Of a stretch of 64,000 bases of DNA, positions 1 to 64,000 are shown piece by piece. Each line of letters starts with the position of its first letter. The stretch's first letter is position 1. Source of the stretch: Porphyromonadaceae bacterium COT-184 OH4590 (GTDB lineage: Bacteria > Bacteroidota > Bacteroidia > Bacteroidales > Paludibacteraceae); contig JRAN01000012.1 of assembly GCA_000768855.1 (NCBI GenBank), positions 37,838-101,837 of the forward strand, given 5' to 3'. The notes below the pieces were generated by a model that had not been told where the DNA came from, ran no database searches, and worked only from the letters and a program-made list of their open reading frames with translations. The translations under genes were made by a program, and so were the position numbers.

Positions 1-246
1 AACAGAGATATATGATTATTTTGTAGTGATTATTGGAAAAGTTATAATGAGCTTATTCCTTGTGAAAAACACTACCAATCAAAATCTCAAACATTTACAG
101 TTGAAGGGTATAACAGTTTGATTAGACATTATTTAGCAAGGTTTAAACGAAAAACAAAATGCTATTCCAAATCTCAAAAAATGATAGAATATTCATTGAA
201 ATTACTCTTTTTAAAACGAAACGACATATTGTCTATAGTTGTTTAA
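1..246 (+). pseudogene. IS1-family transposase, 3' fragment with in-frame stop
   Basis: The frame starting at base 1 reads to a TAA at 244-246 and encodes the C-terminal part of an IS1-type DDE transposase, which cuts and joins insertion-sequence ends. Recognisable are CSDYWKSYNE, then TVEGYNSLIRHYLARFKRKT and KCYSKSQKMIEYS, the usual IS1 tail (VEGxNSxIRHxLARxxRKTxCxSKS). The 5' part lies outside the window. A TGA at 13-15 interrupts this frame, so the copy is probably dead unless that codon marks a frameshift in the original. I could not identify the right terminal repeat. Confidence 0.8.
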
Positions 247-275
247 CAATACCAAAAATATTACAAGTAATTATA

Positions 276-311
276 GAAGGTTACCTATATATCAGTATAA
301 CTGTAACCTTC
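276..311. repeat. Inverted repeat downstream of IS1 fragment
   Basis: GAAGGTTAC at 276-284 is repeated inverted at 303-311 (GTAACCTTC), with a further TATA/TATA pairing possible inside the loop. It lies 30 bases past the transposase stop. It could be a terminator or part of the insertion-sequence end. No strong T-run follows. Confidence 0.45.
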
Positions 312-414
312 GTTTATTAAAACAAACAACCGGAATCATAAAATTATTGCTATATGTATCAATCATATTTATGCTAAAATCTCCTTCCAGTATAACACTT
401 TATTTATAATTCAT

Positions 415-439
415 TAGTAAAAAAAAATTTTTTTTACTA
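415..439. repeat. A/T palindrome upstream of the LRR gene promoter
   Basis: TAGT, nine A, eight T, then ACTA: an almost perfect palindrome that abuts and slightly overlaps the TAACTTTG -7 element at 438-445, so it fills the -10 to -35 zone. It may be an A-tract that affects the promoter, or an operator. Function is not known. Confidence 0.4.
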
Positions 440-445
440 ACTTTG
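438..445 (+). promoter_or_regulatory. Promoter -7 element, LRR gene
   Basis: TAACTTTG fits the Bacteroidota TAnnTTTG consensus. It lies 48 bases before the ATG at 494, which argues against starting the gene at the TTG inside this element. Confidence 0.6.
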
Positions 446-493
446 CCTATCAAAAAAGTACTTATAATTAACAAACAAAACTCATACAAAGAA

Positions 494-1951
494 ATGAATA
501 AAATTTTTCAAAAAATGACTGTCGCCATATTGACAGTAGTATTTAGTGCTTCATTGGTTCAGGCACAGGAAGTAAATATGGATCGTTATATTACAATGAC
601 CATAAAGGATAAAAAGAAGATATGGATTAGACTCTGGGCAGATGCCGACAATACAAAAATAAAAATAAAAAGTGGCAACAAAGAGCAAACCGTAACTGTA
701 GATAACAAATGGGCAAAATGGCAGGGTTATACAGCAGAAGAGGGTACGGGTACTATGATTATTTACGGCAATGTAAAAAAACTCGACTGTAGCAACAATG
801 CTTCAAACATTACAGGATTGGAGATAAAACACAATACTCAGTTGCAAGATTTGCTTTGTTATAGCAATTCTATTACCTCTCTTGATGTAAGTCACAATAT
901 ACAACTCAAAGTATTGGGTTGTTTCAGCAATTCCATTACCTCTCTTGATGTAGGAAACAATGCTCAACTAATTGATTTGGATTGTCATAAAAACAAAATT
1001 ACATCGCTTGATGTAAGCAATAATACACAGTTGACAAAATTGTTTTGTATGGAAAACTCCATTACATCGCTTGATGTAAGCAATAATACACAATTGAAAT
1101 TGCTGAATTGTTCCGAGAATAAAATTTCTACTCTCGATGTAAGTAAAAATACTCAGTTGGATAAACTATACTGTGCTAAAAACTCAATTACATCTCTTGA
1201 CATAAGTAAAAATGAGAAGCTGACCGGATTAGATTGCTCAGAAAATCAAATTTCAACTTTCGATTTAAGTAAAAATACCCAGTTGGAGTGGTTATATTGT
1301 TATGAAAACTCTATTACATCGCTTGATATAAGTAAAAATACGCAATTGAAGAATTTGCGCTGCTATAATAATCGTCTTACTGTACTTGATGTAAGTAAAA
1401 ATACCCAGTTGGAATGGTTGTATTGCCATGAAAACTCTATTACATCGCTTGATATAAGCAAAAATACGCAATTGAAAGATTTTGTATTGCATAACAACAA
1501 TTTTACTACTGCTGTCATTGATGATATTTACTGCTATCTGCCGGATAGAAGAGGTAAAGCAACGGGTATCATACGACCAGTACTTAATGCTTCATCTTCC
1601 GAAAAAAGTAAAATACTTGCCTCTAATGGTAAAAATGCTACCGACAAAAATTGGAAAATAATGTATTATAAAGAAAAACTCGAAATTACAGGGTTTACCG
1701 GCACACACACTTGTACAAGCAACACAGAAGAAGTGGAAAATATTTCGTCTTTATTAGTTTACCCAAACCCTGTCAAAGATATTCTGCATATAACCTCCGA
1801 CAAACCCATACACAGCATACATGTATATGATGTATATGGAATGGAAGTACTTCATGCCGTCAATACGAACAACATCAATGTATCGCACTTACAAGCAGGT
1901 GTTTATATGGTACATGTCGACGGCAAAATAATGAAAGTAATTAAGGAATAA
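494..1951 (+). CDS. Secreted leucine-rich-repeat protein with T9SS sorting domain
   Basis: A 485-residue exported protein. Start 494 is chosen because the longer frame would begin inside the promoter. An N-terminal signal peptide ends near VQAQ. From about residue 97 to 337 there are some eleven 21-residue leucine-rich repeats of the pattern LxxLxCxxNxITSLDVS, with a Cys at a fixed place in most of them. The last ~70 residues (VYPNPVKDIL to the end) are a type A T9SS C-terminal sorting domain, so the protein is expected on the cell surface or released. Such proteins usually bind ligands or host surfaces; the ligand cannot be read here. Repeats are partly homogenised at the DNA level. Two hairpins follow the gene. 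Confidence 0.85.
   Translation: MNKIFQKMTVAILTVVFSASLVQAQEVNMDRYITMTIKDKKKIWIRLWADADNTKIKIKSGNKEQTVTVDNKWAKWQGYTAEEGTGTMIIYGNVKKLDCSNNASNITGLEIKHNTQLQDLLCYSNSITSLDVSHNIQLKVLGCFSNSITSLDVGNNAQLIDLDCHKNKITSLDVSNNTQLTKLFCMENSITSLDVSNNTQLKLLNCSENKISTLDVSKNTQLDKLYCAKNSITSLDISKNEKLTGLDCSENQISTFDLSKNTQLEWLYCYENSITSLDISKNTQLKNLRCYNNRLTVLDVSKNTQLEWLYCHENSITSLDISKNTQLKDFVLHNNNFTTAVIDDIYCYLPDRRGKATGIIRPVLNASSSEKSKILASNGKNATDKNWKIMYYKEKLEITGFTGTHTCTSNTEEVENISSLLVYPNPVKDILHITSDKPIHSIHVYDVYGMEVLHAVNTNNINVSHLQAGVYMVHVDGKIMKVIKE
1266..1476 (+). repeat. 126-bp-spaced duplicated segment within LRR gene
   Basis: The 85 bases at 1266-1350 recur at 1392-1476 with 5 differences that I count. The offset of 126 equals two 21-residue repeat units, so this is a recent two-repeat duplication inside the LRR array. 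Confidence 0.8.
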
Positions 1952-1982
1952 AAATACAGACAAAAAATTACTTTAATCATTC

Positions 1983-2004
1983 TTGGGATTTTTACAAATC
2001 CCAA
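1983..2004 (+). terminator. Hairpin after LRR gene
   Basis: TTGGGATTT, loop TTAC, AAATCCCAA: a perfect 9-bp stem 31 bases after the stop codon. No long T-run follows, and a stronger hairpin lies further on. Confidence 0.5.
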
Positions 2005-2053
2005 AATACTGTTGAATTACTGAACTGTTTTTTGCCGAACCGGTGGAATTGTT

Positions 2054-2096
2054 AAACAAAACGAGAAGTAGTGTAAAACTACCTCTCGTTTTGTTT
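2054..2096 (+). terminator. Strong terminator hairpin after LRR gene
   Basis: A 13-bp stem (AAACAAAACGAGA with TCTCGTTTTGTTT), extended inside by GTAGT/ACTAC after one mismatch. The T-rich right arm is typical of the intrinsic terminators seen elsewhere in this window. Confidence 0.75.
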
Positions 2097-2866
2097 ATTA
2101 AGCTATCTTAGGCGAACATTGTGCTTTGTTTTAATAACAAATATTAAATTAAACAATACCTTATCTCTACTTCATTTGTAAATCTTAATTTCTAATTCGT
2201 AGTTTTACAATACATAAAATCTGCCACTAAGTTTCGTAATATTATTGTTTATAAATTATTTACCGATTGAATGGTTCGAAGGTAATGAGATTTTGGATTC
2301 ATGTGTTGCATACAAATACTTTTGGTAGTTTACAATAAATTAATATATAGTTTATTATATCTACAAGAAAATAATTAATAATTATGTAGTACTATAAACC
2401 TAAATTCCGCATTGAGTTATTTTTTAAATATAAAACCAATTTCAAACATACTTATAATATGCTGAAATATATGTTTTTAAACAATGTTTTTTGAAAAAAT
2501 CTCTAACGCTACACATTAGAAAAATATATTATATCTTGTTAATCAGATAGTTATAGTTGTTTTTGGTTCTATTGCGGAATCTGAGATAAATGTAAGTCTG
2601 ATAAAAAGAGTACTACTTCTTTGATACACTCTTGCTCCCCAAGAGGTGGGTTTCTGCTTTCTTTTCTTCCGCCTTTGGCGGAACATTGGCGGGTGTTTTT
2701 GGGTTTTGTCTCTGAAAAATGACTTTTTGAGCAAAATCAAGACTAATTAAGCTGTAGAACAGAACTAAACAGGGGTAATTAAATGTAACTTTAAATAGTG
2801 TGAATATAAAAAATAATCTAAATGCTAATAGGCTAATAATTATATTGTTAGGGTGTTATAAAATGT
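2097..2866. other. Gene-poor AT-rich interval
   Basis: About 770 bases without a gene I can support. It is A/T-rich and has stop codons in all frames. The only distinct structure is a perfect small hairpin at 2667-2683 (TTCCGCC, TTT, GGCGGAA) in a more GC-rich patch at about 2630-2710. A 65-codon minus-strand frame (2543-2740) has no recognisable domain and no promoter and was not accepted. Confidence 0.5.
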
Positions 2867-3562
2867 CTAATCGCACTCAACCTTTATCGGTTCGCCCAAA
2901 TGTTTGGGTTGTGCGTCGATAGCTAAGTCGATAAAGAGTTTTATGCGGGCAAACCGCTCTCTTACTTTGGTTTTAAAACCGTTGTACATATCCACATCTT
3001 GAGCATTGTAGCCTACTGCTTCGAGCGATTTTTGTTTTGCTATGAATATAGCTCGCCTGTTGTGAAACTCTTGCGATATTATCGTAAAACTTTTTTGTCC
3101 GAATATCTTGTGTATTCTAATCATCGAATCGTAGGTTCGCAAGCCGGCATAGTCCAAATATATCTTATTTTCGGGTATGCCGTGTTGTATCAGGTCGTTT
3201 TTCATATCCAACGGCTCATTGTAATCCTTACGGCTATTGTCGCCACTTATCACTATGCAGTCTATCTTTCCTCTTTGATACAACTCTGCCGTAGCCAATA
3301 CCCTATTGGTGAAATATCGGTTGGGGCTGCCCGATTTCAGATATTTAGATGTTCCGAGTACTATACCTACTTTGTTGTGAGGAATATCGTCTATGTTGTC
3401 GAAAATGAGTTTGTCGGTGGTTCTGTCAACGAAGTAATCGGCTGCTACAATCATAGCAACTATAAGGCAAATTAGTGAGGCTAATATCCGTTTAAATCTG
3501 CATTTTAATAAAATTTGCATCTGTCGTATATTTATCTGTTTGTTTTTCATATATCTGTACAT
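2867..3562 (-). CDS. SanA/YdcF-family membrane protein (DUF218)
   Basis: A 231-residue protein with one N-terminal membrane segment (about residues 25-45) followed by a DUF218 domain. Visible signatures are VGIVLGTSKY, NRYFTNRVLATAELY, IVISGDNSRKDYNEP and TIISQEFHNRRA, the pattern of E. coli SanA. SanA-type proteins support envelope barrier function and resistance to vancomycin at high temperature; the biochemical reaction is not settled. The ATG at 3562 or the Met four codons later could be the start. A TATCTTTG element lies just upstream. Neighbours are unrelated, so it is probably monocistronic. Confidence 0.85.
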   Translation of the reverse strand: MYRYMKNKQINIRQMQILLKCRFKRILASLICLIVAMIVAADYFVDRTTDKLIFDNIDDIPHNKVGIVLGTSKYLKSGSPNRYFTNRVLATAELYQRGKIDCIVISGDNSRKDYNEPLDMKNDLIQHGIPENKIYLDYAGLRTYDSMIRIHKIFGQKSFTIISQEFHNRRAIFIAKQKSLEAVGYNAQDVDMYNGFKTKVRERFARIKLFIDLAIDAQPKHLGEPIKVECD

Positions 3563-3581
3563 ATGGGGGAATTTTTTTCTG

Positions 3582-3589
3582 CAAAGATA
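3582..3589 (-). promoter_or_regulatory. Promoter -7 element, sanA-like gene
   Basis: TATCTTTG on the minus strand, 20 bases upstream of the start codon. Confidence 0.6.
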
Positions 3590-3711
3590 ATAAAAAGAGA
3601 CTCTCGGATAACTTGCAAATTTTGTTCGGGTAGTTTCTAATAATTGGTTTAGCTGTTTATGTTTCTTTCAGTTGTTTGATAATCATATATTAGATACAAC
3701 AGAGAAAAATA

Positions 3712-3743
3712 TTTGGGTTTATAAAGAAATATATTTAACTTTG
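3712..3743 (+). promoter_or_regulatory. Promoter of M6 protease gene, both boxes
   Basis: TTTG at 3712-3715 and TAACTTTG at 3736-3743, separated by 20 bases. This matches the two-part Bacteroidota promoter (TTTG near -33, TAnnTTTG near -7) and is the clearest example in the window. Confidence 0.75.
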
Positions 3744-3792
3744 CATTCTTAGACATAAATCAATTTTATATAAATAAACAAAAATAGTACAA

Positions 3793-5646
3793 ATGAATAA
3801 ATATTTTCATCTATTAGTAGTGTCGTGTTTGTTGGTGTCTGTCAAAGGTTTTGCCGTTCCTGCATACCCACATCCGATACAGGTAACACAGTCAGACGGT
3901 AGCCAGTTGACTATCAATATTTGCGGCGATGAGTGGTTCAATTACATAACCACAGAAGACAACTATCTCTTGAAGCAAAATGCAAAAGGAGATTACGAAT
4001 ATGCAAAATTCGAGAACAATCTTATTGTCTCCACAGGAAGAGTTGCCAGACAAAACAGAAGTGTCGAAGAGAAAGCTTTTCTGCGAAAATTGGGCAAAAA
4101 CCCCATCAACCAACAGAAAGAGATTAAGGTGAGAAGCCTTCGCCAAAAGGAACTTGGTCATAACGGACACCAAAGAGTACCCAATCCGTTGATTGGACAA
4201 AAAAGAGGTTTGGTGATATTGGTGGAGTTTAAAGACAAAAAATTTGTTTCTCAAACAGCCCAACAGGATTTTAACAGACTATTGAACGAACCTAATTATA
4301 ACGAAAAAAAAGGTGCCTATAGAGCAACAGGGTCCGCAAAAGACTATTTCAAAGCCTCTAGCAACAATATATTCGACCCCACTTTTGATGTGGTAGGTCC
4401 TTATACTTTAAGTCAAAATGTAGATTATTACGGAGGCAACGACAAGCTATATGGACGAGATATGAGACCGAGAGAAATGATAAGAGAGGCTTGTGTGTTA
4501 GCCGATAATGATGTCGATTTCTCAAACTACGATACAGACAACAACGGCGAGGTAGATATGGTTTTCGTTTATTATGCTGGAGGTAACGAGGCAGAGGGAG
4601 GAGGCGACGCTACAATATGGCCACACAAATGGCAATTGAATCGTCCGTATGCATCGCACGACGGCAAAACCGTAAAGATTTATGCTTGCTCCTCCGAACT
4701 GAACATACACAAAGTTATGTGTGGAATAGGTACATTTTGTCACGAATTTAGCCATGTATTAGGGCTTCCTGACTTTTATAATACAGTCAAGTCACGCGAA
4801 TATACTCTTGGAGAGTGGGATATTATGACCTCAGGTCCTTATAATAATGGAGGTAATACTCCGCCTTCGTGGTTGGCACACGAAAGATTCTATCTAGGAT
4901 ATCTTTCGCCAATACTTCTGTCGGACATAGGCGAAAAGACCCTCGAGCCGATTATTCCCTCCAACAAAGCATTTTTATTGTCACCCTCCGGCAATACTCA
5001 TAATTTGGATGGAGCCAATCCCTCTCCTCAGTACTATTATTTGCTTGAAAACAGGCAATATCTCGGTTGGGATTCTGTATACAATACGACCAAAAGAGCG
5101 GGAAACGATTTGGGACACGGCTTGTTGATTACAAAAGTGGATTTCGACTATAATGCTTGGGAGAGAAACATCCCGAACAACGACCCGAATAACCTTAGGT
5201 TTGACATAATAGAGGCGGACGGAACACAATATTCATATAAAGGCGATACTTATCCGGGTACAAATAATGTAACTCAGTTTACTCCGAAACAGCAAAACGG
5301 TACCCCCTCCAATGCTATAATCACAAGAATAGAGGAGCTTGCCAATAATAATATCAAGTTCTACTATGGAGATTATACAAGTTCTGATTTGGAGGAATCA
5401 ACAGTCGAATCAAAAGAATTGACCCTGTTCTTCGACAACAACAAAAATTTGTTTGTAATTCTCACAGAAGAAGACAAACAGCAAGATTTGTTTGTTTACA
5501 ACATCGGAGGCAAGTTGATACAGCATTACAAAAAAGAGAGTTATAGTGGTAACTCCGTAGCAATCAGCAATCTGCCTAAGGGAAATAGTTACATTATATC
5601 GCTTGGCTCCGGAAGAATTAGAAAGTCGGCAAAGGTGCTTTTATAG
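3793..5646 (+). CDS. Secreted M6-family zinc metalloprotease
   Basis: A 617-residue exported peptidase. A signal peptide covers about residues 1-20. The catalytic zinc motif is HEFSHVLGLPDF: His317, Glu318 and His321 with Asp327, the HExxHxxGxxD form of family M6 (immune inhibitor A type). Around it are VDMVFVYYAGGNEAEGG and WDIMTSGPYNNGG, also typical of M6. The last ~80 residues (LTLFFDNNKNLF onward) look like a T9SS sorting domain, though less canonical than that of the LRR protein. Extracellular breakdown of protein is the expected role. It has its own two-box promoter and a ~50-base leader. Confidence 0.9.
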   Translation: MNKYFHLLVVSCLLVSVKGFAVPAYPHPIQVTQSDGSQLTINICGDEWFNYITTEDNYLLKQNAKGDYEYAKFENNLIVSTGRVARQNRSVEEKAFLRKLGKNPINQQKEIKVRSLRQKELGHNGHQRVPNPLIGQKRGLVILVEFKDKKFVSQTAQQDFNRLLNEPNYNEKKGAYRATGSAKDYFKASSNNIFDPTFDVVGPYTLSQNVDYYGGNDKLYGRDMRPREMIREACVLADNDVDFSNYDTDNNGEVDMVFVYYAGGNEAEGGGDATIWPHKWQLNRPYASHDGKTVKIYACSSELNIHKVMCGIGTFCHEFSHVLGLPDFYNTVKSREYTLGEWDIMTSGPYNNGGNTPPSWLAHERFYLGYLSPILLSDIGEKTLEPIIPSNKAFLLSPSGNTHNLDGANPSPQYYYLLENRQYLGWDSVYNTTKRAGNDLGHGLLITKVDFDYNAWERNIPNNDPNNLRFDIIEADGTQYSYKGDTYPGTNNVTQFTPKQQNGTPSNAIITRIEELANNNIKFYYGDYTSSDLEESTVESKELTLFFDNNKNLFVILTEEDKQQDLFVYNIGGKLIQHYKKESYSGNSVAISNLPKGNSYIISLGSGRIRKSAKVLL

Positions 5647-5765
5647 GCCTATTTTTAAACTAAATTCTAAATAGAGATTTGAGGACGTTATCTGATAACT
5701 CCTCAATCTTTGTTTATTGGTAAAAATACTCTTACCCAAATATAGAGAATTAGGGAAATAAGTAT

Positions 5766-5773
5766 TAACTTTG
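5766..5773 (+). promoter_or_regulatory. Promoter -7 element, guaA
   Basis: TAACTTTG, 38 bases before the guaA start codon. No clear -33 TTTG at the right spacing. Confidence 0.6.
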
Positions 5774-5811
5774 TAGGCTAATAAATCAATATTTAATTGG
5801 ACTAAAATATA

Positions 5812-7347
5812 ATGCAATACGATAAAATTCTTGTACTCGACTTTGGAAGTCAATACAATCAACTGATAGCCCGTAGAATTCGCGAGATGGGTGTTTTTTC
5901 AGAGCTTTTGCCACACACCATCACTGCCGACGAAATATCGAAAATACCCGATGTAAAAGGGATAGTATTTTCGGGCGGTCCCAAGAGTGTTTACGAAAAA
6001 GACGCTTTTGCTTGTGATGAAAAAATATTTGACCTCGGCATTCCTATACTCGGAGTGTGTTATGGTATGCAGTTGACCTCTAAGTACTTTGGAGGGATTA
6101 TCGGTAGAGGCGATACCAAAGAGTACGGCAAAATGGGTATCAATATAGTTGCGCCTTGCCCCTTGTTCGACAAACTGCCCGAACACCAGAATGTTTTTAT
6201 GAGTCATGGCGATTCTGTTACCGAGCTGCCTAAAGGATTTCGCCTTATAGCCAAGAGTGACAACAATATTGTGGCCTCTATCTGTAACGACGAAAAGCGT
6301 ATCTACTGCGTGCAGTTCCACCCCGAAGTACGTCACTCTGTTTATGGCAACGATATTATACACAATTTTGTATTTAAGATATGCTCTGCCCAAAATAATT
6401 GGACTATGGGCAACTATATAGATCTGCAAATCGAAGAGATACGCAAAACAGTGGGCGACCGCCACGTACTTTGCGGACTCAGCGGTGGTGTGGATTCGAC
6501 TGTGGTAGCCGTATTGCTACAAAAAGCTATCGGCAGCCAGCTAACTTGTATGTTTATCGACCATGGGCTGTTGCGTAAAGACGAAGGCGAGCAGGTAATG
6601 CGTACCTGTAGCGACCTTTTCGGTATCAACGTGGTAAAGATAGATGCCAAAGATAGATTTCTGGACAAGCTCGAAGGTATATCAGACCCGGAGAAGAAAC
6701 GTAATATAATAGGCGGAGAGTTTGTATATTGTTTCGACGAAGAGTCGAAAAAACTTGGAGATTTCGATTTTTTGGCACAAGGCACGCTATACAGTGATGT
6801 GGTCGAAAGCGGCACCAACACGGCTCACACTATCAAAACGCACCACAACGTTGGTGGACTTCCAAAAGATATGAAGTTTAAGCTAATAGAACCACTTCGC
6901 AAGTTGTTCAAAGATGAGGTGCGTACTTTGGGCGAAGCTCTCGGCATACCTCACGATATAGTGTGGCGTCAGCCATTTCCCGGTCCGGGGCTGGCTATCC
7001 GTATCATTGGCAATATCACTCAAGAACGTATTAATATTGTGCGAGAAAGCGATGCCATACTACGCCACGAAATAGTAAAAGCAGGCTTAGACAAAGAGAT
7101 TTGGCAGTATTTTACTGTGTTGACTAATATACAAAGTGTTGGCGTTATGGGCGACGAACGCACGTACGACCACGCCATTGCCATTAGAGCCGTTACCTCA
7201 ATAGACGGCATGACCGCCGAATGGGCTCGTCTTCCTTACGATGTGCTCGAAGTAGTAAGCCGTCGTATAGTAAACGAAGTGAAAGGAGTAAACCGCATTA
7301 TATACGACATTACATCGAAACCGCCTGCAACTATAGAGTGGGAATAG
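5812..7347 (+). CDS. guaA: GMP synthase (glutamine-hydrolysing)
   Basis: A 511-residue enzyme that converts XMP, ATP and glutamine to GMP in the cytoplasm. The N-terminal class I glutaminase domain has the nucleophile Cys83 in GVCYGMQL and its His in QFHPEV. The ATP pyrophosphatase domain has the PP-loop LSGGVDSTV near residue 223. The C-terminal dimerisation domain contains [12 protein letters not shown] and ends with the conserved KPPATIEWE. Length and domain order are normal. The gene has its own promoter and a hairpin that overlaps its stop codon. Confidence 0.97.
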
Positions 7348-7361
7348 TTGAGTAACTATTC
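7342..7361 (+). terminator. guaA terminator overlapping the stop codon
   Basis: GAATAGTT, loop GAGT, AACTATTC followed by TTTTATCTT. The left arm contains the TAG stop of guaA, so the ribosome would cover the arm while terminating. Confidence 0.7.
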
Positions 7362-7405
7362 TTTTATCTTCTCTGCCGGTCATATTTGTCGGGTATTTTT
7401 GAGGC

Positions 7406-8179
7406 TTACATTGTATCGTTTTCAAATAGTGTAAATGATACATGTTTATTATTGTGTTGTATGTATTTTATTTTAACATCTACAATATTACCTTTTTTTA
7501 TATGTCTGTACTTTAACATCTCTGTGTTATCCCGCTTTTTTGAAATTAAAATAAAACCCTCAATTAGTCCATCAAATATTGTAGCAAAAAAGCCTTGTGT
7601 ATTTCTTCCTGTAATTGTCGCTTGCAATATTTTCTCACTATTCAAAGCTGATTTCAAATTACAATAATCACTAGTAAATATAGTGTCTGTCAGAACTGCT
7701 TTTAGTTTATTTGTATTTTTTGTTTGAGTAAGCCTAAAATTGACTTTTTTATTAATTCTATTATGATAAATAATCCCAAGATCGGTTTCCCAAGCAGATA
7801 TTTCTAATGGAATCAAAGTGTATGTTGAAATATGTTTGACAAAAAATTTGTCATTAATAAGCTGCAAATATCCCCAAAGACTATTTAAAACATTTGCTTC
7901 CTCTATTAATTTGTCTACCCTTTCATTTTTTATAAACCTTAAGTCAAATGCTTCAAATTTACTATTGTCTTTTAAAGATTGTCTTATTTTAAACTCTACC
8001 TCATCTCCGTAACGAAACTCATGATAACTCCTTATCCCCTCCTCTCTCTTGCGTTTAATAAATTCGTTTTTATCAAAAAAGAAAAAAAAACTTTCCCCAG
8101 TTATAGTTTTTACTAAACCAAATCTACGTTCTGTATTATACCAAGTTATGTATCCGTAATAAATAATATTCTCTGTCAT
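7406..8179 (-). CDS. Predicted RNA-binding protein: cold-shock-like domain plus S1-like domain
   Basis: A 257-residue protein that I cannot tie to a named gene. Residues ~6-65 resemble a cold-shock domain (GYITWYNTERRFGLV, then a Phe run and a DKNEF segment like the second RNA-binding strand). Residues ~184-253 resemble an S1 domain (ATITGRNTQGFFATIFDGLIEG, GNIVDVKIKYI, VSFTLFEND). The middle has no recognisable fold. No signal peptide or membrane segment, so it should be cytosolic; RNA or single-stranded DNA binding is inferred from the two OB-like folds only. It ends head-to-head against guaA. No obvious promoter was seen. Confidence 0.6.
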   Translation of the reverse strand: MTENIIYYGYITWYNTERRFGLVKTITGESFFFFFDKNEFIKRKREEGIRSYHEFRYGDEVEFKIRQSLKDNSKFEAFDLRFIKNERVDKLIEEANVLNSLWGYLQLINDKFFVKHISTYTLIPLEISAWETDLGIIYHNRINKKVNFRLTQTKNTNKLKAVLTDTIFTSDYCNLKSALNSEKILQATITGRNTQGFFATIFDGLIEGFILISKKRDNTEMLKYRHIKKGNIVDVKIKYIQHNNKHVSFTLFENDTM

Positions 8180-8195
8180 ATTAACTTAATTTCTT

Positions 8196-10463
8196 TTACT
8201 TCAATACCTGCAACTTATGTTTCTCTCCGACAATCCATATCAGATCGTCTGCTTCGAACACAAGGTCAGCTGATGGTGACAGTATCCTATTGCCGCCTCG
8301 CTCGATGGCAACAACGATGCCACCACTACGCTCGCGAATGTTCGATGACCTTATGGCAACGCCTATCAGGTTGCTGTCAGGGTCGATAAAGTGCTTTTCG
8401 ACAACGATATTGTCCAAATCCAAATCGGGGTATATAGGTCTCTCTTCGTTTAGGAATTCGCTCTTGAATGCCTCTATCACTTCGTCGGTGCCGAATACGC
8501 CCACGTGGTCGTGTGGCATCAGCTTTGCATCAGGTCCCGGTGAATAGATTATGTTATCTCCGCTCTTTATGTATATCACGTTGATTAAGAACTTTTTTCG
8601 CCAATCAAGTTCGCCCAATGTACGCCCGATATATTTGGCATTCTGTGGAACTTCCAAATCGGTGATATGTGCGTCCCAAGCGGCACTACTTACAATATCG
8701 GGTGAGGCTCTAAGTCGTTGCTTGATATTGTTGATAGACTCCTGCTTGCGGCTCTCCTCCGCTTCGCGGTCGTTGAGGTTGGTAACAAAACGGCGTTCGA
8801 TTACCTTGTATAATCTCTTTATGTATTTCGATGCAAAATATATAACAATCACTGTTACAGGCACTACAAGAGCCGTATGTATAGGGTCGAGAAATTTATT
8901 TACCAAATAAACTATCAGTACGGTACCTATTATCAAACGCGATGCCGATAGCACCGAGAGTTGCGTGTTGTTAAAATCAGGATTGTCCCATAGCTCCCTA
9001 AGAGTAACATAATTAGGCTTTTTGTACATCACAGCCCATATAAAGGGTGATGCCACTACCAGAGTGCCAGCCATAGCAATCCATTCCGAAAGTTCGTTGT
9101 TGAAGTTGTTGTGTATGAATGGAACAACCAAATAAGACGACACCAGTACAATAGAGATCACTATTATTCCGTTGAGGAAAACGGTAGTGGTGCTACCTTT
9201 GAGTATCTGCCTCCATTCGGACTGAGAGCCAAGCACTTGCGAACTTACCGAGTAGTTGTTAAGTTTATCGACAAATTTCTGTGGCAATATTTTTTCGATA
9301 AAACGATACATCGGTTCGCTGTATTTAATCATATATGGTGTTGTAAATGTGGTGATAGCCGAAGCACCGACGGCTATTGGGAAAAGAAATTCGTCGATAA
9401 CACCGAGCGACATGCCGAGCGTAGCCACTATAAAGGCAAATTCGCCAATCTGAGCCATACTCATAGCCACTTGTACGGAATGCTTTAGCGACTGTCCGGA
9501 TAGCAATGCACCTACAAGTGTAGCCAAAAATTTGCCCACTATCACAAGCAACACCACTATAAGCACGGGTATGCCGTATTCGACAATGACGGTGGGGTTT
9601 ATCATCATACCTACAGAGACAAAGAAGATTGCCCCAAAAAGGTCTTTAACAGGTTTGAATGTATGCTCAATACGTTCGGCAGCAAGTGTTTCGGCAAGTA
9701 TAGAACCCATTATAAAAGCTCCTAACTCCGCAGAGAATCCTGCTTGTGTGGCAACTATAACCATACCGAGGCAAAGCCCAATGGATAGTACCAGATAACC
9801 TTCGTCGTCGAGTAAATGACGCGTCTTTTTAAGTAATGTCGGTATTACAAATATACCGAGCAGAAACCACAGTATAAGGAAAAAACCGAGTTTGAGCACA
9901 GTGAAAAGCAATTCTCCGCCTTCGACACTCTGTGTTACTGCAATAGTCGATAGCAACACCATAAGCAGTATAACCACTATATCTTCTACCACCAGAACTC
10001 CAAAAACTGTTTTGGCATAGTTACGTGATTTCACACCAAGTTCGTCGAATGCTCGTATTATTATCGTTGTACTCGACGATGCCAGCATTCCGCCAAGAAA
10101 CATACTGTTCATAGTGCTCCAACCCAATGCTTTGCCGACACAATATCCTGATATTGAGATAATCACGATTTCTACTATAGCCGTAATAGAAGCAGATGCT
10201 CCCACACGTATAAGTTTTTTGAAACTAAACTCAAGTCCGAGACTGAAAAGCAAGAAAATAACACCTATCTCGGCAAGTGTCTCTACATTATGTAAGTCGG
10301 TAACGGTCGGGATAATATTGCTATATGGACTTACCAGAAAGCCTGCAATGATGTATCCAAGTACAAGAGGTTGTTTTAACTTTCTGAAAATAAGTGTAAC
10401 AACGGCTGCTACTATCAAGATAAGACCCAAATCGGCGATTAGGGGAGTTAAGGAGTGTTCCAT
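8196..10463 (-). CDS. Kef-type (CPA2) cation:proton antiporter with two TrkA_C domains
   Basis: About 755 residues. The Met at 10463 is preferred over one 13 codons upstream because the -7 element at 10491-10498 lies within that extension. The N-terminal ~390 residues are a CPA2 exchanger fold with around a dozen membrane segments (PLVLGYIIAGFLVSPY, FLLFSLGLEFSFKKL, ASSSTTIIIRAFDELG, FFVSVGMMINPTV). Four extra hydrophobic segments follow at about 420-560, then two TrkA_C-like regulatory domains, without the TrkA_N nucleotide-binding domain seen in many Kef proteins. Likely moves K+ or Na+ against H+. The ion is not determinable by reading. Confidence 0.88.
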   Translation of the reverse strand: MEHSLTPLIADLGLILIVAAVVTLIFRKLKQPLVLGYIIAGFLVSPYSNIIPTVTDLHNVETLAEIGVIFLLFSLGLEFSFKKLIRVGASASITAIVEIVIISISGYCVGKALGWSTMNSMFLGGMLASSSTTIIIRAFDELGVKSRNYAKTVFGVLVVEDIVVILLMVLLSTIAVTQSVEGGELLFTVLKLGFFLILWFLLGIFVIPTLLKKTRHLLDDEGYLVLSIGLCLGMVIVATQAGFSAELGAFIMGSILAETLAAERIEHTFKPVKDLFGAIFFVSVGMMINPTVIVEYGIPVLIVVLLVIVGKFLATLVGALLSGQSLKHSVQVAMSMAQIGEFAFIVATLGMSLGVIDEFLFPIAVGASAITTFTTPYMIKYSEPMYRFIEKILPQKFVDKLNNYSVSSQVLGSQSEWRQILKGSTTTVFLNGIIVISIVLVSSYLVVPFIHNNFNNELSEWIAMAGTLVVASPFIWAVMYKKPNYVTLRELWDNPDFNNTQLSVLSASRLIIGTVLIVYLVNKFLDPIHTALVVPVTVIVIYFASKYIKRLYKVIERRFVTNLNDREAEESRKQESINNIKQRLRASPDIVSSAAWDAHITDLEVPQNAKYIGRTLGELDWRKKFLINVIYIKSGDNIIYSPGPDAKLMPHDHVGVFGTDEVIEAFKSEFLNEERPIYPDLDLDNIVVEKHFIDPDSNLIGVAIRSSNIRERSGGIVVAIERGGNRILSPSADLVFEADDLIWIVGEKHKLQVLK

Positions 10464-10490
10464 AGAATTAAAATACTGTTTTTTATTTTG

Positions 10491-10498
10491 CAAAAATA
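10491..10498 (-). promoter_or_regulatory. Promoter -7 element, Kef-type antiporter
   Basis: TATTTTTG on the minus strand, back-to-back with the ruvX promoter 11 bases away. Confidence 0.5.
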
Positions 10499-10509
10499 GC
10501 AAAAAGAAT

Positions 10510-10517
10510 TAAATTTG
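10510..10517 (+). promoter_or_regulatory. Promoter -7 element, ruvX
   Basis: TAAATTTG, 22 bases before the ruvX ATG, divergent from the antiporter promoter. Confidence 0.55.
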
Positions 10518-10539
10518 CCCGTCCTAAATTTCAAAAAGA

Positions 10540-10965
10540 ATGGCACGAATATTATCAATCGACTATGGCTCCAAAAGAGTTGGAGTGGCTGTATCCGATC
10601 CTTCGGCAATGATTGCAGGGGCATTGGCTACTGTGGACACTCCCAAGATATTTGATTTTTTCAAAGAGTATATTGCTAAAAATCAATGCTGTAAAATAGT
10701 GGTAGGGTATCCGCTAACACTTAAAAATGAGCCGTCGGAGATAGTGCCGGAGATAGATCGATTTATAACGAGGTTCAAAACTCTTTTTCCCTCAATAGAG
10801 GTAATAAAGTACGACGAACGCTTTACCTCCAAGCTCGCCTTTGATGCTATGTTGGCCGGTGGCTTGGGCAAAAATAAACGCCGTGACAAGTCTATAATCG
10901 ACAGAGTATCGGCTACAATCATCTTACAAAACTACTTAGAAGAGTGTAGGAATTTAAGATTATAG
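10540..10965 (+). CDS. ruvX: YqgF/RuvX-family putative pre-16S rRNA nuclease
   Basis: A 141-residue RNase H-fold protein. The first acidic strand is ILSIDYGSKRVGVAVSD, then VVGYPLTLKN, YDERFTSKLA and a late Asp in KSIIDRVSATIILQNYL, matching the family in order and length. Members process the 16S rRNA 5' end and were earlier called Holliday junction resolvase-like. It is transcribed divergently from the antiporter, with a short leader. The next gene begins 95 bases later behind its own promoter. Confidence 0.93.
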   Translation: MARILSIDYGSKRVGVAVSDPSAMIAGALATVDTPKIFDFFKEYIAKNQCCKIVVGYPLTLKNEPSEIVPEIDRFITRFKTLFPSIEVIKYDERFTSKLAFDAMLAGGLGKNKRRDKSIIDRVSATIILQNYLEECRNLRL

Positions 10966-11024
10966 AAGAGTAAGAATTATATATTCGGATTCAATAAATA
11001 GTCGTCGGTAATCACAAAAAGTAT

Positions 11025-11032
11025 TAATTTTG
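11025..11032 (+). promoter_or_regulatory. Promoter -7 element, ammonia-lyase/fabG pair
   Basis: TAATTTTG, 28 bases before the ammonia-lyase ATG. Confidence 0.6.
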
Positions 11033-11060
11033 TAGATGTAATTTTTTATACAAACTTAAT

Positions 11061-12566
11061 ATGAATTTGAGTGAATTTTACTCGATAGTTTTTGAGGACG
11101 AAAGCATTAATTTATCACAAAAAGAATTGGATGTGGTAGATAGGAGCTATGAATTTTTGAAAAACTTCTCTTCCAAAAAGTTAATTTACGGTATAAATAC
11201 AGGCTTTGGTCCTATGGCACAATACCGTATCGATGACCATAATCTAAAACAGGTTCAGGTCAATCTGATACGCTCGCATTGTACGGGGACGGGGACGATA
11301 CTTTCGCCACAGGAGGTCAGAGCCGTTATGTTGGCTCGTCTCAACACCTTTTTGCAAGGCTATTCGGGTGTACATACCGACACTGTCAAAATACTGCAAC
11401 AGTTTATTAATCATAATATTATTCCTGTTATTTACGAACATGGCAGTGTTGGTGCCTCAGGCGATCTGGTACAACTGTCTCACTTGGCTCTGTGTCTTAT
11501 AGGAGAAGGTGAGGTATTCTTTCAAAATCAATACCAAAAGACAAAAGATGTATTGACTCAACTAAATATAGAACCCCTCAGGATACATATCCGCGAGGGG
11601 CTGGCTTTGGCTAACGGCACTTCTGTAATGACAGCTATCGGATTGATTAATCTGATAAAATCACAACAGCTTATAAAAATAGCCACTCTGATGTCGTGTC
11701 TTATAAACGAGATAGTTTCGGCTTTTGACGACCATTTTTCTTATCAGCTAAATGCAGCCAAACAACATACAGGGCAAAGAGAGATAGCCTCTAAAATGAG
11801 AAAGATACTGCAATCGAGCCAATGTATCAGAAAACGCGAAAACTATTTTTATAATAAAGAGATAATAGATAATCATATTGACATAAAAGTACAGGAGTAC
11901 TATTCGCTTCGTTGTGTACCACAGATTTTGGGAGCAGTGCTTGATGAGATAAACAATGCCGAAAAAGTATTGGTAAATGAGCTAAATTCGGCTTCCGACA
12001 ACCCTATCATTGATATAGAGACAGAAAATATATATCACGGCGGAAATTTTCACGGTGATTACGTGGCTTTTGAGATGGACAAGCTTAAAATAGGTATTAC
12101 CAAACTTACGATGCTTGTCGAACGCCAACTAAACTATTTGTGTCACAGCAAACTAAACAACATATTGCCCCCATTTGTAAACCTTGGAGTTTTGGGGCTC
12201 AACTATGGAGTACAAGCAGCACAATTTACAGCTACATCTACTACGGCAGAGTCTCAAACACTTTCAAATCCGATGTATATTCATTCTATCCCAAACAATA
12301 ACGACAATCAGGATATTGTGTCGATGGGAACAAATGCAGCATTAATCACTAAAAAGATTATAGAAAATTCGTTTCAAGTGCTTGCAATTCAAGCTATTGC
12401 TCTTGTGCAAGCAATTGACTATCTTCAAATAGATTCCAAATTGTCGTTAAAGACTAAAACTTTTTATAATGATATACGTCGAATAGTGCCTACTTTTGTA
12501 GAAGATAGTCCTTTGAGCAAGAGTATAGAGGATATAACTATTTTTCTGAAAAACACACAGTTATAA
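11061..12566 (+). CDS. Aromatic amino acid ammonia-lyase, probably tyrosine ammonia-lyase
   Basis: A 501-residue MIO-dependent lyase. The Ala132-Ser133-Gly134 triad in GSVGASGDLVQLSHLAL forms the MIO cofactor. Other hallmarks are YGINTGFGPMAQYRI, SASDNPIID, GGNFHGDYVAFEMDKLK and HSIPNNNDNQDIVSMGTN. These, and NLIRSHCTGTG at the substrate-selecting region, match my recollection of the characterised Flavobacterium johnsoniae tyrosine ammonia-lyase, which makes p-coumarate for flexirubin pigments. Histidine ammonia-lyase is the alternative, but no other hut gene is nearby. A fabG homologue follows 21 bases downstream, consistent with an aryl polyene/flexirubin role. Confidence 0.85.
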   Translation: MNLSEFYSIVFEDESINLSQKELDVVDRSYEFLKNFSSKKLIYGINTGFGPMAQYRIDDHNLKQVQVNLIRSHCTGTGTILSPQEVRAVMLARLNTFLQGYSGVHTDTVKILQQFINHNIIPVIYEHGSVGASGDLVQLSHLALCLIGEGEVFFQNQYQKTKDVLTQLNIEPLRIHIREGLALANGTSVMTAIGLINLIKSQQLIKIATLMSCLINEIVSAFDDHFSYQLNAAKQHTGQREIASKMRKILQSSQCIRKRENYFYNKEIIDNHIDIKVQEYYSLRCVPQILGAVLDEINNAEKVLVNELNSASDNPIIDIETENIYHGGNFHGDYVAFEMDKLKIGITKLTMLVERQLNYLCHSKLNNILPPFVNLGVLGLNYGVQAAQFTATSTTAESQTLSNPMYIHSIPNNNDNQDIVSMGTNAALITKKIIENSFQVLAIQAIALVQAIDYLQIDSKLSLKTKTFYNDIRRIVPTFVEDSPLSKSIEDITIFLKNTQL

Positions 12567-12587
12567 AGATACAATTTATTAGACAAT

Positions 12588-13316
12588 ATGAAATACGCAT
12601 TAGTAACAGGAGGTTCTCGGGGGATTGGCAGAGCTATTTGTATAAAACTTGCAGAAATGGGTTATCCTGTTTTGATAAATTACAATTCAAATATTGCTGC
12701 TGCCAAAGAAACTAAAAGAATAATCGAAGAAAACGGCGGTAAAGCAGAACTTATACCTTTTGATGTTGCAGACGGTCAAACCGCCGACAATATCATTACA
12801 CAGTGGCAAGAAAATAATCCCGACCATCATATAGCCATACTTGTAAATAATGCAGGTATAAGGCTCGATAACACAATGGTTTTTATGCAGAACGAAGAGT
12901 GGCATAAGGTACTGGATACTACTCTGAATGGATTTTTTTATCTCACCCGTAGAGTGCTCAAAGATATGCTCGTAAAACGTTGGGGAAGGGTTATTAATAT
13001 AGCTTCATTGTCGGGAATCAAAGGAATGGCAGGACAGACTAACTACTCTGCCGCTAAAGCAGCACTGATAGGAAGTTCCAAGGCATTAGCCATTGAGGTG
13101 GCATCACGCAAAGTTACGGTAAATGTGGTTGCGCCCGGATTTATCGAGAGCGATATGACCAAAGACTTACCCCAAGATGAGTTGAAAAAACTTGTTCCTG
13201 TCGGACGTTTTGGTAAAGCCGATGAGGTAGCCGACCTTGTGGCGTTTTTAGCATCAGACAAATCTGCTTATATCACAGGCGAAGTAATATCCATTAATGG
13301 AGGTCTACACACCTGA
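12588..13316 (+). CDS. FabG-type 3-oxoacyl-ACP reductase
   Basis: A 242-residue short-chain dehydrogenase/reductase. The NADPH loop is TGGSRGIGRA near residue 8, the NNAG motif is at about residue 87, and the catalytic YSAAK follows a conserved Ser in NIASLSGIKG. The C-terminal ITGEVISINGGLHT is FabG-like. It reduces 3-oxoacyl-ACP during chain elongation. Tight linkage to the ammonia-lyase (21-base gap, no promoter) suggests it serves pigment polyene assembly rather than housekeeping lipid synthesis; aryl polyene clusters commonly carry such a ketoreductase. That assignment is inference. Confidence 0.88.
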   Translation: MKYALVTGGSRGIGRAICIKLAEMGYPVLINYNSNIAAAKETKRIIEENGGKAELIPFDVADGQTADNIITQWQENNPDHHIAILVNNAGIRLDNTMVFMQNEEWHKVLDTTLNGFFYLTRRVLKDMLVKRWGRVINIASLSGIKGMAGQTNYSAAKAALIGSSKALAIEVASRKVTVNVVAPGFIESDMTKDLPQDELKKLVPVGRFGKADEVADLVAFLASDKSAYITGEVISINGGLHT

Positions 13317-13411
13317 TATAAATATTATTTCGTAGTTTTTATTAATTATCTCCTTTAAGAAATAAGAACAAGTATTGGTAAGACCCAAAATCCCGGCATT
13401 GTGAGCAACTA

Positions 13412-14482
13412 TTATTTCAAAATGGTATCACAATAGAAACAGTGTCTGTCGCCGTTTTCGGATGTGGTACATAGAGAGCTTACCATTTCGGTTGCCGATA
13501 TACAACGAGCGTTTTTGCATTTTAATGGCGATACTTCGACTATTGGCTGTTTGGGAGATTCTTTATGCTCTTCTGCCCAACGCAATAGGGTATAAATGAG
13601 AGCCATACGGATGAATTTGCCGTTGAGTACCTGCTCGAAATACAAGGCTCGCGGGTCGGCATCGACCTCATAAGCTATCTCGTTTACACGTGGTAGTGGA
13701 TGAAGTATTATCATATCCTTTTGGGCGTTGTGCAACTTGTGCATGTCGAGAATAAAGCTGTCTTTGAGCTTATTGTACTCCGCCTCCGAGTCGAAACGCT
13801 CTTTTTGTACACGTGTCATATATAGTATGTCGAGGCTTGGCATAGCATCTTCCAAGTTCGTTGTTTCGATGTATTGATAGCCGTGTTTTTCAATCTCTTT
13901 GCGAAGATAATCGGGTATTTTTAGCTCCTTGGGCGAGATAAACACGAACTTTATCCCCTCGTAACGCCCCATAGCCTTAGCAAGTGAGTGAACAGTACGC
14001 CCATATAACAGGTCACCACAAAAACCGATAGTGAGACCCGAAAAACGCCCTTTATGTCTATAGATGGTAAGCATATCTGTAAGTGTTTGTGTAGGATGAC
14101 AATGTCCACCATCACCCGCATTGATGATAGGAATAGATGCAAACTGTGATGCAACCCATGGAGCCCCCTCTTTATTGTGTCGCATTGCAATAATATCGGC
14201 AAAGTTCTCTACCACTCTTACGGTATCGGCTACTACTTCGCCTTTGCTTACCGATGATGCTGCAGCATCCGAAAACCCCAAAACGTTGCCTCCCAGCTCC
14301 ATCATAGCAGCAGTAAAGCTCAGTCGAGTACGGGTGCTCGGTTCGTAGAACAGCGTAGCAAGTTTTTTGCCCTTACACGCCTCCGAATATCTCTTTGGTT
14401 CTTTGATAATATCTATTGCAGTAGCAATGAGGGTATCTATCTCTTGTGTGGTAAAGTCGGTTATCTCTAATAGGTTGCGCAT
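13412..14482 (-). CDS. pyrB: Aspartate carbamoyltransferase with PyrI-like zinc tail
   Basis: A 356-residue protein catalysing carbamoyl phosphate plus aspartate to carbamoyl aspartate in pyrimidine synthesis. Catalytic signatures are [19 protein letters not shown], the 'MRH' segment, [24 protein letters not shown] and HPLPRVNEI. The catalytic chain is normally about 305-310 residues. Here a further ~45 residues carry Cys322, Cys327, Cys348 and Cys351 (CKNARCISA ... HCFYCD), matching the Cx4C...Cx2C zinc domain of the regulatory chain PyrI. The allosteric nucleotide-binding half of PyrI is absent. It lies 98 bases downstream of pyrE on the same strand and probably shares its promoter. Confidence 0.93.
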
Positions 14483-14580
14483 TTTTTATAATAAAAAGGA
14501 TTGTTAATTAATAATAATCATTGGATTTACGAAAATAGTTTAGATGAAAGGCTAAAACATTGTTTTAGCCAACCAATTAT

Positions 14581-15213
14581 TTACGTACGAATCCAACTAT
14601 CGTCGCTCGGATTGTTGCGGAAGCGTATAAGACGTTCTATGTCGCTCTCCTTTATATAACCGTCGTTTACTGCTACCTGTACCAAGGCATCGAAGTTCGA
14701 CAGGCTGATGTTTTTCACATTTGCCTTTGCCAGATTGTCGATACCTCGCTGCATTCCGTAAGTAAAAATACTGACAATGCCCAACACATCGGCACCGGCG
14801 GCTCGCAATACCTCTACCACCTCAATACTGCTGCCGGCTGTAGATATAAGGTCTTCGACTACCACCACTTTTTGCCCTTTCTGCAAACGCCCTTCTATTT
14901 GATTTTGTCTGCCATGGTCTTTCGACCCTGCCCTGACGTATCCCATAGGCAATCCGAGTATGGAGGCGGTAATGGCAGCATGAGCAATACCTGCTGTGGC
15001 TGTCCCCATAAGTACCTCTACTTGCGGATAGTGGTTCTTTATGGTTTGAGCCATAGCATTCTCTACCTCGTTGCGAACGGCGGGTGCGGTAAGTATCAGG
15101 CGATTGTCGCAATATACAGGGCTTTTGATACCGCTTGCCCAAGTAAACGGCTCATCGGGACGGAGAAAAACTGCTCCAATCTCCAGTAATGCTTTCGATA
15201 TTTTTTTTTCCAT
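14581..15213 (-). CDS. pyrE: Orotate phosphoribosyltransferase
   Basis: About 210 residues; the Met at 15213 (MEKKISKALLEIGAVFLRP) is preferred over one ten codons upstream by fit to the family. It joins orotate to PRPP to give OMP. The PRPP-binding loop is VVVVEDLISTAGSS, preceded by the conserved YVRAGSKDHGRQNQIEG loop with its catalytic Lys. It is upstream of pyrB on the same strand, making a pyrE-pyrB unit. A TATCTTTG element lies ~60 bases upstream. Confidence 0.95.
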   Translation of the reverse strand: MEKKISKALLEIGAVFLRPDEPFTWASGIKSPVYCDNRLILTAPAVRNEVENAMAQTIKNHYPQVEVLMGTATAGIAHAAITASILGLPMGYVRAGSKDHGRQNQIEGRLQKGQKVVVVEDLISTAGSSIEVVEVLRAAGADVLGIVSIFTYGMQRGIDNLAKANVKNISLSNFDALVQVAVNDGYIKESDIERLIRFRNNPSDDSWIRT

Positions 15214-15270
15214 ACAATAATTATTTAATCTGTTTTTTAGCAATATTTTATATCATTGGTAAAATTCAAG

Positions 15271-15278
15271 CAAAGATA
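15271..15278 (-). promoter_or_regulatory. Promoter -7 element, pyrE-pyrB
   Basis: TATCTTTG on the minus strand, 57 bases before the pyrE start. Confidence 0.6.
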
Positions 15279-15360
15279 AACATAAATTTTTGTTTGTGCA
15301 ATCGGGTGATAAAGACTAACTCATTTTAACATAAAAACCTATCGTATGTTGGAAAAATAA

Positions 15361-15400
15361 AAAAGAGGTGTCTTAAACAATCTGTTTGGATACCTCTTTT
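15361..15400 (-). terminator. Terminator after the dipeptidyl peptidase IV gene
   Basis: AAAAGAGGT pairs with ACCTCTTTT; inside, AAACA pairs with TGTTT. On the minus strand a T-rich run follows the stem. It separates the DPP IV unit from pyrE. Confidence 0.75.
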
Positions 15401-15427
15401 GTAGAATGTTTATTGTACTGTGATACT

Positions 15428-17584
15428 CTATTTCAGATTTGCTTTTAGATATTCGGCACAACGCTTATAGACGTTATATCTGGCTTTTTCGCCAAGAATA
15501 CTATGATTTTTGTTCGGGTATATCTGCATATCGAATATTACTCCGGCTTCTACAAGTTTTTCTGCCATAAGATATGTGTTTTGAGCGTGTACATTATCGT
15601 CGGCAGTACCGTGTATAAGGAGTATATTGCCTTTAATCTTATCGGCTTTGTTTAGTACACTCGATTTTTCGTAGCCGTCAAAATTCTCTTGTGGACGATT
15701 CATATAACGTTCGGTATATGCTGTATTGTACAATTTCCAGTCGGTAACAGGAGCTATTGCAATTCCCGCTTTAAACGGAGAGTTGTCGGATGCCATACAT
15801 TGTAATGTCATAAAACCACCATAACTCCAACCCCATATCCCTATATCGCTATTGGGATATTCACTCTTTTTGATATAGTTGGCAGTTTCTATTTGGTCTT
15901 TTGCTTCCAATACTCCAAGTTGCCCATAAGTAGAGGTCCTAAACTGATTGCCTCTGGCTCCTGTGCCTCGTCCGTCAACACATACCACAACAAAACCATT
16001 CATTGCCAAATAATAATCCCAATCGTAGTCCCACCTGTTGAGAACCTCCTGTGAGTCGGGTCCCGAATATTGTGTAAGTACTACTTGGTTTTTGCCCGAT
16101 TTGGACGCTTCTATGGGGGCAATAATCCAACCGTTAAGTTCGACTCCTTCGGATGAGGTGAAAGTAAAGAATCTTTTTTGGGGAAAGTTACTCTGCTGTT
16201 TCAAGTTTTCGGCTAATTCACTATTAGTCTCTATAGTGCGAATGGCTTTGCCCGAATTGTTGATTACGTTATAAATATTAGGTGTATTTATGTCGGAAAA
16301 ATTGTGTATGGCATACTTGAATCCTTTAGAAAATTTTGCGGCATGAAATCCTTTTTTATTATCTAATGCTACTATTTTACCATTTACGGACTTGTACACT
16401 TCTCTCTGAGTAGGCGAGTTTTTAGCTGCCTGAAAATATGCTGTTTTACTATTGGCATCGTATCCATAAAAGGCAGTTACATCAAAATTGCCTGAGGTAA
16501 GTTGCTGTTTTTGGATTCCTGTGGGAGAGTGAAGATATATATGACGATACCCGTCTCGTTCACTCATAAGCACAAATGAGTTGTCGGCATTAAACTGTAA
16601 CGCATTAAAGTTTCTATAGTCCGAATATGTTTTTGATGTCTCTGAATATAGCGTTGTACAGAGTCCGCTACGTGGATTGCCACTTATAATGTCTATCTGT
16701 TTTTGGTCTCTTGATAGCTTTGTAATAGCCAAAGCTTCTGATGAGGCAGTCCATTTGATATTGGGAATATAAAAGTCTGTGCCGTCGAGTTTTACTTGTA
16801 TTGTGGTGCGGTTTTCCAAATCGTACACCCAAACTGTAACTTTTGAGTTTTTGGTTCCTGCTTTAGGATATTTGAATGTTTCCAAAACAGGGTATGAGTC
16901 GTTGAATATTTGTAGTGAGAATTCATCTACCTCTTTTTCATTAAATTTCACGTAAGCCAATAGTTTGTTGTCGGGCGAAAACTTGAAATATTGTATGTTT
17001 GAAAACTCTTCTTCATACACCCAGTCGGCAAGACCGTTTATAACTTCGTTCTTTTTGCCATCTTTGGTAATCTGGCTTTCGGTATCGTAGTCCAACTTTT
17101 TGAGATAAAGATTATTGTCTCTTACAAAAGCAATTACTCTACCATTTGGGGAAAAAGCAGCCAATTGTTGAGCACCGTTTTCCGAAAGCGGCGCGAGTTT
17201 TTTGCGACTTATTTCATAAACATAATAATCGCATAGGAAACTATGACGATAAACCGGTTTTGAATTGGTTTTTATCAATATTTTGCTCTCTCTGTCGTCA
17301 AATTCAAACCCGTCTATCTTACCGAAAGGGCAATTTGACACACTATTGACATCAAATATAACTTCCGGCTTGCTTGCTTTGTAGTAGTCTGCTATTATCT
17401 GTTTGTTGTCGTCGCTAATAAAAGCAAATCTCTCGCCGTCGTTCATTGATACGACTTTAATACTTTTGGCTCGCCATTTGCCCGCTGTAAGTTCTTGCAG
17501 ATATTTTTCTGCATTTTGCGAAAAAAGATTTATATTGCTCAATACAAGCAATATAGCTAACGAAAAAAACATTTTATTTTTCAT
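15428..17584 (-). CDS. Dipeptidyl peptidase IV, family S9
   Basis: A 718-residue exported serine peptidase with an N-terminal signal peptide (ends near LFSQ). A beta-propeller region (residues ~40-470) precedes an alpha/beta-hydrolase domain. The nucleophile is Ser587 in WGWSYGGFM; the Asp is in GTADDNVHAQN and the His in PNKNHSI. The propeller holds the DWVYEEEF pair of glutamates that anchor the free N-terminus of substrates in DPP IV. It releases X-Pro dipeptides, probably in the periplasm or on the outer membrane. It is the last gene of a same-strand run behind murC (16-base gap) and ends in a strong hairpin. Confidence 0.93.
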   Translation of the reverse strand: MKNKMFFSLAILLVLSNINLFSQNAEKYLQELTAGKWRAKSIKVVSMNDGERFAFISDDNKQIIADYYKASKPEVIFDVNSVSNCPFGKIDGFEFDDRESKILIKTNSKPVYRHSFLCDYYVYEISRKKLAPLSENGAQQLAAFSPNGRVIAFVRDNNLYLKKLDYDTESQITKDGKKNEVINGLADWVYEEEFSNIQYFKFSPDNKLLAYVKFNEKEVDEFSLQIFNDSYPVLETFKYPKAGTKNSKVTVWVYDLENRTTIQVKLDGTDFYIPNIKWTASSEALAITKLSRDQKQIDIISGNPRSGLCTTLYSETSKTYSDYRNFNALQFNADNSFVLMSERDGYRHIYLHSPTGIQKQQLTSGNFDVTAFYGYDANSKTAYFQAAKNSPTQREVYKSVNGKIVALDNKKGFHAAKFSKGFKYAIHNFSDINTPNIYNVINNSGKAIRTIETNSELAENLKQQSNFPQKRFFTFTSSEGVELNGWIIAPIEASKSGKNQVVLTQYSGPDSQEVLNRWDYDWDYYLAMNGFVVVCVDGRGTGARGNQFRTSTYGQLGVLEAKDQIETANYIKKSEYPNSDIGIWGWSYGGFMTLQCMASDNSPFKAGIAIAPVTDWKLYNTAYTERYMNRPQENFDGYEKSSVLNKADKIKGNILLIHGTADDNVHAQNTYLMAEKLVEAGVIFDMQIYPNKNHSILGEKARYNVYKRCAEYLKANLK

Positions 17585-17600
17585 ATCTCAATCAAATTTA

Positions 17601-18962
17601 TTAATTATTTGTTTTTAAAAATTCTTTAATTTTGGGAATGTATGTGTCGATATCTCCTGCTCCAAGTGTTACAAGTACATCAAACTCTTTTGTTCGGAGA
17701 GTATCTATAAGATTTTCTTTTGTGGTCAGCGTCTTGAGGGGATTGGTTATTTCGTCTATAATAATCTTTGAGCTAACCCCTTCTATAGGTGCTTCACGTG
17801 CGGGATATATTTCTACCAGTATCACTTCGTCCAATAATGATAATGCCTTAGCAAATTCTTTGTAAAAATCGGCTGTACGACTATAAAGATGAGGCTGAAA
17901 TATACCCAATACTTTTTTATTGCCATAAAGCATTTTTAGCGATTTTATAGACGAAGCCAACTCTTGCGGATGATGAGCATAGTCATCAATGTAAATCTTG
18001 GGCTTTTCTATATGTTTTTCAAACCTACGTTTTACACCTTTATACGAGGCAATACCTTTTCGGAGTTCGTTTTCGGTAACACCATTGAGCCAAGCAACAG
18101 CCATTGCGGCTACAGCGTTTTCTACATTGATAAATATAGGTACCCCAAGCTCCAAATCGATTATTTTACTGTCGAGTAATACAGCATCAAAAATCAATTT
18201 GCCTCCTCCTATCCTTATGTTTTCGGCGTAAAAATCAGCTTTTTCTTTTGCAGAATATGTGTATGATTTTACATTTTTTTTTAGATGAGGATTAAGCCGA
18301 ATCCCTTTTTTATAAATTAAAGCTCCACCTTCTACTATCAAACTGCAAAAATGGTTGAACGATTCGATATACTCTTCTGGAGTGTGGTATATATCCAAAT
18401 GGTCGGCATCGGTCGAAGATATTACCGCCATAAAAGGCGACAGTTGATGAAAAGAGCGGTCGTATTCGTCTGCCTCTACTACAACCAAATCACTTTTGTC
18501 CGACAAAAGAAGATTGTTGTTGTAATTTATCGAAATACCTCCAAGAAATGCATTACAATCTGTCCGACTCTGTTTTAGCAGGTGAGCAAGTATCGACGAA
18601 ATAGTAGTTTTGCCATGTGTACCTGCTATACAAAGACCCCGTTCCAATTTGGTAATTTCTCCCAATATTTGAGCACGTTTGAAAATCTTGAACCCATTTT
18701 TTCTAAAAAAGAGAAGTTCATTATGGTCATTTGGAATGGCAGGAGTATAAACTACTATAGTATTGTTTGGGTTTTTGAATTTTTCATCAATATCACTCCC
18801 CAAATCTGTGTGGTGAATATCTATCCCCTCCTTCTGCAAATCGGTACAGAGAGAATTGCATACTCTGTCGTAACCCCCTACTTCAAAGCCTTTTTGCTTG
18901 AAATATCGAGCAATAGCACTCATCCCTATACCACCGATGCCGAGAAAATAATAGTTAGTCAT
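17601..18962 (-). CDS. murC: UDP-N-acetylmuramate--L-alanine ligase
   Basis: A 453-residue Mur ligase adding L-Ala to UDP-MurNAc in peptidoglycan synthesis. The N-terminal UDP-binding domain starts with FLGIGGIGMSAIARY; the ATP loop is GTHGKTTISS near residue 113; the central VVVEADEYDRSF and DADHLDIY and the C-terminal IDDYAHHPQE and GIFQPHLYSRT are all MurC features. Mpl is less likely on length and on these motifs. In many Bacteroidota murC sits in the dcw cluster; here it lies between a response regulator (37-base gap) and DPP IV. Confidence 0.92.
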   Translation of the reverse strand: MTNYYFLGIGGIGMSAIARYFKQKGFEVGGYDRVCNSLCTDLQKEGIDIHHTDLGSDIDEKFKNPNNTIVVYTPAIPNDHNELLFFRKNGFKIFKRAQILGEITKLERGLCIAGTHGKTTISSILAHLLKQSRTDCNAFLGGISINYNNNLLLSDKSDLVVVEADEYDRSFHQLSPFMAVISSTDADHLDIYHTPEEYIESFNHFCSLIVEGGALIYKKGIRLNPHLKKNVKSYTYSAKEKADFYAENIRIGGGKLIFDAVLLDSKIIDLELGVPIFINVENAVAAMAVAWLNGVTENELRKGIASYKGVKRRFEKHIEKPKIYIDDYAHHPQELASSIKSLKMLYGNKKVLGIFQPHLYSRTADFYKEFAKALSLLDEVILVEIYPAREAPIEGVSSKIIIDEITNPLKTLTTKENLIDTLRTKEFDVLVTLGAGDIDTYIPKIKEFLKTNN

Positions 18963-18999
18963 TAGCGAAATATCTATAATGATTCTATTACTTAGATTG

Positions 19000-19692
19000 T
19001 CAGTCTTTTGGTATTACTATTTTGTAACCTTTACCGTGAATATTAACAATACCAATTTCAGGGTCTTGCATCAAAATTTTACGAAGTTTGGTAATATAAA
19101 CGTCCATACTTCTTGCATTAAAATATGTTACCTCACCCCAAATGGTTTTTAATGCCGCATTTCTTTCGAGTATCTGATTTGCGTTTTGCAGCAAAGCACG
19201 CAGCATTTCAGCCTCTTTGGTAGTTAGTTTGGTTTTCTCTCCGTTGAAAGAGAGAGTCTGCTTTTGATAGTCAAACACAAATTTACCAAACTTGTATTCT
19301 GTCAATCCTAATTGAAGTTTTTGGAGATTTACTCTACGTAGTATAGCCTCTATTCTAAATAGTAACTCTTCCATAGAAAATGGTTTGGTAATATAGTCAT
19401 CCGCACCAATTTTAAATCCTTCCAAAATATCTTGTTTAAGAGCTTTGACTGTGAGAAATATAATCGGGATTTTTGTGTCTTTTTTTCTAACATCAGAGGC
19501 GAGGGTAAATCCATCTTTGTTGGGCATCATCACATCGAAGATACACAAATCGTACTCATTTTCGAGGAATGCCTGATATCCCAATTCTCCATCAGGAAGC
19601 AAATCCACATCATAATCTTTTGCTAGTAAATATTCTTTTAGAAGTGCACCCAAATTAGGATCATCTTCGCATAATAAAATTTTTGTATTCAT
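19000..19692 (-). CDS. OmpR-family response regulator, RprY-like
   Basis: A 230-residue two-domain regulator. The receiver domain has the acidic pocket CEDD, the phospho-acceptor Asp53 in LCIFDVMMP, and the Thr/Lys switch residues in FLTVKAL and DYITKPFS. The C-terminal winged helix is of OmpR/PhoB type (LTTKEAEMLRALL, NARSMDVYITKLRKIL, IVNIHGKGYKIV). The whole protein reads like RprY of Bacteroides fragilis. It follows the sensor kinase gene by 69 bases. Confidence 0.92.
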   Translation of the reverse strand: MNTKILLCEDDPNLGALLKEYLLAKDYDVDLLPDGELGYQAFLENEYDLCIFDVMMPNKDGFTLASDVRKKDTKIPIIFLTVKALKQDILEGFKIGADDYITKPFSMEELLFRIEAILRRVNLQKLQLGLTEYKFGKFVFDYQKQTLSFNGEKTKLTTKEAEMLRALLQNANQILERNAALKTIWGEVTYFNARSMDVYITKLRKILMQDPEIGIVNIHGKGYKIVIPKD

Positions 19693-19761
19693 AACATTAA
19701 TTCCTTTTTTTATAATTTATATTATTATTCCTTTTTTATCACATTCTTTTTTAACTTTTTT

Positions 19762-21189
19762 CTAAACAGATGGTATTTGAATTATGAATTTGGTTCCAAT
19801 ACCCAATTCGCTTTCTACCTCTATTTTACCTTTATGTTCGGTAATGATTTTTTTTACATAAGCCAATCCAAGACCAAATCCTTTGACATTATGCAGATTA
19901 CCAGTCGATACTCGATAAAATCGTTCGAAAATACGTTTCAAATCATCTTTTTTTATTCCTATTCCATTGTCTTCTATTGAGATGAACAGTTTGTCTTTGT
20001 CGTTCCAAGTTTTTACCGACAATATAAGGTCTTTGGTAGTGTATTTTACCGAATTTTCGAACAGATTGTATATGACATTGGTAAAATGTACATTATCTAC
20101 TAAAGCAAATGGATTCTCGGCTTGTAGATCAGCATTTATTTTACCATTATTTTGATGTATTTTTATAGAAAAATTCTTTATAACCTTATTTATGAGTTGA
20201 TTGACGTCAAACTCCCGAAGGTTCAATATTTGTTGTGACTCGAAGATAGAAGTCTGTAATACTTTGTCCACAAGAACATTAAGTCTTTGGGTTTCGTCTT
20301 TTATCACAGTCGCAACATTATCAAAAAATTCGGGAGATTTGCCTACTTTATTATCATTGAGCATCTGTGAAGCCAAAGATATAGAGGCTATCGGCGTTTT
20401 TAGCTCGTGAGTCATATTGTTGAGAAAATCGGATTTTATCTCGGCATCACGTTTTTGAGCAAGTAGCACATATAGTGTTACTATCACCAGTACGAAAAGG
20501 AAGAATGAGACTATTACCGTGGGCAATATTGTTTTTATAAACTGATTGCGATACGAATTGCTGTTCGAAAATACCAAGTTTGCATAGAGTATATCGTCGG
20601 GATGTGGTGTGGCAAAAATCTGAAGTTTTATAGTACGCCTTTTGTTTGCCAAGTCGATAAAGTAGTTCGAAAAAAGTACACGATTGTGTTTGTTGGAGAC
20701 AAAGAACATAAAATTGTCTTTGATGTGATTATTATCAAGCCCTTGCCGTATTCTTTCGTAAAAACTGTTGAAGTCTATTTTTTGAGAAGGGTTGTCAAAC
20801 GAACTTTCGAGCATAAGTTTTGCCAATACTCTGTCTGTTAGGTTTTTGTTGTGAAGGTATTGTTTTTTGTAGTTTTCTGTTATTATTTGATTCAGCCCCT
20901 TTATAGACATATCTGGTCTGCCTATTTGAGTGTTTTGGCGTCCGTCTGTATCAAAAATATCATTGACATAATTTTCGGCATCGTAGGCAACTGTTTCGTC
21001 TATGATTTTTTTGATTTCCGCTTCTTTTGTCTCTTGCTCAGCATCTTTGATAACACGCTCTACAACATCTACAAATGTTTGGTCATAGAAAGCGGTTGTC
21101 TCTTTTATCAAAATATACTGGAATATCATCAGCGATATTAGGCTAAGAGAAACAATAGAAATTAAAATTATAAGTTTTGTCTTTCCCAT
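19762..21189 (-). CDS. Sensor histidine kinase, RprX-like
   Basis: A 475-residue membrane kinase with a transmembrane segment at about residues 5-27, a ~200-residue periplasmic sensor region and a second segment at ~230-252. The H box is FLNNMTHELKTPIASIS. The ATPase domain has N (NVIYNLFENSVKYT), G1 (SIEDNGIGIKKDDL) and G2 (GFGLGLAYVK) boxes. It pairs with the regulator immediately downstream. The start codon lies only eight bases past a TATCTTTG element, suggesting a leaderless or nearly leaderless mRNA. The stimulus is not known from sequence. Confidence 0.92.
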   Translation of the reverse strand: MGKTKLIILISIVSLSLISLMIFQYILIKETTAFYDQTFVDVVERVIKDAEQETKEAEIKKIIDETVAYDAENYVNDIFDTDGRQNTQIGRPDMSIKGLNQIITENYKKQYLHNKNLTDRVLAKLMLESSFDNPSQKIDFNSFYERIRQGLDNNHIKDNFMFFVSNKHNRVLFSNYFIDLANKRRTIKLQIFATPHPDDILYANLVFSNSNSYRNQFIKTILPTVIVSFFLFVLVIVTLYVLLAQKRDAEIKSDFLNNMTHELKTPIASISLASQMLNDNKVGKSPEFFDNVATVIKDETQRLNVLVDKVLQTSIFESQQILNLREFDVNQLINKVIKNFSIKIHQNNGKINADLQAENPFALVDNVHFTNVIYNLFENSVKYTTKDLILSVKTWNDKDKLFISIEDNGIGIKKDDLKRIFERFYRVSTGNLHNVKGFGLGLAYVKKIITEHKGKIEVESELGIGTKFIIQIPSV

Positions 21190-21196
21190 ACAAATG

Positions 21197-21204
21197 CAAA
21201 GATA
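21197..21204 (-). promoter_or_regulatory. Promoter -7 element, kinase/regulator/murC/DPP IV run
   Basis: TATCTTTG on the minus strand, ending eight bases before the start codon; a TTTG lies 22 bases further upstream (21227-21230, minus strand). Confidence 0.65.
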
Positions 21205-21423
21205 ATTAAAAATTTTAATTTTAACACAAAAATCTCAATTTAAAATCATTTTAAGTTAAAAAAAGACCATTGTCTGAAAAAAACAAGCAATTTTTAACAT
21301 AAAATATTCGGATGTTTTATGTGGAGGAGAAAAATATTTTTGGTTCTGCTCTTGCTTAGTAGCAAAAGTTATAACTCCCCCCAATTAATTGAGGAACAGT
21401 TGATAGTTTCAATTAAACAACAG

Positions 21424-22032
21424 CTATTGGATAGTCTTAAATACGTATCCCTCAGACCTAAGCCACTCTATAGACCAAGGTAATGCCTGAAGGACGTTAT
21501 TGGCAGATTTTATCGAATCGTGAAAAACTATTATAGAACCTCTGCGTGAAAAACGTTTCACTATCGAAAAACATTTTTCCGGTTTTAGGTTTCGGTTATA
21601 ATCGCGAGTGATTACATCCCACATTATTATCTTGTAGCTTTTTTTCAGCTCATTGAGTTGTTTTATTGTTATTCGTCCATAAGGCGGGCGAAATAAGTTG
21701 CTGTTTATCAGCTTGTTTGCCTCTTCTATGTCTTTTGTATAGTCGTTCAATGAAGTATCAAAGCCTTTCAGATGATGCATCGTGTGATTGCCCACTCTAT
21801 GCCCTGCATTAACTATAAGGTCGAAGATATGGGGGTGTTGTTTTACATTTTTTCCGACACAAAAAAAAGTTGCCTTTATATCGTATCTATCGAGTATATC
21901 TAATATTTTGGGAGTTACTTCTGGGCAAGGTCCGTCGTCGAATGTGAGATATACCGACTTATCGCTATCTTTTATAGTCCAAACAGCCGGTATAAACCAT
22001 TTCAATAACTTATTTGCTCTCTCAACAAACAT
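21424..22032 (-). CDS. Polysaccharide deacetylase (NodB domain)
   Basis: A 202-residue carbohydrate esterase of family 4. Motif 1 is LTFDDGPCPE, motif 2 is GHRVGNHTMHH, motif 3 is FRPPYGR, and the late catalytic His is in IIVFHDSIKS; these bind the metal and remove N- or O-acetyl groups. No signal peptide is evident: the N-terminus (LLKWFIPAVWTI) is only weakly hydrophobic, so location is uncertain. Substrate could be peptidoglycan or another amino sugar polymer. It is a single gene with its own TACCTTTG element. Confidence 0.88.
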   Translation of the reverse strand: MFVERANKLLKWFIPAVWTIKDSDKSVYLTFDDGPCPEVTPKILDILDRYDIKATFFCVGKNVKQHPHIFDLIVNAGHRVGNHTMHHLKGFDTSLNDYTKDIEEANKLINSNLFRPPYGRITIKQLNELKKSYKIIMWDVITRDYNRNLKPEKCFSIVKRFSRRGSIIVFHDSIKSANNVLQALPWSIEWLRSEGYVFKTIQ

Positions 22033-22047
22033 TCATATATTTTTATG

Positions 22048-22055
22048 CAAAGGTA
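22048..22055 (-). promoter_or_regulatory. Promoter -7 element, polysaccharide deacetylase
   Basis: TACCTTTG on the minus strand, 15 bases before the start codon. Confidence 0.6.
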
Positions 22056-22217
22056 CAAAGTTTTTTGTTATTAACACGAACCGGTTCGCAAATAATAGAA
22101 TTATAAGGCTATTTTATCAACAGTATATAAAAAATAATTGTATGACTAAAAGTGCTTGATTGACATGCTTTTGCGAACAAAATGTTTTAAATTGTTTTTT
22201 TAATGAAAACTTTTTCA

Positions 22218-22225
22218 TACCTTTG
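22218..22225 (+). promoter_or_regulatory. Promoter -7 element, greA
   Basis: TACCTTTG followed by CACC. It leaves a leader of about 105 bases before greA, which holds a small ORF and a possible stem-loop. Confidence 0.6.
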
Positions 22226-22256
22226 CACCGTAAGATTAGATTGTAAGAAATAACAG

Positions 22257-22334
22257 ATGGGAGTTTCGGCACGGGTCGAGATTCTCTTTGTTTTTCTTTT
22301 TGTATATAAGTTGTTAAATAATAAATCTTTATAA
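22257..22334 (+). CDS. Possible 25-codon leader ORF before greA
   Basis: ATG at 22257 opens a frame of 25 codons ending in TAA at 22332-22334, four bases before the greA ATG. It reads MGVSARVEILFVF and continues hydrophobic and Lys/Asn-rich. It could be translated and coupled to greA, or be a chance frame. The first 30 bases can also fold (GGGAG with TTCTC, TCG with CGA, loop GCACGGGT). Confidence 0.3.
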   Translation: MGVSARVEILFVFLFVYKLLNNKSL

Positions 22335-22338
22335 TATT

Positions 22339-22809
22339 ATGGCAGTTGTTTATATGACAGAAGAAGGCTACAAGAAGTTAGCCGATGAGATTGCTCAATT
22401 GGAAGCCGTTGACAGAAGAGCTATATCGGCTCAGATAGCCGAAGCTCGCGATAAGGGCGATTTGTCCGAGAATGCAGAATATGACGCAGCTAAAGAGGCG
22501 CAGGGTATGCTCGAAATGAAAATAGCTCAGATGAAAGAGACTTTGGCTAATGCTCGAATCATCGACGAAAGCAAACTGAAAACCGATAAGGTTCAGATAC
22601 TAAACACTGTTGAGGTAAGAAATCTCAGCAATAATCAGATGATGACCTATACTCTGGTGTCTGAAAATGAGGCAAATATACGCGAAGGCAAGCTGGCTAT
22701 AAACACGCCTATCGGCAAGGGCTTGTTGGGTAAAAAGAAAGGAGAAGTAGCAGAGATAGTAGTGCCGGCAGGTACTTTAAAGCTCGAAATTGTGAATATT
22801 TCATTGTAA
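22339..22809 (+). CDS. greA: Transcription elongation factor GreA
   Basis: A 156-residue factor that stimulates transcript cleavage by backtracked RNA polymerase. The N-terminal coiled coil carries the acidic tip DLSENAEYDAAKEAQ; the C-terminal FKBP-like domain ends with IGKGLLGKKKGEVAEI and VPAGTLKLEIVNI. Length and layout are standard. A HIT-family gene follows after 21 bases and likely shares the transcript. Confidence 0.97.
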   Translation: MAVVYMTEEGYKKLADEIAQLEAVDRRAISAQIAEARDKGDLSENAEYDAAKEAQGMLEMKIAQMKETLANARIIDESKLKTDKVQILNTVEVRNLSNNQMMTYTLVSENEANIREGKLAINTPIGKGLLGKKKGEVAEIVVPAGTLKLEIVNISL

Positions 22810-22830
22810 AATCCATATATAAATAATTAT

Positions 22831-23226
22831 ATGAGTATCTTTTCGAGGATTATTGCGGGCGAAATACCTTGTTTTAAGGTAGCCGAAGATGAAAATTGCT
22901 TTGCATTTTTGGATATTAACCCTATTGCGGAGGGACACACATTGGTGGTGCCCAAAAAAGAGGTGGATTATCTTTTTGATTTGGATGATACAAATTACTT
23001 GAGGCTTATGGCGTTTGCCAAAAAAGTATCAAAAGCTATCAAAAACAGTGTAGAGTGTAAGCGTGTCGGCGTGGCTGTATTGGGTATGGAGGTTCCGCAC
23101 GCACATATTCACCTTATCCCGCTTCAAAAAGAGTCGGATTTGAGTTTTTCTAATCCAAAAAAGGAACTGTCCAAAGACGAAATGGAGGCAATAGCACGCA
23201 GAATATCGGCTCAAGTCGTTGATTGA
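22831..23226 (+). CDS. HIT-family nucleotide-binding protein
   Basis: A 131-residue protein with the histidine triad HAHIHLIPL near residue 91 and an N-terminal FSRIIAGEIPCFKVAEDE typical of HINT/YcfF-type members. The family hydrolyses phosphoramidates or AMP conjugates. It is downstream of greA with a 21-base gap, an arrangement consistent with one operon. No membrane or signal segment. Confidence 0.93.
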   Translation: MSIFSRIIAGEIPCFKVAEDENCFAFLDINPIAEGHTLVVPKKEVDYLFDLDDTNYLRLMAFAKKVSKAIKNSVECKRVGVAVLGMEVPHAHIHLIPLQKESDLSFSNPKKELSKDEMEAIARRISAQVVD

Positions 23227-23278
23227 TATGCAAATATAATTTTTTTGCAAAAGTATTGCACGAATAAAAAAAATGTTG

Positions 23279-23286
23279 TACCTTTG
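23279..23286 (+). promoter_or_regulatory. Promoter -7 element, tRNA-Asn
   Basis: TACCTTTG, 70 bases upstream of the mature tRNA 5' end. Confidence 0.6.
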
Positions 23287-23355
23287 CAGTCTAAAAGATG
23301 AGAAGTTTTTTGTTTCATAATCAAAAAGGTTTTTAAAGGTTAATAATTAATTGAT

Positions 23356-23429
23356 TCTTCCTTAGCTCAGTTGGTTAGAGCATCTGACTGTTAATCAGAG
23401 GGTCCTTGGTTCAAGTCCAAGAGGGAGAG
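23356..23429 (+). tRNA. tRNA-Asn (GTT)
   Basis: A full cloverleaf folds by hand: acceptor TCTTCCT/AGGGAGA (one G-T pair), D stem GCTC/GAGC, anticodon stem TCTGA/TCAGA with loop CTGTTAA giving anticodon GTT, T stem CTTGG/CCAAG with loop TTCAAGT, discriminator G. The CCA end is not encoded. A terminator hairpin begins two bases downstream. Confidence 0.95.
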
Positions 23430-23430
23430 C

Positions 23431-23466
23431 AAAAAAGGTAATCTAATATTAGGTTGCCTTTTTTGT
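23431..23466 (+). terminator. Terminator of tRNA-Asn
   Basis: AAAAAAGG at 23431-23438 pairs with CCTTTTTT; the inner arms (TAATCTAA with TTAGGTTG, using G-T pairs) extend the stem. A T-run follows. Confidence 0.75.
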
Positions 23467-23612
23467 TTTTTTAATATAAATTCTCTCAAGATTGTATATA
23501 GGTATTCTGCAATAACTGCTAATATTGTTAGGTATTTGAGCAAATGTTCAACCATATATGATTTCTATCATAGCATATTCAAAATTTTAACTCGTAACTC
23601 AAAACTATTTAG

Positions 23613-23620
23613 TATCTTTG
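23613..23620 (+). promoter_or_regulatory. Promoter -7 element, polyprenyl synthase
   Basis: TATCTTTG, 30 bases before the ATG at 23650; it lies inside any longer reading of the gene, which supports the shorter start. Confidence 0.65.
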
Positions 23621-23649
23621 CATTTCTTAAATGGCAAATATCACATATC

Positions 23650-24621
23650 ATGTTCAATTTTGAAGAGGGCAAAAAGGTAATTTCCGGAGAATTACAGATT
23701 TTTAATGAGAAGTTTTCCCGTTCTTTTTTTGCCGAAGATGAGCTTTTGCACAACGCATTACAGTATCTTATGCCACAGAAAGGTAAGCAGATACGCCCTA
23801 TCCTTGTTATTCTGGGGGCTAAACTCTGTGGAGAGGTAAACGACGATACATACCTCATTGCTGCAGCATACGAACTGTTGCATTCGGCTTCGCTCATTCA
23901 CGACGATGTTATCGACAACTCTATGCAACGTCGCAACAAACCATCGCTTAACAAAATATTCGACAACAAAACATCTGTACTTGTGGGCGACTATATGATG
24001 ACTAAGTCGTTCAATTATATATATTTATCTCGCAGTATGGAGCAGATAGGGTTGCTGCAAAAGCTAAGTATTGACATTATTCGAGGCGAACTGCTTCAAC
24101 AGCAATATTCTCGCTCTATACCTAAGGAAGAGGAGTATTATTCGGTAATAAAAAATAAGACCGCAGCACTATTTGCTACCTGTTTGCAGGCAGGTGCATT
24201 GTCGGCAAAAGCCACAACCAAACAGCTCGACCTACTGTACAACATCGGCGAAAACCTCGGTATGTGTTTCCAAATAAAAGACGATATTTTCGACTATTCG
24301 GCAAATGCAAGTCTTGGCAAACCAATTTTTAACGATATTACCGAAGGTAAAGTAACACTGCCGCTACTGTATGCAGTACGGTTTGCCGACGAAAAAGAGA
24401 AGATTAATGTTATAAATATCCTCAACAAAGATAATGTTGATTTGGATGATAAAACATTTATCCACAATCTTGTAACCAAATACAAAGGTATAGAGTATTC
24501 CGAGCAGCGGATGAAATATTATTGTAATTTGGCTCTAAACCAATTGGATAGCTTTGTCGATTCTGAATACAAATCGTTTCTCTCTGCCATTATCACATTC
24601 ACTGCCGATCGCGAATTTTAA
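23650..24621 (+). CDS. ispB: Polyprenyl diphosphate synthase (long chain)
   Basis: A 323-residue all-trans prenyl transferase. Start 23650 (MFNFEEGKK) is chosen because the promoter lies upstream of it and the extra N-terminal residues of the longer frame are not family-like. First aspartate-rich motif LIHDDVIDNSMQRRNKPS, second FQIKDDIFDY, with GKQIRP for isopentenyl diphosphate binding. It makes the isoprenoid side chain of menaquinone; chain length is not readable. ispD follows after six bases, so both isoprenoid genes share an operon. Confidence 0.93.
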   Translation: MFNFEEGKKVISGELQIFNEKFSRSFFAEDELLHNALQYLMPQKGKQIRPILVILGAKLCGEVNDDTYLIAAAYELLHSASLIHDDVIDNSMQRRNKPSLNKIFDNKTSVLVGDYMMTKSFNYIYLSRSMEQIGLLQKLSIDIIRGELLQQQYSRSIPKEEEYYSVIKNKTAALFATCLQAGALSAKATTKQLDLLYNIGENLGMCFQIKDDIFDYSANASLGKPIFNDITEGKVTLPLLYAVRFADEKEKINVINILNKDNVDLDDKTFIHNLVTKYKGIEYSEQRMKYYCNLALNQLDSFVDSEYKSFLSAIITFTADREF

Positions 24622-24627
24622 TCCGTT

Positions 24628-25302
24628 ATGGAAAAATATGTTATCATCGTTGCAGGCGGTATAGGTAAGCGTTTTGGGGCAAATATCCCCAAACAGTTTG
24701 TGCGTTTGGCAGGTAAACCAATATTGTTGCACACATTAGAGAGATTTTATAGTTATTCGTCTGATATAAAAATAGTTGTGGTTTTGCCAAAAGAACAACT
24801 TGGGACCTGGAACAACATTTGTGCCGAATTTAGTGTTACCATCTCTCATCAATTGGTGGCGGGAGGCAGTCAGCGTTTTTTTTCGGTAAAGAATGGGCTT
24901 TCGTTCGTCCCGGATGGTGCTTTGGTAGCTATACACGACGGAGTACGTCCTTTCGTGAGCTGTGCGACACTCGAACGTACTTTTGCTACTGCCGAAACAT
25001 TTACCAATGCCATACCTGTAATGCCTGTTAATGAGAGTATTCGGCTCTGCTACGGAGCAAGCAGCACCACTTTCGACCGCAATAAGATAAAGATAGTACA
25101 GACACCACAAATATTCCACTCCTCAATACTGAAAAAGGCGTACAGACAGCCCTTTAAGGAATTATTTACCGACGATGCATCCGTAGTAGAGGCTATGGGC
25201 AGACAAATCCATTTGGTGGAGGGAAATTCGGAAAACATCAAAATAACTACCCCTTTTGACCTTGCCGTTGGCGAAGCCATTTTTGCCAAAGAGAATAAGT
25301 GA
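24628..25302 (+). CDS. ispD: 2-C-methyl-D-erythritol 4-phosphate cytidylyltransferase
   Basis: A 224-residue enzyme of the MEP isoprenoid pathway that couples CTP to MEP. The nucleotide loop is IVAGGIGKRFGANIPKQF at the N-terminus; VAIHDGVRPFVS, the VQTPQIF segment and TDDASVVEAMG are all IspD signatures. It begins six bases after the polyprenyl synthase, a functional pairing within the same pathway, and ends at a two-way terminator. Confidence 0.95.
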   Translation: MEKYVIIVAGGIGKRFGANIPKQFVRLAGKPILLHTLERFYSYSSDIKIVVVLPKEQLGTWNNICAEFSVTISHQLVAGGSQRFFSVKNGLSFVPDGALVAIHDGVRPFVSCATLERTFATAETFTNAIPVMPVNESIRLCYGASSTTFDRNKIKIVQTPQIFHSSILKKAYRQPFKELFTDDASVVEAMGRQIHLVEGNSENIKITTPFDLAVGEAIFAKENK

Positions 25303-25387
25303 ATATTGTCAATCACTTTTGTTAATGATTGTAATAGGAATATATTTGTTTTCAGAAAATATAATATATTATATAATTACCGGAAAC

Positions 25388-25420
25388 GTAAAAGAGACAC
25401 CTCATCGATGTCTCTTTTAC
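25388..25420. terminator. Bidirectional terminator between ispD and mutB
   Basis: GTAAAAGAGACA pairs with TGTCTCTTTTAC, a perfect 12-bp stem with a 9-base loop. The symmetric A/T arms allow it to serve both convergent genes. Confidence 0.8.
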
Positions 25421-25438
25421 TTATAGTGTTTCCTTCGA

Positions 25439-27559
25439 TTAGCTCATAAGGATCTCCATTATTATCATTGCCGACTTGGCGACATTGGTGCCAGGTCCGA
25501 AGATAGCGGCTACACCTGCTTTGTAGAGGAAGTCGTAATCCTGTGGAGGTATTACACCGCCTGCTATTACCACTATATCTTCTCTGCCGAGTTTTTTGAG
25601 CTCCTCTATTACCTGAGGCACAAGTGTTTTGTGTCCTGCGGCAAGTGACGAAACGCCGAGTACGTGAACGTCGTTTTCGACAGCTTGTTTGGCTGCTTCG
25701 GCGGGTGTTTGGAACAATGGTCCCATATCTACGTCAAAACCACAGTCGGCATAGCCTGTTGCCACTACTTTTCCACCTCTGTCGTGCCCGTCCTGACCCA
25801 TCTTGGCTATCATAATACGCGGCTGACGACCCTCTTTTTTCGCAAATTCCGATGTCAATTGACACGCTTTTTGGAAAAATTCTCCTCCTTTTGCTCCTGC
25901 TGAATACACGCCTGATATTGTTCTAATTGTTGCTTTATATCTGCCTACTATCTCTTCGCAGGCATCCGAAATTTCGCCTAAGGTAGCTCTTACGCGTGCT
26001 GCTTCTACTGCAAGTTCGAGCAGATTGCCTTTACCTGTCTTTACACATTCGGTAATGGCAGCAAGTGCTTTTTTCACTGCCTCGTTGTCGCGTTTCGATT
26101 TGAGGTCGTTAAGTCGCTCTATCTGCTGCTTGCGTACGGCAGTGTTGTCCACCTCAAGAGTATCGATAGTATCTTCGTGTTCAAGACGATAGCGGTTTAC
26201 GCCCACTACGGTCTGTTCGCCACTGTCGATACGAGCTTGTGTACGTGCTGCAGCTTCTTCGATACGCATCTTTGGAATACCTGTTTCAATAGCTGCTGCC
26301 ATACCTCCGAGTCCCTCTACTTCCTGTATTAGAGCCCAAGCCTTTTCAGCTATCTCGTTGGTAAGCGACTCTATGTAGTACGAACCGCCCCAAGGGTCGA
26401 TTTCGCGACATACCTGTGTCTCTTCTTGAATATATATCTGAGTGTTACGAGCGATACGAGCCGAGAAGTCGGTAGGCAAAGCAATAGCCTCGTCCAGTGC
26501 GTTGGTGTGCAACGACTGTGTGTGTCCAAGAGCTGCTCCCATAGCCTCAATACATGTTCTACCAACGTTATTGAAAGGGTCTTGCTCCGTAAGCGACCAA
26601 CCCGATGTTTGCGAGTGGGTACGGAGAGCAAGCGATTTGTCGCTTTTGGGATTGAATGTTTTAACTATCTTAGCCCAAAGCATACGTGCGGCACGCATCT
26701 TGGCTATCTCCATAAAGTGGTTCATACCTATAGCCCAGAAGAAAGACAGACGCGGAGCGAAAGCGTCGATGCTCATACCCGCATTTACCCCTGCACGAAG
26801 GTATTCCCAGCCGTCGGCTAAGGTATAAGCCAACTCAATATCTGCCGTAGCACCTGCCTCTTGCATGTGGTATCCCGAAATAGATATGGAGTTGAATTTC
26901 GGCATATTTTTTGAAGTATATTCGAAAATATCGGCGATAATCTTCATCGAAAATTTAGGCGGATAGATATATGTGTTACGCACCATAAACTCTTTGAGAA
27001 TATCGTTTTGGATAGTACCTGCCATCTCTTCGAGAGTAGCTCCCTGCTCCTGTCCTGCCACAATGTAGAAGGCGAGTACTGGCAATACGGCACCGTTCAT
27101 TGTCATCGACACCGACATTTTGTTCAACGGAATACCGTCGAAAAGCACTTTCATATCCTCAACCGAACATATCGATACACCAGCCTTGCCTACATCGCCC
27201 ACAACACGTTCGTGGTCGGCATCATAACCACGGTGTGTAGCAAGGTCGAAGGCAACCGATAGTCCTTTCTGACCTGCGGCGAGATTACGACGATAGAATG
27301 CGTTACTCTCCTCAGCTGTAGAGAAGCCTGCATACTGACGAATAGTCCAAGGACGCATAGCATACATACCGCTATAAGGACCGCGCAAAAACGGAGGCAG
27401 ACCCGCAACATAGTTGAGATGCTCCATATCCTGAACATCCTCTTTGGTATAGATTTTCTTTACCTCAATCTGTTCGGGAGTAAGCCAAGGTTGGCTGTTG
27501 TTTTCTGTTTTCGAGGGTTTTACCTCTGTTATATTTATATCTTTAAAATTAGGTTTCAT
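25439..27559 (-). CDS. mutB: Methylmalonyl-CoA mutase large subunit
   Basis: A 706-residue coenzyme B12 enzyme interconverting succinyl-CoA and methylmalonyl-CoA. The TIM-barrel domain includes [14 protein letters not shown], the substrate channel segment [15 protein letters not shown] and [24 protein letters not shown]. The C-terminal cobalamin domain has the adenosylcobalamin-binding DGHDRGG (His ligand) and later [12 protein letters not shown] and [13 protein letters not shown]. Length is standard. It lies 77 bases downstream of mutA on the same strand. Confidence 0.96.
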
Positions 27560-27636
27560 TTTTTTATGGTTTGGAATTTTATGTTTAATAAATTATTCTC
27601 TCTATTTTTTCTAAATAATCGTTAATAATGAGAATA

Positions 27637-29484
27637 TTAAATACCTAATTTAGAACTGTACATTTTCAATGCTTCCAAAACATTGGTTTTTACATTAATA
27701 AAATGCTCTATACCAATTTTTTGTAGTTCTTCCATACAAGCAGGAGCACCTGCCACCACAAATATCTGTTTGCCTCCAATAGTGCGGAAAGCTTCGGGTG
27801 CAAGTGTCTCATATTCATCGTCCGACGAGCATAGTACAATGATGTCGGCACCGACTTTTTGTGCAGCAGCCACACCATCTTCTATTGTGCTAAACCCTAG
27901 ATTGTCAATTACTTCGTAGCCCGCACAAGCAAAGAAGTTGCACGAGAATTGAGCTCTTGCCAAACGCATCGCCAAATTACCGATGGTAAGCATAAACGCT
28001 TTTGGACGTTTTGCTGCCTTTTCGGTAGCCAAACGCAAAGTCTCAAACTGTTCTGCTGCTCTAACATTGGGCAATGTCGGTAATTCTCCGTGGCCGCAAT
28101 TGCAGTCAGCTGATTTTAGTTTTATCTTTTCGGCAGCCACTTCGGTAAAGTTTGGGAACTGATTGGTCCCCAATAATATTTCTCTACGAGAAGAGATCTT
28201 TTTCAATCTGTCGTCAGATACTTTCTTTATATCTTCTTGAATTTTACCCTCCAAAACGAGTTTAAAGAAACCTTGCTCTTCGGTTTGTAAAAATATCTTC
28301 CAAGCCTCTTTAGCTATATTGGCAGTGAGATTTTCGATATAATAAGACCCTGCCGATACATCAACTACCTTGTCGAAATTCGACTCCTCTTTTAATAGCA
28401 GTTGCTGGTTTTTAGCTATTCTTTCGGCAAATTTGTCGGAAACCTGATATGTAGAATCAAAAGGCACAACCGTAAGAGAATCCACACCGGCAATAATAGC
28501 ACTCATAGCCTCTGTCTGTGTACGCAACATATTAACGTGTGCGTCATAGATAGTTTTGTTAAACATAGAGGTTTTTGCATGTATCCTCATTTTGGCAGCA
28601 TTCTCGTCAGTTGGTTTGTAGGCTTCTACTATTTTTGCCCAAAGCATACGTGCAGCGCGGAATTTGGCTATCTCCATAAAATAATTGCCTCCCACACCAA
28701 AGTTGAATTTGATAGACTTGGCAGCTGTACATACATCGATGCCGGCTTCTACCATAAGATTCAGATATTGCTCGCCCCACGCCAAAGCATAGCCAAGCTC
28801 TTGTGTAGAGTAAGCCCCTGCATCATTCAACGAAGAAGCATTTATATTTACTACACGGTATTTGGGTAAGTTTTGAGCCTCTTTTACCAGCGGCACAATA
28901 AGGTCTTTAACGAAATCGACATTTAGTTTTGTTCCCTTTATCAACATTCTATTGATAGGGTCGAAGTTGATAGAGCCTTCCATTTTCGACAAATCGTATT
29001 TGTTCGTTTGAAAATAATCGACTAATATTTTAGTCAACTCTTTGGCTCTTCTTACACAAATTTGAAAGTTTAATTCAATAATCTGAGCATCAATTCCTTT
29101 AAGTAACTCTTCAATGAATTTTGCCGAAAGTTTGTCTTTCGAAACTTTGAAACCGATTGAGTTGATACCCTCTTGCAATACCTCCAAAGCTTCTTTATTG
29201 GCTGCTACTGGGTCGTCTGCCACAATTTCCTGTCGAACAAACCAATTGTTGTCCTCTTTGGTACCTCTAACGTAAGGAAACTTGCCCGGAGCGGCATTTA
29301 GAGTAGCCATTCCTTCAACATCTTCCAAGCGATAGAATGGATTTACGTTAAAACCTTCTGATGTTTTCCAAACAAGTTTTTTCGTAAAATCGGCACCTTT
29401 TAAATCGGCGTTGATTTTTGCCATCCACTCTTCGGTGGTAATAGCAGGGAAATCCGCCAAAATGTTTAATTTTTTTTCTGCCAT
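27637..29484 (-). CDS. mutA: Methylmalonyl-CoA mutase small subunit
   Basis: A 615-residue partner of MutB. It keeps the barrel (FNFGVGGNYFMEIAKFRAAR) and a cobalamin-like domain fold at the C-terminus, but the DxHxxG cobalamin motif is missing (MRLARAQFSCNFFA instead), as expected for the non-catalytic subunit. A small PAS gene ends 21 bases upstream, so the transcript may be PAS-mutA-mutB. Confidence 0.94.
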   Translation of the reverse strand: MAEKKLNILADFPAITTEEWMAKINADLKGADFTKKLVWKTSEGFNVNPFYRLEDVEGMATLNAAPGKFPYVRGTKEDNNWFVRQEIVADDPVAANKEALEVLQEGINSIGFKVSKDKLSAKFIEELLKGIDAQIIELNFQICVRRAKELTKILVDYFQTNKYDLSKMEGSINFDPINRMLIKGTKLNVDFVKDLIVPLVKEAQNLPKYRVVNINASSLNDAGAYSTQELGYALAWGEQYLNLMVEAGIDVCTAAKSIKFNFGVGGNYFMEIAKFRAARMLWAKIVEAYKPTDENAAKMRIHAKTSMFNKTIYDAHVNMLRTQTEAMSAIIAGVDSLTVVPFDSTYQVSDKFAERIAKNQQLLLKEESNFDKVVDVSAGSYYIENLTANIAKEAWKIFLQTEEQGFFKLVLEGKIQEDIKKVSDDRLKKISSRREILLGTNQFPNFTEVAAEKIKLKSADCNCGHGELPTLPNVRAAEQFETLRLATEKAAKRPKAFMLTIGNLAMRLARAQFSCNFFACAGYEVIDNLGFSTIEDGVAAAQKVGADIIVLCSSDDEYETLAPEAFRTIGGKQIFVVAGAPACMEELQKIGIEHFINVKTNVLEALKMYSSKLGI

Positions 29485-29505
29485 AATTTATATTTATTTA
29501 CAAAT

Positions 29506-29832
29506 TTATTTTCTTACATAATGTGGCATATCTTCGGGTATAACCATCGAATATTCGATTAGACCCTGTATATGCCCGTTTTCGTCTTTCCATGTGGTTT
29601 GATATATCAGTTTTTTGAGACCTTTTTTGCTGATAGTATAGGCGTTGGTGCCATCTTCGGCAAGGAGTTGGCGTATCTTCTCACTTGCTTTTGGAGGATG
29701 ACAATCGAAAAGCGAATTACCCACCACATTGCCAAAAGTCTTTTTCGATATGTCGTTTTGATAAACAACGATTGCTTCTGTATTACATATAGTTATGCTT
29801 ACACACTGATACTCTATAAATGGATTGTTCAT
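29506..29832 (-). CDS. Small stand-alone PAS-domain protein
   Basis: A 108-residue protein that is little more than a single PAS fold: ITICNTEAIVVYQNDISKKTFGNVVGNSLFDCHPP at the front (about residues 12-48), then a core with KKLIYQTTWKDENGHIQGLIEYSMVIPE. No output domain, signal peptide or membrane segment. PAS folds sense small ligands, redox state or protein partners. It ends 21 bases before mutA, so co-expression with the mutase is likely; whether it acts on the enzyme or its cobalamin is unknown. Confidence 0.7.
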   Translation of the reverse strand: MNNPFIEYQCVSITICNTEAIVVYQNDISKKTFGNVVGNSLFDCHPPKASEKIRQLLAEDGTNAYTISKKGLKKLIYQTTWKDENGHIQGLIEYSMVIPEDMPHYVRK

Positions 29833-29848
29833 TGCAGCTATTGTTTCT

Positions 29849-30931
29849 CTATTTGATAATAGTTATTTTTTTAATTATCAAAGAGTTGTTCTTTTTTATT
29901 CTTAGAAGATAAAAACCCTCGCTAATACTCGATATATCGATGATATTACCGAAAGTACCTTTGCCTGACGCAACTACCATAGCCGATAGGTTAAACAGTT
30001 CGTAGTCGAATTCAGAATTGTCGTAAGTATAATCGACTGTAATGTGATCTTTTGCAGGTATCGGATACACAATAAGTTCTTCTGCTAAAGGCTCTTCAAT
30101 CGACGACGCATTTAGTGACCACGTCTGACCGACTCTATTGCCCCATATATACTCGGCAAGTATTGGGATGTCTATAAAAGGGTTGCGGTTGTTTTGGAGA
30201 GCATAAACGGCATCGTTTCGACTTGTCTCTTTGTCCGAAACAGGGTCGTTGCGGTGCCATTTGAGGAAAAGGTTTATCGCATAAGCGGTAAGGTCGGTCT
30301 TAGGTGTAGCCGAAGAGTTGTACGAGAAACTAATATTGCCCGAACCTTTAGAAAGGTTGTTGTCTGCATAACGTATCGCCATATAAAAGTATGAACGGGC
30401 GAAGTCGCCTTTATACTGGTCGTCCGGTTCAAATACAGTACCCGAATAGCCCGGAAAAGATGAAGCCCCTTTTTTGCCGAGTTGCTTAGAGCTTATTGTG
30501 GTACCGTTATTACACTCTCCGTAAGGAAGATTACCACGTTCGGCATTTACTTTGCCATCGGTAGGGTAGATGTGGAAAGCATCCGACTTCATAGGCAATT
30601 GTTCGCCAAACCAACTCTGAGGCACGGAGTGTTCGCGATTGTAACAGTCGCAGACATTCGTGTAATTGCCACATTGGTTGGTTTGATAAGTAAAGTCGCA
30701 AGTGGAGTACATATCCCATATTTTGTTGTCCTTTCTGCGGTCAGATGTTCCGTAAAGAGTCCACAACCCTTTATATCCTATGTCGGTATGATCGTCTATA
30801 ATATCCGTCAAGGCACGACGAAGCTCTGCGGAGGCTTTATTATCGGCATCTTGGTAATATCCGTTCGGCTCACTTGCCAATGCAAAGAGCGATACAGCTA
30901 TAAAACCCCAAAACAAACTATATTTTTTCAT
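29849..30931 (-). CDS. Secreted endonuclease I family nuclease with T9SS sorting domain
   Basis: A 360-residue exported nuclease. A signal peptide (about residues 1-19) is followed by an EndA/endonuclease I domain with the catalytic region CYNREHSVPQSWFG and AFHIYPTDGKVNAERGNLPYGE, and GDFARSYFYMAIRY. Residues ~285-360 (LIVYPIPAKDHITV onward) form a T9SS C-terminal sorting domain. Expected to degrade extracellular DNA for nutrients or biofilm dispersal. It has a TACCTTTG element and is followed by the PAS and mutase genes only 16 bases downstream. Confidence 0.92.
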   Translation of the reverse strand: MKKYSLFWGFIAVSLFALASEPNGYYQDADNKASAELRRALTDIIDDHTDIGYKGLWTLYGTSDRRKDNKIWDMYSTCDFTYQTNQCGNYTNVCDCYNREHSVPQSWFGEQLPMKSDAFHIYPTDGKVNAERGNLPYGECNNGTTISSKQLGKKGASSFPGYSGTVFEPDDQYKGDFARSYFYMAIRYADNNLSKGSGNISFSYNSSATPKTDLTAYAINLFLKWHRNDPVSDKETSRNDAVYALQNNRNPFIDIPILAEYIWGNRVGQTWSLNASSIEEPLAEELIVYPIPAKDHITVDYTYDNSEFDYELFNLSAMVVASGKGTFGNIIDISSISEGFYLLRIKKNNSLIIKKITIIK

Positions 30932-30959
30932 AACTTATTAAAATAACTGATGCAACTTG

Positions 30960-30967
30960 CAAAGGTA
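30960..30967 (-). promoter_or_regulatory. Promoter -7 element, secreted endonuclease
   Basis: TACCTTTG on the minus strand, 28 bases before the start codon. With the tight gaps downstream it may also read into the PAS-mutA-mutB genes. Confidence 0.6.
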
Positions 30968-30980
30968 ATAAATTTTTAGT

Positions 30981-31409
30981 TTATATATTTAATAATATTT
31001 TATACTTGGGATTTAATTCTAAAAGAGGATTCAAAACAAACTCTCTTTCTTTGATGCGAGGATGTGGTATTGATAGTTTAGAATCATTTATTATCTTATT
31101 GGAATAGAATATTATATCAATATCAATAATTCTATCGTGGTATATTCCGCTTTTTGATTTTTGTTTTCTTCCCATCATTTTCTCTATCTTCTGCGTAATT
31201 TTTAGTACACGATAGACCGCCAGATTTGTTTTTACCTCAATTATGGCATTAACAAATTTGTTTTCTGAAACAAAACCAAAAGGCTCGGTATAGTAAAAAC
31301 TTGATGTCTTTACAACCGAACCGATTTTTTTTTCTATTAAAGCTATTGCCTCTTTTATATTATCTTCTTTGTCGCCCAGATTGCTGCCTAACGAAAGGGT
31401 TAGTTTCAT
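30981..31409 (-). CDS. folK: HPPK, folate biosynthesis
   Basis: A 142-residue 6-hydroxymethyl-dihydropterin pyrophosphokinase, which transfers pyrophosphate from ATP to the pterin. Signatures: LSLGSNLGDKEDNI at the start, SSFYYTEPFG, and the metal-binding DRIIDIDIIFY followed by IPHPRIKEREFVLNPL. Length is normal. It begins 24 bases past the GH16-like gene on the same strand. Confidence 0.93.
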   Translation of the reverse strand: MKLTLSLGSNLGDKEDNIKEAIALIEKKIGSVVKTSSFYYTEPFGFVSENKFVNAIIEVKTNLAVYRVLKITQKIEKMMGRKQKSKSGIYHDRIIDIDIIFYSNKIINDSKLSIPHPRIKEREFVLNPLLELNPKYKILLNI

Positions 31410-31433
31410 ATAGACAAATTGTTTTTAAGAGAT

Positions 31434-32750
31434 TTATTTATAAACCTCTACCCATTCTACCTCAAGTCTGCCCTCTGTAGCGTCGGTTTTATCGGCAGGG
31501 ATAAACGAACTGAAACAAGGCGAAAATCTGATTTCGGATATTATGTTTTTAGTCCTAAATACCTCTATATTATTGATTTTCCATATCAAATTGCCATTTT
31601 GTTGATAAATGGAATATATATAATAATCGGCAGGGTTGATCCCTTTTACCGTAGTATAATAGTAATCGCCACGAGCGTCGTGTACGCCTACTTCTATCTC
31701 TTTCCCTTTGATTAAAGCTACATTTATGTGAGGCAATTTATTACCCGAAGTGAGCCAAAAAGCATGATTGACATTGCCCAAACAACGCATTTTGACACGG
31801 ATACCGCAATATTCCTCCTCTGCTATATTGTATCCGCTTACTGTGTCTGACGTAAAGTCGAAATCTTTTTCTACAAAACCTTTGGCGGTATCCCAAGTAG
31901 TAGCACGGTAGTTCTGTCTTTTTGTGTTGATTATCAAACCATTGCTAAGTGATACGTTTTTGCCTCCGGTATTTGCCTGACGTTCGTTTGCATAAGAGAA
32001 AACCGTTTTGGCATTCGGATTGTTGTAGTGGTATCCGGCTTTCCAAGGGCTTTCGCTTAAACTTCTATAATTGAAATTATCTTTTTTGTAAATTTCGAGA
32101 TTGCCGATTCTGTCGAATTTGCGTGGATTGGTAGAGAAGTAGTATTTGCCATCCTCAGAGTTTAGAATATCATAAAATCTCTTCTCTTGTGCATACTCTT
32201 CCGACAGTATCCAACGGTTGGCATCTTGCCAGAACAAATTGCTTTTTTTAAACTCCGGAGTAGATGTCTTTTCCTTTAAGCGATTGTACTCTTGAACTAA
32301 AAACGAGTTATGAAACCTTACATAATTCAAATACTCTTTTGAGTTTTCGAAATCTTTGTATCGTTGCAACTCCGGTGATTGCTCCAAAGCTGCTTTGTCA
32401 CTAAGTTTGTAATAATCTTTTGTCTCTTTAAAAGCGAGAAAATCCGATAGCTGACGGCTGTTTAGTGTTTGGAAGTAAAATCGTAAATCAGCATTTTTCT
32501 CAAGCTGTTCAAATGAATTTAAATCTTGATACTCTTGAGTATCTTTATATTTGATTGTTTTTAGTTGCTTTCTTTTTTCTTGAAAATCGGCAGATTTTAC
32601 TATATGAAACAGTTTTTTATATTCGGCATACTCTTCCGAACGCTCAAACCTCTTATAGTGAATGAATTCGGCAAATAGTTTATTGTCTTTTGCTTCCATT
32701 TTGTTGGTCTTCTCCAATATACCAAAAAACTTTTTGAAAAATAAATTCAT
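31434..32750 (-). CDS. Unnamed protein: helical 'SxEYxxY' repeats plus GH16-like jelly roll
   Basis: A 438-residue protein I cannot name. Residues ~18-190 are charged, Lys/Glu/Tyr-rich and contain recurring short units such as FERSEEYAEYKKL, YKDTQEYQDL, FKETKDYYKL and FENSKEYLNYVRF, probably helical. Residues ~225-438 resemble a concanavalin-like glucanase family 16 fold (AFWLTSGNKLPHINVAL, VGVHDARGDYYYTTV, NLIWKINNIEVFRTKN), but the ExDxxE catalytic motif of active GH16 enzymes is not present. No signal peptide. A later Met (residue 18) could be the true start. Possibly a carbohydrate-binding or structural protein. Confidence 0.6.
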   Translation of the reverse strand: MNLFFKKFFGILEKTNKMEAKDNKLFAEFIHYKRFERSEEYAEYKKLFHIVKSADFQEKRKQLKTIKYKDTQEYQDLNSFEQLEKNADLRFYFQTLNSRQLSDFLAFKETKDYYKLSDKAALEQSPELQRYKDFENSKEYLNYVRFHNSFLVQEYNRLKEKTSTPEFKKSNLFWQDANRWILSEEYAQEKRFYDILNSEDGKYYFSTNPRKFDRIGNLEIYKKDNFNYRSLSESPWKAGYHYNNPNAKTVFSYANERQANTGGKNVSLSNGLIINTKRQNYRATTWDTAKGFVEKDFDFTSDTVSGYNIAEEEYCGIRVKMRCLGNVNHAFWLTSGNKLPHINVALIKGKEIEVGVHDARGDYYYTTVKGINPADYYIYSIYQQNGNLIWKINNIEVFRTKNIISEIRFSPCFSSFIPADKTDATEGRLEVEWVEVYK

Positions 32751-32890
32751 AATTTTATTATTTTTATAGATGAATAATTAATGTAATATTACACTTTTTT
32801 CTCAAAATATTTAAATATGCAAATTTAAGCAAAAAAATTAACTTATATTAATTCTTTCGAAAAAAATTACTTTTTTCTCAAAAAAAATTA

Positions 32891-32898
32891 TATCTTTG
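32891..32898 (+). promoter_or_regulatory. Promoter -7 element, SPOR lipoprotein/rnz
   Basis: TATCTTTG; leaves a ~115-base AT-rich leader before the lipoprotein gene. Confidence 0.6.
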
Positions 32899-33017
32899 CA
32901 CATTAAGATATGAGCTAATTTAGTATTTATGCGACATTACTCAAAAACAGAAAAATAGTATTAAAAAAAATCAAAGGTATAATTTCTAACCATTATTATT
33001 AAATATAAATAAATAAT

Positions 33018-33458
33018 ATGAATAAAAACATCATCGTTGGATTAAGCTTTTGCTTGTCAATATTTTTGGTCTCTTGTTCGGTGCCTCGTGTAGCAGGTCC
33101 ATATAAAGAAGTTAAATCGAAAAATACAGTTCAAATGGTAGAGCAACCAATTCAAAGAGCACAACCGTCGCAACCGCCGCAAACTGTGCGTCAAGAGGCT
33201 TTTAAGGCAGAGTCTTCCCACGATGCAAATAGATTGAACCTATATAATGTAATTATAGGCAGTTTTTCTAAAAGACAAAATGCAATCAATCTTAGAGATG
33301 CACAAAAACCTCAATATAATCCTATTATAGTAACAAATGAAATAGGAATGTTTCGTGTGATATTGGTTTCTTACAAAACATACGAAGAAGCGAAGCAAAA
33401 AGTTTCCGAGATAGCAGACCGATTCCCGGATGCGTGGGTTTTGATGCAAAAACAATAG
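33018..33458 (+). CDS. SPOR-domain lipoprotein
   Basis: A 146-residue lipoprotein with lipobox LVSC (Cys at about residue 21), a Pro/Gln-rich linker, and a C-terminal SPOR-like domain (LYNVIIGSFSKRQNAINLRD ... FRVILVSYKTYEEAKQKVSEI). SPOR domains bind denuded peptidoglycan, often at the division septum. The stop codon TAG is followed only six bases later by the TTG start of RNase Z in the same frame, so the two genes are translationally linked. Confidence 0.85.
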   Translation: MNKNIIVGLSFCLSIFLVSCSVPRVAGPYKEVKSKNTVQMVEQPIQRAQPSQPPQTVRQEAFKAESSHDANRLNLYNVIIGSFSKRQNAINLRDAQKPQYNPIIVTNEIGMFRVILVSYKTYEEAKQKVSEIADRFPDAWVLMQKQ

Positions 33459-33464
33459 ATTGTT

Positions 33465-34379
33465 TTGGATCCGGTAAAAATTACAATTTTGGGTAGTGGC
33501 TCGGCGTTGCCAACCAAGAACAATTTTCATGCATCACAGGTATTGGAGATGCGTGGTAAGAGTTATATGATAGACTGTGGGGAAGGTACACAAATAAAAA
33601 TAAGGCAGTATAAAGTAAATATAGCAAGACTTGACAATATCTTTGTATCACACCTACACTCAGACCATTGTATTGGGATCGTAGGGCTTATATCTACACT
33701 TGCTATGCTGGGTAGAAAAAATACGCTTACAATACACGCTCACAAAGATTTGGAAGCTATAATGTCGCCTATGATAAACTATTTTACAGACGATGACTCA
33801 TTTAAAGTGATATTCAATCCGATCAATCCTTCTAAAAAGGTGATGATATATGAAGACAAGGGGTTGACTGTTACCACAATACCCTTGAAACACAGAGTGC
33901 CGTCATGTGGGTTTTTATTCGAAGAACGACAAAGAGAGCGACACTTAATAAAGTCTATGATAGAGGCATTCGAAATACCTGTAAAAGATTTGAAATCGAT
34001 AAAAAAAGGAGCTGATTTTATAGATAAAAACGGATTCTTGGTAAAAAATGAGAGATTGACTACCCCTGCCGATAAACCTCGAAAATATGCCTATATATCA
34101 GATACTCTTTATACCGAAAAAATTATTTCTCAAATAGAAGGTGTAGATTGTCTGTATCATGAAGCCACATTCCTTGAGCAAGATAGAGAGCGAGCCAAAG
34201 AGACATTTCACACAACAGCTTTACAAGCTGCTACAATAGCTCAAAAAGCGAATGTTGAAAAACTGATATTGGGTCATTATTCTGCAAGATACAAAGATCA
34301 CGAGCCTTTTATAAAAGAAGCCAAGAAGATTTTTGACAATACAATTTTGGCAAAAGATGGACTCCGGTTTGAACTTTAA
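33465..34379 (+). CDS. rnz: Ribonuclease Z
   Basis: A 304-residue tRNA 3' processing nuclease. Metallo-beta-lactamase motif FVSHLHSDHCIGIVGL (HxHxDH), the flexible-arm/PxKxRN-type region near GLTVTTIPLKHRVPSCGF, and C-terminal YHEATF and LGHYSARY. The only plausible start is TTG at 33465, because an in-frame stop (that of the upstream gene) lies six bases before and no ATG or GTG precedes the conserved ITILGSGSALPT. Same frame as its upstream neighbour. Confidence 0.94.
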   Translation: MDPVKITILGSGSALPTKNNFHASQVLEMRGKSYMIDCGEGTQIKIRQYKVNIARLDNIFVSHLHSDHCIGIVGLISTLAMLGRKNTLTIHAHKDLEAIMSPMINYFTDDDSFKVIFNPINPSKKVMIYEDKGLTVTTIPLKHRVPSCGFLFEERQRERHLIKSMIEAFEIPVKDLKSIKKGADFIDKNGFLVKNERLTTPADKPRKYAYISDTLYTEKIISQIEGVDCLYHEATFLEQDRERAKETFHTTALQAATIAQKANVEKLILGHYSARYKDHEPFIKEAKKIFDNTILAKDGLRFEL

Positions 34380-34390
34380 TTAAGAAGATT

Positions 34391-35857
34391 ATGAAAAAAA
34401 TATTTGTTTTAGTAACAATAACTTTTTTATTACAAAACGTTGTTTGTCAATCTATTCCTAAAGGTGTAAAACTGCTTGAGTCAAACAAAAGAAAAGAGGC
34501 TCTTGCAGAGTTTGAGGCTGTATTGAAAAAGAAAAAGAATGATTTGGAGGCTAACTATTTTGTGGGATTAATTCATTTTTTCAATAATGACTATAACAAA
34601 GCAATACCACATATAAAAATTGCTGCAAACAAGAATTTTAGAACCAACAAAATTCATTGGGGAGCTTTAGAAGATTCTAAATTTCTTCTTGCAGATGCCT
34701 ATTTTATGAATTATGACTTTTCGCTTGCGTTAGAGGTGCTTGAGTCGATGGCTAGCAAGCCGAATCTGCATTATTTTGAGGCTCCTAATGTAGTAGAAGA
34801 TTTCTTGAATAAAGCAAAGTTGGGACAGAGACTTTTAGATGGTTACAAATCTAATGAGATAGTGCTTATAGATAGTGTTATTATCGATAGTTCCGATTTG
34901 CTTAAAGTGTTTCCGCAAGAGCCTAATATAGGGTACCTTGAGGAGAACGACGGTAATGTTTCGGGTAAGGCTTTTGGCTTTTTGTCGGGCAAAAAAGATA
35001 TAAAGATATTTGCTCAAAACGATAGTACAGATAATTTAAATTTATACAGTAGTAATCATTATTTGTCGGGGTGGAGTTCGCCAATACCTTTGGCAGGTAG
35101 AGTCAATAGTGAATATGACGAGAATTATCCATCATTGCATTTTGACGGTACTCTTCTATATTTTGCCTCAAATAATCCAAAAGAGAGTTTGGGTGGCTAC
35201 GACATTTTTTTGTCACATACCAATTCGGAAGGAGTTTTTTTGAAACCTCGTAATCTCGGAATACCTTTTAACTCACCCTACAACGACTATCTGCTGATAA
35301 TGGACGGCAATTACTCTAATATAGGTTACTTCGTGTCGGATAGATATCTACCCCAAGGCAAAGTGACTATTTATACTTTTGCTCTATTACTTTCATCTAT
35401 TACAGATAATATTTTGGACGATGTAGATAAATTAAAAAATAGGGCAAAAGGACTTGTTTTAGACCAATCTGTAAATACACCTGCGAAAAATAAATTAAGA
35501 GATAGGATTCGCAATATTCACGCGACAAAAAGTGGTTGTGAAGCAGAGAATGGTTTGTCTAATGTACTACAAAAAAACGGATTTAATTTTATAGTAAGAG
35601 ATGATAAGATTTATCATAGTTATGATGATTTTACAGATGAAATTGCTTTGAATAAATTTAAAGAAAAACAAAATAAAGAGAACCAAATATCTCAAATAAA
35701 CAATAAACTGTCGGAACTCAGAAAAGAATATTCGGTTGCCGATGCTTCTACCAAATTGGATTTGAGCAATACAATAAAAGATTATGAAATAGAACTATTG
35801 AGACTTAATTCGGAAATAAAGTTATTGATTAAAGCAATAAGGCAGTTGGAGAATTAA
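34391..35857 (+). CDS. Exported TPR/PD40-repeat protein
   Basis: A 488-residue protein with a signal peptide (ends near VVCQS). Residues ~25-130 hold tetratricopeptide-type helices (NKRKEALAEFEAVLKKKKNDLEANYFVGLIHF and following). Residues ~220-310 have PD40/WD40-like propeller blades (NYPSLHFDGTLLYFASNN, GGYDIFLSH). The last ~75 residues are a predicted coiled coil (SQINNKLSELRKEY, LRLNSEIKLLIKAI). TPR plus PD40 is the front half of T9SS PorE-type proteins, but the OmpA-like peptidoglycan domain is absent, so I do not assign that role. It starts 11 bases after rnz. Confidence 0.7.
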   Translation: MKKIFVLVTITFLLQNVVCQSIPKGVKLLESNKRKEALAEFEAVLKKKKNDLEANYFVGLIHFFNNDYNKAIPHIKIAANKNFRTNKIHWGALEDSKFLLADAYFMNYDFSLALEVLESMASKPNLHYFEAPNVVEDFLNKAKLGQRLLDGYKSNEIVLIDSVIIDSSDLLKVFPQEPNIGYLEENDGNVSGKAFGFLSGKKDIKIFAQNDSTDNLNLYSSNHYLSGWSSPIPLAGRVNSEYDENYPSLHFDGTLLYFASNNPKESLGGYDIFLSHTNSEGVFLKPRNLGIPFNSPYNDYLLIMDGNYSNIGYFVSDRYLPQGKVTIYTFALLLSSITDNILDDVDKLKNRAKGLVLDQSVNTPAKNKLRDRIRNIHATKSGCEAENGLSNVLQKNGFNFIVRDDKIYHSYDDFTDEIALNKFKEKQNKENQISQINNKLSELRKEYSVADASTKLDLSNTIKDYEIELLRLNSEIKLLIKAIRQLEN

Positions 35858-35874
35858 GCCGGAATAGTTGTACT

Positions 35875-36975
35875 TCATAGCGAAAGCAACCTTTCGCCCT
35901 CCTCGATACGTTTTAGGTGGCAGAAGAGAAGCTCGCCGTTTTGGTCGTTGCGTAGGTGCATGCCGTTGCCTTGGCAATACTTGTATGACTTACAATCTGC
36001 ACATATACCTGTCTTTGTCCAACTTCGGTTGCGGAATACCGAGTAGCGGTTTTCCCACACATCAGCGATATTGTCGTCATATATATTGCCTTGAATGAAG
36101 TTTGCCCTGAGGTTTGGGCAAGCCGATATGGAGCCGTCTACAAGTATTGACGCCACATTTATGCCGGCACGGCACGCAAAAAAATTGTCGCGGACTTCGA
36201 GCTCGTAGTTGCCAAGAAAACCTTCGCAACCATAGTTTAGCTTTATCCGCCCCTCTTTGCGTGTGGCGGCGATAAAGTCGAACAGTTGCTTAAACGCCTT
36301 GGGTTCGAGTTGTAGTTCTGTATGCTCTTTGGCTCTGCCAATAGGGAATATGGTAAATATACGCCACTCTTTGACCCCTGCTTCGATGAGACACTCTTTG
36401 AGAGTATCGAGTTCCCCGAAATTCTTCTGATTTACACATGTTACCACATCGAAAGCAATATCGGGTGTACGAGCCAATATCTCTATTCCACTCATTGCGT
36501 TGGCAAAGCTGCGAGAGTTGCCTCTGAGCCAGTTGTGGCTATTTTCGAGTCCGTCGAGGCTAACTGTAATCGACCTAAGCCCCGACCTAAGCAGAGAGTC
36601 TATTTTCTGTTCGCTAAGCAACATACCATTGGTAACTATTCCCCAAGGAAAGCCCCTATGGTATAGCTCTAAGCCTATTTGTTCCAAATCTTTGCGCAAC
36701 AGTGCTTCGCCTCCCGTGAGCACCACAATGGTTTTGTTCGGCTCCACTATGTGGCTAAGCTTGTCTAAGGCAGCAAAGAAGTCTTCAGCGGGCATATCCT
36801 TTACTGTGGAGTCTTGCTTGCAGTCGCTGCCGCAGTGAATGCATTTGAGGTTACACCTAAGGGTACACTCCCAAAAGAGATAGTTGAGCTTGTGGATTTT
36901 AGCCTCGTTTGCTTTATATTTGGCAAAAAGGTTGAGAGCAAGTTTTTTACGAAACGGCATTTTTGTAACACTCAT
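35875..36975 (-). CDS. Radical SAM/SPASM enzyme of the radical SAM/lipoprotein system
   Basis: A 366-residue radical SAM enzyme. The SAM cluster is bound by CNLKCIHC (CxxxCxxC) near residue 40; VVLTGGEALLRKDLEQIG and SVSLDGLENSHNWLRG are typical barrel motifs. A C-terminal SPASM-type region has Cys in FFACRAGINVASI, ISACPNLRANF, GICADCKSYKYCQGN and ELLFCHLKRI, enough for auxiliary iron-sulfur clusters. SPASM enzymes modify peptides or proteins. It starts seven bases after the stop of a small lipoprotein gene, matching the family pair that I recall as TIGR04133 (enzyme) and TIGR04134 (lipoprotein), whose chemistry is unknown. Confidence 0.88.
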   Translation of the reverse strand: MSVTKMPFRKKLALNLFAKYKANEAKIHKLNYLFWECTLRCNLKCIHCGSDCKQDSTVKDMPAEDFFAALDKLSHIVEPNKTIVVLTGGEALLRKDLEQIGLELYHRGFPWGIVTNGMLLSEQKIDSLLRSGLRSITVSLDGLENSHNWLRGNSRSFANAMSGIEILARTPDIAFDVVTCVNQKNFGELDTLKECLIEAGVKEWRIFTIFPIGRAKEHTELQLEPKAFKQLFDFIAATRKEGRIKLNYGCEGFLGNYELEVRDNFFACRAGINVASILVDGSISACPNLRANFIQGNIYDDNIADVWENRYSVFRNRSWTKTGICADCKSYKYCQGNGMHLRNDQNGELLFCHLKRIEEGERLLSL

Positions 36976-36982
36976 AACCTAT

Positions 36983-37429
36983 TTATTCTTTTGGTTTTAG
37001 CGAAACATCAATCTCTTTTGTGGCAGTACCAATATACCAATTACCCGACTTTCCTTTGAAATCGGACGGTTTAACTCTTACGATTGTATCAAGGCTTTGA
37101 AACTCGCCGTTTTCGGTACCGTCAATGTCTTTGTATTTTACCTTAAAAGTTTGGTTTCCACTTCCAAACACTTTGTAACTATGTTTATAAGTTCCATCAG
37201 GGTTTGTGTAAATGGTATCGTGGTCATTCTCCAAAACAATCCTAATATTGCCGATCGGTTCATTGGTAGCCGATGATGTAACTTTACCACTTAGCTCAAA
37301 AGTGGCGTGTGGTGAGCCGTATTCTACTCGAGGAAACAGACTACACGACGAAGTAAGTCCTAAAATACCCATAACCGCTACAATTGCCGCATTGTAGGCA
37401 GTTAAAATTTTAATCTTTAAGTGTTTCAT
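36983..37429 (-). CDS. Radical SAM-associated putative lipoprotein
   Basis: A 148-residue lipoprotein: N-terminal hydrophobic segment (YNAAIVAVMGILGLTSSC) with the lipid-acceptor Cys at about residue 29. The following VEYGSPHATFELSGKVTS and a carboxypeptidase-regulatory-like beta fold (NEPIGNIRIVLEN, TNPDGTYKHSYKV) match the small lipoprotein paired with a radical SAM enzyme in Bacteroidales. It lies directly upstream of that enzyme (7-base gap) and is its likely substrate or partner; no modification site can be pointed to. Confidence 0.8.
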   Translation of the reverse strand: MKHLKIKILTAYNAAIVAVMGILGLTSSCSLFPRVEYGSPHATFELSGKVTSSATNEPIGNIRIVLENDHDTIYTNPDGTYKHSYKVFGSGNQTFKVKYKDIDGTENGEFQSLDTIVRVKPSDFKGKSGNWYIGTATKEIDVSLKPKE

Positions 37430-37622
37430 AATTAAATAGTTTTTTGTTTATATTGAGATGAATAAAAGTGTGTTACTTTTCGGGTTTTCAGTAGTTTAGT
37501 TGTTATTGAGCATTTTTTTGTTAGTACTCTTTAATAATAAGACGACAAAAAGTGTTATAATGTTGCAGAGGTATAAAAAATTTTTGTCAAAAAAACAAAA
37601 ATGCCTACTACACATATTTAGT

Positions 37623-38789
37623 CTAAGAAACTTTTTTCCTTATTATTATAATATTGAAACAATTAATTGCTGCCAAAAGTATAAAGGCGGTGGTTAATAC
37701 TGTAGCTATACCGCCGCTGTTTGGTGTGTCGAATGCTCTGACAATATGTGACATATATAGAGGACGAACCACAAATACTGTAGCAAGCGACAACAATGTT
37801 ACTGCAATATTGATAATCGTAGTAAGTCTTATATAGAAAGCAACAACAGACTTTTTCGAATAACCTGCTAAACGCAGATTTACTATTTTATCGCGATTTT
37901 TTTGCAAAATAAGATATATGCTAAGTACAAGTATCACAAACGACAATGCAAATATGACTATACCTATCAGTAGGCAGACTACAAAGGCTATCCTAAGAAA
38001 GTATGCCATTCGCCCAACAGTTTGGTTTTCGCCCTCTATTTTGTAACCTCGTTCTTTGAAAAATGTGGCTATTGTAGGGTCTGTTATATTCGATATCTCT
38101 ACTATAAGCCGGGCGGGCGTCTTGCTTTTTTGCGGAGCAAAGCGGTTGTTTGCCCAGTTCATAAATGCCTCTGGCACAAGTATGGTATTGATACGGTTCG
38201 AAAAACCTACGATACCTCCCTCAAAACGCTCTAACAAACCATTGCCTGCTATGTTGAGGTCGAACTTTACCATTTGTACCATTCCACCCGATATATTTGG
38301 CATCTGACGCGATGTGGCAAAACCAAAATTGTATAGGTCGAGGTAGTTTTGAGGAACGATGATAGGAACAAATCGGCTTTGCTCGTCGAAACGCCACCTT
38401 TCGCTCTGGATGTCGATAAACTCGGTTGGGATAGCTTCAAAAAAGAGGTCGGCACCAAAACTCATACCCGAAGCCGAAATCCCGCCGTAAACCTCGAACT
38501 GCGATGAGCTAAAACTTCCGACACGACGCACAAACGGCTGCTGTTCGATCTCTTTGATGTCTACTGCCGAAAAGCCCGTCGAACCTCCGATGGTATTGAG
38601 TACAGAAATGTTTTTGGTAATAACAAAAAAATCTTTTTTCAGCACACTATTGCTTCCGTTGAACATTGGGCGGAGGTCGGTATATAGCTGTATCGATAGT
38701 AGTACAATGGTAAGCCCTATAAAGTTGGATATGGCAAAGCCAAAAAGTTGGGTTTTGCTTATATTTTGTCGTAGTAGTTTGTGTAGCAT
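37623..38789 (-). CDS. FtsX-like ABC transporter permease
   Basis: A 388-residue MacB/FtsX-type permease. One N-terminal membrane segment (~residues 15-37), a ~240-residue extracytoplasmic domain, then three C-terminal segments (FVVCLLIGIVIFALSFVILVL; TTIINIAVTLLSLATVFVV; IATVLTTAFILLAAINCF), with the FtsX core in the last 120 residues. No ATP-binding partner gene lies nearby. It has a TAATTTTG element with a short leader and reads toward the radical SAM lipoprotein 193 bases downstream. Confidence 0.8.
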   Translation of the reverse strand: MLHKLLRQNISKTQLFGFAISNFIGLTIVLLSIQLYTDLRPMFNGSNSVLKKDFFVITKNISVLNTIGGSTGFSAVDIKEIEQQPFVRRVGSFSSSQFEVYGGISASGMSFGADLFFEAIPTEFIDIQSERWRFDEQSRFVPIIVPQNYLDLYNFGFATSRQMPNISGGMVQMVKFDLNIAGNGLLERFEGGIVGFSNRINTILVPEAFMNWANNRFAPQKSKTPARLIVEISNITDPTIATFFKERGYKIEGENQTVGRMAYFLRIAFVVCLLIGIVIFALSFVILVLSIYLILQKNRDKIVNLRLAGYSKKSVVAFYIRLTTIINIAVTLLSLATVFVVRPLYMSHIVRAFDTPNSGGIATVLTTAFILLAAINCFNIIIIRKKVS

Positions 38790-38803
38790 TTTTTGTTTTT
38801 CTG

Positions 38804-38811
38804 CAAAATTA
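38804..38811 (-). promoter_or_regulatory. Promoter -7 element, FtsX-like permease
   Basis: TAATTTTG on the minus strand, 14 bases before the start; back-to-back with the DPP III promoter. Confidence 0.6.
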
Positions 38812-38826
38812 ATACAAAATTTTGAC

Positions 38827-38834
38827 TAACTTTG
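38827..38834 (+). promoter_or_regulatory. Promoter -7 element, dipeptidyl peptidase III
   Basis: TAACTTTG; its position rules out a start at the TTG at 38832 and supports the ATG at 38904. Confidence 0.65.
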
Positions 38835-38903
38835 TCGTTCTATTTATTTTCGGTTTTTAGAAAAAAAAATATAATTTACAAAAAAAATAAAGTAATTGTT
38901 TTT

Positions 38904-40946
38904 ATGAAAAAATCATTTATTGTTGCTATGACAGCATTAACATTATTCTCGTGTGGAGAGAAGGCTTTTAAATCAGACCTTAAAACTCCTTCTGTTGAGG
39001 AATTTGACTACACTGTTGAGGAATTTTCCGACAAAGCTATTCTTCGCTATCGTGTTCCTGATATCGAAGTCCTTACAACAGCACAAAAGGAACTTCTCTA
39101 CTATCTTACGGAAGCAGCTTTGCAAGGTCGCGATATTATTTTCGACCAAAACTGCATTCACAACCTTCCTATCCGTCGTGCTCTTGAGGCGATTTATACC
39201 AACACTGCCGACAGAACATCAGACAACTTCAGAGGTTTGGAGCTGTACTTGAAAGAGGTATGGGTATCGAACGGTATTCATCATCACTATTCGGGCGATA
39301 AATTTACTCCGACATTTGCACAGGATTATTTTATTGCTGAGGTAAAGAAAGTGCCCGTTGAGTCGCTAAAACTCAGAGAGGGACAGGATATTGATGGACT
39401 TTTGGCAGAAATTGTTCCTGTTATTTTCGACCCTTCGATTTACAAAAAACGCACCAATCAGGCTTCGGGAGTGGATTTGATAACTACTTCTGCAGGAAAC
39501 TACTATGGCGAGGGTGTTACCCAAAAAGAGGCTGAAGATTTTTATAACAAAATGAAAGACCCCAATGACAAAGAGCCTGTAATGTACGGACTAAATTCTA
39601 AGTTGATTGAAAAAGACGGCTTTTTGTCTGAAGATGTTTACAAAATAGGCGGACTATATTCGTCTGCTTTGGAAAAGGTGGTTTATTGGCTCGAAAAAGC
39701 GGCTGCCGTTGCCGAAAACGATGCCCAAAAAGCAGCTATTAACAAGATGATAGAGTTCAACAAGAGTGGTAACCTCAAAGATTTTGATGCTTATGCCATA
39801 CTTTGGGTAAATGATACGGCTTCGCAAATTGACTTCATCAATGGATTTACGGAGACTTATGGCGACCCTCTCGGAATGAAAGGAAGTTGGGAGGCTATGG
39901 TAAACTTCAAAAATATAGGTGCTACCAAACGTACCGAAATTATTAGTGCCAATGCACAGTGGTTCGAACAACACTCGCCTGCCGAAGACCGCTTTAAGAA
40001 AGAGAATGTAAAGGGTATCACTGCTAAGGTTATAACTGCTGCTATCCTTGCAGGCGACTGTTATCCGACTACTCCTATCGGTATCAACTTGCCGAACTCG
40101 AATTGGATACGTGCTGCACACGGCTCTAAGTCGGTAACAATCGATAATATCACTGAGGCTTATGGTGAGGCTGCCAAAGGCAACGGTTTTGCCGAAGAAT
40201 TCTATTGGAGCTCCGAAGAGGTGGCACTTGTAGAGAAATATGGACAGATAACAAGCAGCCTGCACACCGACCTTCATGAGTGTCTTGGGCATGCTTCGGG
40301 TAAGCTTTTGCCTGGTGTTGACCCTGATGCTCTTAAAGCTTATGGCTCTACTATTGAGGAGGCTCGTGCCGACTTGTTTGCACTCTACTTTATGGGTGAT
40401 AACAAAGTGGTAGAACTTGGTCTTCTGCCCGACACAAATGCTTATAAAGCTGAATATTACACATATTTTACTAATGGGTTGCTTACTCAGCTCACACGTA
40501 TTGTACCGGGTGACAATATAGAGGAGTCTCACATGCGCAATCGTCAACTTATAGCTAAATGGGTATTGGAGAAATCTAAAGACGATCGTGCTATAGAGAT
40601 AGTGGTTCGTGATGGCGAAAACTTTGTAAAGATAAATGACTACAAAAAGGTACAGTTGCATATAGGCGAACTCTTGGCATTGATACAGCAAATAAAATCG
40701 ACCGGAAACTATAGTGCTGCTCACGACCTTGTTGAAAACTATGCTGTTAAGGTTGATAGAGCTATTAATCAGCAGATTCGCGACCGTTACGCCAAACTCA
40801 ATATTAAGCCTTACAAAGGTTTTGTGAATCCTGTTTATACTCCTGTTTATGACAAAAACGGCAAATTTATAGACCTCAAAATAGATTATACAGAAGGTTA
40901 TGCCGAGCAACATCTTCGCTACTCAAAAGATTATTCACACTTGTAA
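38904..40946 (+). CDS. Dipeptidyl peptidase III (M49), lipoprotein form
   Basis: A 680-residue zinc dipeptidyl peptidase. The M49 motif HECLGH (His458, Glu459, His463) and the second motif EEARADLFALYF are both intact. Upstream domain signatures include LYYLTEAALQGRDIIFDQN. The N-terminus MKKSFIVAMTALTLFSC places a lipid-anchored Cys near residue 17, so it likely works in the periplasm on short peptides, with DPP IV and the M6 protease. It has its own promoter and a strong terminator. Confidence 0.93.
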   Translation: MKKSFIVAMTALTLFSCGEKAFKSDLKTPSVEEFDYTVEEFSDKAILRYRVPDIEVLTTAQKELLYYLTEAALQGRDIIFDQNCIHNLPIRRALEAIYTNTADRTSDNFRGLELYLKEVWVSNGIHHHYSGDKFTPTFAQDYFIAEVKKVPVESLKLREGQDIDGLLAEIVPVIFDPSIYKKRTNQASGVDLITTSAGNYYGEGVTQKEAEDFYNKMKDPNDKEPVMYGLNSKLIEKDGFLSEDVYKIGGLYSSALEKVVYWLEKAAAVAENDAQKAAINKMIEFNKSGNLKDFDAYAILWVNDTASQIDFINGFTETYGDPLGMKGSWEAMVNFKNIGATKRTEIISANAQWFEQHSPAEDRFKKENVKGITAKVITAAILAGDCYPTTPIGINLPNSNWIRAAHGSKSVTIDNITEAYGEAAKGNGFAEEFYWSSEEVALVEKYGQITSSLHTDLHECLGHASGKLLPGVDPDALKAYGSTIEEARADLFALYFMGDNKVVELGLLPDTNAYKAEYYTYFTNGLLTQLTRIVPGDNIEESHMRNRQLIAKWVLEKSKDDRAIEIVVRDGENFVKINDYKKVQLHIGELLALIQQIKSTGNYSAAHDLVENYAVKVDRAINQQIRDRYAKLNIKPYKGFVNPVYTPVYDKNGKFIDLKIDYTEGYAEQHLRYSKDYSHL

Positions 40947-40962
40947 TTGGCTGAAACTACAA

Positions 40963-41000
40963 CAAAAGAGACACCTGCATTTTTGCGAGTGTCTCTTTTG
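40963..41000 (+). terminator. Terminator after DPP III gene
   Basis: CAAAAGAGACAC pairs with GTGTCTCTTTTG, a perfect 12-bp stem with a 14-base loop, followed by T-rich sequence. Confidence 0.8.
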
Positions 41001-41084
41001 TTTGGAGTTGTTTTTAATTAGTTTAAGAGATACAGTACTATGAACTTTTTATACATTGAGGAGGTTTTTATGAGGAAAAAATAG

Positions 41085-41092
41085 TAATTTTG
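41085..41092 (+). promoter_or_regulatory. Promoter -7 element, pigment-type operon
   Basis: TAATTTTG, 38 bases before the methyltransferase ATG; no other promoter is seen in the four-gene run. Confidence 0.6.
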
Positions 41093-41130
41093 AACCCTAA
41101 AACAGAATTAAAATATTACAAGATAATACA

Positions 41131-42216
41131 ATGTATCTCAATTCATCGCTTGCAAAACGCTATACCAAAGAAAACTTTAATGCTGTTGAAGCTCAGCGTT
41201 CGGCTCACGAAATAGCTCAGGGTCCTATAGTATTCCAAGTAAGCCGCTTAATGATAAAATATCGAATATTGCAGCTATTGATAGACTCCGAAAACGGATT
41301 GACAATAAATGAGATTGTTCAAAAAACCAATTTGTCTGAATATGCGGTAAAGATATTAATAGAGTCGTCTCTGTCGATAGGAACAGTTCTTTATGACAAT
41401 GGTAAGTTTCTCTGTTCAAAAACAGGTTGGTTTCTGCTCAACGACCCTGCAGTGAGAGTTAATATCGACTTTAATCACGATGTGAACTATCTCGGTATGT
41501 ATAATTTAGAAGAATCATTGCTCAATGGCAAACCTGAAGGGTTAAAAATATTTGGTTCGTGGCCAACTATTTATGAAGGGTTATCGAGTTTGCCCGAACA
41601 AGTACAAAAATCGTGGTTTGGATTTGACCATTTTTATAGTGATGGTGCTTTTGAGGAGGCTTTCAATATTGTATTTGCTGACAAACCTTGCAAATTGCTC
41701 GATGTGGGAGGTAATACAGGCAAATGGGCTTTGTATTGCATAGAGCATGATGAAGAAGTGGAGATTACTATAATGGATTTGCCACAGCAAATAACATTGA
41801 TGAAGCAAAATATGGTAGATGTTAAAGGGATAGAACGAATACACGGACACGGGTGCAATATGTTGAGTGCCGATACCGCATTTCCTGAAGGATTTGATGC
41901 TATATGGTTTAGCCAGTTTCTTGACTGTTTTTCCGAAGCAGAGATAACAAGTATTCTCTCTCGTGCTTATAGGTCGATGACTCCTAAGACTAAAATTTAT
42001 ATTATGGAGACACTATGGGATAGACAGCGTTTCGAGACAGCCTCTTATGTACTTACTCAAACAAGTGTCTATTTTACGGCTATGGCAAATGGAAACAGTA
42101 AGATGTATCACTCCGAAGACCTTATTCGTTGTATTGAAAAGTCGAATTTGGTGGTAGAAGATATATATGATGGCATAGGTGTAGGACACTCTATTATACG
42201 TTGTGGTATTAAATAG
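41131..42216 (+). CDS. SAM-dependent O-methyltransferase (winged-helix type)
   Basis: A 361-residue methyltransferase. Residues ~30-100 form a winged-helix dimerisation domain (RLMIKYRILQLLIDSENGLT, LSEYAVKILIESSLSIGTV). The Rossmann domain has the SAM loop KLLDVGGNTGKWAL and the following acidic strand ITIMDLP. Its position at the head of an operon with dehydratase, thioesterase and ketosynthase genes fits the ring-modifying methyltransferase of aryl polyene/flexirubin clusters; substrate is inferred. Confidence 0.85.
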   Translation: MYLNSSLAKRYTKENFNAVEAQRSAHEIAQGPIVFQVSRLMIKYRILQLLIDSENGLTINEIVQKTNLSEYAVKILIESSLSIGTVLYDNGKFLCSKTGWFLLNDPAVRVNIDFNHDVNYLGMYNLEESLLNGKPEGLKIFGSWPTIYEGLSSLPEQVQKSWFGFDHFYSDGAFEEAFNIVFADKPCKLLDVGGNTGKWALYCIEHDEEVEITIMDLPQQITLMKQNMVDVKGIERIHGHGCNMLSADTAFPEGFDAIWFSQFLDCFSEAEITSILSRAYRSMTPKTKIYIMETLWDRQRFETASYVLTQTSVYFTAMANGNSKMYHSEDLIRCIEKSNLVVEDIYDGIGVGHSIIRCGIK

Positions 42217-42230
42217 TTGTGATTTGTCTT

Positions 42231-42647
42231 ATGAACTTTGAGACTATAGACATAAAGCAACTGATTCCTCAGCAAGAACCATTTGTAATGGTTGAAAATT
42301 TGCTTTTTTGTGATGAAATAACTACACGAACAAGTTTGACCGCAAAGAGCGACAATATCTTTGTGTCGGACGGAGTTTTGTTGCAGGCAGGTGTTTTGGA
42401 GAATGTGGCTCAGACTTGTGCCGCACGTCTTGGATATCTCACTATTGACAAACCTGTGAGAATAGGTTTTATTGGTGCTATAAACGATTTTGAATTTACC
42501 GGCTACCTCCCCAAAGTGAATGAAAAGATTTTTACCGAGATAAAAGTAACAGCCGAAATAGGAAATATAATACTGATAGATGCAAAAGTAGAGTGTAATT
42601 CAGAAATTATTGCTTTCGGTACAATGAAGGTAGCTTTAATGGAATAA
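42231..42647 (+). CDS. Hotdog-fold 3-hydroxyacyl-ACP dehydratase-like protein
   Basis: About 138 residues. ATG 42231 is preferred to a GTG four codons earlier. The fold reads as FabZ-like (LIPQQEPFVMVENLL; AGVLENVAQTCAARLGY with the catalytic Glu position), as in the dehydratase-like genes of aryl polyene clusters. The segment that normally carries the catalytic His (GHFP) instead reads IFVSDGVLLQ, so it may act differently, need a partner, or be structural. Overlaps nothing; gap to the methyltransferase is 14 bases. Confidence 0.78.
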   Translation: MNFETIDIKQLIPQQEPFVMVENLLFCDEITTRTSLTAKSDNIFVSDGVLLQAGVLENVAQTCAARLGYLTIDKPVRIGFIGAINDFEFTGYLPKVNEKIFTEIKVTAEIGNIILIDAKVECNSEIIAFGTMKVALME

Positions 42648-42657
42648 ATTCAAAATA

Positions 42658-43083
42658 ATGATGAAAGTATTAAAAAGCCAAAAAGAATTTGAAATAAGAT
42701 TTAGCGAAGTAGATTCAATGGGTATAGTATGGCATGGCTCATACTCTCTGTATTTCGAAGATGCCCGTGAACAATTTGGCAAAGAGTATAATTTGGGGTA
42801 TCTCTATATTTTCGAACAGGGGTTTTATGCTCCCCTTGTGGAGTTGCATTTGGAATACAAAAAACCCCTGAAATACAAAGACAAAGCCAGAATAGAGATT
42901 GCCTATCGTCATACAGATGCAGCAAAACTGATTTTCGACTATAAAATATACAGTCTGCCGGACAACAATATTGTTGCCACAGGATATTCGATACAGGTTT
43001 TTCTCGATAAAAGTTTCAATTTGATGTGGGATTTGCCTCCATTTATAAAAGAATGGCGGGATACATATCTAAGGGATAAATAA
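42658..43083 (+). CDS. 4HBT-family acyl-CoA/ACP thioesterase
   Basis: A 141-residue hotdog thioesterase. The active-site Asp is in FSEVDSMGIVWHGSYSLYFEDARE (Asp near residue 19) in the usual DxxGxVxxxxY context. It likely releases or edits acyl chains for the same pathway. It sits 10 bases after the dehydratase-like gene and 12 before the ketosynthase. Confidence 0.88.
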   Translation: MMKVLKSQKEFEIRFSEVDSMGIVWHGSYSLYFEDAREQFGKEYNLGYLYIFEQGFYAPLVELHLEYKKPLKYKDKARIEIAYRHTDAAKLIFDYKIYSLPDNNIVATGYSIQVFLDKSFNLMWDLPPFIKEWRDTYLRDK

Positions 43084-43095
43084 CATAATACTTAA

Positions 43096-44298
43096 ATGCA
43101 AACACAGATAGAGATGAGGGTTGTAGGTACCAATATAATATCTTCGCTCGGATTTAATACAAAAGATAATTTTGATAAGATAAAACAAGGTATTTCCGGA
43201 CTGAAAAAGTATTCGGAAGGTACTTTCGATTTGCCCGAACCTTTTGTGGCATCACTCATCGACCGTAAAGAAGTTAGAAACCGTTTTGACACTTATGCTT
43301 CTTACGACCAACGGCTGAGTCATAAACAAACTGACCACTTGACTCTGCTCGAAAAAGCTGCTGTACTCTCCATTCTTTATGCCAACGAAGAGGCAGGAGT
43401 CAAACTCTCTTCCGATAAGACGGTTCTTGTTTTTTCCACAACCAAAGGCAATGTTGACCTATTGGGCACTCAATATGATGATGGAGATGGTAAGTTTTTG
43501 TGGTATTCGGCAAAACAGATATCAGACTTTATAGGCAATCCGAACAAACCAATTGTTGTGTCCAATGCCTGTATCTCCGGAGCAGCAGCACAGATAATAG
43601 CACGTAGAGAGCTGCAAATAAACGGTTTCGATAACGCTATTGTGGTGGGAGTAGATTTTTTATCGAAATTCATTATATCGGGTTTTATGTCATTTAAGGC
43701 ACTATCGCCCAATATGTGTCAACCATTTGATAAAGAGCGATGTGGCTTGAATCTCGGAGAAGCAGTCGCCACTATCATATTGTCACGAGAAAAAGATATA
43801 CAATCCAAAGGGATTTGTCTATTGGATGGAGCTATCCGAAATGATGCTACACACATATCTGCTCCTTCAAGAGTAGGTGAGGGTTGTAGTCGTGCTTTGA
43901 GGTATATTATGGAGAATAATGGAATATCGAAAGAAGATATTGCCTTTATAAATGCACATGGTACCGCTACCCCATATAATGATTCGATGGAGGGCAATGC
44001 TATTTTTAGATCAGGATTGGGCAGTGTGCCAGTAAATTCTTTCAAAAGCTGTTTCGGACATACTCTTGGGGCTGCCGGTATTTTGGAAACTATTATTGCT
44101 ATCAAATCGCTCGAGAACAGTATGATTCTACCTACACTCAACTTCGTCCAACCCGAAGTGATTAATATAGACGGTAAGCAGTTTTCGCTAAATGTAACCA
44201 AAAATATTGTATCCACAGACAAACGCTATTTTATAAAGATAATGTCGGGTTTTGGTGGTGTCAATTCGGCTCTTCTATTCAAAAAACGCTCTCATTAA
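43096..44298 (+). CDS. Beta-ketoacyl synthase
   Basis: A 400-residue condensing enzyme. The active-site Cys159 is in VSNACISGAAA; the two His residues are in NAHGTATPYND and KSCFGHTLGAAG, so the triad is intact. Compared with housekeeping FabF the N-terminus is divergent (VVGTNIISSLGFNTKDNF), as in aryl polyene ketosynthases. It closes the four-gene operon. No acyl carrier protein gene is in the window. Confidence 0.88.
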   Translation: MQTQIEMRVVGTNIISSLGFNTKDNFDKIKQGISGLKKYSEGTFDLPEPFVASLIDRKEVRNRFDTYASYDQRLSHKQTDHLTLLEKAAVLSILYANEEAGVKLSSDKTVLVFSTTKGNVDLLGTQYDDGDGKFLWYSAKQISDFIGNPNKPIVVSNACISGAAAQIIARRELQINGFDNAIVVGVDFLSKFIISGFMSFKALSPNMCQPFDKERCGLNLGEAVATIILSREKDIQSKGICLLDGAIRNDATHISAPSRVGEGCSRALRYIMENNGISKEDIAFINAHGTATPYNDSMEGNAIFRSGLGSVPVNSFKSCFGHTLGAAGILETIIAIKSLENSMILPTLNFVQPEVINIDGKQFSLNVTKNIVSTDKRYFIKIMSGFGGVNSALLFKKRSH

Positions 44299-44377
44299 TT
44301 CTGCATTTAACTATAAGCTAAAAAAAGGGACTTGCGTTTTGTATGCAACCCCCTATCCTAAAAATTAATAAATTACT

Positions 44378-45043
44378 TTATTTTATCTCTTTCAAGATTT
44401 GATTTTGTTTTTCGATAAGTTGTTTCTGAGCCTCTATGTCTTTTTTCAACTTTTCGATATCTTCATTTGCTTTTTTTATGTTATTTTCGTAGGTAGAAAT
44501 ATCTTTTGTACGCTGTTTTAGCTTCGCCTCCATCTTGTTAATTTCGTTTTGAGTCTTTTTGATGTCTTTATTCTGATTGGCTATTCTAATGGCAACGTCA
44601 TTATTATGAACCTCTTGTACATATTTTGTGTCCAAAAAGTTTTTAAGATTTGATACCAGACTTTGGTCTGTATTAGAGCTCTCGAATGTTGTTGAAATTC
44701 CCTTTTGTACAAATACATTTACCTTAGTTATAGGATTGTTTTTGCTTTTCCCCTTTGCTTCGAAAGTTACAAAAAGATTAATGTAGTCTGTAGATATTTC
44801 GGGAAACACAATCTTTTCGTAAGTAAGAGTTCGTTTCGACGATTTGCCTGTAAGTCTGTTTGATTTCAGTAAGTCTGTCATAATTTTTTGAGCATCTTTC
44901 GTACTTGCAGTTACGTCTATAGACACACAATTGCCGGATATCTTTTTGTCCAGATTGGCTACGTTTTCGTACGATTTTGGTTGGGCATTCATTGTAAATA
45001 AGGATATTGCAACAGCCACAAATAACAATAATGATTTCTTCAT
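44378..45043 (-). CDS. Exported coiled-coil protein, unknown function
   Basis: A 221-residue protein I do not recognise. A signal peptide ends near MNAQ. Residues ~30-140 appear to be a beta-rich domain (NCVSIDVTASTKDAQKIMTDLL, EISTDYINLFVTFEAKGK, VNVFVQKGISTTFESS). From about residue 155 to the end it is a Lys/Glu/Gln-rich heptad coiled coil (INKMEAKLKQRTKDISTYEN, EKLKKDIEAQKQLIEKQN). Probably periplasmic or envelope-associated. No nearby partner gives a role. Confidence 0.7.
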   Translation of the reverse strand: MKKSLLLFVAVAISLFTMNAQPKSYENVANLDKKISGNCVSIDVTASTKDAQKIMTDLLKSNRLTGKSSKRTLTYEKIVFPEISTDYINLFVTFEAKGKSKNNPITKVNVFVQKGISTTFESSNTDQSLVSNLKNFLDTKYVQEVHNNDVAIRIANQNKDIKKTQNEINKMEAKLKQRTKDISTYENNIKKANEDIEKLKKDIEAQKQLIEKQNQILKEIK

Positions 45044-45216
45044 AATCTAATTTTGTTTTTTTATTAATTAATACATTTAAAGTTTTGGCAAATTTAATAA
45101 AATATTATCACATAACAATATTTTTATATACTGTTTTTGTGAAGATTTGTTTATACTTACACTTTTTGTAATCTTTCCAAGTGTTTTATTTGAGTAATGA
45201 TTTGTAATGGTAAAGG

Positions 45217-45528
45217 CTATTCGTCGAAAAGAAAAACATCTTCGTCGGGTGATTTCATACCATATACCTCTCGAGCATATTTTTCTAAGGCATCTCTGTT
45301 GGTCGAGAGTGCGTTTGTCTTTAATTCGTTGTCTTTGATTATCTTACTGTATTTTGCATTCTCTCTCATTAGCTTTGAGTTTTCGGAGTGTAGTCGCCAT
45401 CTTTTTATGAAATTATTATTGTCGAAAAAAGACATCCAAATCAAAAAGATTAAAACAATAGAGGCATAGCCATATTTACTTAGAGCAAAATACTTTATAT
45501 ACACTAAAATCTTATCTATCCTTTTCAT
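45217..45528 (-). CDS. DivIC/FtsB-family septum formation protein
   Basis: A 103-residue protein with a single membrane segment (YASIVLIFLIWMSFFD, residues ~21-36) followed by a coiled coil (WRLHSENSKLMRENAKYSKIIKDNE) and a short conserved tail (EKYAREVYGMKSPDEDVFLF). This is the FtsB/DivIC pattern; the protein bridges the divisome with FtsL/FtsQ. An RluB-type gene lies 41 bases upstream on the same strand. Confidence 0.85.
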   Translation of the reverse strand: MKRIDKILVYIKYFALSKYGYASIVLIFLIWMSFFDNNNFIKRWRLHSENSKLMRENAKYSKIIKDNELKTNALSTNRDALEKYAREVYGMKSPDEDVFLFDE

Positions 45529-45569
45529 AATGTCTTGATATATAGTTTGTTGAGATAGTGTGCAAATGC

Positions 45570-46835
45570 TTAGATAGCATTCATTTTCAAAAAATTAACT
45601 TCTTGTTCCGACAGATACCTCCATTTGCCTCGCGGAAGATTTTTTTTGGTCAATCCCGCAAAGTAAACCCTGTCTAAACTAACAATCTTGTATCCAAGAT
45701 GTTCGAACATACGTCTTACGATGCGATTTTTACCCGAATGAATCTCTATACCAATCTGCTTTTTGTCATCCTCTTTTACCAAAGATATGTCGTCTGCTTT
45801 AATCTCTCCATCTTCTAGAATTATGCCATTTCGCAGAGCCTCCATATCTTGAGGTTCAAAATCTTTGTCGAGTTTTACATGGTATATCTTTTTCTTTTCG
45901 TACTTAGGATGTATCAGCTTGGTTGTCAGGTCGCCATCGTTGGTAATAAGCAATACGCCTGTGGTATTTCTATCTAATCTGCCGACAGGATAAACTCTTT
46001 CGGAGCAGCTCCCTTTTATCAAATCGAGTACCGTTTTTCTCTCTTTGGGGTCGTCTGAGGTGGTAATTATATTTTTGGGCTTATTAAGCAGGATATAAAT
46101 CTTCTTCTCCATACTCACAAGTTGGTCGTGAAAATGCACCTTGTCCTTGGCCGGGATTATCTTTGTGCCAAGCTCGGTAACCACCTGCCCGTTAACGCTT
46201 ATTACGCCTGTGGAGATAAATTCATCTGCCTCACGTCTCGAGCAGATATTCGAATTTGCCAGAAACTTATTGAGTCTCATCGGCAGATTCATATCTATAA
46301 AATCCTTGGAATAAAATTTATGTTTAGGAGCATAATCACTCTCTTTGTAGTTTCGGGCGAAACTATTATCGTACTTTTTCTTAAAATTGTCTTTGCCGTA
46401 TGATTTTGATTTATTATGCAATTCTTGAACTCCGTTGTCGTTGTTTCTCGAAAATTTTGGGCGATTGTTGCTAAAATCCCTGTTGTTGTTTCTGTCAAAA
46501 CTTCTAAACTTTCTATTGTCGGAGTTTTTTGCAAAGTTACTGCGTCGGTCGCCGTATCTCGCTGTCTCACCGTTTGGTGTAAAATCGTTATGTTTGTTGC
46601 CAAACCTCTGATTGTTGTCCTTTCTGAAACTGTATTTGTTGTCGCCGAATTGGTTGTAACCGTCTTTGGGTCTGTTTTGATTTTTGTTGTCAAATCGTCG
46701 TCTGGTGTCTTTTTTTTCAGTATTTATTCTCCCCGAAAAGTTATCGTATTGAAAATTGGGGTTGAAGCTGTTTCGTTTTTTTGCTCCATCAAACTGTTTT
46801 GAGCGAGACTGTCTCGATTGATTATGGTTTTCCAT
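45570..46835 (-). CDS. RsuA/RluB-family rRNA pseudouridine synthase with long disordered N-terminus
   Basis: A 421-residue protein. Residues 1-~180 are a low-complexity, Asn/Arg/Lys/Asp/Phe-rich tract without structure. Then an S4 domain (MRLNKFLANSNICSRREADEFI) and the synthase domain with catalytic Asp in PVGRLDRNTTGVLLITNDGDL and the later KNRIVRRMFEHLGYKI. It makes a pseudouridine in 23S (or 16S) rRNA. Charged N-terminal extensions occur in other Bacteroidota homologues; here it may bind RNA. TACTTTTG lies upstream. Confidence 0.9.
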   Translation of the reverse strand: MENHNQSRQSRSKQFDGAKKRNSFNPNFQYDNFSGRINTEKKDTRRRFDNKNQNRPKDGYNQFGDNKYSFRKDNNQRFGNKHNDFTPNGETARYGDRRSNFAKNSDNRKFRSFDRNNNRDFSNNRPKFSRNNDNGVQELHNKSKSYGKDNFKKKYDNSFARNYKESDYAPKHKFYSKDFIDMNLPMRLNKFLANSNICSRREADEFISTGVISVNGQVVTELGTKIIPAKDKVHFHDQLVSMEKKIYILLNKPKNIITTSDDPKERKTVLDLIKGSCSERVYPVGRLDRNTTGVLLITNDGDLTTKLIHPKYEKKKIYHVKLDKDFEPQDMEALRNGIILEDGEIKADDISLVKEDDKKQIGIEIHSGKNRIVRRMFEHLGYKIVSLDRVYFAGLTKKNLPRGKWRYLSEQEVNFLKMNAI

Positions 46836-46888
46836 GTGTAGATTTTATAAAATATATTCTTAACAAAATATTATCACAATATTTTATG

Positions 46889-46896
46889 CAAAAGTA
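46889..46896 (-). promoter_or_regulatory. Promoter -7 element, pseudouridine synthase gene
   Basis: TACTTTTG on the minus strand, 53 bases before the start codon. Confidence 0.55.
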
Positions 46897-47061
46897 CTAC
46901 TTTTTTTTATGAAATATCAGTTATTATTTTTTTGTTTTTAAAAGACTTATAATCAAAGTATTGATTGTGCGTTTGTCGGTTTAATTATGTTAAAAAATAC
47001 TTTGGTTTCATATATTGTTGCGTGTTTGAGGTTTGTAGTTTAGTATTTTTATAAATTTTAT

Positions 47062-47069
47062 TAATTTTG
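47062..47069 (+). promoter_or_regulatory. Promoter -7 element, upp
   Basis: TAATTTTG, 51 bases before the upp start. Confidence 0.6.
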
Positions 47070-47120
47070 CAAAAAATAAATTAGTAGCTAATAAGCTAAC
47101 ATACAACAAAATATTACATA

Positions 47121-47774
47121 ATGCAAGTAATTGATCTATCAAAAGATAATTCTGTACTAAATAATTTTATTAGAGAGATACGCGATGTAGATATACAAAA
47201 AGATTCTATGCGTTTTAGACGAAATATGGAACGTATAGGTGAAGTACTTGCCATTGAACTCAGTAAGTCGCTAAAATACAGTCGTATACAGACTCGAACT
47301 CCTCTTGGTACAGCCGATGTAAATGTTATAGACGAACAGATAGTGATTGCCTCTATCTTGCGGGCAGGACTTACTCTGCATAATGGCGTATTGTCTATTT
47401 TCGATAAAGCCCAAAATGCTTTTGTTACAGCTTACAGAAAGTATAGTACTGCAAATGATTTCGATATTTGTGTAGATTATATTTCGTCGCCTGACCTTAC
47501 GGGCAAAACCCTCATAATAGTTGACCCTATGCTTGCTACAGGCAGTTCGATGGAGATGTCTTATTGTGCTCTTCTGCAAAAAGGTACTCCGACAAATGTG
47601 CATATAATAAGCACAATAGCCTCAAAAGCGGCAGTCGAATATCTTAATAATACTATGCCACAAGAGACCAAACTGTGGGTGGCTGCTATTGACAACGATA
47701 TAAACGAACACGCCTATATTGTACCCGGTTTGGGAGATGCGGGCGATTTGGCTTTTGGGGAAAAAAACGACTGA
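47121..47774 (+). CDS. upp: Uracil phosphoribosyltransferase
   Basis: A 217-residue pyrimidine salvage enzyme converting uracil and PRPP to UMP. Signatures: ILRAGLTLHNGVL, the PRPP loop IIVDPMLATGSSM, and the uracil-binding C-terminal YIVPGLGDAGDLAFG. Length is standard. It is monocistronic, with a promoter 51 bases upstream, and ends with TGA close against the convergent CCA-adding enzyme gene. Confidence 0.95.
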   Translation: MQVIDLSKDNSVLNNFIREIRDVDIQKDSMRFRRNMERIGEVLAIELSKSLKYSRIQTRTPLGTADVNVIDEQIVIASILRAGLTLHNGVLSIFDKAQNAFVTAYRKYSTANDFDICVDYISSPDLTGKTLIIVDPMLATGSSMEMSYCALLQKGTPTNVHIISTIASKAAVEYLNNTMPQETKLWVAAIDNDINEHAYIVPGLGDAGDLAFGEKND

Positions 47775-47790
47775 CAACGTTTTGTCGAAA

Positions 47791-49206
47791 TTATTTCGTA
47801 GGCTCTAAGCCTCGCTCTTTGGCTATTTTCAGCAGATAATCGAAAGCTTCGTTGTGTGAGTTTGGGATAATTCCGTCGAGAATAGCGTCTTTTATCTCTG
47901 CTTTGAGTTCGCCTACGACGGCAGAAGGGGGCAGCCCAAAGGTTGCCATTATTTCGTCTCCGTCAACAGGTGGTTGGAAGTTGCGGATACGGTCTTTCTC
48001 TTCGAGTTCGACAAGTTTGCGACGAACGAGTTCGAAATTTTCCGAAAAACGTTTTACTTTTTTCATATTGTTTGATGTGATGTCACTTTGGCAGAGCATC
48101 ATCAGCGAGTCTATATCGTTACCGGCATCGAATAATAGCCGTCTTACGGCAGAGTCTGTTACGATATCTTCACTAAGCACTATTGGTCGCATATGTAGCA
48201 GTACCATTTTTTGTACAAATTTTAGCGGTTCGCCAAGCGGTAGTTTGAGCGATTCGAATATCCTTTTCACCATTTTTGAGCCTACATAGTTGTGATTGTG
48301 GAAGGTCCAGCCACGCCCTTCCTCCCAACGTTTGGTATTTGGTTTGCCTATATCGTGCAGCAGTGTTGCCCAACGCAACCATAGGTCGTTGGAACGTAAG
48401 GCAATATTATCAAGTACTTGCAGAGAATGAACAAAGTTGTCTTTGTGAGCACGTCCATTGATAGTATCTATGCCTTTCATTGCCGATAGTTCGGGGAATA
48501 TCAGTGGTAGCAGCCCTGTTTTGTCGAGCAGATAGAAACCAACAGACGGCTTTGGTGCAAGTATTATCTTGTTTAGTTCGTCCGAAATTCTCTCTTTGGT
48601 TATTATCTTTATGCGGTCTCGATTGCGCCAGATAGCTACGAGTGTTTCGTCTTTGATATTGAAGCCGAGTTGTGTGGCAAACCTGATAGCACGCATCATA
48701 CGCAGAGGGTCGTCCGAAAAAGTAATGTCTGGGTCTAATGGCGTTTTTATAGTCTTGGTTTCCAGGTCGTTTAGCCCTCCGAAAGGGTCTATTAGTTCTC
48801 CAAAACATTTGCTGTTGAGGCATATAGCAAGGGCATTGATAGTAAAGTCGCGACGGTTTTGGTCGTCTTCGAGCGAGCCTTGCTCCACTATAGGGTTGCG
48901 GCTATTGTGAGAGTACGATTCTTTGCGTGCTCCTACTATCTCTATCTCTGTGTTGTAGTGTTTTAGTTGTGCCGTACCGTAGGTTTTGAATACTGCAAGC
49001 TGAGCACCTCGCCCGAGCCGTTTTTTCAGAGCCTCGGCAAAAGCCACACCATTGCCTACCACTACCACATCAATATCTTTAGAGCCTCTGTCTAAAAGCA
49101 AATCTCGTACGTATCCGCCTATCAGATAGCACTCTAACCCTAATTCATCGGCTAAATTACCTATGGTGTGAAATATTTTTGTATCTATTTTGCTTATTAA
49201 ATTCAT
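47791..49206 (-). CDS. CCA-adding enzyme/poly(A) polymerase family with HD domain
   Basis: About 471 residues, reading from the Met at 49206 (MNLISKIDTK). Class II nucleotidyltransferase head: LIGGYVRDLLLDRGSKDIDVVVVG with the GG and DxD motifs, then GAQLAVFKTYGTAQ and RRDFTINALA; the RNA-binding segment has DPLRMMRAIRFATQLGF. A phosphohydrolase HD domain follows (ATLLHDIGKPNTK and HNYVGSKM). It most likely adds or repairs the tRNA CCA end, needed here since tRNA-Asn lacks an encoded CCA. Confidence 0.92.
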   Translation of the reverse strand: MNLISKIDTKIFHTIGNLADELGLECYLIGGYVRDLLLDRGSKDIDVVVVGNGVAFAEALKKRLGRGAQLAVFKTYGTAQLKHYNTEIEIVGARKESYSHNSRNPIVEQGSLEDDQNRRDFTINALAICLNSKCFGELIDPFGGLNDLETKTIKTPLDPDITFSDDPLRMMRAIRFATQLGFNIKDETLVAIWRNRDRIKIITKERISDELNKIILAPKPSVGFYLLDKTGLLPLIFPELSAMKGIDTINGRAHKDNFVHSLQVLDNIALRSNDLWLRWATLLHDIGKPNTKRWEEGRGWTFHNHNYVGSKMVKRIFESLKLPLGEPLKFVQKMVLLHMRPIVLSEDIVTDSAVRRLLFDAGNDIDSLMMLCQSDITSNNMKKVKRFSENFELVRRKLVELEEKDRIRNFQPPVDGDEIMATFGLPPSAVVGELKAEIKDAILDGIIPNSHNEAFDYLLKIAKERGLEPTK

Positions 49207-49261
49207 CTTCTTACAGCTAATCAATAAACATTATTCCCTTCCCCCTTAATTCTAAAATTAA

Positions 49262-49287
49262 AATCACGAACTGTTGGTTTCGTGATT
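49262..49287 (-). terminator. Terminator after DUF4249 gene
   Basis: AATCACGAA pairs with TTCGTGATT over a 8-base loop; on the minus strand a T-rich run (TTTTAATTTT) follows. It lies 57 bases past the DUF4249 stop. Confidence 0.65.
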
Positions 49288-49343
49288 GTTAATCTGTTAT
49301 TAATCATAATGTTGTTTTTTGTTCAATTTTTTTTGTTTGAATG

Positions 49344-50288
49344 TCAATTTAAAGGTATTACTTTCTTGTTGATGGCAATACCAGCTACCACTCCTATACC
49401 GCCAACGACATTGTTGTAAATCTGTACGGGTTCATTGAATATCCCTATGAAATCTATATTATTGGTATGTGCCATATATGTTTTTTGAAACAGATAGTAG
49501 TCTTTCGAAACACTGTTGAGGTAAATGTCAAGAGTGTCTTTGTATCCATCAACATTGCGATTGTAACGATAAGCATTCTCCGAGATTACTTTTATGGTAT
49601 ATTCTTTGCCATTGATAATGTAGTCTTCGAAAACAAGCGATTGTGATTCTAAGTCGATTTCAAATATAGGATCAGTGCCTGAGTTATTGTTGAACACAAT
49701 ATCTTTGGAATATAGCCACAGGGGTATTACTTGTCGGGAAATCTCATTTTTATTGTTCGACTTAGTCCATGATATAAGATTTGCTTTTATTTCGTAGTAG
49801 TTGGATATATTGGGATCATCTTGAAATTTTATACTTATATTGAGCGTTTTTCTGTTGTATTTGTTCGAAGTATAGGCTGTGTCCACCGAAATTATATTGC
49901 TCGAATATGGTATTTCGGTAATGGCACTTACATTGTCGTAGTTTTTATGATGGGCTTTTAGCTCCAGTTTGTCACCGTGTTTTAGCCTGTAAGGTAGAGT
50001 GTAGATGGCATTCGAGGCATTATGGCTTTGGTAGGTCATTGTACCGATACTATTACCGTTTACGAATATTTCCAAATATGCATCGTTTACATAAGTCTCT
50101 TTGTATCTGTAATCGTGCATAAAAAATACACTATGCGATACATTGGCTATAAGTGTGGAGTCTGCTGCCAAAAGAGAGTTTACTACGAGTTTGTCTTTAG
50201 CATAATCGCCCTTGAACTTTATCTCTTTGGTGCAAGATACCACTACAATCCCTATTGCAGTTAAAACAAATACTATATGTTTTTTCAT
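49344..50288 (-). CDS. DUF4249-family lipoprotein
   Basis: A 314-residue lipoprotein. The lipobox is VVSC (Cys near residue 19). The domain opens KDKLVVNSLLAADSTLIANVSHSV and VNDAYLEIFVNGNSIG, typical of Bacteroidota DUF4249 proteins, usually encoded next to a TonB-dependent receptor and thought to help nutrient uptake. No receptor gene is present here; the neighbours are the CCA enzyme and folD, so it stands alone. Role is unknown. Confidence 0.8.
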   Translation of the reverse strand: MKKHIVFVLTAIGIVVVSCTKEIKFKGDYAKDKLVVNSLLAADSTLIANVSHSVFFMHDYRYKETYVNDAYLEIFVNGNSIGTMTYQSHNASNAIYTLPYRLKHGDKLELKAHHKNYDNVSAITEIPYSSNIISVDTAYTSNKYNRKTLNISIKFQDDPNISNYYEIKANLISWTKSNNKNEISRQVIPLWLYSKDIVFNNNSGTDPIFEIDLESQSLVFEDYIINGKEYTIKVISENAYRYNRNVDGYKDTLDIYLNSVSKDYYLFQKTYMAHTNNIDFIGIFNEPVQIYNNVVGGIGVVAGIAINKKVIPLN

Positions 50289-50317
50289 TACAACCTAATT
50301 TTGTTGTCCTTATATTG

Positions 50318-50325
50318 CAAAATTA
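50318..50325 (-). promoter_or_regulatory. Promoter -7 element, DUF4249 gene
   Basis: TAATTTTG on the minus strand, 29 bases before the start; divergent from the folD promoter. Confidence 0.55.
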
Positions 50326-50356
50326 CTATTTTTATTTATAAACCAAAGAAAAAACT

Positions 50357-50364
50357 TAACTTTG
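50357..50364 (+). promoter_or_regulatory. Promoter -7 element, folD
   Basis: TAACTTTG, 26 bases before the ATG at 50391; inside the longer frame, supporting the shorter start. Confidence 0.65.
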
Positions 50365-50390
50365 TAATCTGTAAAAATTATGTTTATAAA

Positions 50391-51254
50391 ATGCAAATAA
50401 TATCAGGAAAAGAACTTTCTGCAAAGCTTAAAGCAGAAATGGCAAAAGATGTTGCCACATATATGGACAAGTACAGACGATTGCCGAAATTGTCTGTAAT
50501 ACTTGTCGGTGAAGACCCGGGTAGTGTCTCTTATGTAACAGGCAAAACCAAAGCGTGTGACGAAGTTGGTATCTTAAATGAGACGATACGGTTGGAAGCA
50601 ACGGCTTCAGAAGCCGAGTTGTTGAGCAAAATAGATGAACTCAATGCAGATAGTACTGTCGATGGTATACTTGTACAATTGCCATTACCCAAACACATTG
50701 ATGAAAACAAGGTGATTTTTTCCATTAAACGTGAAAAAGACGTAGATGGCTTTCATCCTCTGAATGTTGCTGGTCTGTGGAACAATACCGATTGTATTGT
50801 GCCTTGCACGCCCAAAGGCGTAATCAAGCTTTTGAAAAGCGAAAATATAGAGTTGAAAGGCAAAAATGTAGTGGTAATAGGGCGTAGCAATATAGTAGGG
50901 CTGCCGGTAAGCAAACTTTTGTTGAATGAAAATGCAACTGTTACCATTACCCATAGCAAGACACAGAACCTTCCTCAAGTTTGTGCTCAAGCAGATATAT
51001 TGGTGGTAGCTATAGGCAGGGCTAAGTTTGTTACTCCCGATTTTATAAAAAACGGAGCAGTCGTAATCGACGTAGGTGTAAACAGAGATGAGGCTACAGG
51101 CAAACTTTGTGGAGATGTGGATTTCGATGCCTGTGCCGAAAAAACCTCATATATTACCAAAGTGCCGGGAGGAGTAGGACCGATGACTATATCTTGCCTT
51201 ATAGAAAACACAATAGAGTGTTTTTTGAATAATGTAAAACATAAATTAATGTGA
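50391..51254 (+). CDS. folD: Methylenetetrahydrofolate dehydrogenase/cyclohydrolase
   Basis: A 287-residue bifunctional C1-folate enzyme (start at ATG 50391). Signatures: SVILVGEDPGSVSYVTGKTKACDEVGI with the catalytic Lys, DGILVQLPLPKHID, KDVDGFHPLNVAGL, PCTPKGVIKLL and the NADP-binding VVIGRSNIVGLPVSKLL; C-terminal KVPGGVGPMTISCLIENT. Length fits. Two glycosyltransferase genes follow on the same strand. Confidence 0.96.
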   Translation: MQIISGKELSAKLKAEMAKDVATYMDKYRRLPKLSVILVGEDPGSVSYVTGKTKACDEVGILNETIRLEATASEAELLSKIDELNADSTVDGILVQLPLPKHIDENKVIFSIKREKDVDGFHPLNVAGLWNNTDCIVPCTPKGVIKLLKSENIELKGKNVVVIGRSNIVGLPVSKLLLNENATVTITHSKTQNLPQVCAQADILVVAIGRAKFVTPDFIKNGAVVIDVGVNRDEATGKLCGDVDFDACAEKTSYITKVPGGVGPMTISCLIENTIECFLNNVKHKLM

Positions 51255-51350
51255 TATAATCTGCACATATAAGTGGCTGTAGGAATATGAGTTTGGTGAC
51301 GGAGAAGATTTGTATGAGTTTTTTTATAAAAATTGTCCATAAGGTGTTGT

Positions 51351-52199
51351 ATGACTCTCAAACGTCGTATTTTTGATACATATATCAATGTTATTGCATA
51401 TTTTACGGTGAAACTCAAGGCACGTAAAAACAGTTTGATGAATTTAGAAAAACATAGCAACGTGCCTTTGTGTTTTGTAACCATAGCTTTTAATAATGCT
51501 TTTTTGATAGAACAGCAAATACGGCTTTTGAAAAAATATATTACCGACAGACAATATATACATATAATAGCGGATAACTCTAATAATAAAAAAAATAGGG
51601 AGGTTGTCAAAAATTTGTGTATAAAAGCGGGTGTTGAATATATAAGTTTGCCTTACAACTGGTTTCAAAAAGCGAATCGTCGTCCGTCGTATGCTCATGC
51701 ATTGAGTATGATATGGATATACCGTAATATTATCATAAAAATACAACCCAAAATTTTTGGCTTTTTAGACCATGATATTTTCCCTATTGCAGATTATTGT
51801 GTTGAGCAAAAGTTGGGAGAACAGGATTTTTTCGGCAGACTTGTTGATAGAACCCCTCAACAACAAGTAAAAAAACTCTGGTATCTTTGGGCAGGATTCT
51901 GTTTTTTCCGTTTTGATAAGATAAAGAATATCAAAATGAACTTTTTCCCTTGTAAAATAGATGGTACTTATCTCGATACTGCCGGTTCGGTATATCGGTC
52001 TCTATATGCCTCTTACAATCTTAGTGAATTGCAATTGGATGCTCCCGTCAGAGCAACTTATTTTAGAGAAGGCAATGACTATCATTCTGACTTATTGCAC
52101 TTTATAGACAATGATTGGGTGCATACTATTAATGGGTCTAATTGGACAAAAGGAAGAAGCAAGGATAATTTTCTAAAAGATTTTTTGAAACAATATTAA
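51351..52199 (+). CDS. Putative glycosyltransferase (GT-A fold), single
   Basis: About 282 residues starting at ATG 51351. It reads as a nucleotide-sugar transferase: LCFVTIAFNNAFLIEQQIRLLK at the front, HIIADNSNN, then FGFLDHDIFPI as a likely DxD metal site near residue 140, and NDWVHTINGSNW near the end. It does not match the standard GT2 pattern well, so the family is uncertain. A GT2 gene follows after 21 bases. Likely part of a small surface-glycan unit. Confidence 0.6.
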   Translation: MTLKRRIFDTYINVIAYFTVKLKARKNSLMNLEKHSNVPLCFVTIAFNNAFLIEQQIRLLKKYITDRQYIHIIADNSNNKKNREVVKNLCIKAGVEYISLPYNWFQKANRRPSYAHALSMIWIYRNIIIKIQPKIFGFLDHDIFPIADYCVEQKLGEQDFFGRLVDRTPQQQVKKLWYLWAGFCFFRFDKIKNIKMNFFPCKIDGTYLDTAGSVYRSLYASYNLSELQLDAPVRATYFREGNDYHSDLLHFIDNDWVHTINGSNWTKGRSKDNFLKDFLKQY

Positions 52200-52220
52200 A
52201 ATAATATTATATAGCACAGT

Positions 52221-53126
52221 ATGCTATCGGTAATTATATGTACATATAATCGTCAAAAATATATATACAACTGTCTTAAAAGTATTGCGGATAACGAATA
52301 TAGTCACCGCGAATATGAAATAGTGCTTATAAACAATAATTCTACTGACGATACTGAGGCAGAGTGCAATAGATTCCGTAAGGATTTCCCTCAAATAGAC
52401 TTCAACTATTTTGTAGAAAAGCAACAAGGGCTGTCTTATGCCCGCAATCGCGGAATATCAGAGGCAAAAGGTGATATTTTGGTATATGTTGATGATGATG
52501 CCACAGTAAATAAAGAGTATTTGAGTACTATTGCTGTTTTTTTTGAACAAAATATCAAGGCAATGGCAGCAGGTGGGGCTATTTATCCTGTTTATGAAAC
52601 CCAAGAACCTGCGTGGATATCCAAGTACACAAAAACATTGATTACCGCATATAAGGACGAAGGCAACGATATAATACGACTAAAAGGGAAAAAATTCCCG
52701 AGTGGAGGCAATGCTGCATACCGCAAAGAGGTTTTTCGTTGTATAGGTGGGTTTAATACCGAGCTTGGAAGAAAAGGTACTTCGCTTATCAGTGGTGAAG
52801 AAAAAGCGATATTCGACAAAATGAAAACTATTAATATGCCTATATTTTATCTGCCCAATATGATTCTTTATCACATTATTCCCGCCCATAAATTAACCAA
52901 AGAATATTTCGACAACCTTACTGTATCCATTGGCAAAAGCGAACGGTTGAGAACTCTTGCCATATCCCAAACAGCATATTTTAAGCGACTTTTGGAGGAG
53001 ATTGTAAAATGGGGAGCTTCGTTTGTACTTTGTATCGGTTATTTTTTGCTTTTATCGCCTAAAAAAGGGGTAAAGTTGCTTTGTTTTCGTTGGAATGTTA
53101 CAAAAGGACTTCTTTCTGTGGATTAA
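52221..53126 (+). CDS. GT2-family glycosyltransferase
   Basis: A 301-residue inverting glycosyltransferase of family 2. The N-terminus LSVIICTYNRQKYIYNCL, the acidic INNNSTDDTE and the metal motif VYVDDDATVN (DDD near residue 93) are textbook. Middle PSGGNAAYRKEVFRCIGGFN is an acceptor-site region; a C-terminal hydrophobic stretch (SFVLCIGYFLLLSPKKG) may anchor it to the membrane. Adds a sugar to a surface glycan; the sugar is not readable. Confidence 0.88.
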   Translation: MLSVIICTYNRQKYIYNCLKSIADNEYSHREYEIVLINNNSTDDTEAECNRFRKDFPQIDFNYFVEKQQGLSYARNRGISEAKGDILVYVDDDATVNKEYLSTIAVFFEQNIKAMAAGGAIYPVYETQEPAWISKYTKTLITAYKDEGNDIIRLKGKKFPSGGNAAYRKEVFRCIGGFNTELGRKGTSLISGEEKAIFDKMKTINMPIFYLPNMILYHIIPAHKLTKEYFDNLTVSIGKSERLRTLAISQTAYFKRLLEEIVKWGASFVLCIGYFLLLSPKKGVKLLCFRWNVTKGLLSVD

Positions 53127-53162
53127 TAATAAAATTCGTTTTTATACATACGAAAAAAATAT

Positions 53163-53170
53163 TATCTTTG
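53163..53170 (+). promoter_or_regulatory. Promoter -7 element, gpmA
   Basis: TATCTTTG, 39 bases before the ATG. Confidence 0.6.
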
Positions 53171-53209
53171 CATGAGATATTCTCAAAATAAAACAAATAG
53201 TGCATATCA

Positions 53210-53956
53210 ATGAAAAAGATAGTATTAATACGACATGGCGAAAGTCGATGGAATAGAGAAAATCGCTTTACCGGTTGGACAGATGTGGATTTGACCGAAC
53301 TTGGGATACAAGAAGCCGTTAAAGCGGGAGAATTGTTGAAAAAAGAGGGATTCCGTTTTGAAAAGGCTTTTACTTCGTATCTGAAGAGGGCAAACAAGAC
53401 ATTGAATGTTATTCTCGACAAAATGGATTTGGATTATATTCCGGTCGAGAAGTCGTGGCGTCTAAACGAGAAACATTATGGCAATCTGCAAGGTCTCAAT
53501 AAAGCGGAAACCGCCGAAAAATATGGAGACCAACAAGTGCTTGTGTGGCGCAGAAGTTACGATGTACCGCCTCAGCCAATCGACCGTAACGATCCTCGTT
53601 CTGCCTTTGCCGACCCACGTTATGCCGATGTACCTAAGGTGTATCTGCCCGATACGGAGTCGCTTCAAAATTGTGTGGAACGCACAATGCCCTATTGGCA
53701 CGATGCTATCTTCCCCTCGCTAATGTGCTACGACGAGGTGATAGTGGCAGCTCACGGCAATTCGCTACGCGGTATTATCAAGTATCTGAAAAACATATCG
53801 GATGCCGATATTGTGTCGCTCAACCTGCCTACGGCTGTGCCTTATGTCTTCGAGTTCGACGACGACTTGAATCTCGTCAAAGACTACTTTCTGGGCAACC
53901 CCGAAGAGATAAAAAAACTTATGGAAGCCGTTGCTAATCAGGGGAAAAAGAAGTGA
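53210..53956 (+). CDS. gpmA: 2,3-bisphosphoglycerate-dependent phosphoglycerate mutase
   Basis: A 248-residue glycolytic enzyme. The phosphohistidine motif is [20 protein letters not shown] (His near residue 8), the second His is in [17 protein letters not shown], and [25 protein letters not shown] is diagnostic of GpmA rather than GpmI. It has its own promoter. Confidence 0.96.
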
Positions 53957-54002
53957 TTTTTTTAATAAATACAATCTTCTATTATACTGTTTTTTTTAGA
54001 TA

Positions 54003-55316
54003 GTGTCCGAGTTTATGGGTGAAATTCAGCAGCTTTACGAAGTATTTAAGCAATATCCCAAAATAACAATTGATAGCAGATGCTGTCCGCCCAATTCTAT
54101 ATTTTTTGCTCTCAGGGGAGAGAATGTTGATGGTAACGACTATGCAGAGAAGGCTCTTAACAACGGAGCCGAATATGCCGTAGTCGATAGGGTAGATGTT
54201 GCTCAAAATGACCGATATATAGTTGTAGATGATGTGCTTACCGCTATGCAACGCTTGGCTGCACACCACCGCTCACAGATGAAAACCAAGATAATAGCAA
54301 TCACCGGCACCAACGGCAAAACAACGACTAAAGAGTTGGTAGCTACTGTTTTGGCTAAAAAATACAATGTACTTTATACCGATAAAAATCATAATAACCA
54401 CATAGGAGTACCTCTAACGCTATTGCGACTCACCGAAGATGATGAGTTTGGTGTAATAGAGATAGGAGCCAACCACAAAGGTGAGATAGCCGAACTTTGT
54501 AAAATGGTACAACCCGATTATGGGTTGATAACAAACTTCGGAAGGGCACACCTCGAAGGTTTTGGTTCGTTAGAGGGAGTAATCGAGGCCAAAACAGAAC
54601 TTTTTGAATACCTAAAAGAGAACAGAGGTAGGGTATTTATCAATATTAACAACAATAATATAGTAGAGCACTCGAAAGGTATTGGTAATATATCTTATGC
54701 AATAAATAACGACAAGGCTGATGTAAGTGGTTATATAACAGAGCAAAATCCGTGTGTTACTTTTTCGTGGTCATCACCTCGCTTTTTTGTAGTAACACAA
54801 AAGGTGCAGACTAATCTTGTTGGTACATATAATGCTGATAATTTGCTTGCTGCGATTGTGATGGGTCTGTTTTTTGAGATAGAACCCGAAAGTATCAATG
54901 AGGCAATAAAAGAATATATACCGGAGAATCATCGATCGCAGTATCTGAAAACAGATAATAACGACCTTGTAATAGATGCTTATAATGCCAATCCGTCGAG
55001 TATGGAGGCTGCTTTAAGAAATTTTGCTAATCTAAAATACCCACATAAGACTGTTATATTAGGTGATATGCTCGAAATGGGTGCATTCTCCGACGATGAT
55101 CATAGAGAAACCGTTGATCTTATTAGTGCTTTGAAGTTTGACAAGGTGTTTTTGATAGGAGATAATTTTTCGAAGATAGAGTCGAGTTATGTTACTTTCA
55201 GAAATGTGGAAGAGTTTATAACCTATATCAAAGATAATCCATTGATAAACACCGCTATACTGCTTAAAGGCTCTAATGGTATAGGTCTTGAACAGGCAAT
55301 AGAATATTTAAAATAA
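54003..55316 (+). CDS. murF: UDP-MurNAc-tripeptide--D-Ala-D-Ala ligase
   Basis: A 437-residue Mur ligase completing the peptidoglycan precursor. Start is GTG 54003; ATG 54015 (MGEIQQLY) is nearly as good. Signatures: DSRCCPPNSIFFALRGENVDG, ATP loop IAITGTNGKTTTKELVATVL, the carbamoyl-Lys region VIEIGANHKGEIAELC, and IDAYNANPSSMEAALRNF in the C-terminal domain. It stands outside the usual division cluster, like murC in this window. Confidence 0.93.
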   Translation: MSEFMGEIQQLYEVFKQYPKITIDSRCCPPNSIFFALRGENVDGNDYAEKALNNGAEYAVVDRVDVAQNDRYIVVDDVLTAMQRLAAHHRSQMKTKIIAITGTNGKTTTKELVATVLAKKYNVLYTDKNHNNHIGVPLTLLRLTEDDEFGVIEIGANHKGEIAELCKMVQPDYGLITNFGRAHLEGFGSLEGVIEAKTELFEYLKENRGRVFININNNNIVEHSKGIGNISYAINNDKADVSGYITEQNPCVTFSWSSPRFFVVTQKVQTNLVGTYNADNLLAAIVMGLFFEIEPESINEAIKEYIPENHRSQYLKTDNNDLVIDAYNANPSSMEAALRNFANLKYPHKTVILGDMLEMGAFSDDDHRETVDLISALKFDKVFLIGDNFSKIESSYVTFRNVEEFITYIKDNPLINTAILLKGSNGIGLEQAIEYLK

Positions 55317-55430
55317 AACTATTTTCAAATTGCTTTTGTGAGGCTTTCCCCCTTTTATAACCAAAGAATGAGGATGCCAATATATTTGTGTTGTTATCGT
55401 AACTAACTAAAGAACATTAGATTTTTTTTG

Positions 55431-55438
55431 TACTTTTG
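55431..55438 (+). promoter_or_regulatory. Promoter -7 element upstream of DUF1905 pseudogene
   Basis: TACTTTTG, 33 bases before the remnant start codon; the promoter has outlived the gene. Confidence 0.5.
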
Positions 55439-55470
55439 CAAATCAAATATCTAATCAAGTGTAAAGGAGA

Positions 55471-55781
55471 ATGACAACAAATTATATGAATTTGTAGCTG
55501 AATCGAAAAAAGTATCGGGTATAGACTGAGCTTATATAGAATTTCCATACGATTTGAAAAAAGAATGTGGTAAGTGGCATCTCAAAGTGTATGCCCAATT
55601 TTACAGTGAAAGCTATTAGGGAAGTGTTGTAAATATGGGCTTTAAAAATAATGTTGGTTCTGTTTGCTATATAATAGGAGTCAGAAAAGATATTAGACTC
55701 AAAATAAACAAAACTTATGGGGAGATAAATGTTAGGATAACAAAACACGAGCATAAGACTATGTTTTTGGATATAGACTAA
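55471..55781 (+). pseudogene. DUF1905-family protein, decayed
   Basis: Not an open frame, but the translation is recognisable: YEFVAESKKVSGID, then AYIEFPYDLKKECGK, WHLKVYAQFYSESY, GSVVNMGF and CYIIGVRKDIRLKINKTYG, the order of a DUF1905 protein. Defects: the ATG at 55471 is out of phase with the body by a 2-base insertion around 55485, TGA at 55527-55529 where the family has a small residue (one change from GGA), and TAG at 55617-55619 (one change from AAG). TAA at 55779-55781 is the natural end. Function of the family is unknown. Confidence 0.8.
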
Positions 55782-55808
55782 TAACGCAATAAAATTAATG
55801 ACAGAATA

Positions 55809-57053
55809 ATGACAAGTGCCATAATAATATCTATCTGTTTATTGCTGTTGATAGCATATATTTTTGATGTCAGTTCACCCTTCGCCACAAGGGTAGAGAC
55901 CGCTTATTTGCTGTTGATAGCATATATTTTTGATGTCAGTTCACCCAAAACCAGAATCCCATCAATAATATTAATGCTTTTGGTTGGTTGGGCAGTAAGA
56001 CAGGGAGCTAATTTTTTTGGAATACAGATACCTGATTTATCGCCAATACTTCCTGTAATAGGTACAATAGGTCTTATCCTTATTGTATTTGAGGGGGCTC
56101 TCGAACTTGAACTCAACCGTTCGAAAAAGTCAATAATAATAAGTAGTGCTTTAATGTCTTTTGTACCCATGGTTATTTTGAGTTTTGGCATCGCTATTGC
56201 TTTTGACTATTTTAGTGGAGTAGGTTTGCGCAGTGGACTTATAAATGCTATTCCGTTTGCTGTTATAAGCAGCGCTATAGCTATTTCGAGCTCGCAAAAC
56301 CTTCAAAACAAATACCGAGAATATATAACATACGAGAGCAGTTTTTCGGATATCTTTGGAGTGGTATTTTTCAATTTTATAGTACGAAATGAGGTAATAA
56401 GTATCAAATCATTTACAGATTTTACGATTCAAATAATAATGATTTTGATAGTAACGATTATCGCTACCTTGGGGCTTGCCTTTTTGTTGAGTAAAATCAG
56501 AAATCGGGTCAAATTTTTGCCTATCATACTGTTGATAATCTTGATTTATACTGTTGCCAAAATGTATCATCTGCCGGCACTTATCTTCATATTTATATTT
56601 GGATTGTTTATAGGTAATCTCGATAAATTCAAGAGATTTAGCTTTGTCGAACGTCTGCAACCCGAAGTTTTTGTCAAAGAGGTAGATAAATTCGAAGAAC
56701 TTACCAACGAGATAACATTCTCTATAAGGGCGCTGTTTTTCTTATTGTTTGGTTATCTTATAGAGACGTCGGAATTGCTTAATACTCATACTATTATGTG
56801 GTCGAGTGGTATTTTTGTTGGTATATTTATTTTGCGTTCTATTTTCCTTAAAGTATTTCGACAAAATATCGACCCTTTGCTATTTATTGCACCTCGCGGA
56901 CTTATTACCATTCTTCTCTTTATTACCATACCCGAAGGGCAGCAGATAGGTTTGGTAAATAACTCTATGGTTATTCAAATAATAATACTTACCGCAATAT
57001 TTATGATGGTTGGATTGATGATAACAGGCAGCAACAAGAGACAAACAACCTAA
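55809..57053 (+). CDS. Na+/H+-type (CPA) antiporter with an N-terminal in-frame duplication
   Basis: A 414-residue membrane protein of the cation:proton antiporter superfamily, with ten or more hydrophobic segments (GTIGLILIVFEGALELELNRSK, AIPFAVISSAIAISSSQNLQ, FSIRALFFLLFGYLIETSE, APRGLITILLFITIPEGQQ). The motif order resembles CPA1/CPA2 exchangers. No cytoplasmic regulatory domain. The first ~45 residues carry a duplicated LLLIAYIFDVSSP separated by FATRVETAY, a 66-bp insertion that lengthens the first segment without shifting the frame. Confidence 0.83.
   Translation: MTSAIIISICLLLLIAYIFDVSSPFATRVETAYLLLIAYIFDVSSPKTRIPSIILMLLVGWAVRQGANFFGIQIPDLSPILPVIGTIGLILIVFEGALELELNRSKKSIIISSALMSFVPMVILSFGIAIAFDYFSGVGLRSGLINAIPFAVISSAIAISSSQNLQNKYREYITYESSFSDIFGVVFFNFIVRNEVISIKSFTDFTIQIIMILIVTIIATLGLAFLLSKIRNRVKFLPIILLIILIYTVAKMYHLPALIFIFIFGLFIGNLDKFKRFSFVERLQPEVFVKEVDKFEELTNEITFSIRALFFLLFGYLIETSELLNTHTIMWSSGIFVGIFILRSIFLKVFRQNIDPLLFIAPRGLITILLFITIPEGQQIGLVNNSMVIQIIILTAIFMMVGLMITGSNKRQTT
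55842..55946 (+). repeat. 39-bp direct repeat with 27-bp spacer inside antiporter gene
   Basis: Bases 55842-55880 and 55908-55946 are identical over 39 bases; the 27-base spacer 55881-55907 has no counterpart elsewhere in the gene. With the end of copy 1, CCCTT pairs with AAGGG across CGCCAC. Period is 66 bases, in frame. Confidence 0.9.
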
Positions 57054-57055
57054 TA

Positions 57056-57457
57056 TTAGATGTAGCCGATAAGTTTGTCTATGTCGTTTTGTTTGACTGT
57101 ATCAAATCCTTTTATCGCAAAGTATTCTGCCAGATACTCTTGTTCGGTCTGTCCTGGAGTAGGGATTAGTATAGCGTGATTGATACCTAATGCATATAGG
57201 TCCATAAGGGTCGAATAACCGCTTCGGCAATAAATATTTTCGGCATTTTGTAGTACAAAAGCCAAATCGTTGTCGTCGAGGTGTGATATTATGGTAACCG
57301 ACTCAATATGTCTCTTATTGATAGAGGCAGAAGGTTTGCCCTCCAATATAAGGCTTTTTTCGTTTTTTTTTAGAAACAGAGCCAACAATTTTTCTTGTAA
57401 AATAGTTCTATGTGGCTCTATCCCTGATATAATGGCTACATTTTTGTAAATATTCAT
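57056..57457 (-). pseudogene. C-terminal fragment of a GT28/MurG-like glycosyltransferase
   Basis: 133 residues that match only the C-terminal half of a ~340-350-residue Bacteroidota glycosyltransferase: VAIISGIEPHRTILQEKLL, then IISHLDDNDLAFVLQNAENIYCRSGYSTLMDLYALG and ILIPTPGQTEQEYLAEYF, the UDP-sugar-binding region. The N-terminal acceptor domain is missing; the hydrolase gene stops only 12 bases upstream, so a deletion removed it. It may still be translated but is unlikely to act alone. The reading frame itself is intact. Confidence 0.7.
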
Positions 57458-57469
57458 TTGTTCCTACTT

Positions 57470-58108
57470 TTAGAAGAAAGGGTTGGTGCGTACTTCTTTG
57501 TCTATAGTAGTAGAGGGTCCGTGTCCGGGATATACCTTTGTGTCGGGAGGTAGTATAAAAAGTTTTTGACGTATTCCGTCGGTAAGTTGTTCGAAATTAC
57601 CTCCCGGAAGGTCTGTACGCCCTATAGAGCCGGCAAAAAGCACATCACCTGCAATAAGTATTTTGTCAGCTTCCGAGTGGAAGCATATACTGCCGGCTGA
57701 GTGTCCGGGTACAAATATGGCTTTCAGTGTGGTATTGCCAAACTTTATTTCATCGCCATCGGCGATATATCCACCAAGTTTTTGAGCTTCTACCCTCTGC
57801 GGAATACCAAACATCATCGCTTGCGAAGTAATATTATCTATCAACTTTTCGTCCCTTTGGTGAGCTTGAGGTAATACTCCGAAAGTATTATAAGCAAAGG
57901 CATTGCCAAATTGATGGTCGAGATGTAAATGTGTGTTTAGCAGGTGTTTTATTTTCAGATTATTATTCTGTATGAAATTTTTCAATTCATTTTGTTCGTT
58001 TTCGTACATGCAGCCACAGTCTATAATAACAGCCTCTTTGGTCTCGTCGTACAACACAAAGGTATTTTCCATAAAAGGATTAAAAACAAAAGTTTTGATA
58101 TTAAGCAT
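57470..58108 (-). CDS. Glyoxalase II-like metallo-beta-lactamase hydrolase
   Basis: A 212-residue MBL-fold protein: THLHLDHQFGNAF (HxHxDH near residue 60), VPGHSAGSICF and IAGDVLFAGSIGRTDLPGG, then YPGHGPSTTI. This is the small hydroxyacylglutathione-hydrolase-like type, thiol-ester hydrolase or persulfide-related; substrate is not certain. A TACCTTTG element lies 25 bases upstream. Confidence 0.9.
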   Translation of the reverse strand: MLNIKTFVFNPFMENTFVLYDETKEAVIIDCGCMYENEQNELKNFIQNNNLKIKHLLNTHLHLDHQFGNAFAYNTFGVLPQAHQRDEKLIDNITSQAMMFGIPQRVEAQKLGGYIADGDEIKFGNTTLKAIFVPGHSAGSICFHSEADKILIAGDVLFAGSIGRTDLPGGNFEQLTDGIRQKLFILPPDTKVYPGHGPSTTIDKEVRTNPFF

Positions 58109-58132
58109 ATTTTTGTCAATAGTTTATATTTG

Positions 58133-58140
58133 CAAAGGTA
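58133..58140 (-). promoter_or_regulatory. Promoter -7 element, MBL hydrolase
   Basis: TACCTTTG on the minus strand, divergent from the recQ promoter. Confidence 0.6.
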
Positions 58141-58169
58141 CTAATATATTTACATATATAAAAAAAATG

Positions 58170-58177
58170 TAACTTTG
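58170..58177 (+). promoter_or_regulatory. Promoter -7 element, recQ (candidate leaderless start)
   Basis: TAACTTTG ends seven bases before the recQ ATG, so transcription would begin at or next to the start codon. Confidence 0.65.
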
Positions 58178-58183
58178 CATTAA

Positions 58184-60100
58184 ATGCCTAATAGAGAACA
58201 ATACTACAAAATTCTGAAAGAATATTGGGGCTTCGATGAGTTTCGCCCATTGCAGCTCGATATTATTACCTCTGTCGGAAGCGGAGAGTCTGCTTTGGCT
58301 CTAATGCCTACCGGTGGAGGCAAATCGCTTACTTTTCAGGTACCTGCTTTGGCTGCCGAAGGTATCTGTATAGTCGTATCGCCTCTAATAGCATTGATGA
58401 AAGATCAGGTCGAAAATCTAAAAGCAAGAGGGATAAAGGCAGCAGCTATATATTCGGGTATGTCCCACGAACAGATACTTACAACTTTGGACAATTGCGA
58501 GTATGGCGATTTCAAATTTCTATACGTGTCGCCTGAGAGACTTAAAACAGATTTATTTGTAAATCGTATTAAATTGCTTAATGTTAGTATGATAGCTGTT
58601 GATGAGGCTCATTGTATTTCGCAATGGGGCTACGATTTTCGTCCATCTTATCTACAAATAGCCGATTTACTCGATATTTTACCCAAAGATATACCTGTAT
58701 TGGCTCTTACGGCTACTGCTACACCTGTAGTGGTAGATGATATTCAGGAGAAACTGAGGTTTGAGCAAAAACGTGTTTTTAAAAAGAGTTTTGAACGAAC
58801 AAATCTTAATTATGTAGTACGTCATACAGATAGTAAATTAGAACAGGTAATCAAAATATTAAACAATGTAAAAGGTTCTTCTATTGTTTATGTTCGTTCG
58901 AGGTTACAGACAAAAGAGATATCTGATTTTTTGAACAGGAGAGGTATAATAGCCGATTTTTTTCACGCAGGGCTGTCAAGCGAAGATAAAAACAAAAAAC
59001 AAGATGGATGGAAAAGAGGAGAAATACGTGTTATAGTAGCTACCAATGCTTTTGGTATGGGTATAGATAAGCCCGATGTACGTACGGTAATTCATATCGA
59101 ACTGCCCGACTCTCTTGAGGCATATTTTCAAGAGGCAGGCAGAGCAGGCAGAGATGAAAAAACTGCTTATGCTATCTTGTTGTACAGTAAGATAGACGGT
59201 GTTAAACTTAAAAGACGGGTATCTGACAATTTTCCCACAATAGAATTTATATCCAAAGTATATCAAAATCTTGCTAATTACTTCACTTTGGCAGTAGGTT
59301 TTGGCTTTGAGGCATGTTATGCATTTTCGTTGTCAGATTTTTGTTCGGTTTGTCATTTGCCTCTCAACCAGACTTATTCGGCTCTAAAAATACTTGAACT
59401 TTCAGGTTATATAGAACTAACCGAAGAGCTCGACAATCCCTCTGTATTACAATTTGTAACAACACGCGAAGATTTATATCTGTTTAGAAGCCAAAACCCT
59501 GATTTGGATATTCTTATAGAGGTGCTTTTGCGGTCATATACAGGACTTTTTGCTCAAAAAATACATATAAACGAAGATATTATAGCCAAACGACTGAATA
59601 CCAGTCGAAATAATGTTTATGAAAATCTTATAAAACTCGATAAAATGGGAATAGTTAGTTATATTCCTTTCAAAAAGACACCTTTACTTATCTATACACA
59701 AAACCGTGTGGATAATAAAGATTTGGTAATACCTAAGAGTGTTTATGATGAACGTAAACAGCGATATATCAAACAGATTGAAGCCGTTTTGGAATATGCC
59801 GAAGATACCGATATTTGCCTAAATCTCAAACTGCTTAATTATTTTGGCGAATCAATCGACAAGCCTTGTGGTATATGTTCTATTTGTCGCCAAAAATGCA
59901 GTAAATCACTTAAGATAAAACAAATAAGTGTTATAGAAAACAAAATAATAGAAGAATTAAAAGTATCACCACGGACTATAGAAGACCTTAACAAGCGACT
60001 GAACTTTAAAACTGAAAATATAGTTTTGGCAGTACGTAAACTTATAGATGAGGAACGGATATATCAAAATTCGCTAATGTTGTTGGAGTTCAAATATTAG
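58184..60100 (+). CDS. recQ: RecQ-family ATP-dependent DNA helicase
   Basis: A 638-residue 3'-5' helicase. Motif I is LMPTGGGKSLTFQ, motif II is VDEAHCISQWGYDFRPSY, motif III LALTATAT, motif VI QEAGRAGRDEKTAY. The RecQ zinc-binding region has Cys residues in SDFCSVC? only weakly, and a clear late cluster CGICSICRQKC (near residue 567). No HRDC domain is recognisable. The C-terminal RQC-like winged helix is divergent. This is the shorter Bacteroidota RecQ type; the exact paralogue is not assignable. The start codon abuts the promoter, with no room for a leader. Confidence 0.9.
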   Translation: MPNREQYYKILKEYWGFDEFRPLQLDIITSVGSGESALALMPTGGGKSLTFQVPALAAEGICIVVSPLIALMKDQVENLKARGIKAAAIYSGMSHEQILTTLDNCEYGDFKFLYVSPERLKTDLFVNRIKLLNVSMIAVDEAHCISQWGYDFRPSYLQIADLLDILPKDIPVLALTATATPVVVDDIQEKLRFEQKRVFKKSFERTNLNYVVRHTDSKLEQVIKILNNVKGSSIVYVRSRLQTKEISDFLNRRGIIADFFHAGLSSEDKNKKQDGWKRGEIRVIVATNAFGMGIDKPDVRTVIHIELPDSLEAYFQEAGRAGRDEKTAYAILLYSKIDGVKLKRRVSDNFPTIEFISKVYQNLANYFTLAVGFGFEACYAFSLSDFCSVCHLPLNQTYSALKILELSGYIELTEELDNPSVLQFVTTREDLYLFRSQNPDLDILIEVLLRSYTGLFAQKIHINEDIIAKRLNTSRNNVYENLIKLDKMGIVSYIPFKKTPLLIYTQNRVDNKDLVIPKSVYDERKQRYIKQIEAVLEYAEDTDICLNLKLLNYFGESIDKPCGICSICRQKCSKSLKIKQISVIENKIIEELKVSPRTIEDLNKRLNFKTENIVLAVRKLIDEERIYQNSLMLLEFKY

Positions 60101-60134
60101 TTGTAAGGAATATTAATTTTAGTATATTTTATTA

Positions 60135-60278
60135 TTAAAAAAGTGGAACGAAATAAAATCCTAGTCTGAAATATCCTATATCCAAAAGTATTTCAGAGGC
60201 TTTTTGTTTGTCGGGTATTGTCATACCTCTTTTTTCGAGTATCTCTATCTGCTGTTCTATTGTAGTAGCCGGTTTCAT
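60135..60278 (-). pseudogene. Abi_2-family abortive-infection gene, N-terminal remnant
   Basis: From the Met at 60278 the frame reads MKPATTIEQQIEILEKRGM, then KASEILLDIGYFRLGFY and ends after 47 residues. This is the start of an Abi_2 (AbiD/AbiF-type) protein, whose members run to about 300 residues and stop phage spread by harming the infected cell. The rest is missing. It overlaps the region just after the cmk stop (60293). A stop codon comes straight after FVPLF, and no continuation was found to 60100. Confidence 0.7.
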
Positions 60279-60292
60279 TTCAAAACATAATA

Positions 60293-60979
60293 TTAATTTG
60301 TAATTATTTGATTGAACCAATCCATTACTACTTTTTGTTGTAGCTCGATGTCGAACGAAGAGTTGTCGAGTAATTTGGCATCTTTTGCTCGTATTAGAGG
60401 GCTTTCTTTACGGTGTGTATCGCGATAGTCTCTCTCCAATATATTGTCTAACACTTCTTGATAATCGACCTTTTCGCCTTTTTTTAGTAATTCGTTATGA
60501 CGACGTTTGGCTCTTACTTCGGCATCGGCATTTACAAATATCTTTAATTCGGCTTTCGGGAATACTACCGTCCCTATATCGCGACCATCCATAACAATAC
60601 CTTTTTGTAAGCCCATAAGTTGCTGTTGGCGAACCATCGCTTGTCGAACAAAATTTATGGTGCTTACTCTGCTGGCAGCATTACCTACTTCGAGAGTACG
60701 GATTTTTTTTTCTATATCACTGCCATTGAGAAATGTGTGTTGTTCGCCATTGACATTCCCAAAGGTTATCTTTATGTTTTCCATCTCTTTTTGTAATTTT
60801 TCCTCATTTATAGTAGTCTCTGTAATTATACCCTTCTGAATGCCGAAATATCCTACAGCACGATACATCGCTCCGGTATCAACATAAATATAACCTGTAT
60901 CTTTTGCCAACCGTTTGGCTATTGTGCTTTTTCCACAGGACGAAAATCCGTCTATTGCTACAACTATTTTATTTTCCAT
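60293..60979 (-). CDS. cmk: Cytidylate kinase
   Basis: A 228-residue CMP/dCMP kinase. P-loop AIDGFSSCGKSTIAKRLAKD at the N-terminus, YVDTGAMYRAVG, VMDGRDIGTVVFP and the late RDYRDTHRKESPL are all characteristic. It lies 81 bases downstream of porQ on the same strand, an order also known in Porphyromonas-type genomes. The Abi remnant begins inside the next 15 bases. Confidence 0.96.
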   Translation of the reverse strand: MENKIVVAIDGFSSCGKSTIAKRLAKDTGYIYVDTGAMYRAVGYFGIQKGIITETTINEEKLQKEMENIKITFGNVNGEQHTFLNGSDIEKKIRTLEVGNAASRVSTINFVRQAMVRQQQLMGLQKGIVMDGRDIGTVVFPKAELKIFVNADAEVRAKRRHNELLKKGEKVDYQEVLDNILERDYRDTHRKESPLIRAKDAKLLDNSSFDIELQQKVVMDWFNQIITN

Positions 60980-61060
60980 GCTATTGTATTGTTTGTGTGA
61001 CTTTTTGTTATGTGGTTAATTTGTATGTGTTTGGCAGATGGCTTAAATATGTTGTTTATA

Positions 61061-62089
61061 CTACTTTACTCCAAATCCTTTAAGGTCTGTGGATATAGTG
61101 AAATGTGTTGTAAGGTTACCACTCTGAAATTGAGCTAAGGCAAATGCCACTCTAAAATCTTTTACCTTGATGCCTGCCCCAAACGAAAAACCTGCTATCG
61201 AACGAAAAGAAGGTATATTCATCTCGGCGTTTCGCCTGTAATTGTAAGCTACAGACAAGTAGAAGTTGTTGCTTGGTACTATCTCTACTCCCACAATAGC
61301 GTGTCGAAACATCATATCGTACCATTTGATTTCATACACCTGTTTATACTCTTTGTCGGTAGCCGAAGTACGCTCATAATTGAGATTGAATCGTTGTAGG
61401 TTGTGTAGAGTAAAAGAGAATCTCAAAGGAGCTTGTTTGAGCTTTTTAGATACGCCAAACAGTATGTTTACCGGTATTGGTTCACGGTGATTGCTACCCT
61501 CTATAGAGTGGTATCCGTTAAACTGAAATCCCATATTTTTGACTGTCAAGCCCATATCAAATAGGTTATTTTCATCATGATAATTAGCCCCAAAGTCGAT
61601 CGCCATACCAGCAGAGGAGTATCGCTCATATGCCGAGTATATCACTTTCGCCGTAGCTCCTACCGAAAAGTATTTGCCAAATTGTCGTGAATATAAAATG
61701 TTCAATACCATATCTTTGGCGGTAAATTCACCTTGGTAAATATCAAGTTCGTTATACTCCTGAAATTTGCCAAAGTCGAGGTAATTTACTGCCAATGCAA
61801 AGTTGTTTTCACCCAGAGTTCTACCATATCCTACGGAGCCGAAGTTGATGCCTGCCAAATATCTGGCATAGTTCAAAGTGAGTATATTGTGGCTTTTGTT
61901 TGAGAGTAAAGCCGGATTATTGAGAGCAAGATTCAAGTCTCCGTCAAAAAGCGACACATTAGTTCCTCCCAGACCAATGGAGCGGGCATCCATAGGCAAG
62001 TCGAGTACCTGATATACGCCCTTACCTGCTTGTGACCAACAGATCGCACTTAACGATACTACTACTAATAATATAATTAATTTCTTCAA
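61061..62089 (-). CDS. porQ: Type IX secretion system protein PorQ
   Basis: A 342-residue outer-membrane protein. Signal peptide ends near ICWSQ; the mature N-terminus GKGVYQVLDLPMDARSIGLGGTN is diagnostic, followed by an antiparallel beta-barrel of PorV/FadL type (YLAGINFGSVGYGRTL, GVEIVPSNNFYLSVAYNYRRNAE). PorQ belongs to the T9SS attachment complex with PorU, PorV and PorZ that anchors cargo on the cell surface. Adjacent cmk supports the call. The gene lies 28 bases downstream of purH. Confidence 0.9.
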   Translation of the reverse strand: MKKLIILLVVVSLSAICWSQAGKGVYQVLDLPMDARSIGLGGTNVSLFDGDLNLALNNPALLSNKSHNILTLNYARYLAGINFGSVGYGRTLGENNFALAVNYLDFGKFQEYNELDIYQGEFTAKDMVLNILYSRQFGKYFSVGATAKVIYSAYERYSSAGMAIDFGANYHDENNLFDMGLTVKNMGFQFNGYHSIEGSNHREPIPVNILFGVSKKLKQAPLRFSFTLHNLQRFNLNYERTSATDKEYKQVYEIKWYDMMFRHAIVGVEIVPSNNFYLSVAYNYRRNAEMNIPSFRSIAGFSFGAGIKVKDFRVAFALAQFQSGNLTTHFTISTDLKGFGVK

Positions 62090-62117
62090 TTTATTGTGTT
62101 GTTTTATAGTTTTTTAC

Positions 62118-63647
62118 TTAATGTTTGAAATGTCTCATCCCCGACATCATCATTGATATGCCTTTTTCGTCGGCCTTGCGGATAGAGTCTTCGTCGCGTA
62201 GACTGCCTCCCGGTTGTACAATGGCAGTAACACCCATTGTTGCAGCTAATTCCACACAGTCGTCGAAAGGGAAAAATGCGTCTGATGCCATTACGAGGTT
62301 TTCCCGAACGCCGTTGTTATGTGCTTGTTTTAGAGCTATTTCGGCAGAGCTTATGCGGTTCATCTGCCCGGCACCAATGCCAAGCGTAACGCCATTTTTC
62401 ACCACACAGATAGCATTACTCTTGATATGCTTCACTATTTTAAGTCCAAAGTTTAGGTCTTTTAGCTCATCTACGGTTGGATGTTTTTTAGTAACAGTCA
62501 TATCATCAATCACTTCAAGTATTTTTATATCGGCATCCTGCACTAACAGTCCTCCCGTAACCGAGACCATAGTTTGCAGAGTATCATTGGTTAGCGACAT
62601 ATCCACTTCGAGAAGTCGCAGGTTCTTTTTGCTGCAAAGTATATCCAAAGCTTCCGTCGAAAATTTTGGAGCAATTATTATCTCCAAAAATATATCTTTC
62701 ATCATCCTTGCTGCCTCAGCGTTCACCTCGCAGTTGGTAGCCACAATACCACCAAATATACTTACAGTATCGGCATTATAACTCTTTGTCCAACAATCGA
62801 CTATGTCTTTGCCAATGGCTGCACCACAAGGGTTCATATGTTTTACGCCAACGCAGAAAGGTTCTGAAAATTCACGAACTATATTAATAGCGGCATTGGC
62901 GTCTTGTATGTTATTGTAGCTCAATTCTTTGCCGTTGAGCTGGCGAGCAAAAGCAATCGAAAAAGGTATGTATTGTGGTTGGCGGTAAAATTTAGCCGAC
63001 TGGTGTGGATTTTCACCATAACGCAGTGACTGTACAAGATCGTAGTTTAGAAAAAGTTTATCATTAAGTCCTGCCTTTTCGCGCATATATGTGGCGATAA
63101 TGGAGTCGTACTCTGCTGTGTGAGTGTAAGCCTTGGCACTGAGTTGTAGACGAGTTTGAGGAGTGGTGTTACCCGACTTTTCTATTTCTTTAATAATCAA
63201 AGTATAATCGTCCGGATTGCAGACTACTGTTACATCTTGCCAATTTTTGGCTGCAGACCGTAACATCGATGGTCCGCCAATGTCGATATTTTCTATTGCC
63301 TCTTCCATAGTAACACCCTCTTTACTAATGGTCTGAGAGAATGGATAGAGATTGACACATACTAAATCTATGAATTCTATATGATTGTTTTTGAGTGCTT
63401 CAAGGTGTTCGGAATTATTCCTTTGAGCGAGTAGTCCGCCATGAACTTTGGGGTGAAGAGTCTTTACCCTGCCGTCGCAAATTTCGGGAAAACCGGTGAT
63501 TTGACTTATGTTGATTACTTCAATGTCGTATTCTTGCAGGAGTTTCATTGTACCACCTGTGGCTACAATCTCCCAACCGAGTGATTTTAGTTTTTGGGCA
63601 AAATCTACAACCCCTCTCTTATCACTAACGCTGAATAGTGCTCGCAT
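62118..63647 (-). CDS. purH: Bifunctional AICAR transformylase/IMP cyclohydrolase
   Basis: A 509-residue purine enzyme; the Met at 63647 (MRALFSVSDKRGVVDFAQ) is preferred over one 16 codons upstream because it fits the family start. IMP cyclohydrolase (N-terminal ~200 residues): ATGGTMKLLQ, DGRVKTLHPKVHGGLLAQR. Transformylase: LRYGENPHQSAKFYR, VKHMNPCGAAIG (catalytic Lys/His), SDAFFPFDDCVE and IQPGGSLRDEDSI-like AIVQPGGSLRDEDS near the C-terminus. Complete and ordinary. Confidence 0.96.
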   Translation of the reverse strand: MRALFSVSDKRGVVDFAQKLKSLGWEIVATGGTMKLLQEYDIEVINISQITGFPEICDGRVKTLHPKVHGGLLAQRNNSEHLEALKNNHIEFIDLVCVNLYPFSQTISKEGVTMEEAIENIDIGGPSMLRSAAKNWQDVTVVCNPDDYTLIIKEIEKSGNTTPQTRLQLSAKAYTHTAEYDSIIATYMREKAGLNDKLFLNYDLVQSLRYGENPHQSAKFYRQPQYIPFSIAFARQLNGKELSYNNIQDANAAINIVREFSEPFCVGVKHMNPCGAAIGKDIVDCWTKSYNADTVSIFGGIVATNCEVNAEAARMMKDIFLEIIIAPKFSTEALDILCSKKNLRLLEVDMSLTNDTLQTMVSVTGGLLVQDADIKILEVIDDMTVTKKHPTVDELKDLNFGLKIVKHIKSNAICVVKNGVTLGIGAGQMNRISSAEIALKQAHNNGVRENLVMASDAFFPFDDCVELAATMGVTAIVQPGGSLRDEDSIRKADEKGISMMMSGMRHFKH

Positions 63648-63803
63648 CTGCAAATATTGATATTTTATATTTGTATAATAAATAATTTTTAGCATACAAA
63701 TTTATATATTTTTTTGTAATAATAAGCCAAATATGCAATTTTACCATTAATATTTCCAATCTAAGCATACCTATTTGCCGTGATATTCTGAAATATGTAA
63801 AAA

Positions 63804-63837
63804 AAGTCTCAAAATGCTTGACACATTGTTGAGACTT
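63804..63837 (-). terminator. Terminator after the FKBP gene
   Basis: AAGTCTCAA pairs with TTGAGACTT over a 16-base loop; the minus strand reads into a T-run (CTTTTTTTACAT). It separates the isomerase gene from purH. Confidence 0.7.
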
Positions 63838-63870
63838 CCTCTTTTATGAACAATTTTAATTTATTGCTTA

Positions 63871-64000
63871 TTATTTAATACCCTCCGGTTTTTCGATGTT
63901 AATCAATTCTACCTCAAATATAAGAGTAGAATAAGGATTTATAGCTTCGCCGGCTTGTTGGTCGCCATATGCCAACTGTTGTGGAATATAAAATTTGTAT
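63871..64000 (-). CDS. FKBP-type peptidyl-prolyl isomerase, C-terminal end only
   Basis: The last 42 codons of a gene running in from beyond the window; stop TAA lies at 63871-63873. The residues [20 protein letters not shown] and [20 protein letters not shown] match the end of the FKBP fold, the final strands with the conserved IPxxLAYG. Such proteins help protein folding in the periplasm. The start and signal peptide are not visible. Confidence 0.85.

Follow-up and report, generated by a model that had tools for sequence, protein, structure and literature searches.

What does a radical SAM/SPASM enzyme do to the small lipoprotein encoded beside it? The question is raised by a gene pair in the window, by which we mean the whole 64,000 nt stretch of contig JRAN01000012.1 (Porphyromonadaceae bacterium COT-184 OH4590) that was analysed. 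A sequence-only reading of this DNA had described a 148-residue lipoprotein gene seven bases from the enzyme gene, and had named the pair TIGR04133/TIGR04134. The ORF coordinates agree with this description, with the lipoprotein ORF lying 5′ of the enzyme ORF and a gap of 7 bases between them:

36983-37429, minus strand: TIGR04134 lipoprotein, predicted substrate (148 aa)
35875-36975, minus strand: TIGR04133 radical SAM/SPASM enzyme, predicted lipoprotein splicease (366 aa)

The family names were verified by HMM search. The enzyme scores 608.9 bits against TIGR04133 (curated cut-off 425, E=2e-183) and matches the profile over its full length (1-350 of 350), while the lipoprotein scores 107.9 bits against TIGR04134 (curated cut-off 39.8, E=5e-31) over nearly its full length. 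The enzyme also scores above the Pfam cut-off for Radical_SAM and reaches 36.1 bits for SPASM PF13186 (cut-off 21.5). A promoter and terminator scan of the gene pair gave no signal above chance. A second TIGR04133 pair is found in the same genome on contig C55 (locus L002:1489-2935); its lipoprotein reads ...FQAC-YGMPKDF and belongs to the CYG class, in which the lipobox Cys immediately precedes Tyr-Gly. Both families are catalogued in NCBIfam as hypothetical equivalogs, for which NCBIfam gives no reaction. Lipoprotein splicing is the addition that we propose, its chemistry inferred.

The enzyme does carry the CNLKCIHC that had been noticed in it, at residues 41-48, and the Cys-rich region lies towards its C-terminus:

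36832-36855, minus strand: radical SAM cluster motif CNLKCIHC (C41, C45, C48), followed by an invariant GSDC (C52), from 42 aligned relatives
35920-36174, minus strand: SPASM region C268-C352, from the Pfam SPASM match and invariant cysteines

In the 42 aligned relatives, cysteines 41, 45, 48, 52, 180, 250, 268, 286, 325, 328, 334 and 352 are invariant. The window enzyme has six of the seven cysteines of the SPASM pattern CX9-15GX4C..CX2CX5CX3C..C. Its CX3C reads CX3G (CQGNG), so that the second SPASM motif lacks its fourth Cys, which PlpX and GDL enzymes retain. The structure model of the enzyme has a mean pLDDT of 93, and the closest solved structures are SkfB, BlsE, SuiB and PqqE; no solved splicease structure that could serve as a template was found in the PDB.

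The lipoprotein likewise has the SSC lipobox and the YGSPHATF segment that had been pointed out in it:

37346-37429, minus strand: signal sequence, residues 1-28, motif K..L..YN..I...ILGL..S (consensus of alignment A1)
37343-37345, minus strand: lipobox Cys29, lipid anchor (...LTSSC29), an SSC lipobox conserved in at least 90% of alignment A1
37298-37321, minus strand: YGSPHATF at residues 37-44, with Glu36 before it; E-Y-G is the predicted splice site, from the invariance of Y37, G38 and P40
36986-37309, minus strand: transthyretin/CarboxypepD_reg-like beta-sandwich, residues 41-148, from Pfam, model and structure comparison

Y37, G38 and P40 are invariant across 51 aligned TIGR04134-type proteins, a conservation that equals that of any residue of the fold. 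The model (mean pLDDT 92) shows a signal helix at residues 2-28, a lower-confidence linker at 29-40 and the beta-sandwich from 41. Thus, Tyr37-Gly38 sits in the linker, just before strand 1, where the block has a pLDDT of 73-74. The beta-sandwich resembles transthyretin-like carboxypeptidase D domains, CnaB domains and the SusC N-terminal extension; these matches are generic, and we dropped the attempt to read a function from the fold. The signal sequence is itself conserved (A1 consensus KxxxLxxxNxxIxxLLxxLGFxxxC, also written K..L..YN..I..LL..LGF...C), and LG[FIL] occurs in the signal of 69 of 115 spacer-class partners as compared to 4 of 45 control lipoproteins. This conservation suggests that the signal sequence possibly doubles as a leader recognised by the enzyme.

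The TIGR04133 enzyme is found in about a quarter of the sampled genomes of the order (97/393), and in 55 of the 58 genomes of the order that have TIGR04134 (lists compared by hand). Of 192 distinct loci, 148 have a TIGR04134-like gene next to the enzyme gene, in every case on its strand, and the next commonest neighbour cluster is seen in 15/192. The lipoprotein is therefore the sole recurring neighbour, and the pairing is beyond chance. It had been described as a Bacteroidales pairing; it is present there, but a wider scan also found it on contigs of Spirochaetota (Treponema), Fibrobacterota and Marinimicrobia. The reading had further placed an FtsX-like permease just upstream. An ORF does exist there, but its Pfam match is below the cut-off:

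37623-38789, minus strand: FtsX-like ORF, weak Pfam match (20.8 bits, cut-off 25.5)

When the 192 loci were checked, no FtsX counterpart was seen beside any other copy of the enzyme, and we therefore rejected a coupling with the permease. As only the lipoprotein recurs and FtsX stands beside no other locus, the module consists of the two genes alone, the permease being an incidental neighbour. Elsewhere in the window, at 41131-43083, a SAM methyltransferase-like gene is followed by two hotdog-like genes of the dehydratase/thioesterase type; judged by eye, they resemble a section of a pathway for aryl polyenes or flexirubin.

The survey of the partners covered the ORFs upstream of 192 distinct enzymes. 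An upstream lipobox ORF with Tyr-Gly was found in 161 of the 192 loci, and 148 of the 161 have YGxP. The latter occurs in none of 45 unlinked control lipoproteins, a small set in which each member lies >3.5 kb from any TIGR04133 gene; a Fisher p for 161 versus 45 overstates the contrast, since the presence of YG was the criterion by which the 161 pairs were chosen. The residue X before the Tyr is variable (E 54, C 46, M 21, K 14, V 9, L 9 and A 6 of the 161), Tyr mostly follows the lipid Cys by 1-13 residues (range 1-80), and an aromatic residue is common near motif position +7 (F 62, Y 41). More than one YG within 70 residues is seen in 46 partners. The partners fall into four classes: TIGR04134 proper, with signal, linker, YGxPxAx[FY] and beta-sandwich; CYGTP proteins, with Tyr directly after the lipobox Cys; minimal lipopeptides with a mature length of 22-70; and forms in which the lipobox is lost and a signal-like segment and XYG are kept (L008, L096, L105, L059). 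The range is thus wider than TIGR04134, with which the ultrashort, CYGTP and non-lipidated secreted partners have only signal and motif in common. Among 22 partners the mature part is shorter than 70 residues and has no beta-sandwich, as in CHTRPKTKYGPPSDYRSSEKIR, and the YG motif is retained. Apart from the signal sequence and Tyr-Gly(-x-Pro), no feature is shared by nearly all partners.

In a few partners, CYDMP, CYAMP or CYAPAP stands in place of YG. Of the 31 loci that lack a scored YG partner with a lipobox, about six have truncated upstream DNA, and in others the YG partner has no lipobox or lies further upstream. One TIGR04134 protein, from a genome in which TIGR04133 was not found, has AGNGSPYAKF, with Asn in the place of Tyr. 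An orphan orthologue pair (ENKMPHADY and DNKTPHADY) has lost YG and kept the remainder. These few cases of motif loss in two TIGR04134-like lineages are only suggestive; a family protein in the draft genome G618 keeps YG with no enzyme detected. Near four enzymes, though not immediately upstream, we also saw extra YGMP lipoprotein genes (L190, L191, L196, L201), and one enzyme may therefore serve several lipoproteins. The earlier idea of a lipoprotein-modifying system is thus supported by the family matches, the partner motif and the recurrence of the neighbour across loci.

Which reaction, then? In splicing, known from small bacterial peptides, most of one tyrosine is cut from the backbone and the ends are rejoined. 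We define a splicease functionally by an XYG in its partner, the excision of C8H9NO and an alpha-keto-beta-amino product; the window partner has the XYG E36-Y37-G38. The splicease PlpX/PlpY and its spliceotides (Morinaka 2018) are described in PMC10533398 and PMC11002830. XYG is the target of PlpXY, and ...PIRPLYGLPI is one example of a tag that carries the site (PMC10533398). Like the window pair, it has a radical SAM/SPASM enzyme gene beside the substrate gene and an XYG, often XYGxP, in the substrate; PlpX is a related enzyme that shares with TIGR04133 the HCGS motif and the G[YF]xG.YE region. The two systems differ in that the PlpX/PlpY substrate is a Nif11/NHLP leader peptide whereas that of the window would be a signal-bearing lipoprotein, and in that PlpX requires the RRE partner PlpY whereas no PlpY-like RRE or Nif11/NHLP precursor recurs beside TIGR04133 in the 192 loci. 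Unlike PlpX/PlpY, the TIGR04133 module is without a dedicated peptidase or transporter, and unlike PlpX the window enzyme has one SPASM Cys replaced and falls under the cut-off of TIGR04103.

TIGR04103, which we take to be IPR026482, is the second-best NCBIfam family of the window enzyme (145 bits, cut-off 725), with the heme-synthesis family AhbD close behind (134 bits). In a tree, TIGR04133 (100/100) groups with PlpX/TIGR04103, GDL/TIGR03913 and an Agathobacter-type enzyme; a 99/98 branch parts these from NirJ2-like, AhbD-like and MftC enzymes, in a tree that omits the longest branches and has a small outgroup sample chosen by similarity to these enzymes. HCGS follows the cluster cysteines in the TIGR04133, PlpX, GDL and Agathobacter types, and a G[YF]xGxYE-like segment precedes SPASM in the first three; both are absent in the outgroups. 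The divergent TIGR04133-like enzymes L206 and L208 have neither HCGS nor a YG partner. Chlorobi-type relatives fall on the TIGR04133 side of the branch, and no clear XYG partner of theirs was seen in the DNA inspected.

The relatives have XYG partners of their own. A Nostoc TIGR04103 enzyme (853 bits) adjoins a Nif11 precursor ending IALYGLPPELF, with a 71-aa gene where PlpY would stand, and its core shares Y-G-x-P-x-x-x-F with the EYGSPHATF of the window. GDL-motif enzymes (TIGR03913), which are related to TIGR04133, have small DUF1843 partners with XYG near the N-terminus (MLYGG, KPYGV, MPYGV, VLYGV) and, unlike TIGR04134, without export signals. The DUF1843 peptides at L121:537-1237 and L225:828-1251 are mostly XYG, one reading PMYMAT, which suggests that these peptides may also be splicease substrates. 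On an Agathobacter rectalis plasmid, an unannotated small ORF (L118:4713-4919) ending VMYGTGVRM lies upstream of a radical SAM gene and an MFS transporter, and may encode an XYG precursor peptide in this human gut Firmicute. Next to a Bacteroidales Agathobacter-type radical SAM/SPASM enzyme, on its downstream side, lies a 214-aa protein that contains six repeats of KYGYP (L260:3928-6059); the protein has no Pfam match and looks like a multi-site splicease substrate.

Tyr-Gly is very likely the modified site. We propose tyramine excision as the probable reaction because Tyr-Gly(-x-Pro) is the splicease target and the enzyme groups with splicease-type families. Another radical reaction at the same site, with the tyramine unit kept, is unlikely in our view; it could be a crosslink of Tyr to a neighbour, backbone epimerisation, oxidative decarboxylation or functionalisation of the beta-carbon. 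SPASM enzymes are chemically diverse, TIGR04133 has its own cysteine set (C52, C180 and C250 invariant, one SPASM Cys replaced) and no RRE partner, and the conserved aromatic residue near +7 would be a natural point in favour of such chemistry. However, this residue begins strand 1 of the domain and some short partners are without it, a variable X before a near-fixed Y-G is the pattern expected of splicing, and the nearest enzyme families all have XYG partners.

We regard it as quite improbable that the lipoprotein is not the substrate at all, YGxP being a structural linker motif and the enzyme acting elsewhere. Pro40 and the aromatic residue could indeed cap the beta-sandwich, but YG is kept in partners that have no beta-sandwich, in multiple copies and 1-80 residues from the Cys, two motif-less relatives retain the beta-sandwich family, and the best other neighbour reaches only the 15 loci given above. 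The sactipeptide maturase SkfB among the nearest solved structures could point to a thioether crosslink from cysteine, as in sactipeptides or ranthipeptides. We rejected this as highly improbable, as the only conserved Cys in alignment A1 is C29 of the lipobox, which must accept the lipid.

Other observations count against splicing. The TIGR04103 cut-off is missed, the AhbD score is close, no RRE recurs and one SPASM Cys is missing; to these we add the Chlorobi-type relatives, the non-YG partners and the G618 protein. In the 46 partners in which X is the lipid-bearing Cys, moreover, the ketoamide would fall at the lipobox. With these points weighed, we still think that the TIGR04133/TIGR04134 pair is probably a minimal lipoprotein-splicing module, with the enzyme as a lipoprotein splicease. 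The reading had called the reaction undescribed; NCBIfam gives none, but the Tyr-Gly motif and the enzyme grouping narrow it to the splicing proposed here. Neither the name TIGR04133 nor any splicing of lipoproteins was found in the literature surveyed, to which Scott 2022 (Chem), reportedly on widespread spliceases in 'peptides and proteins' according to its title, may be an exception that already includes the family.

In the proposed splicing, the cytosolic enzyme would recognise the unfolded pre-lipoprotein, probably via its unusually conserved signal sequence, and would modify Glu36-Tyr37-Gly38 in the cytoplasm with a mass loss of 135.08 Da. Sec export, lipidation on Cys29 and cleavage would follow. 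The mature lipoprotein would then carry an electrophilic ketoamide in the flexible linker between lipid anchor and beta-sandwich. Ketoamides are electrophiles that react reversibly, and protease inhibition by spliceotides is reported in PMC11117315 (citing Scott 2022) and PMC10373908. The simplest and likeliest use would be a trap at the cell envelope that binds Ser/Cys proteases or other nucleophiles covalently but reversibly, X serving as the P1 residue, though we lean against a protease trap as the function. The CYG class, in which X carries the lipid, fits such a trap poorly.

The orphan enzyme-lipoprotein pair is thus turned into a testable prediction of one residue, one mass (-135.08 Da) and one mutation (Y37F). 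If true, a Sec signal that acts as leader and partners down to 22 residues would be useful for engineering site-specific labels. Our broadest proposal is a tentative one: a non-RiPP system widespread in Bacteroidota, Spirochaetota and Fibrobacterota may splice a ketoamide beta-amino acid into exported lipoproteins, with the Sec signal as leader and, in the CYG class, the lipid-bearing Cys itself as the beta-amino acid. The CYG subclass would then have a previously undescribed type of lipoprotein anchor. Backbone splicing would extend from secreted peptides to membrane-anchored proteins, and bacteria that are common in the gut and in the environment would bear reactive ketoamides at their envelope.
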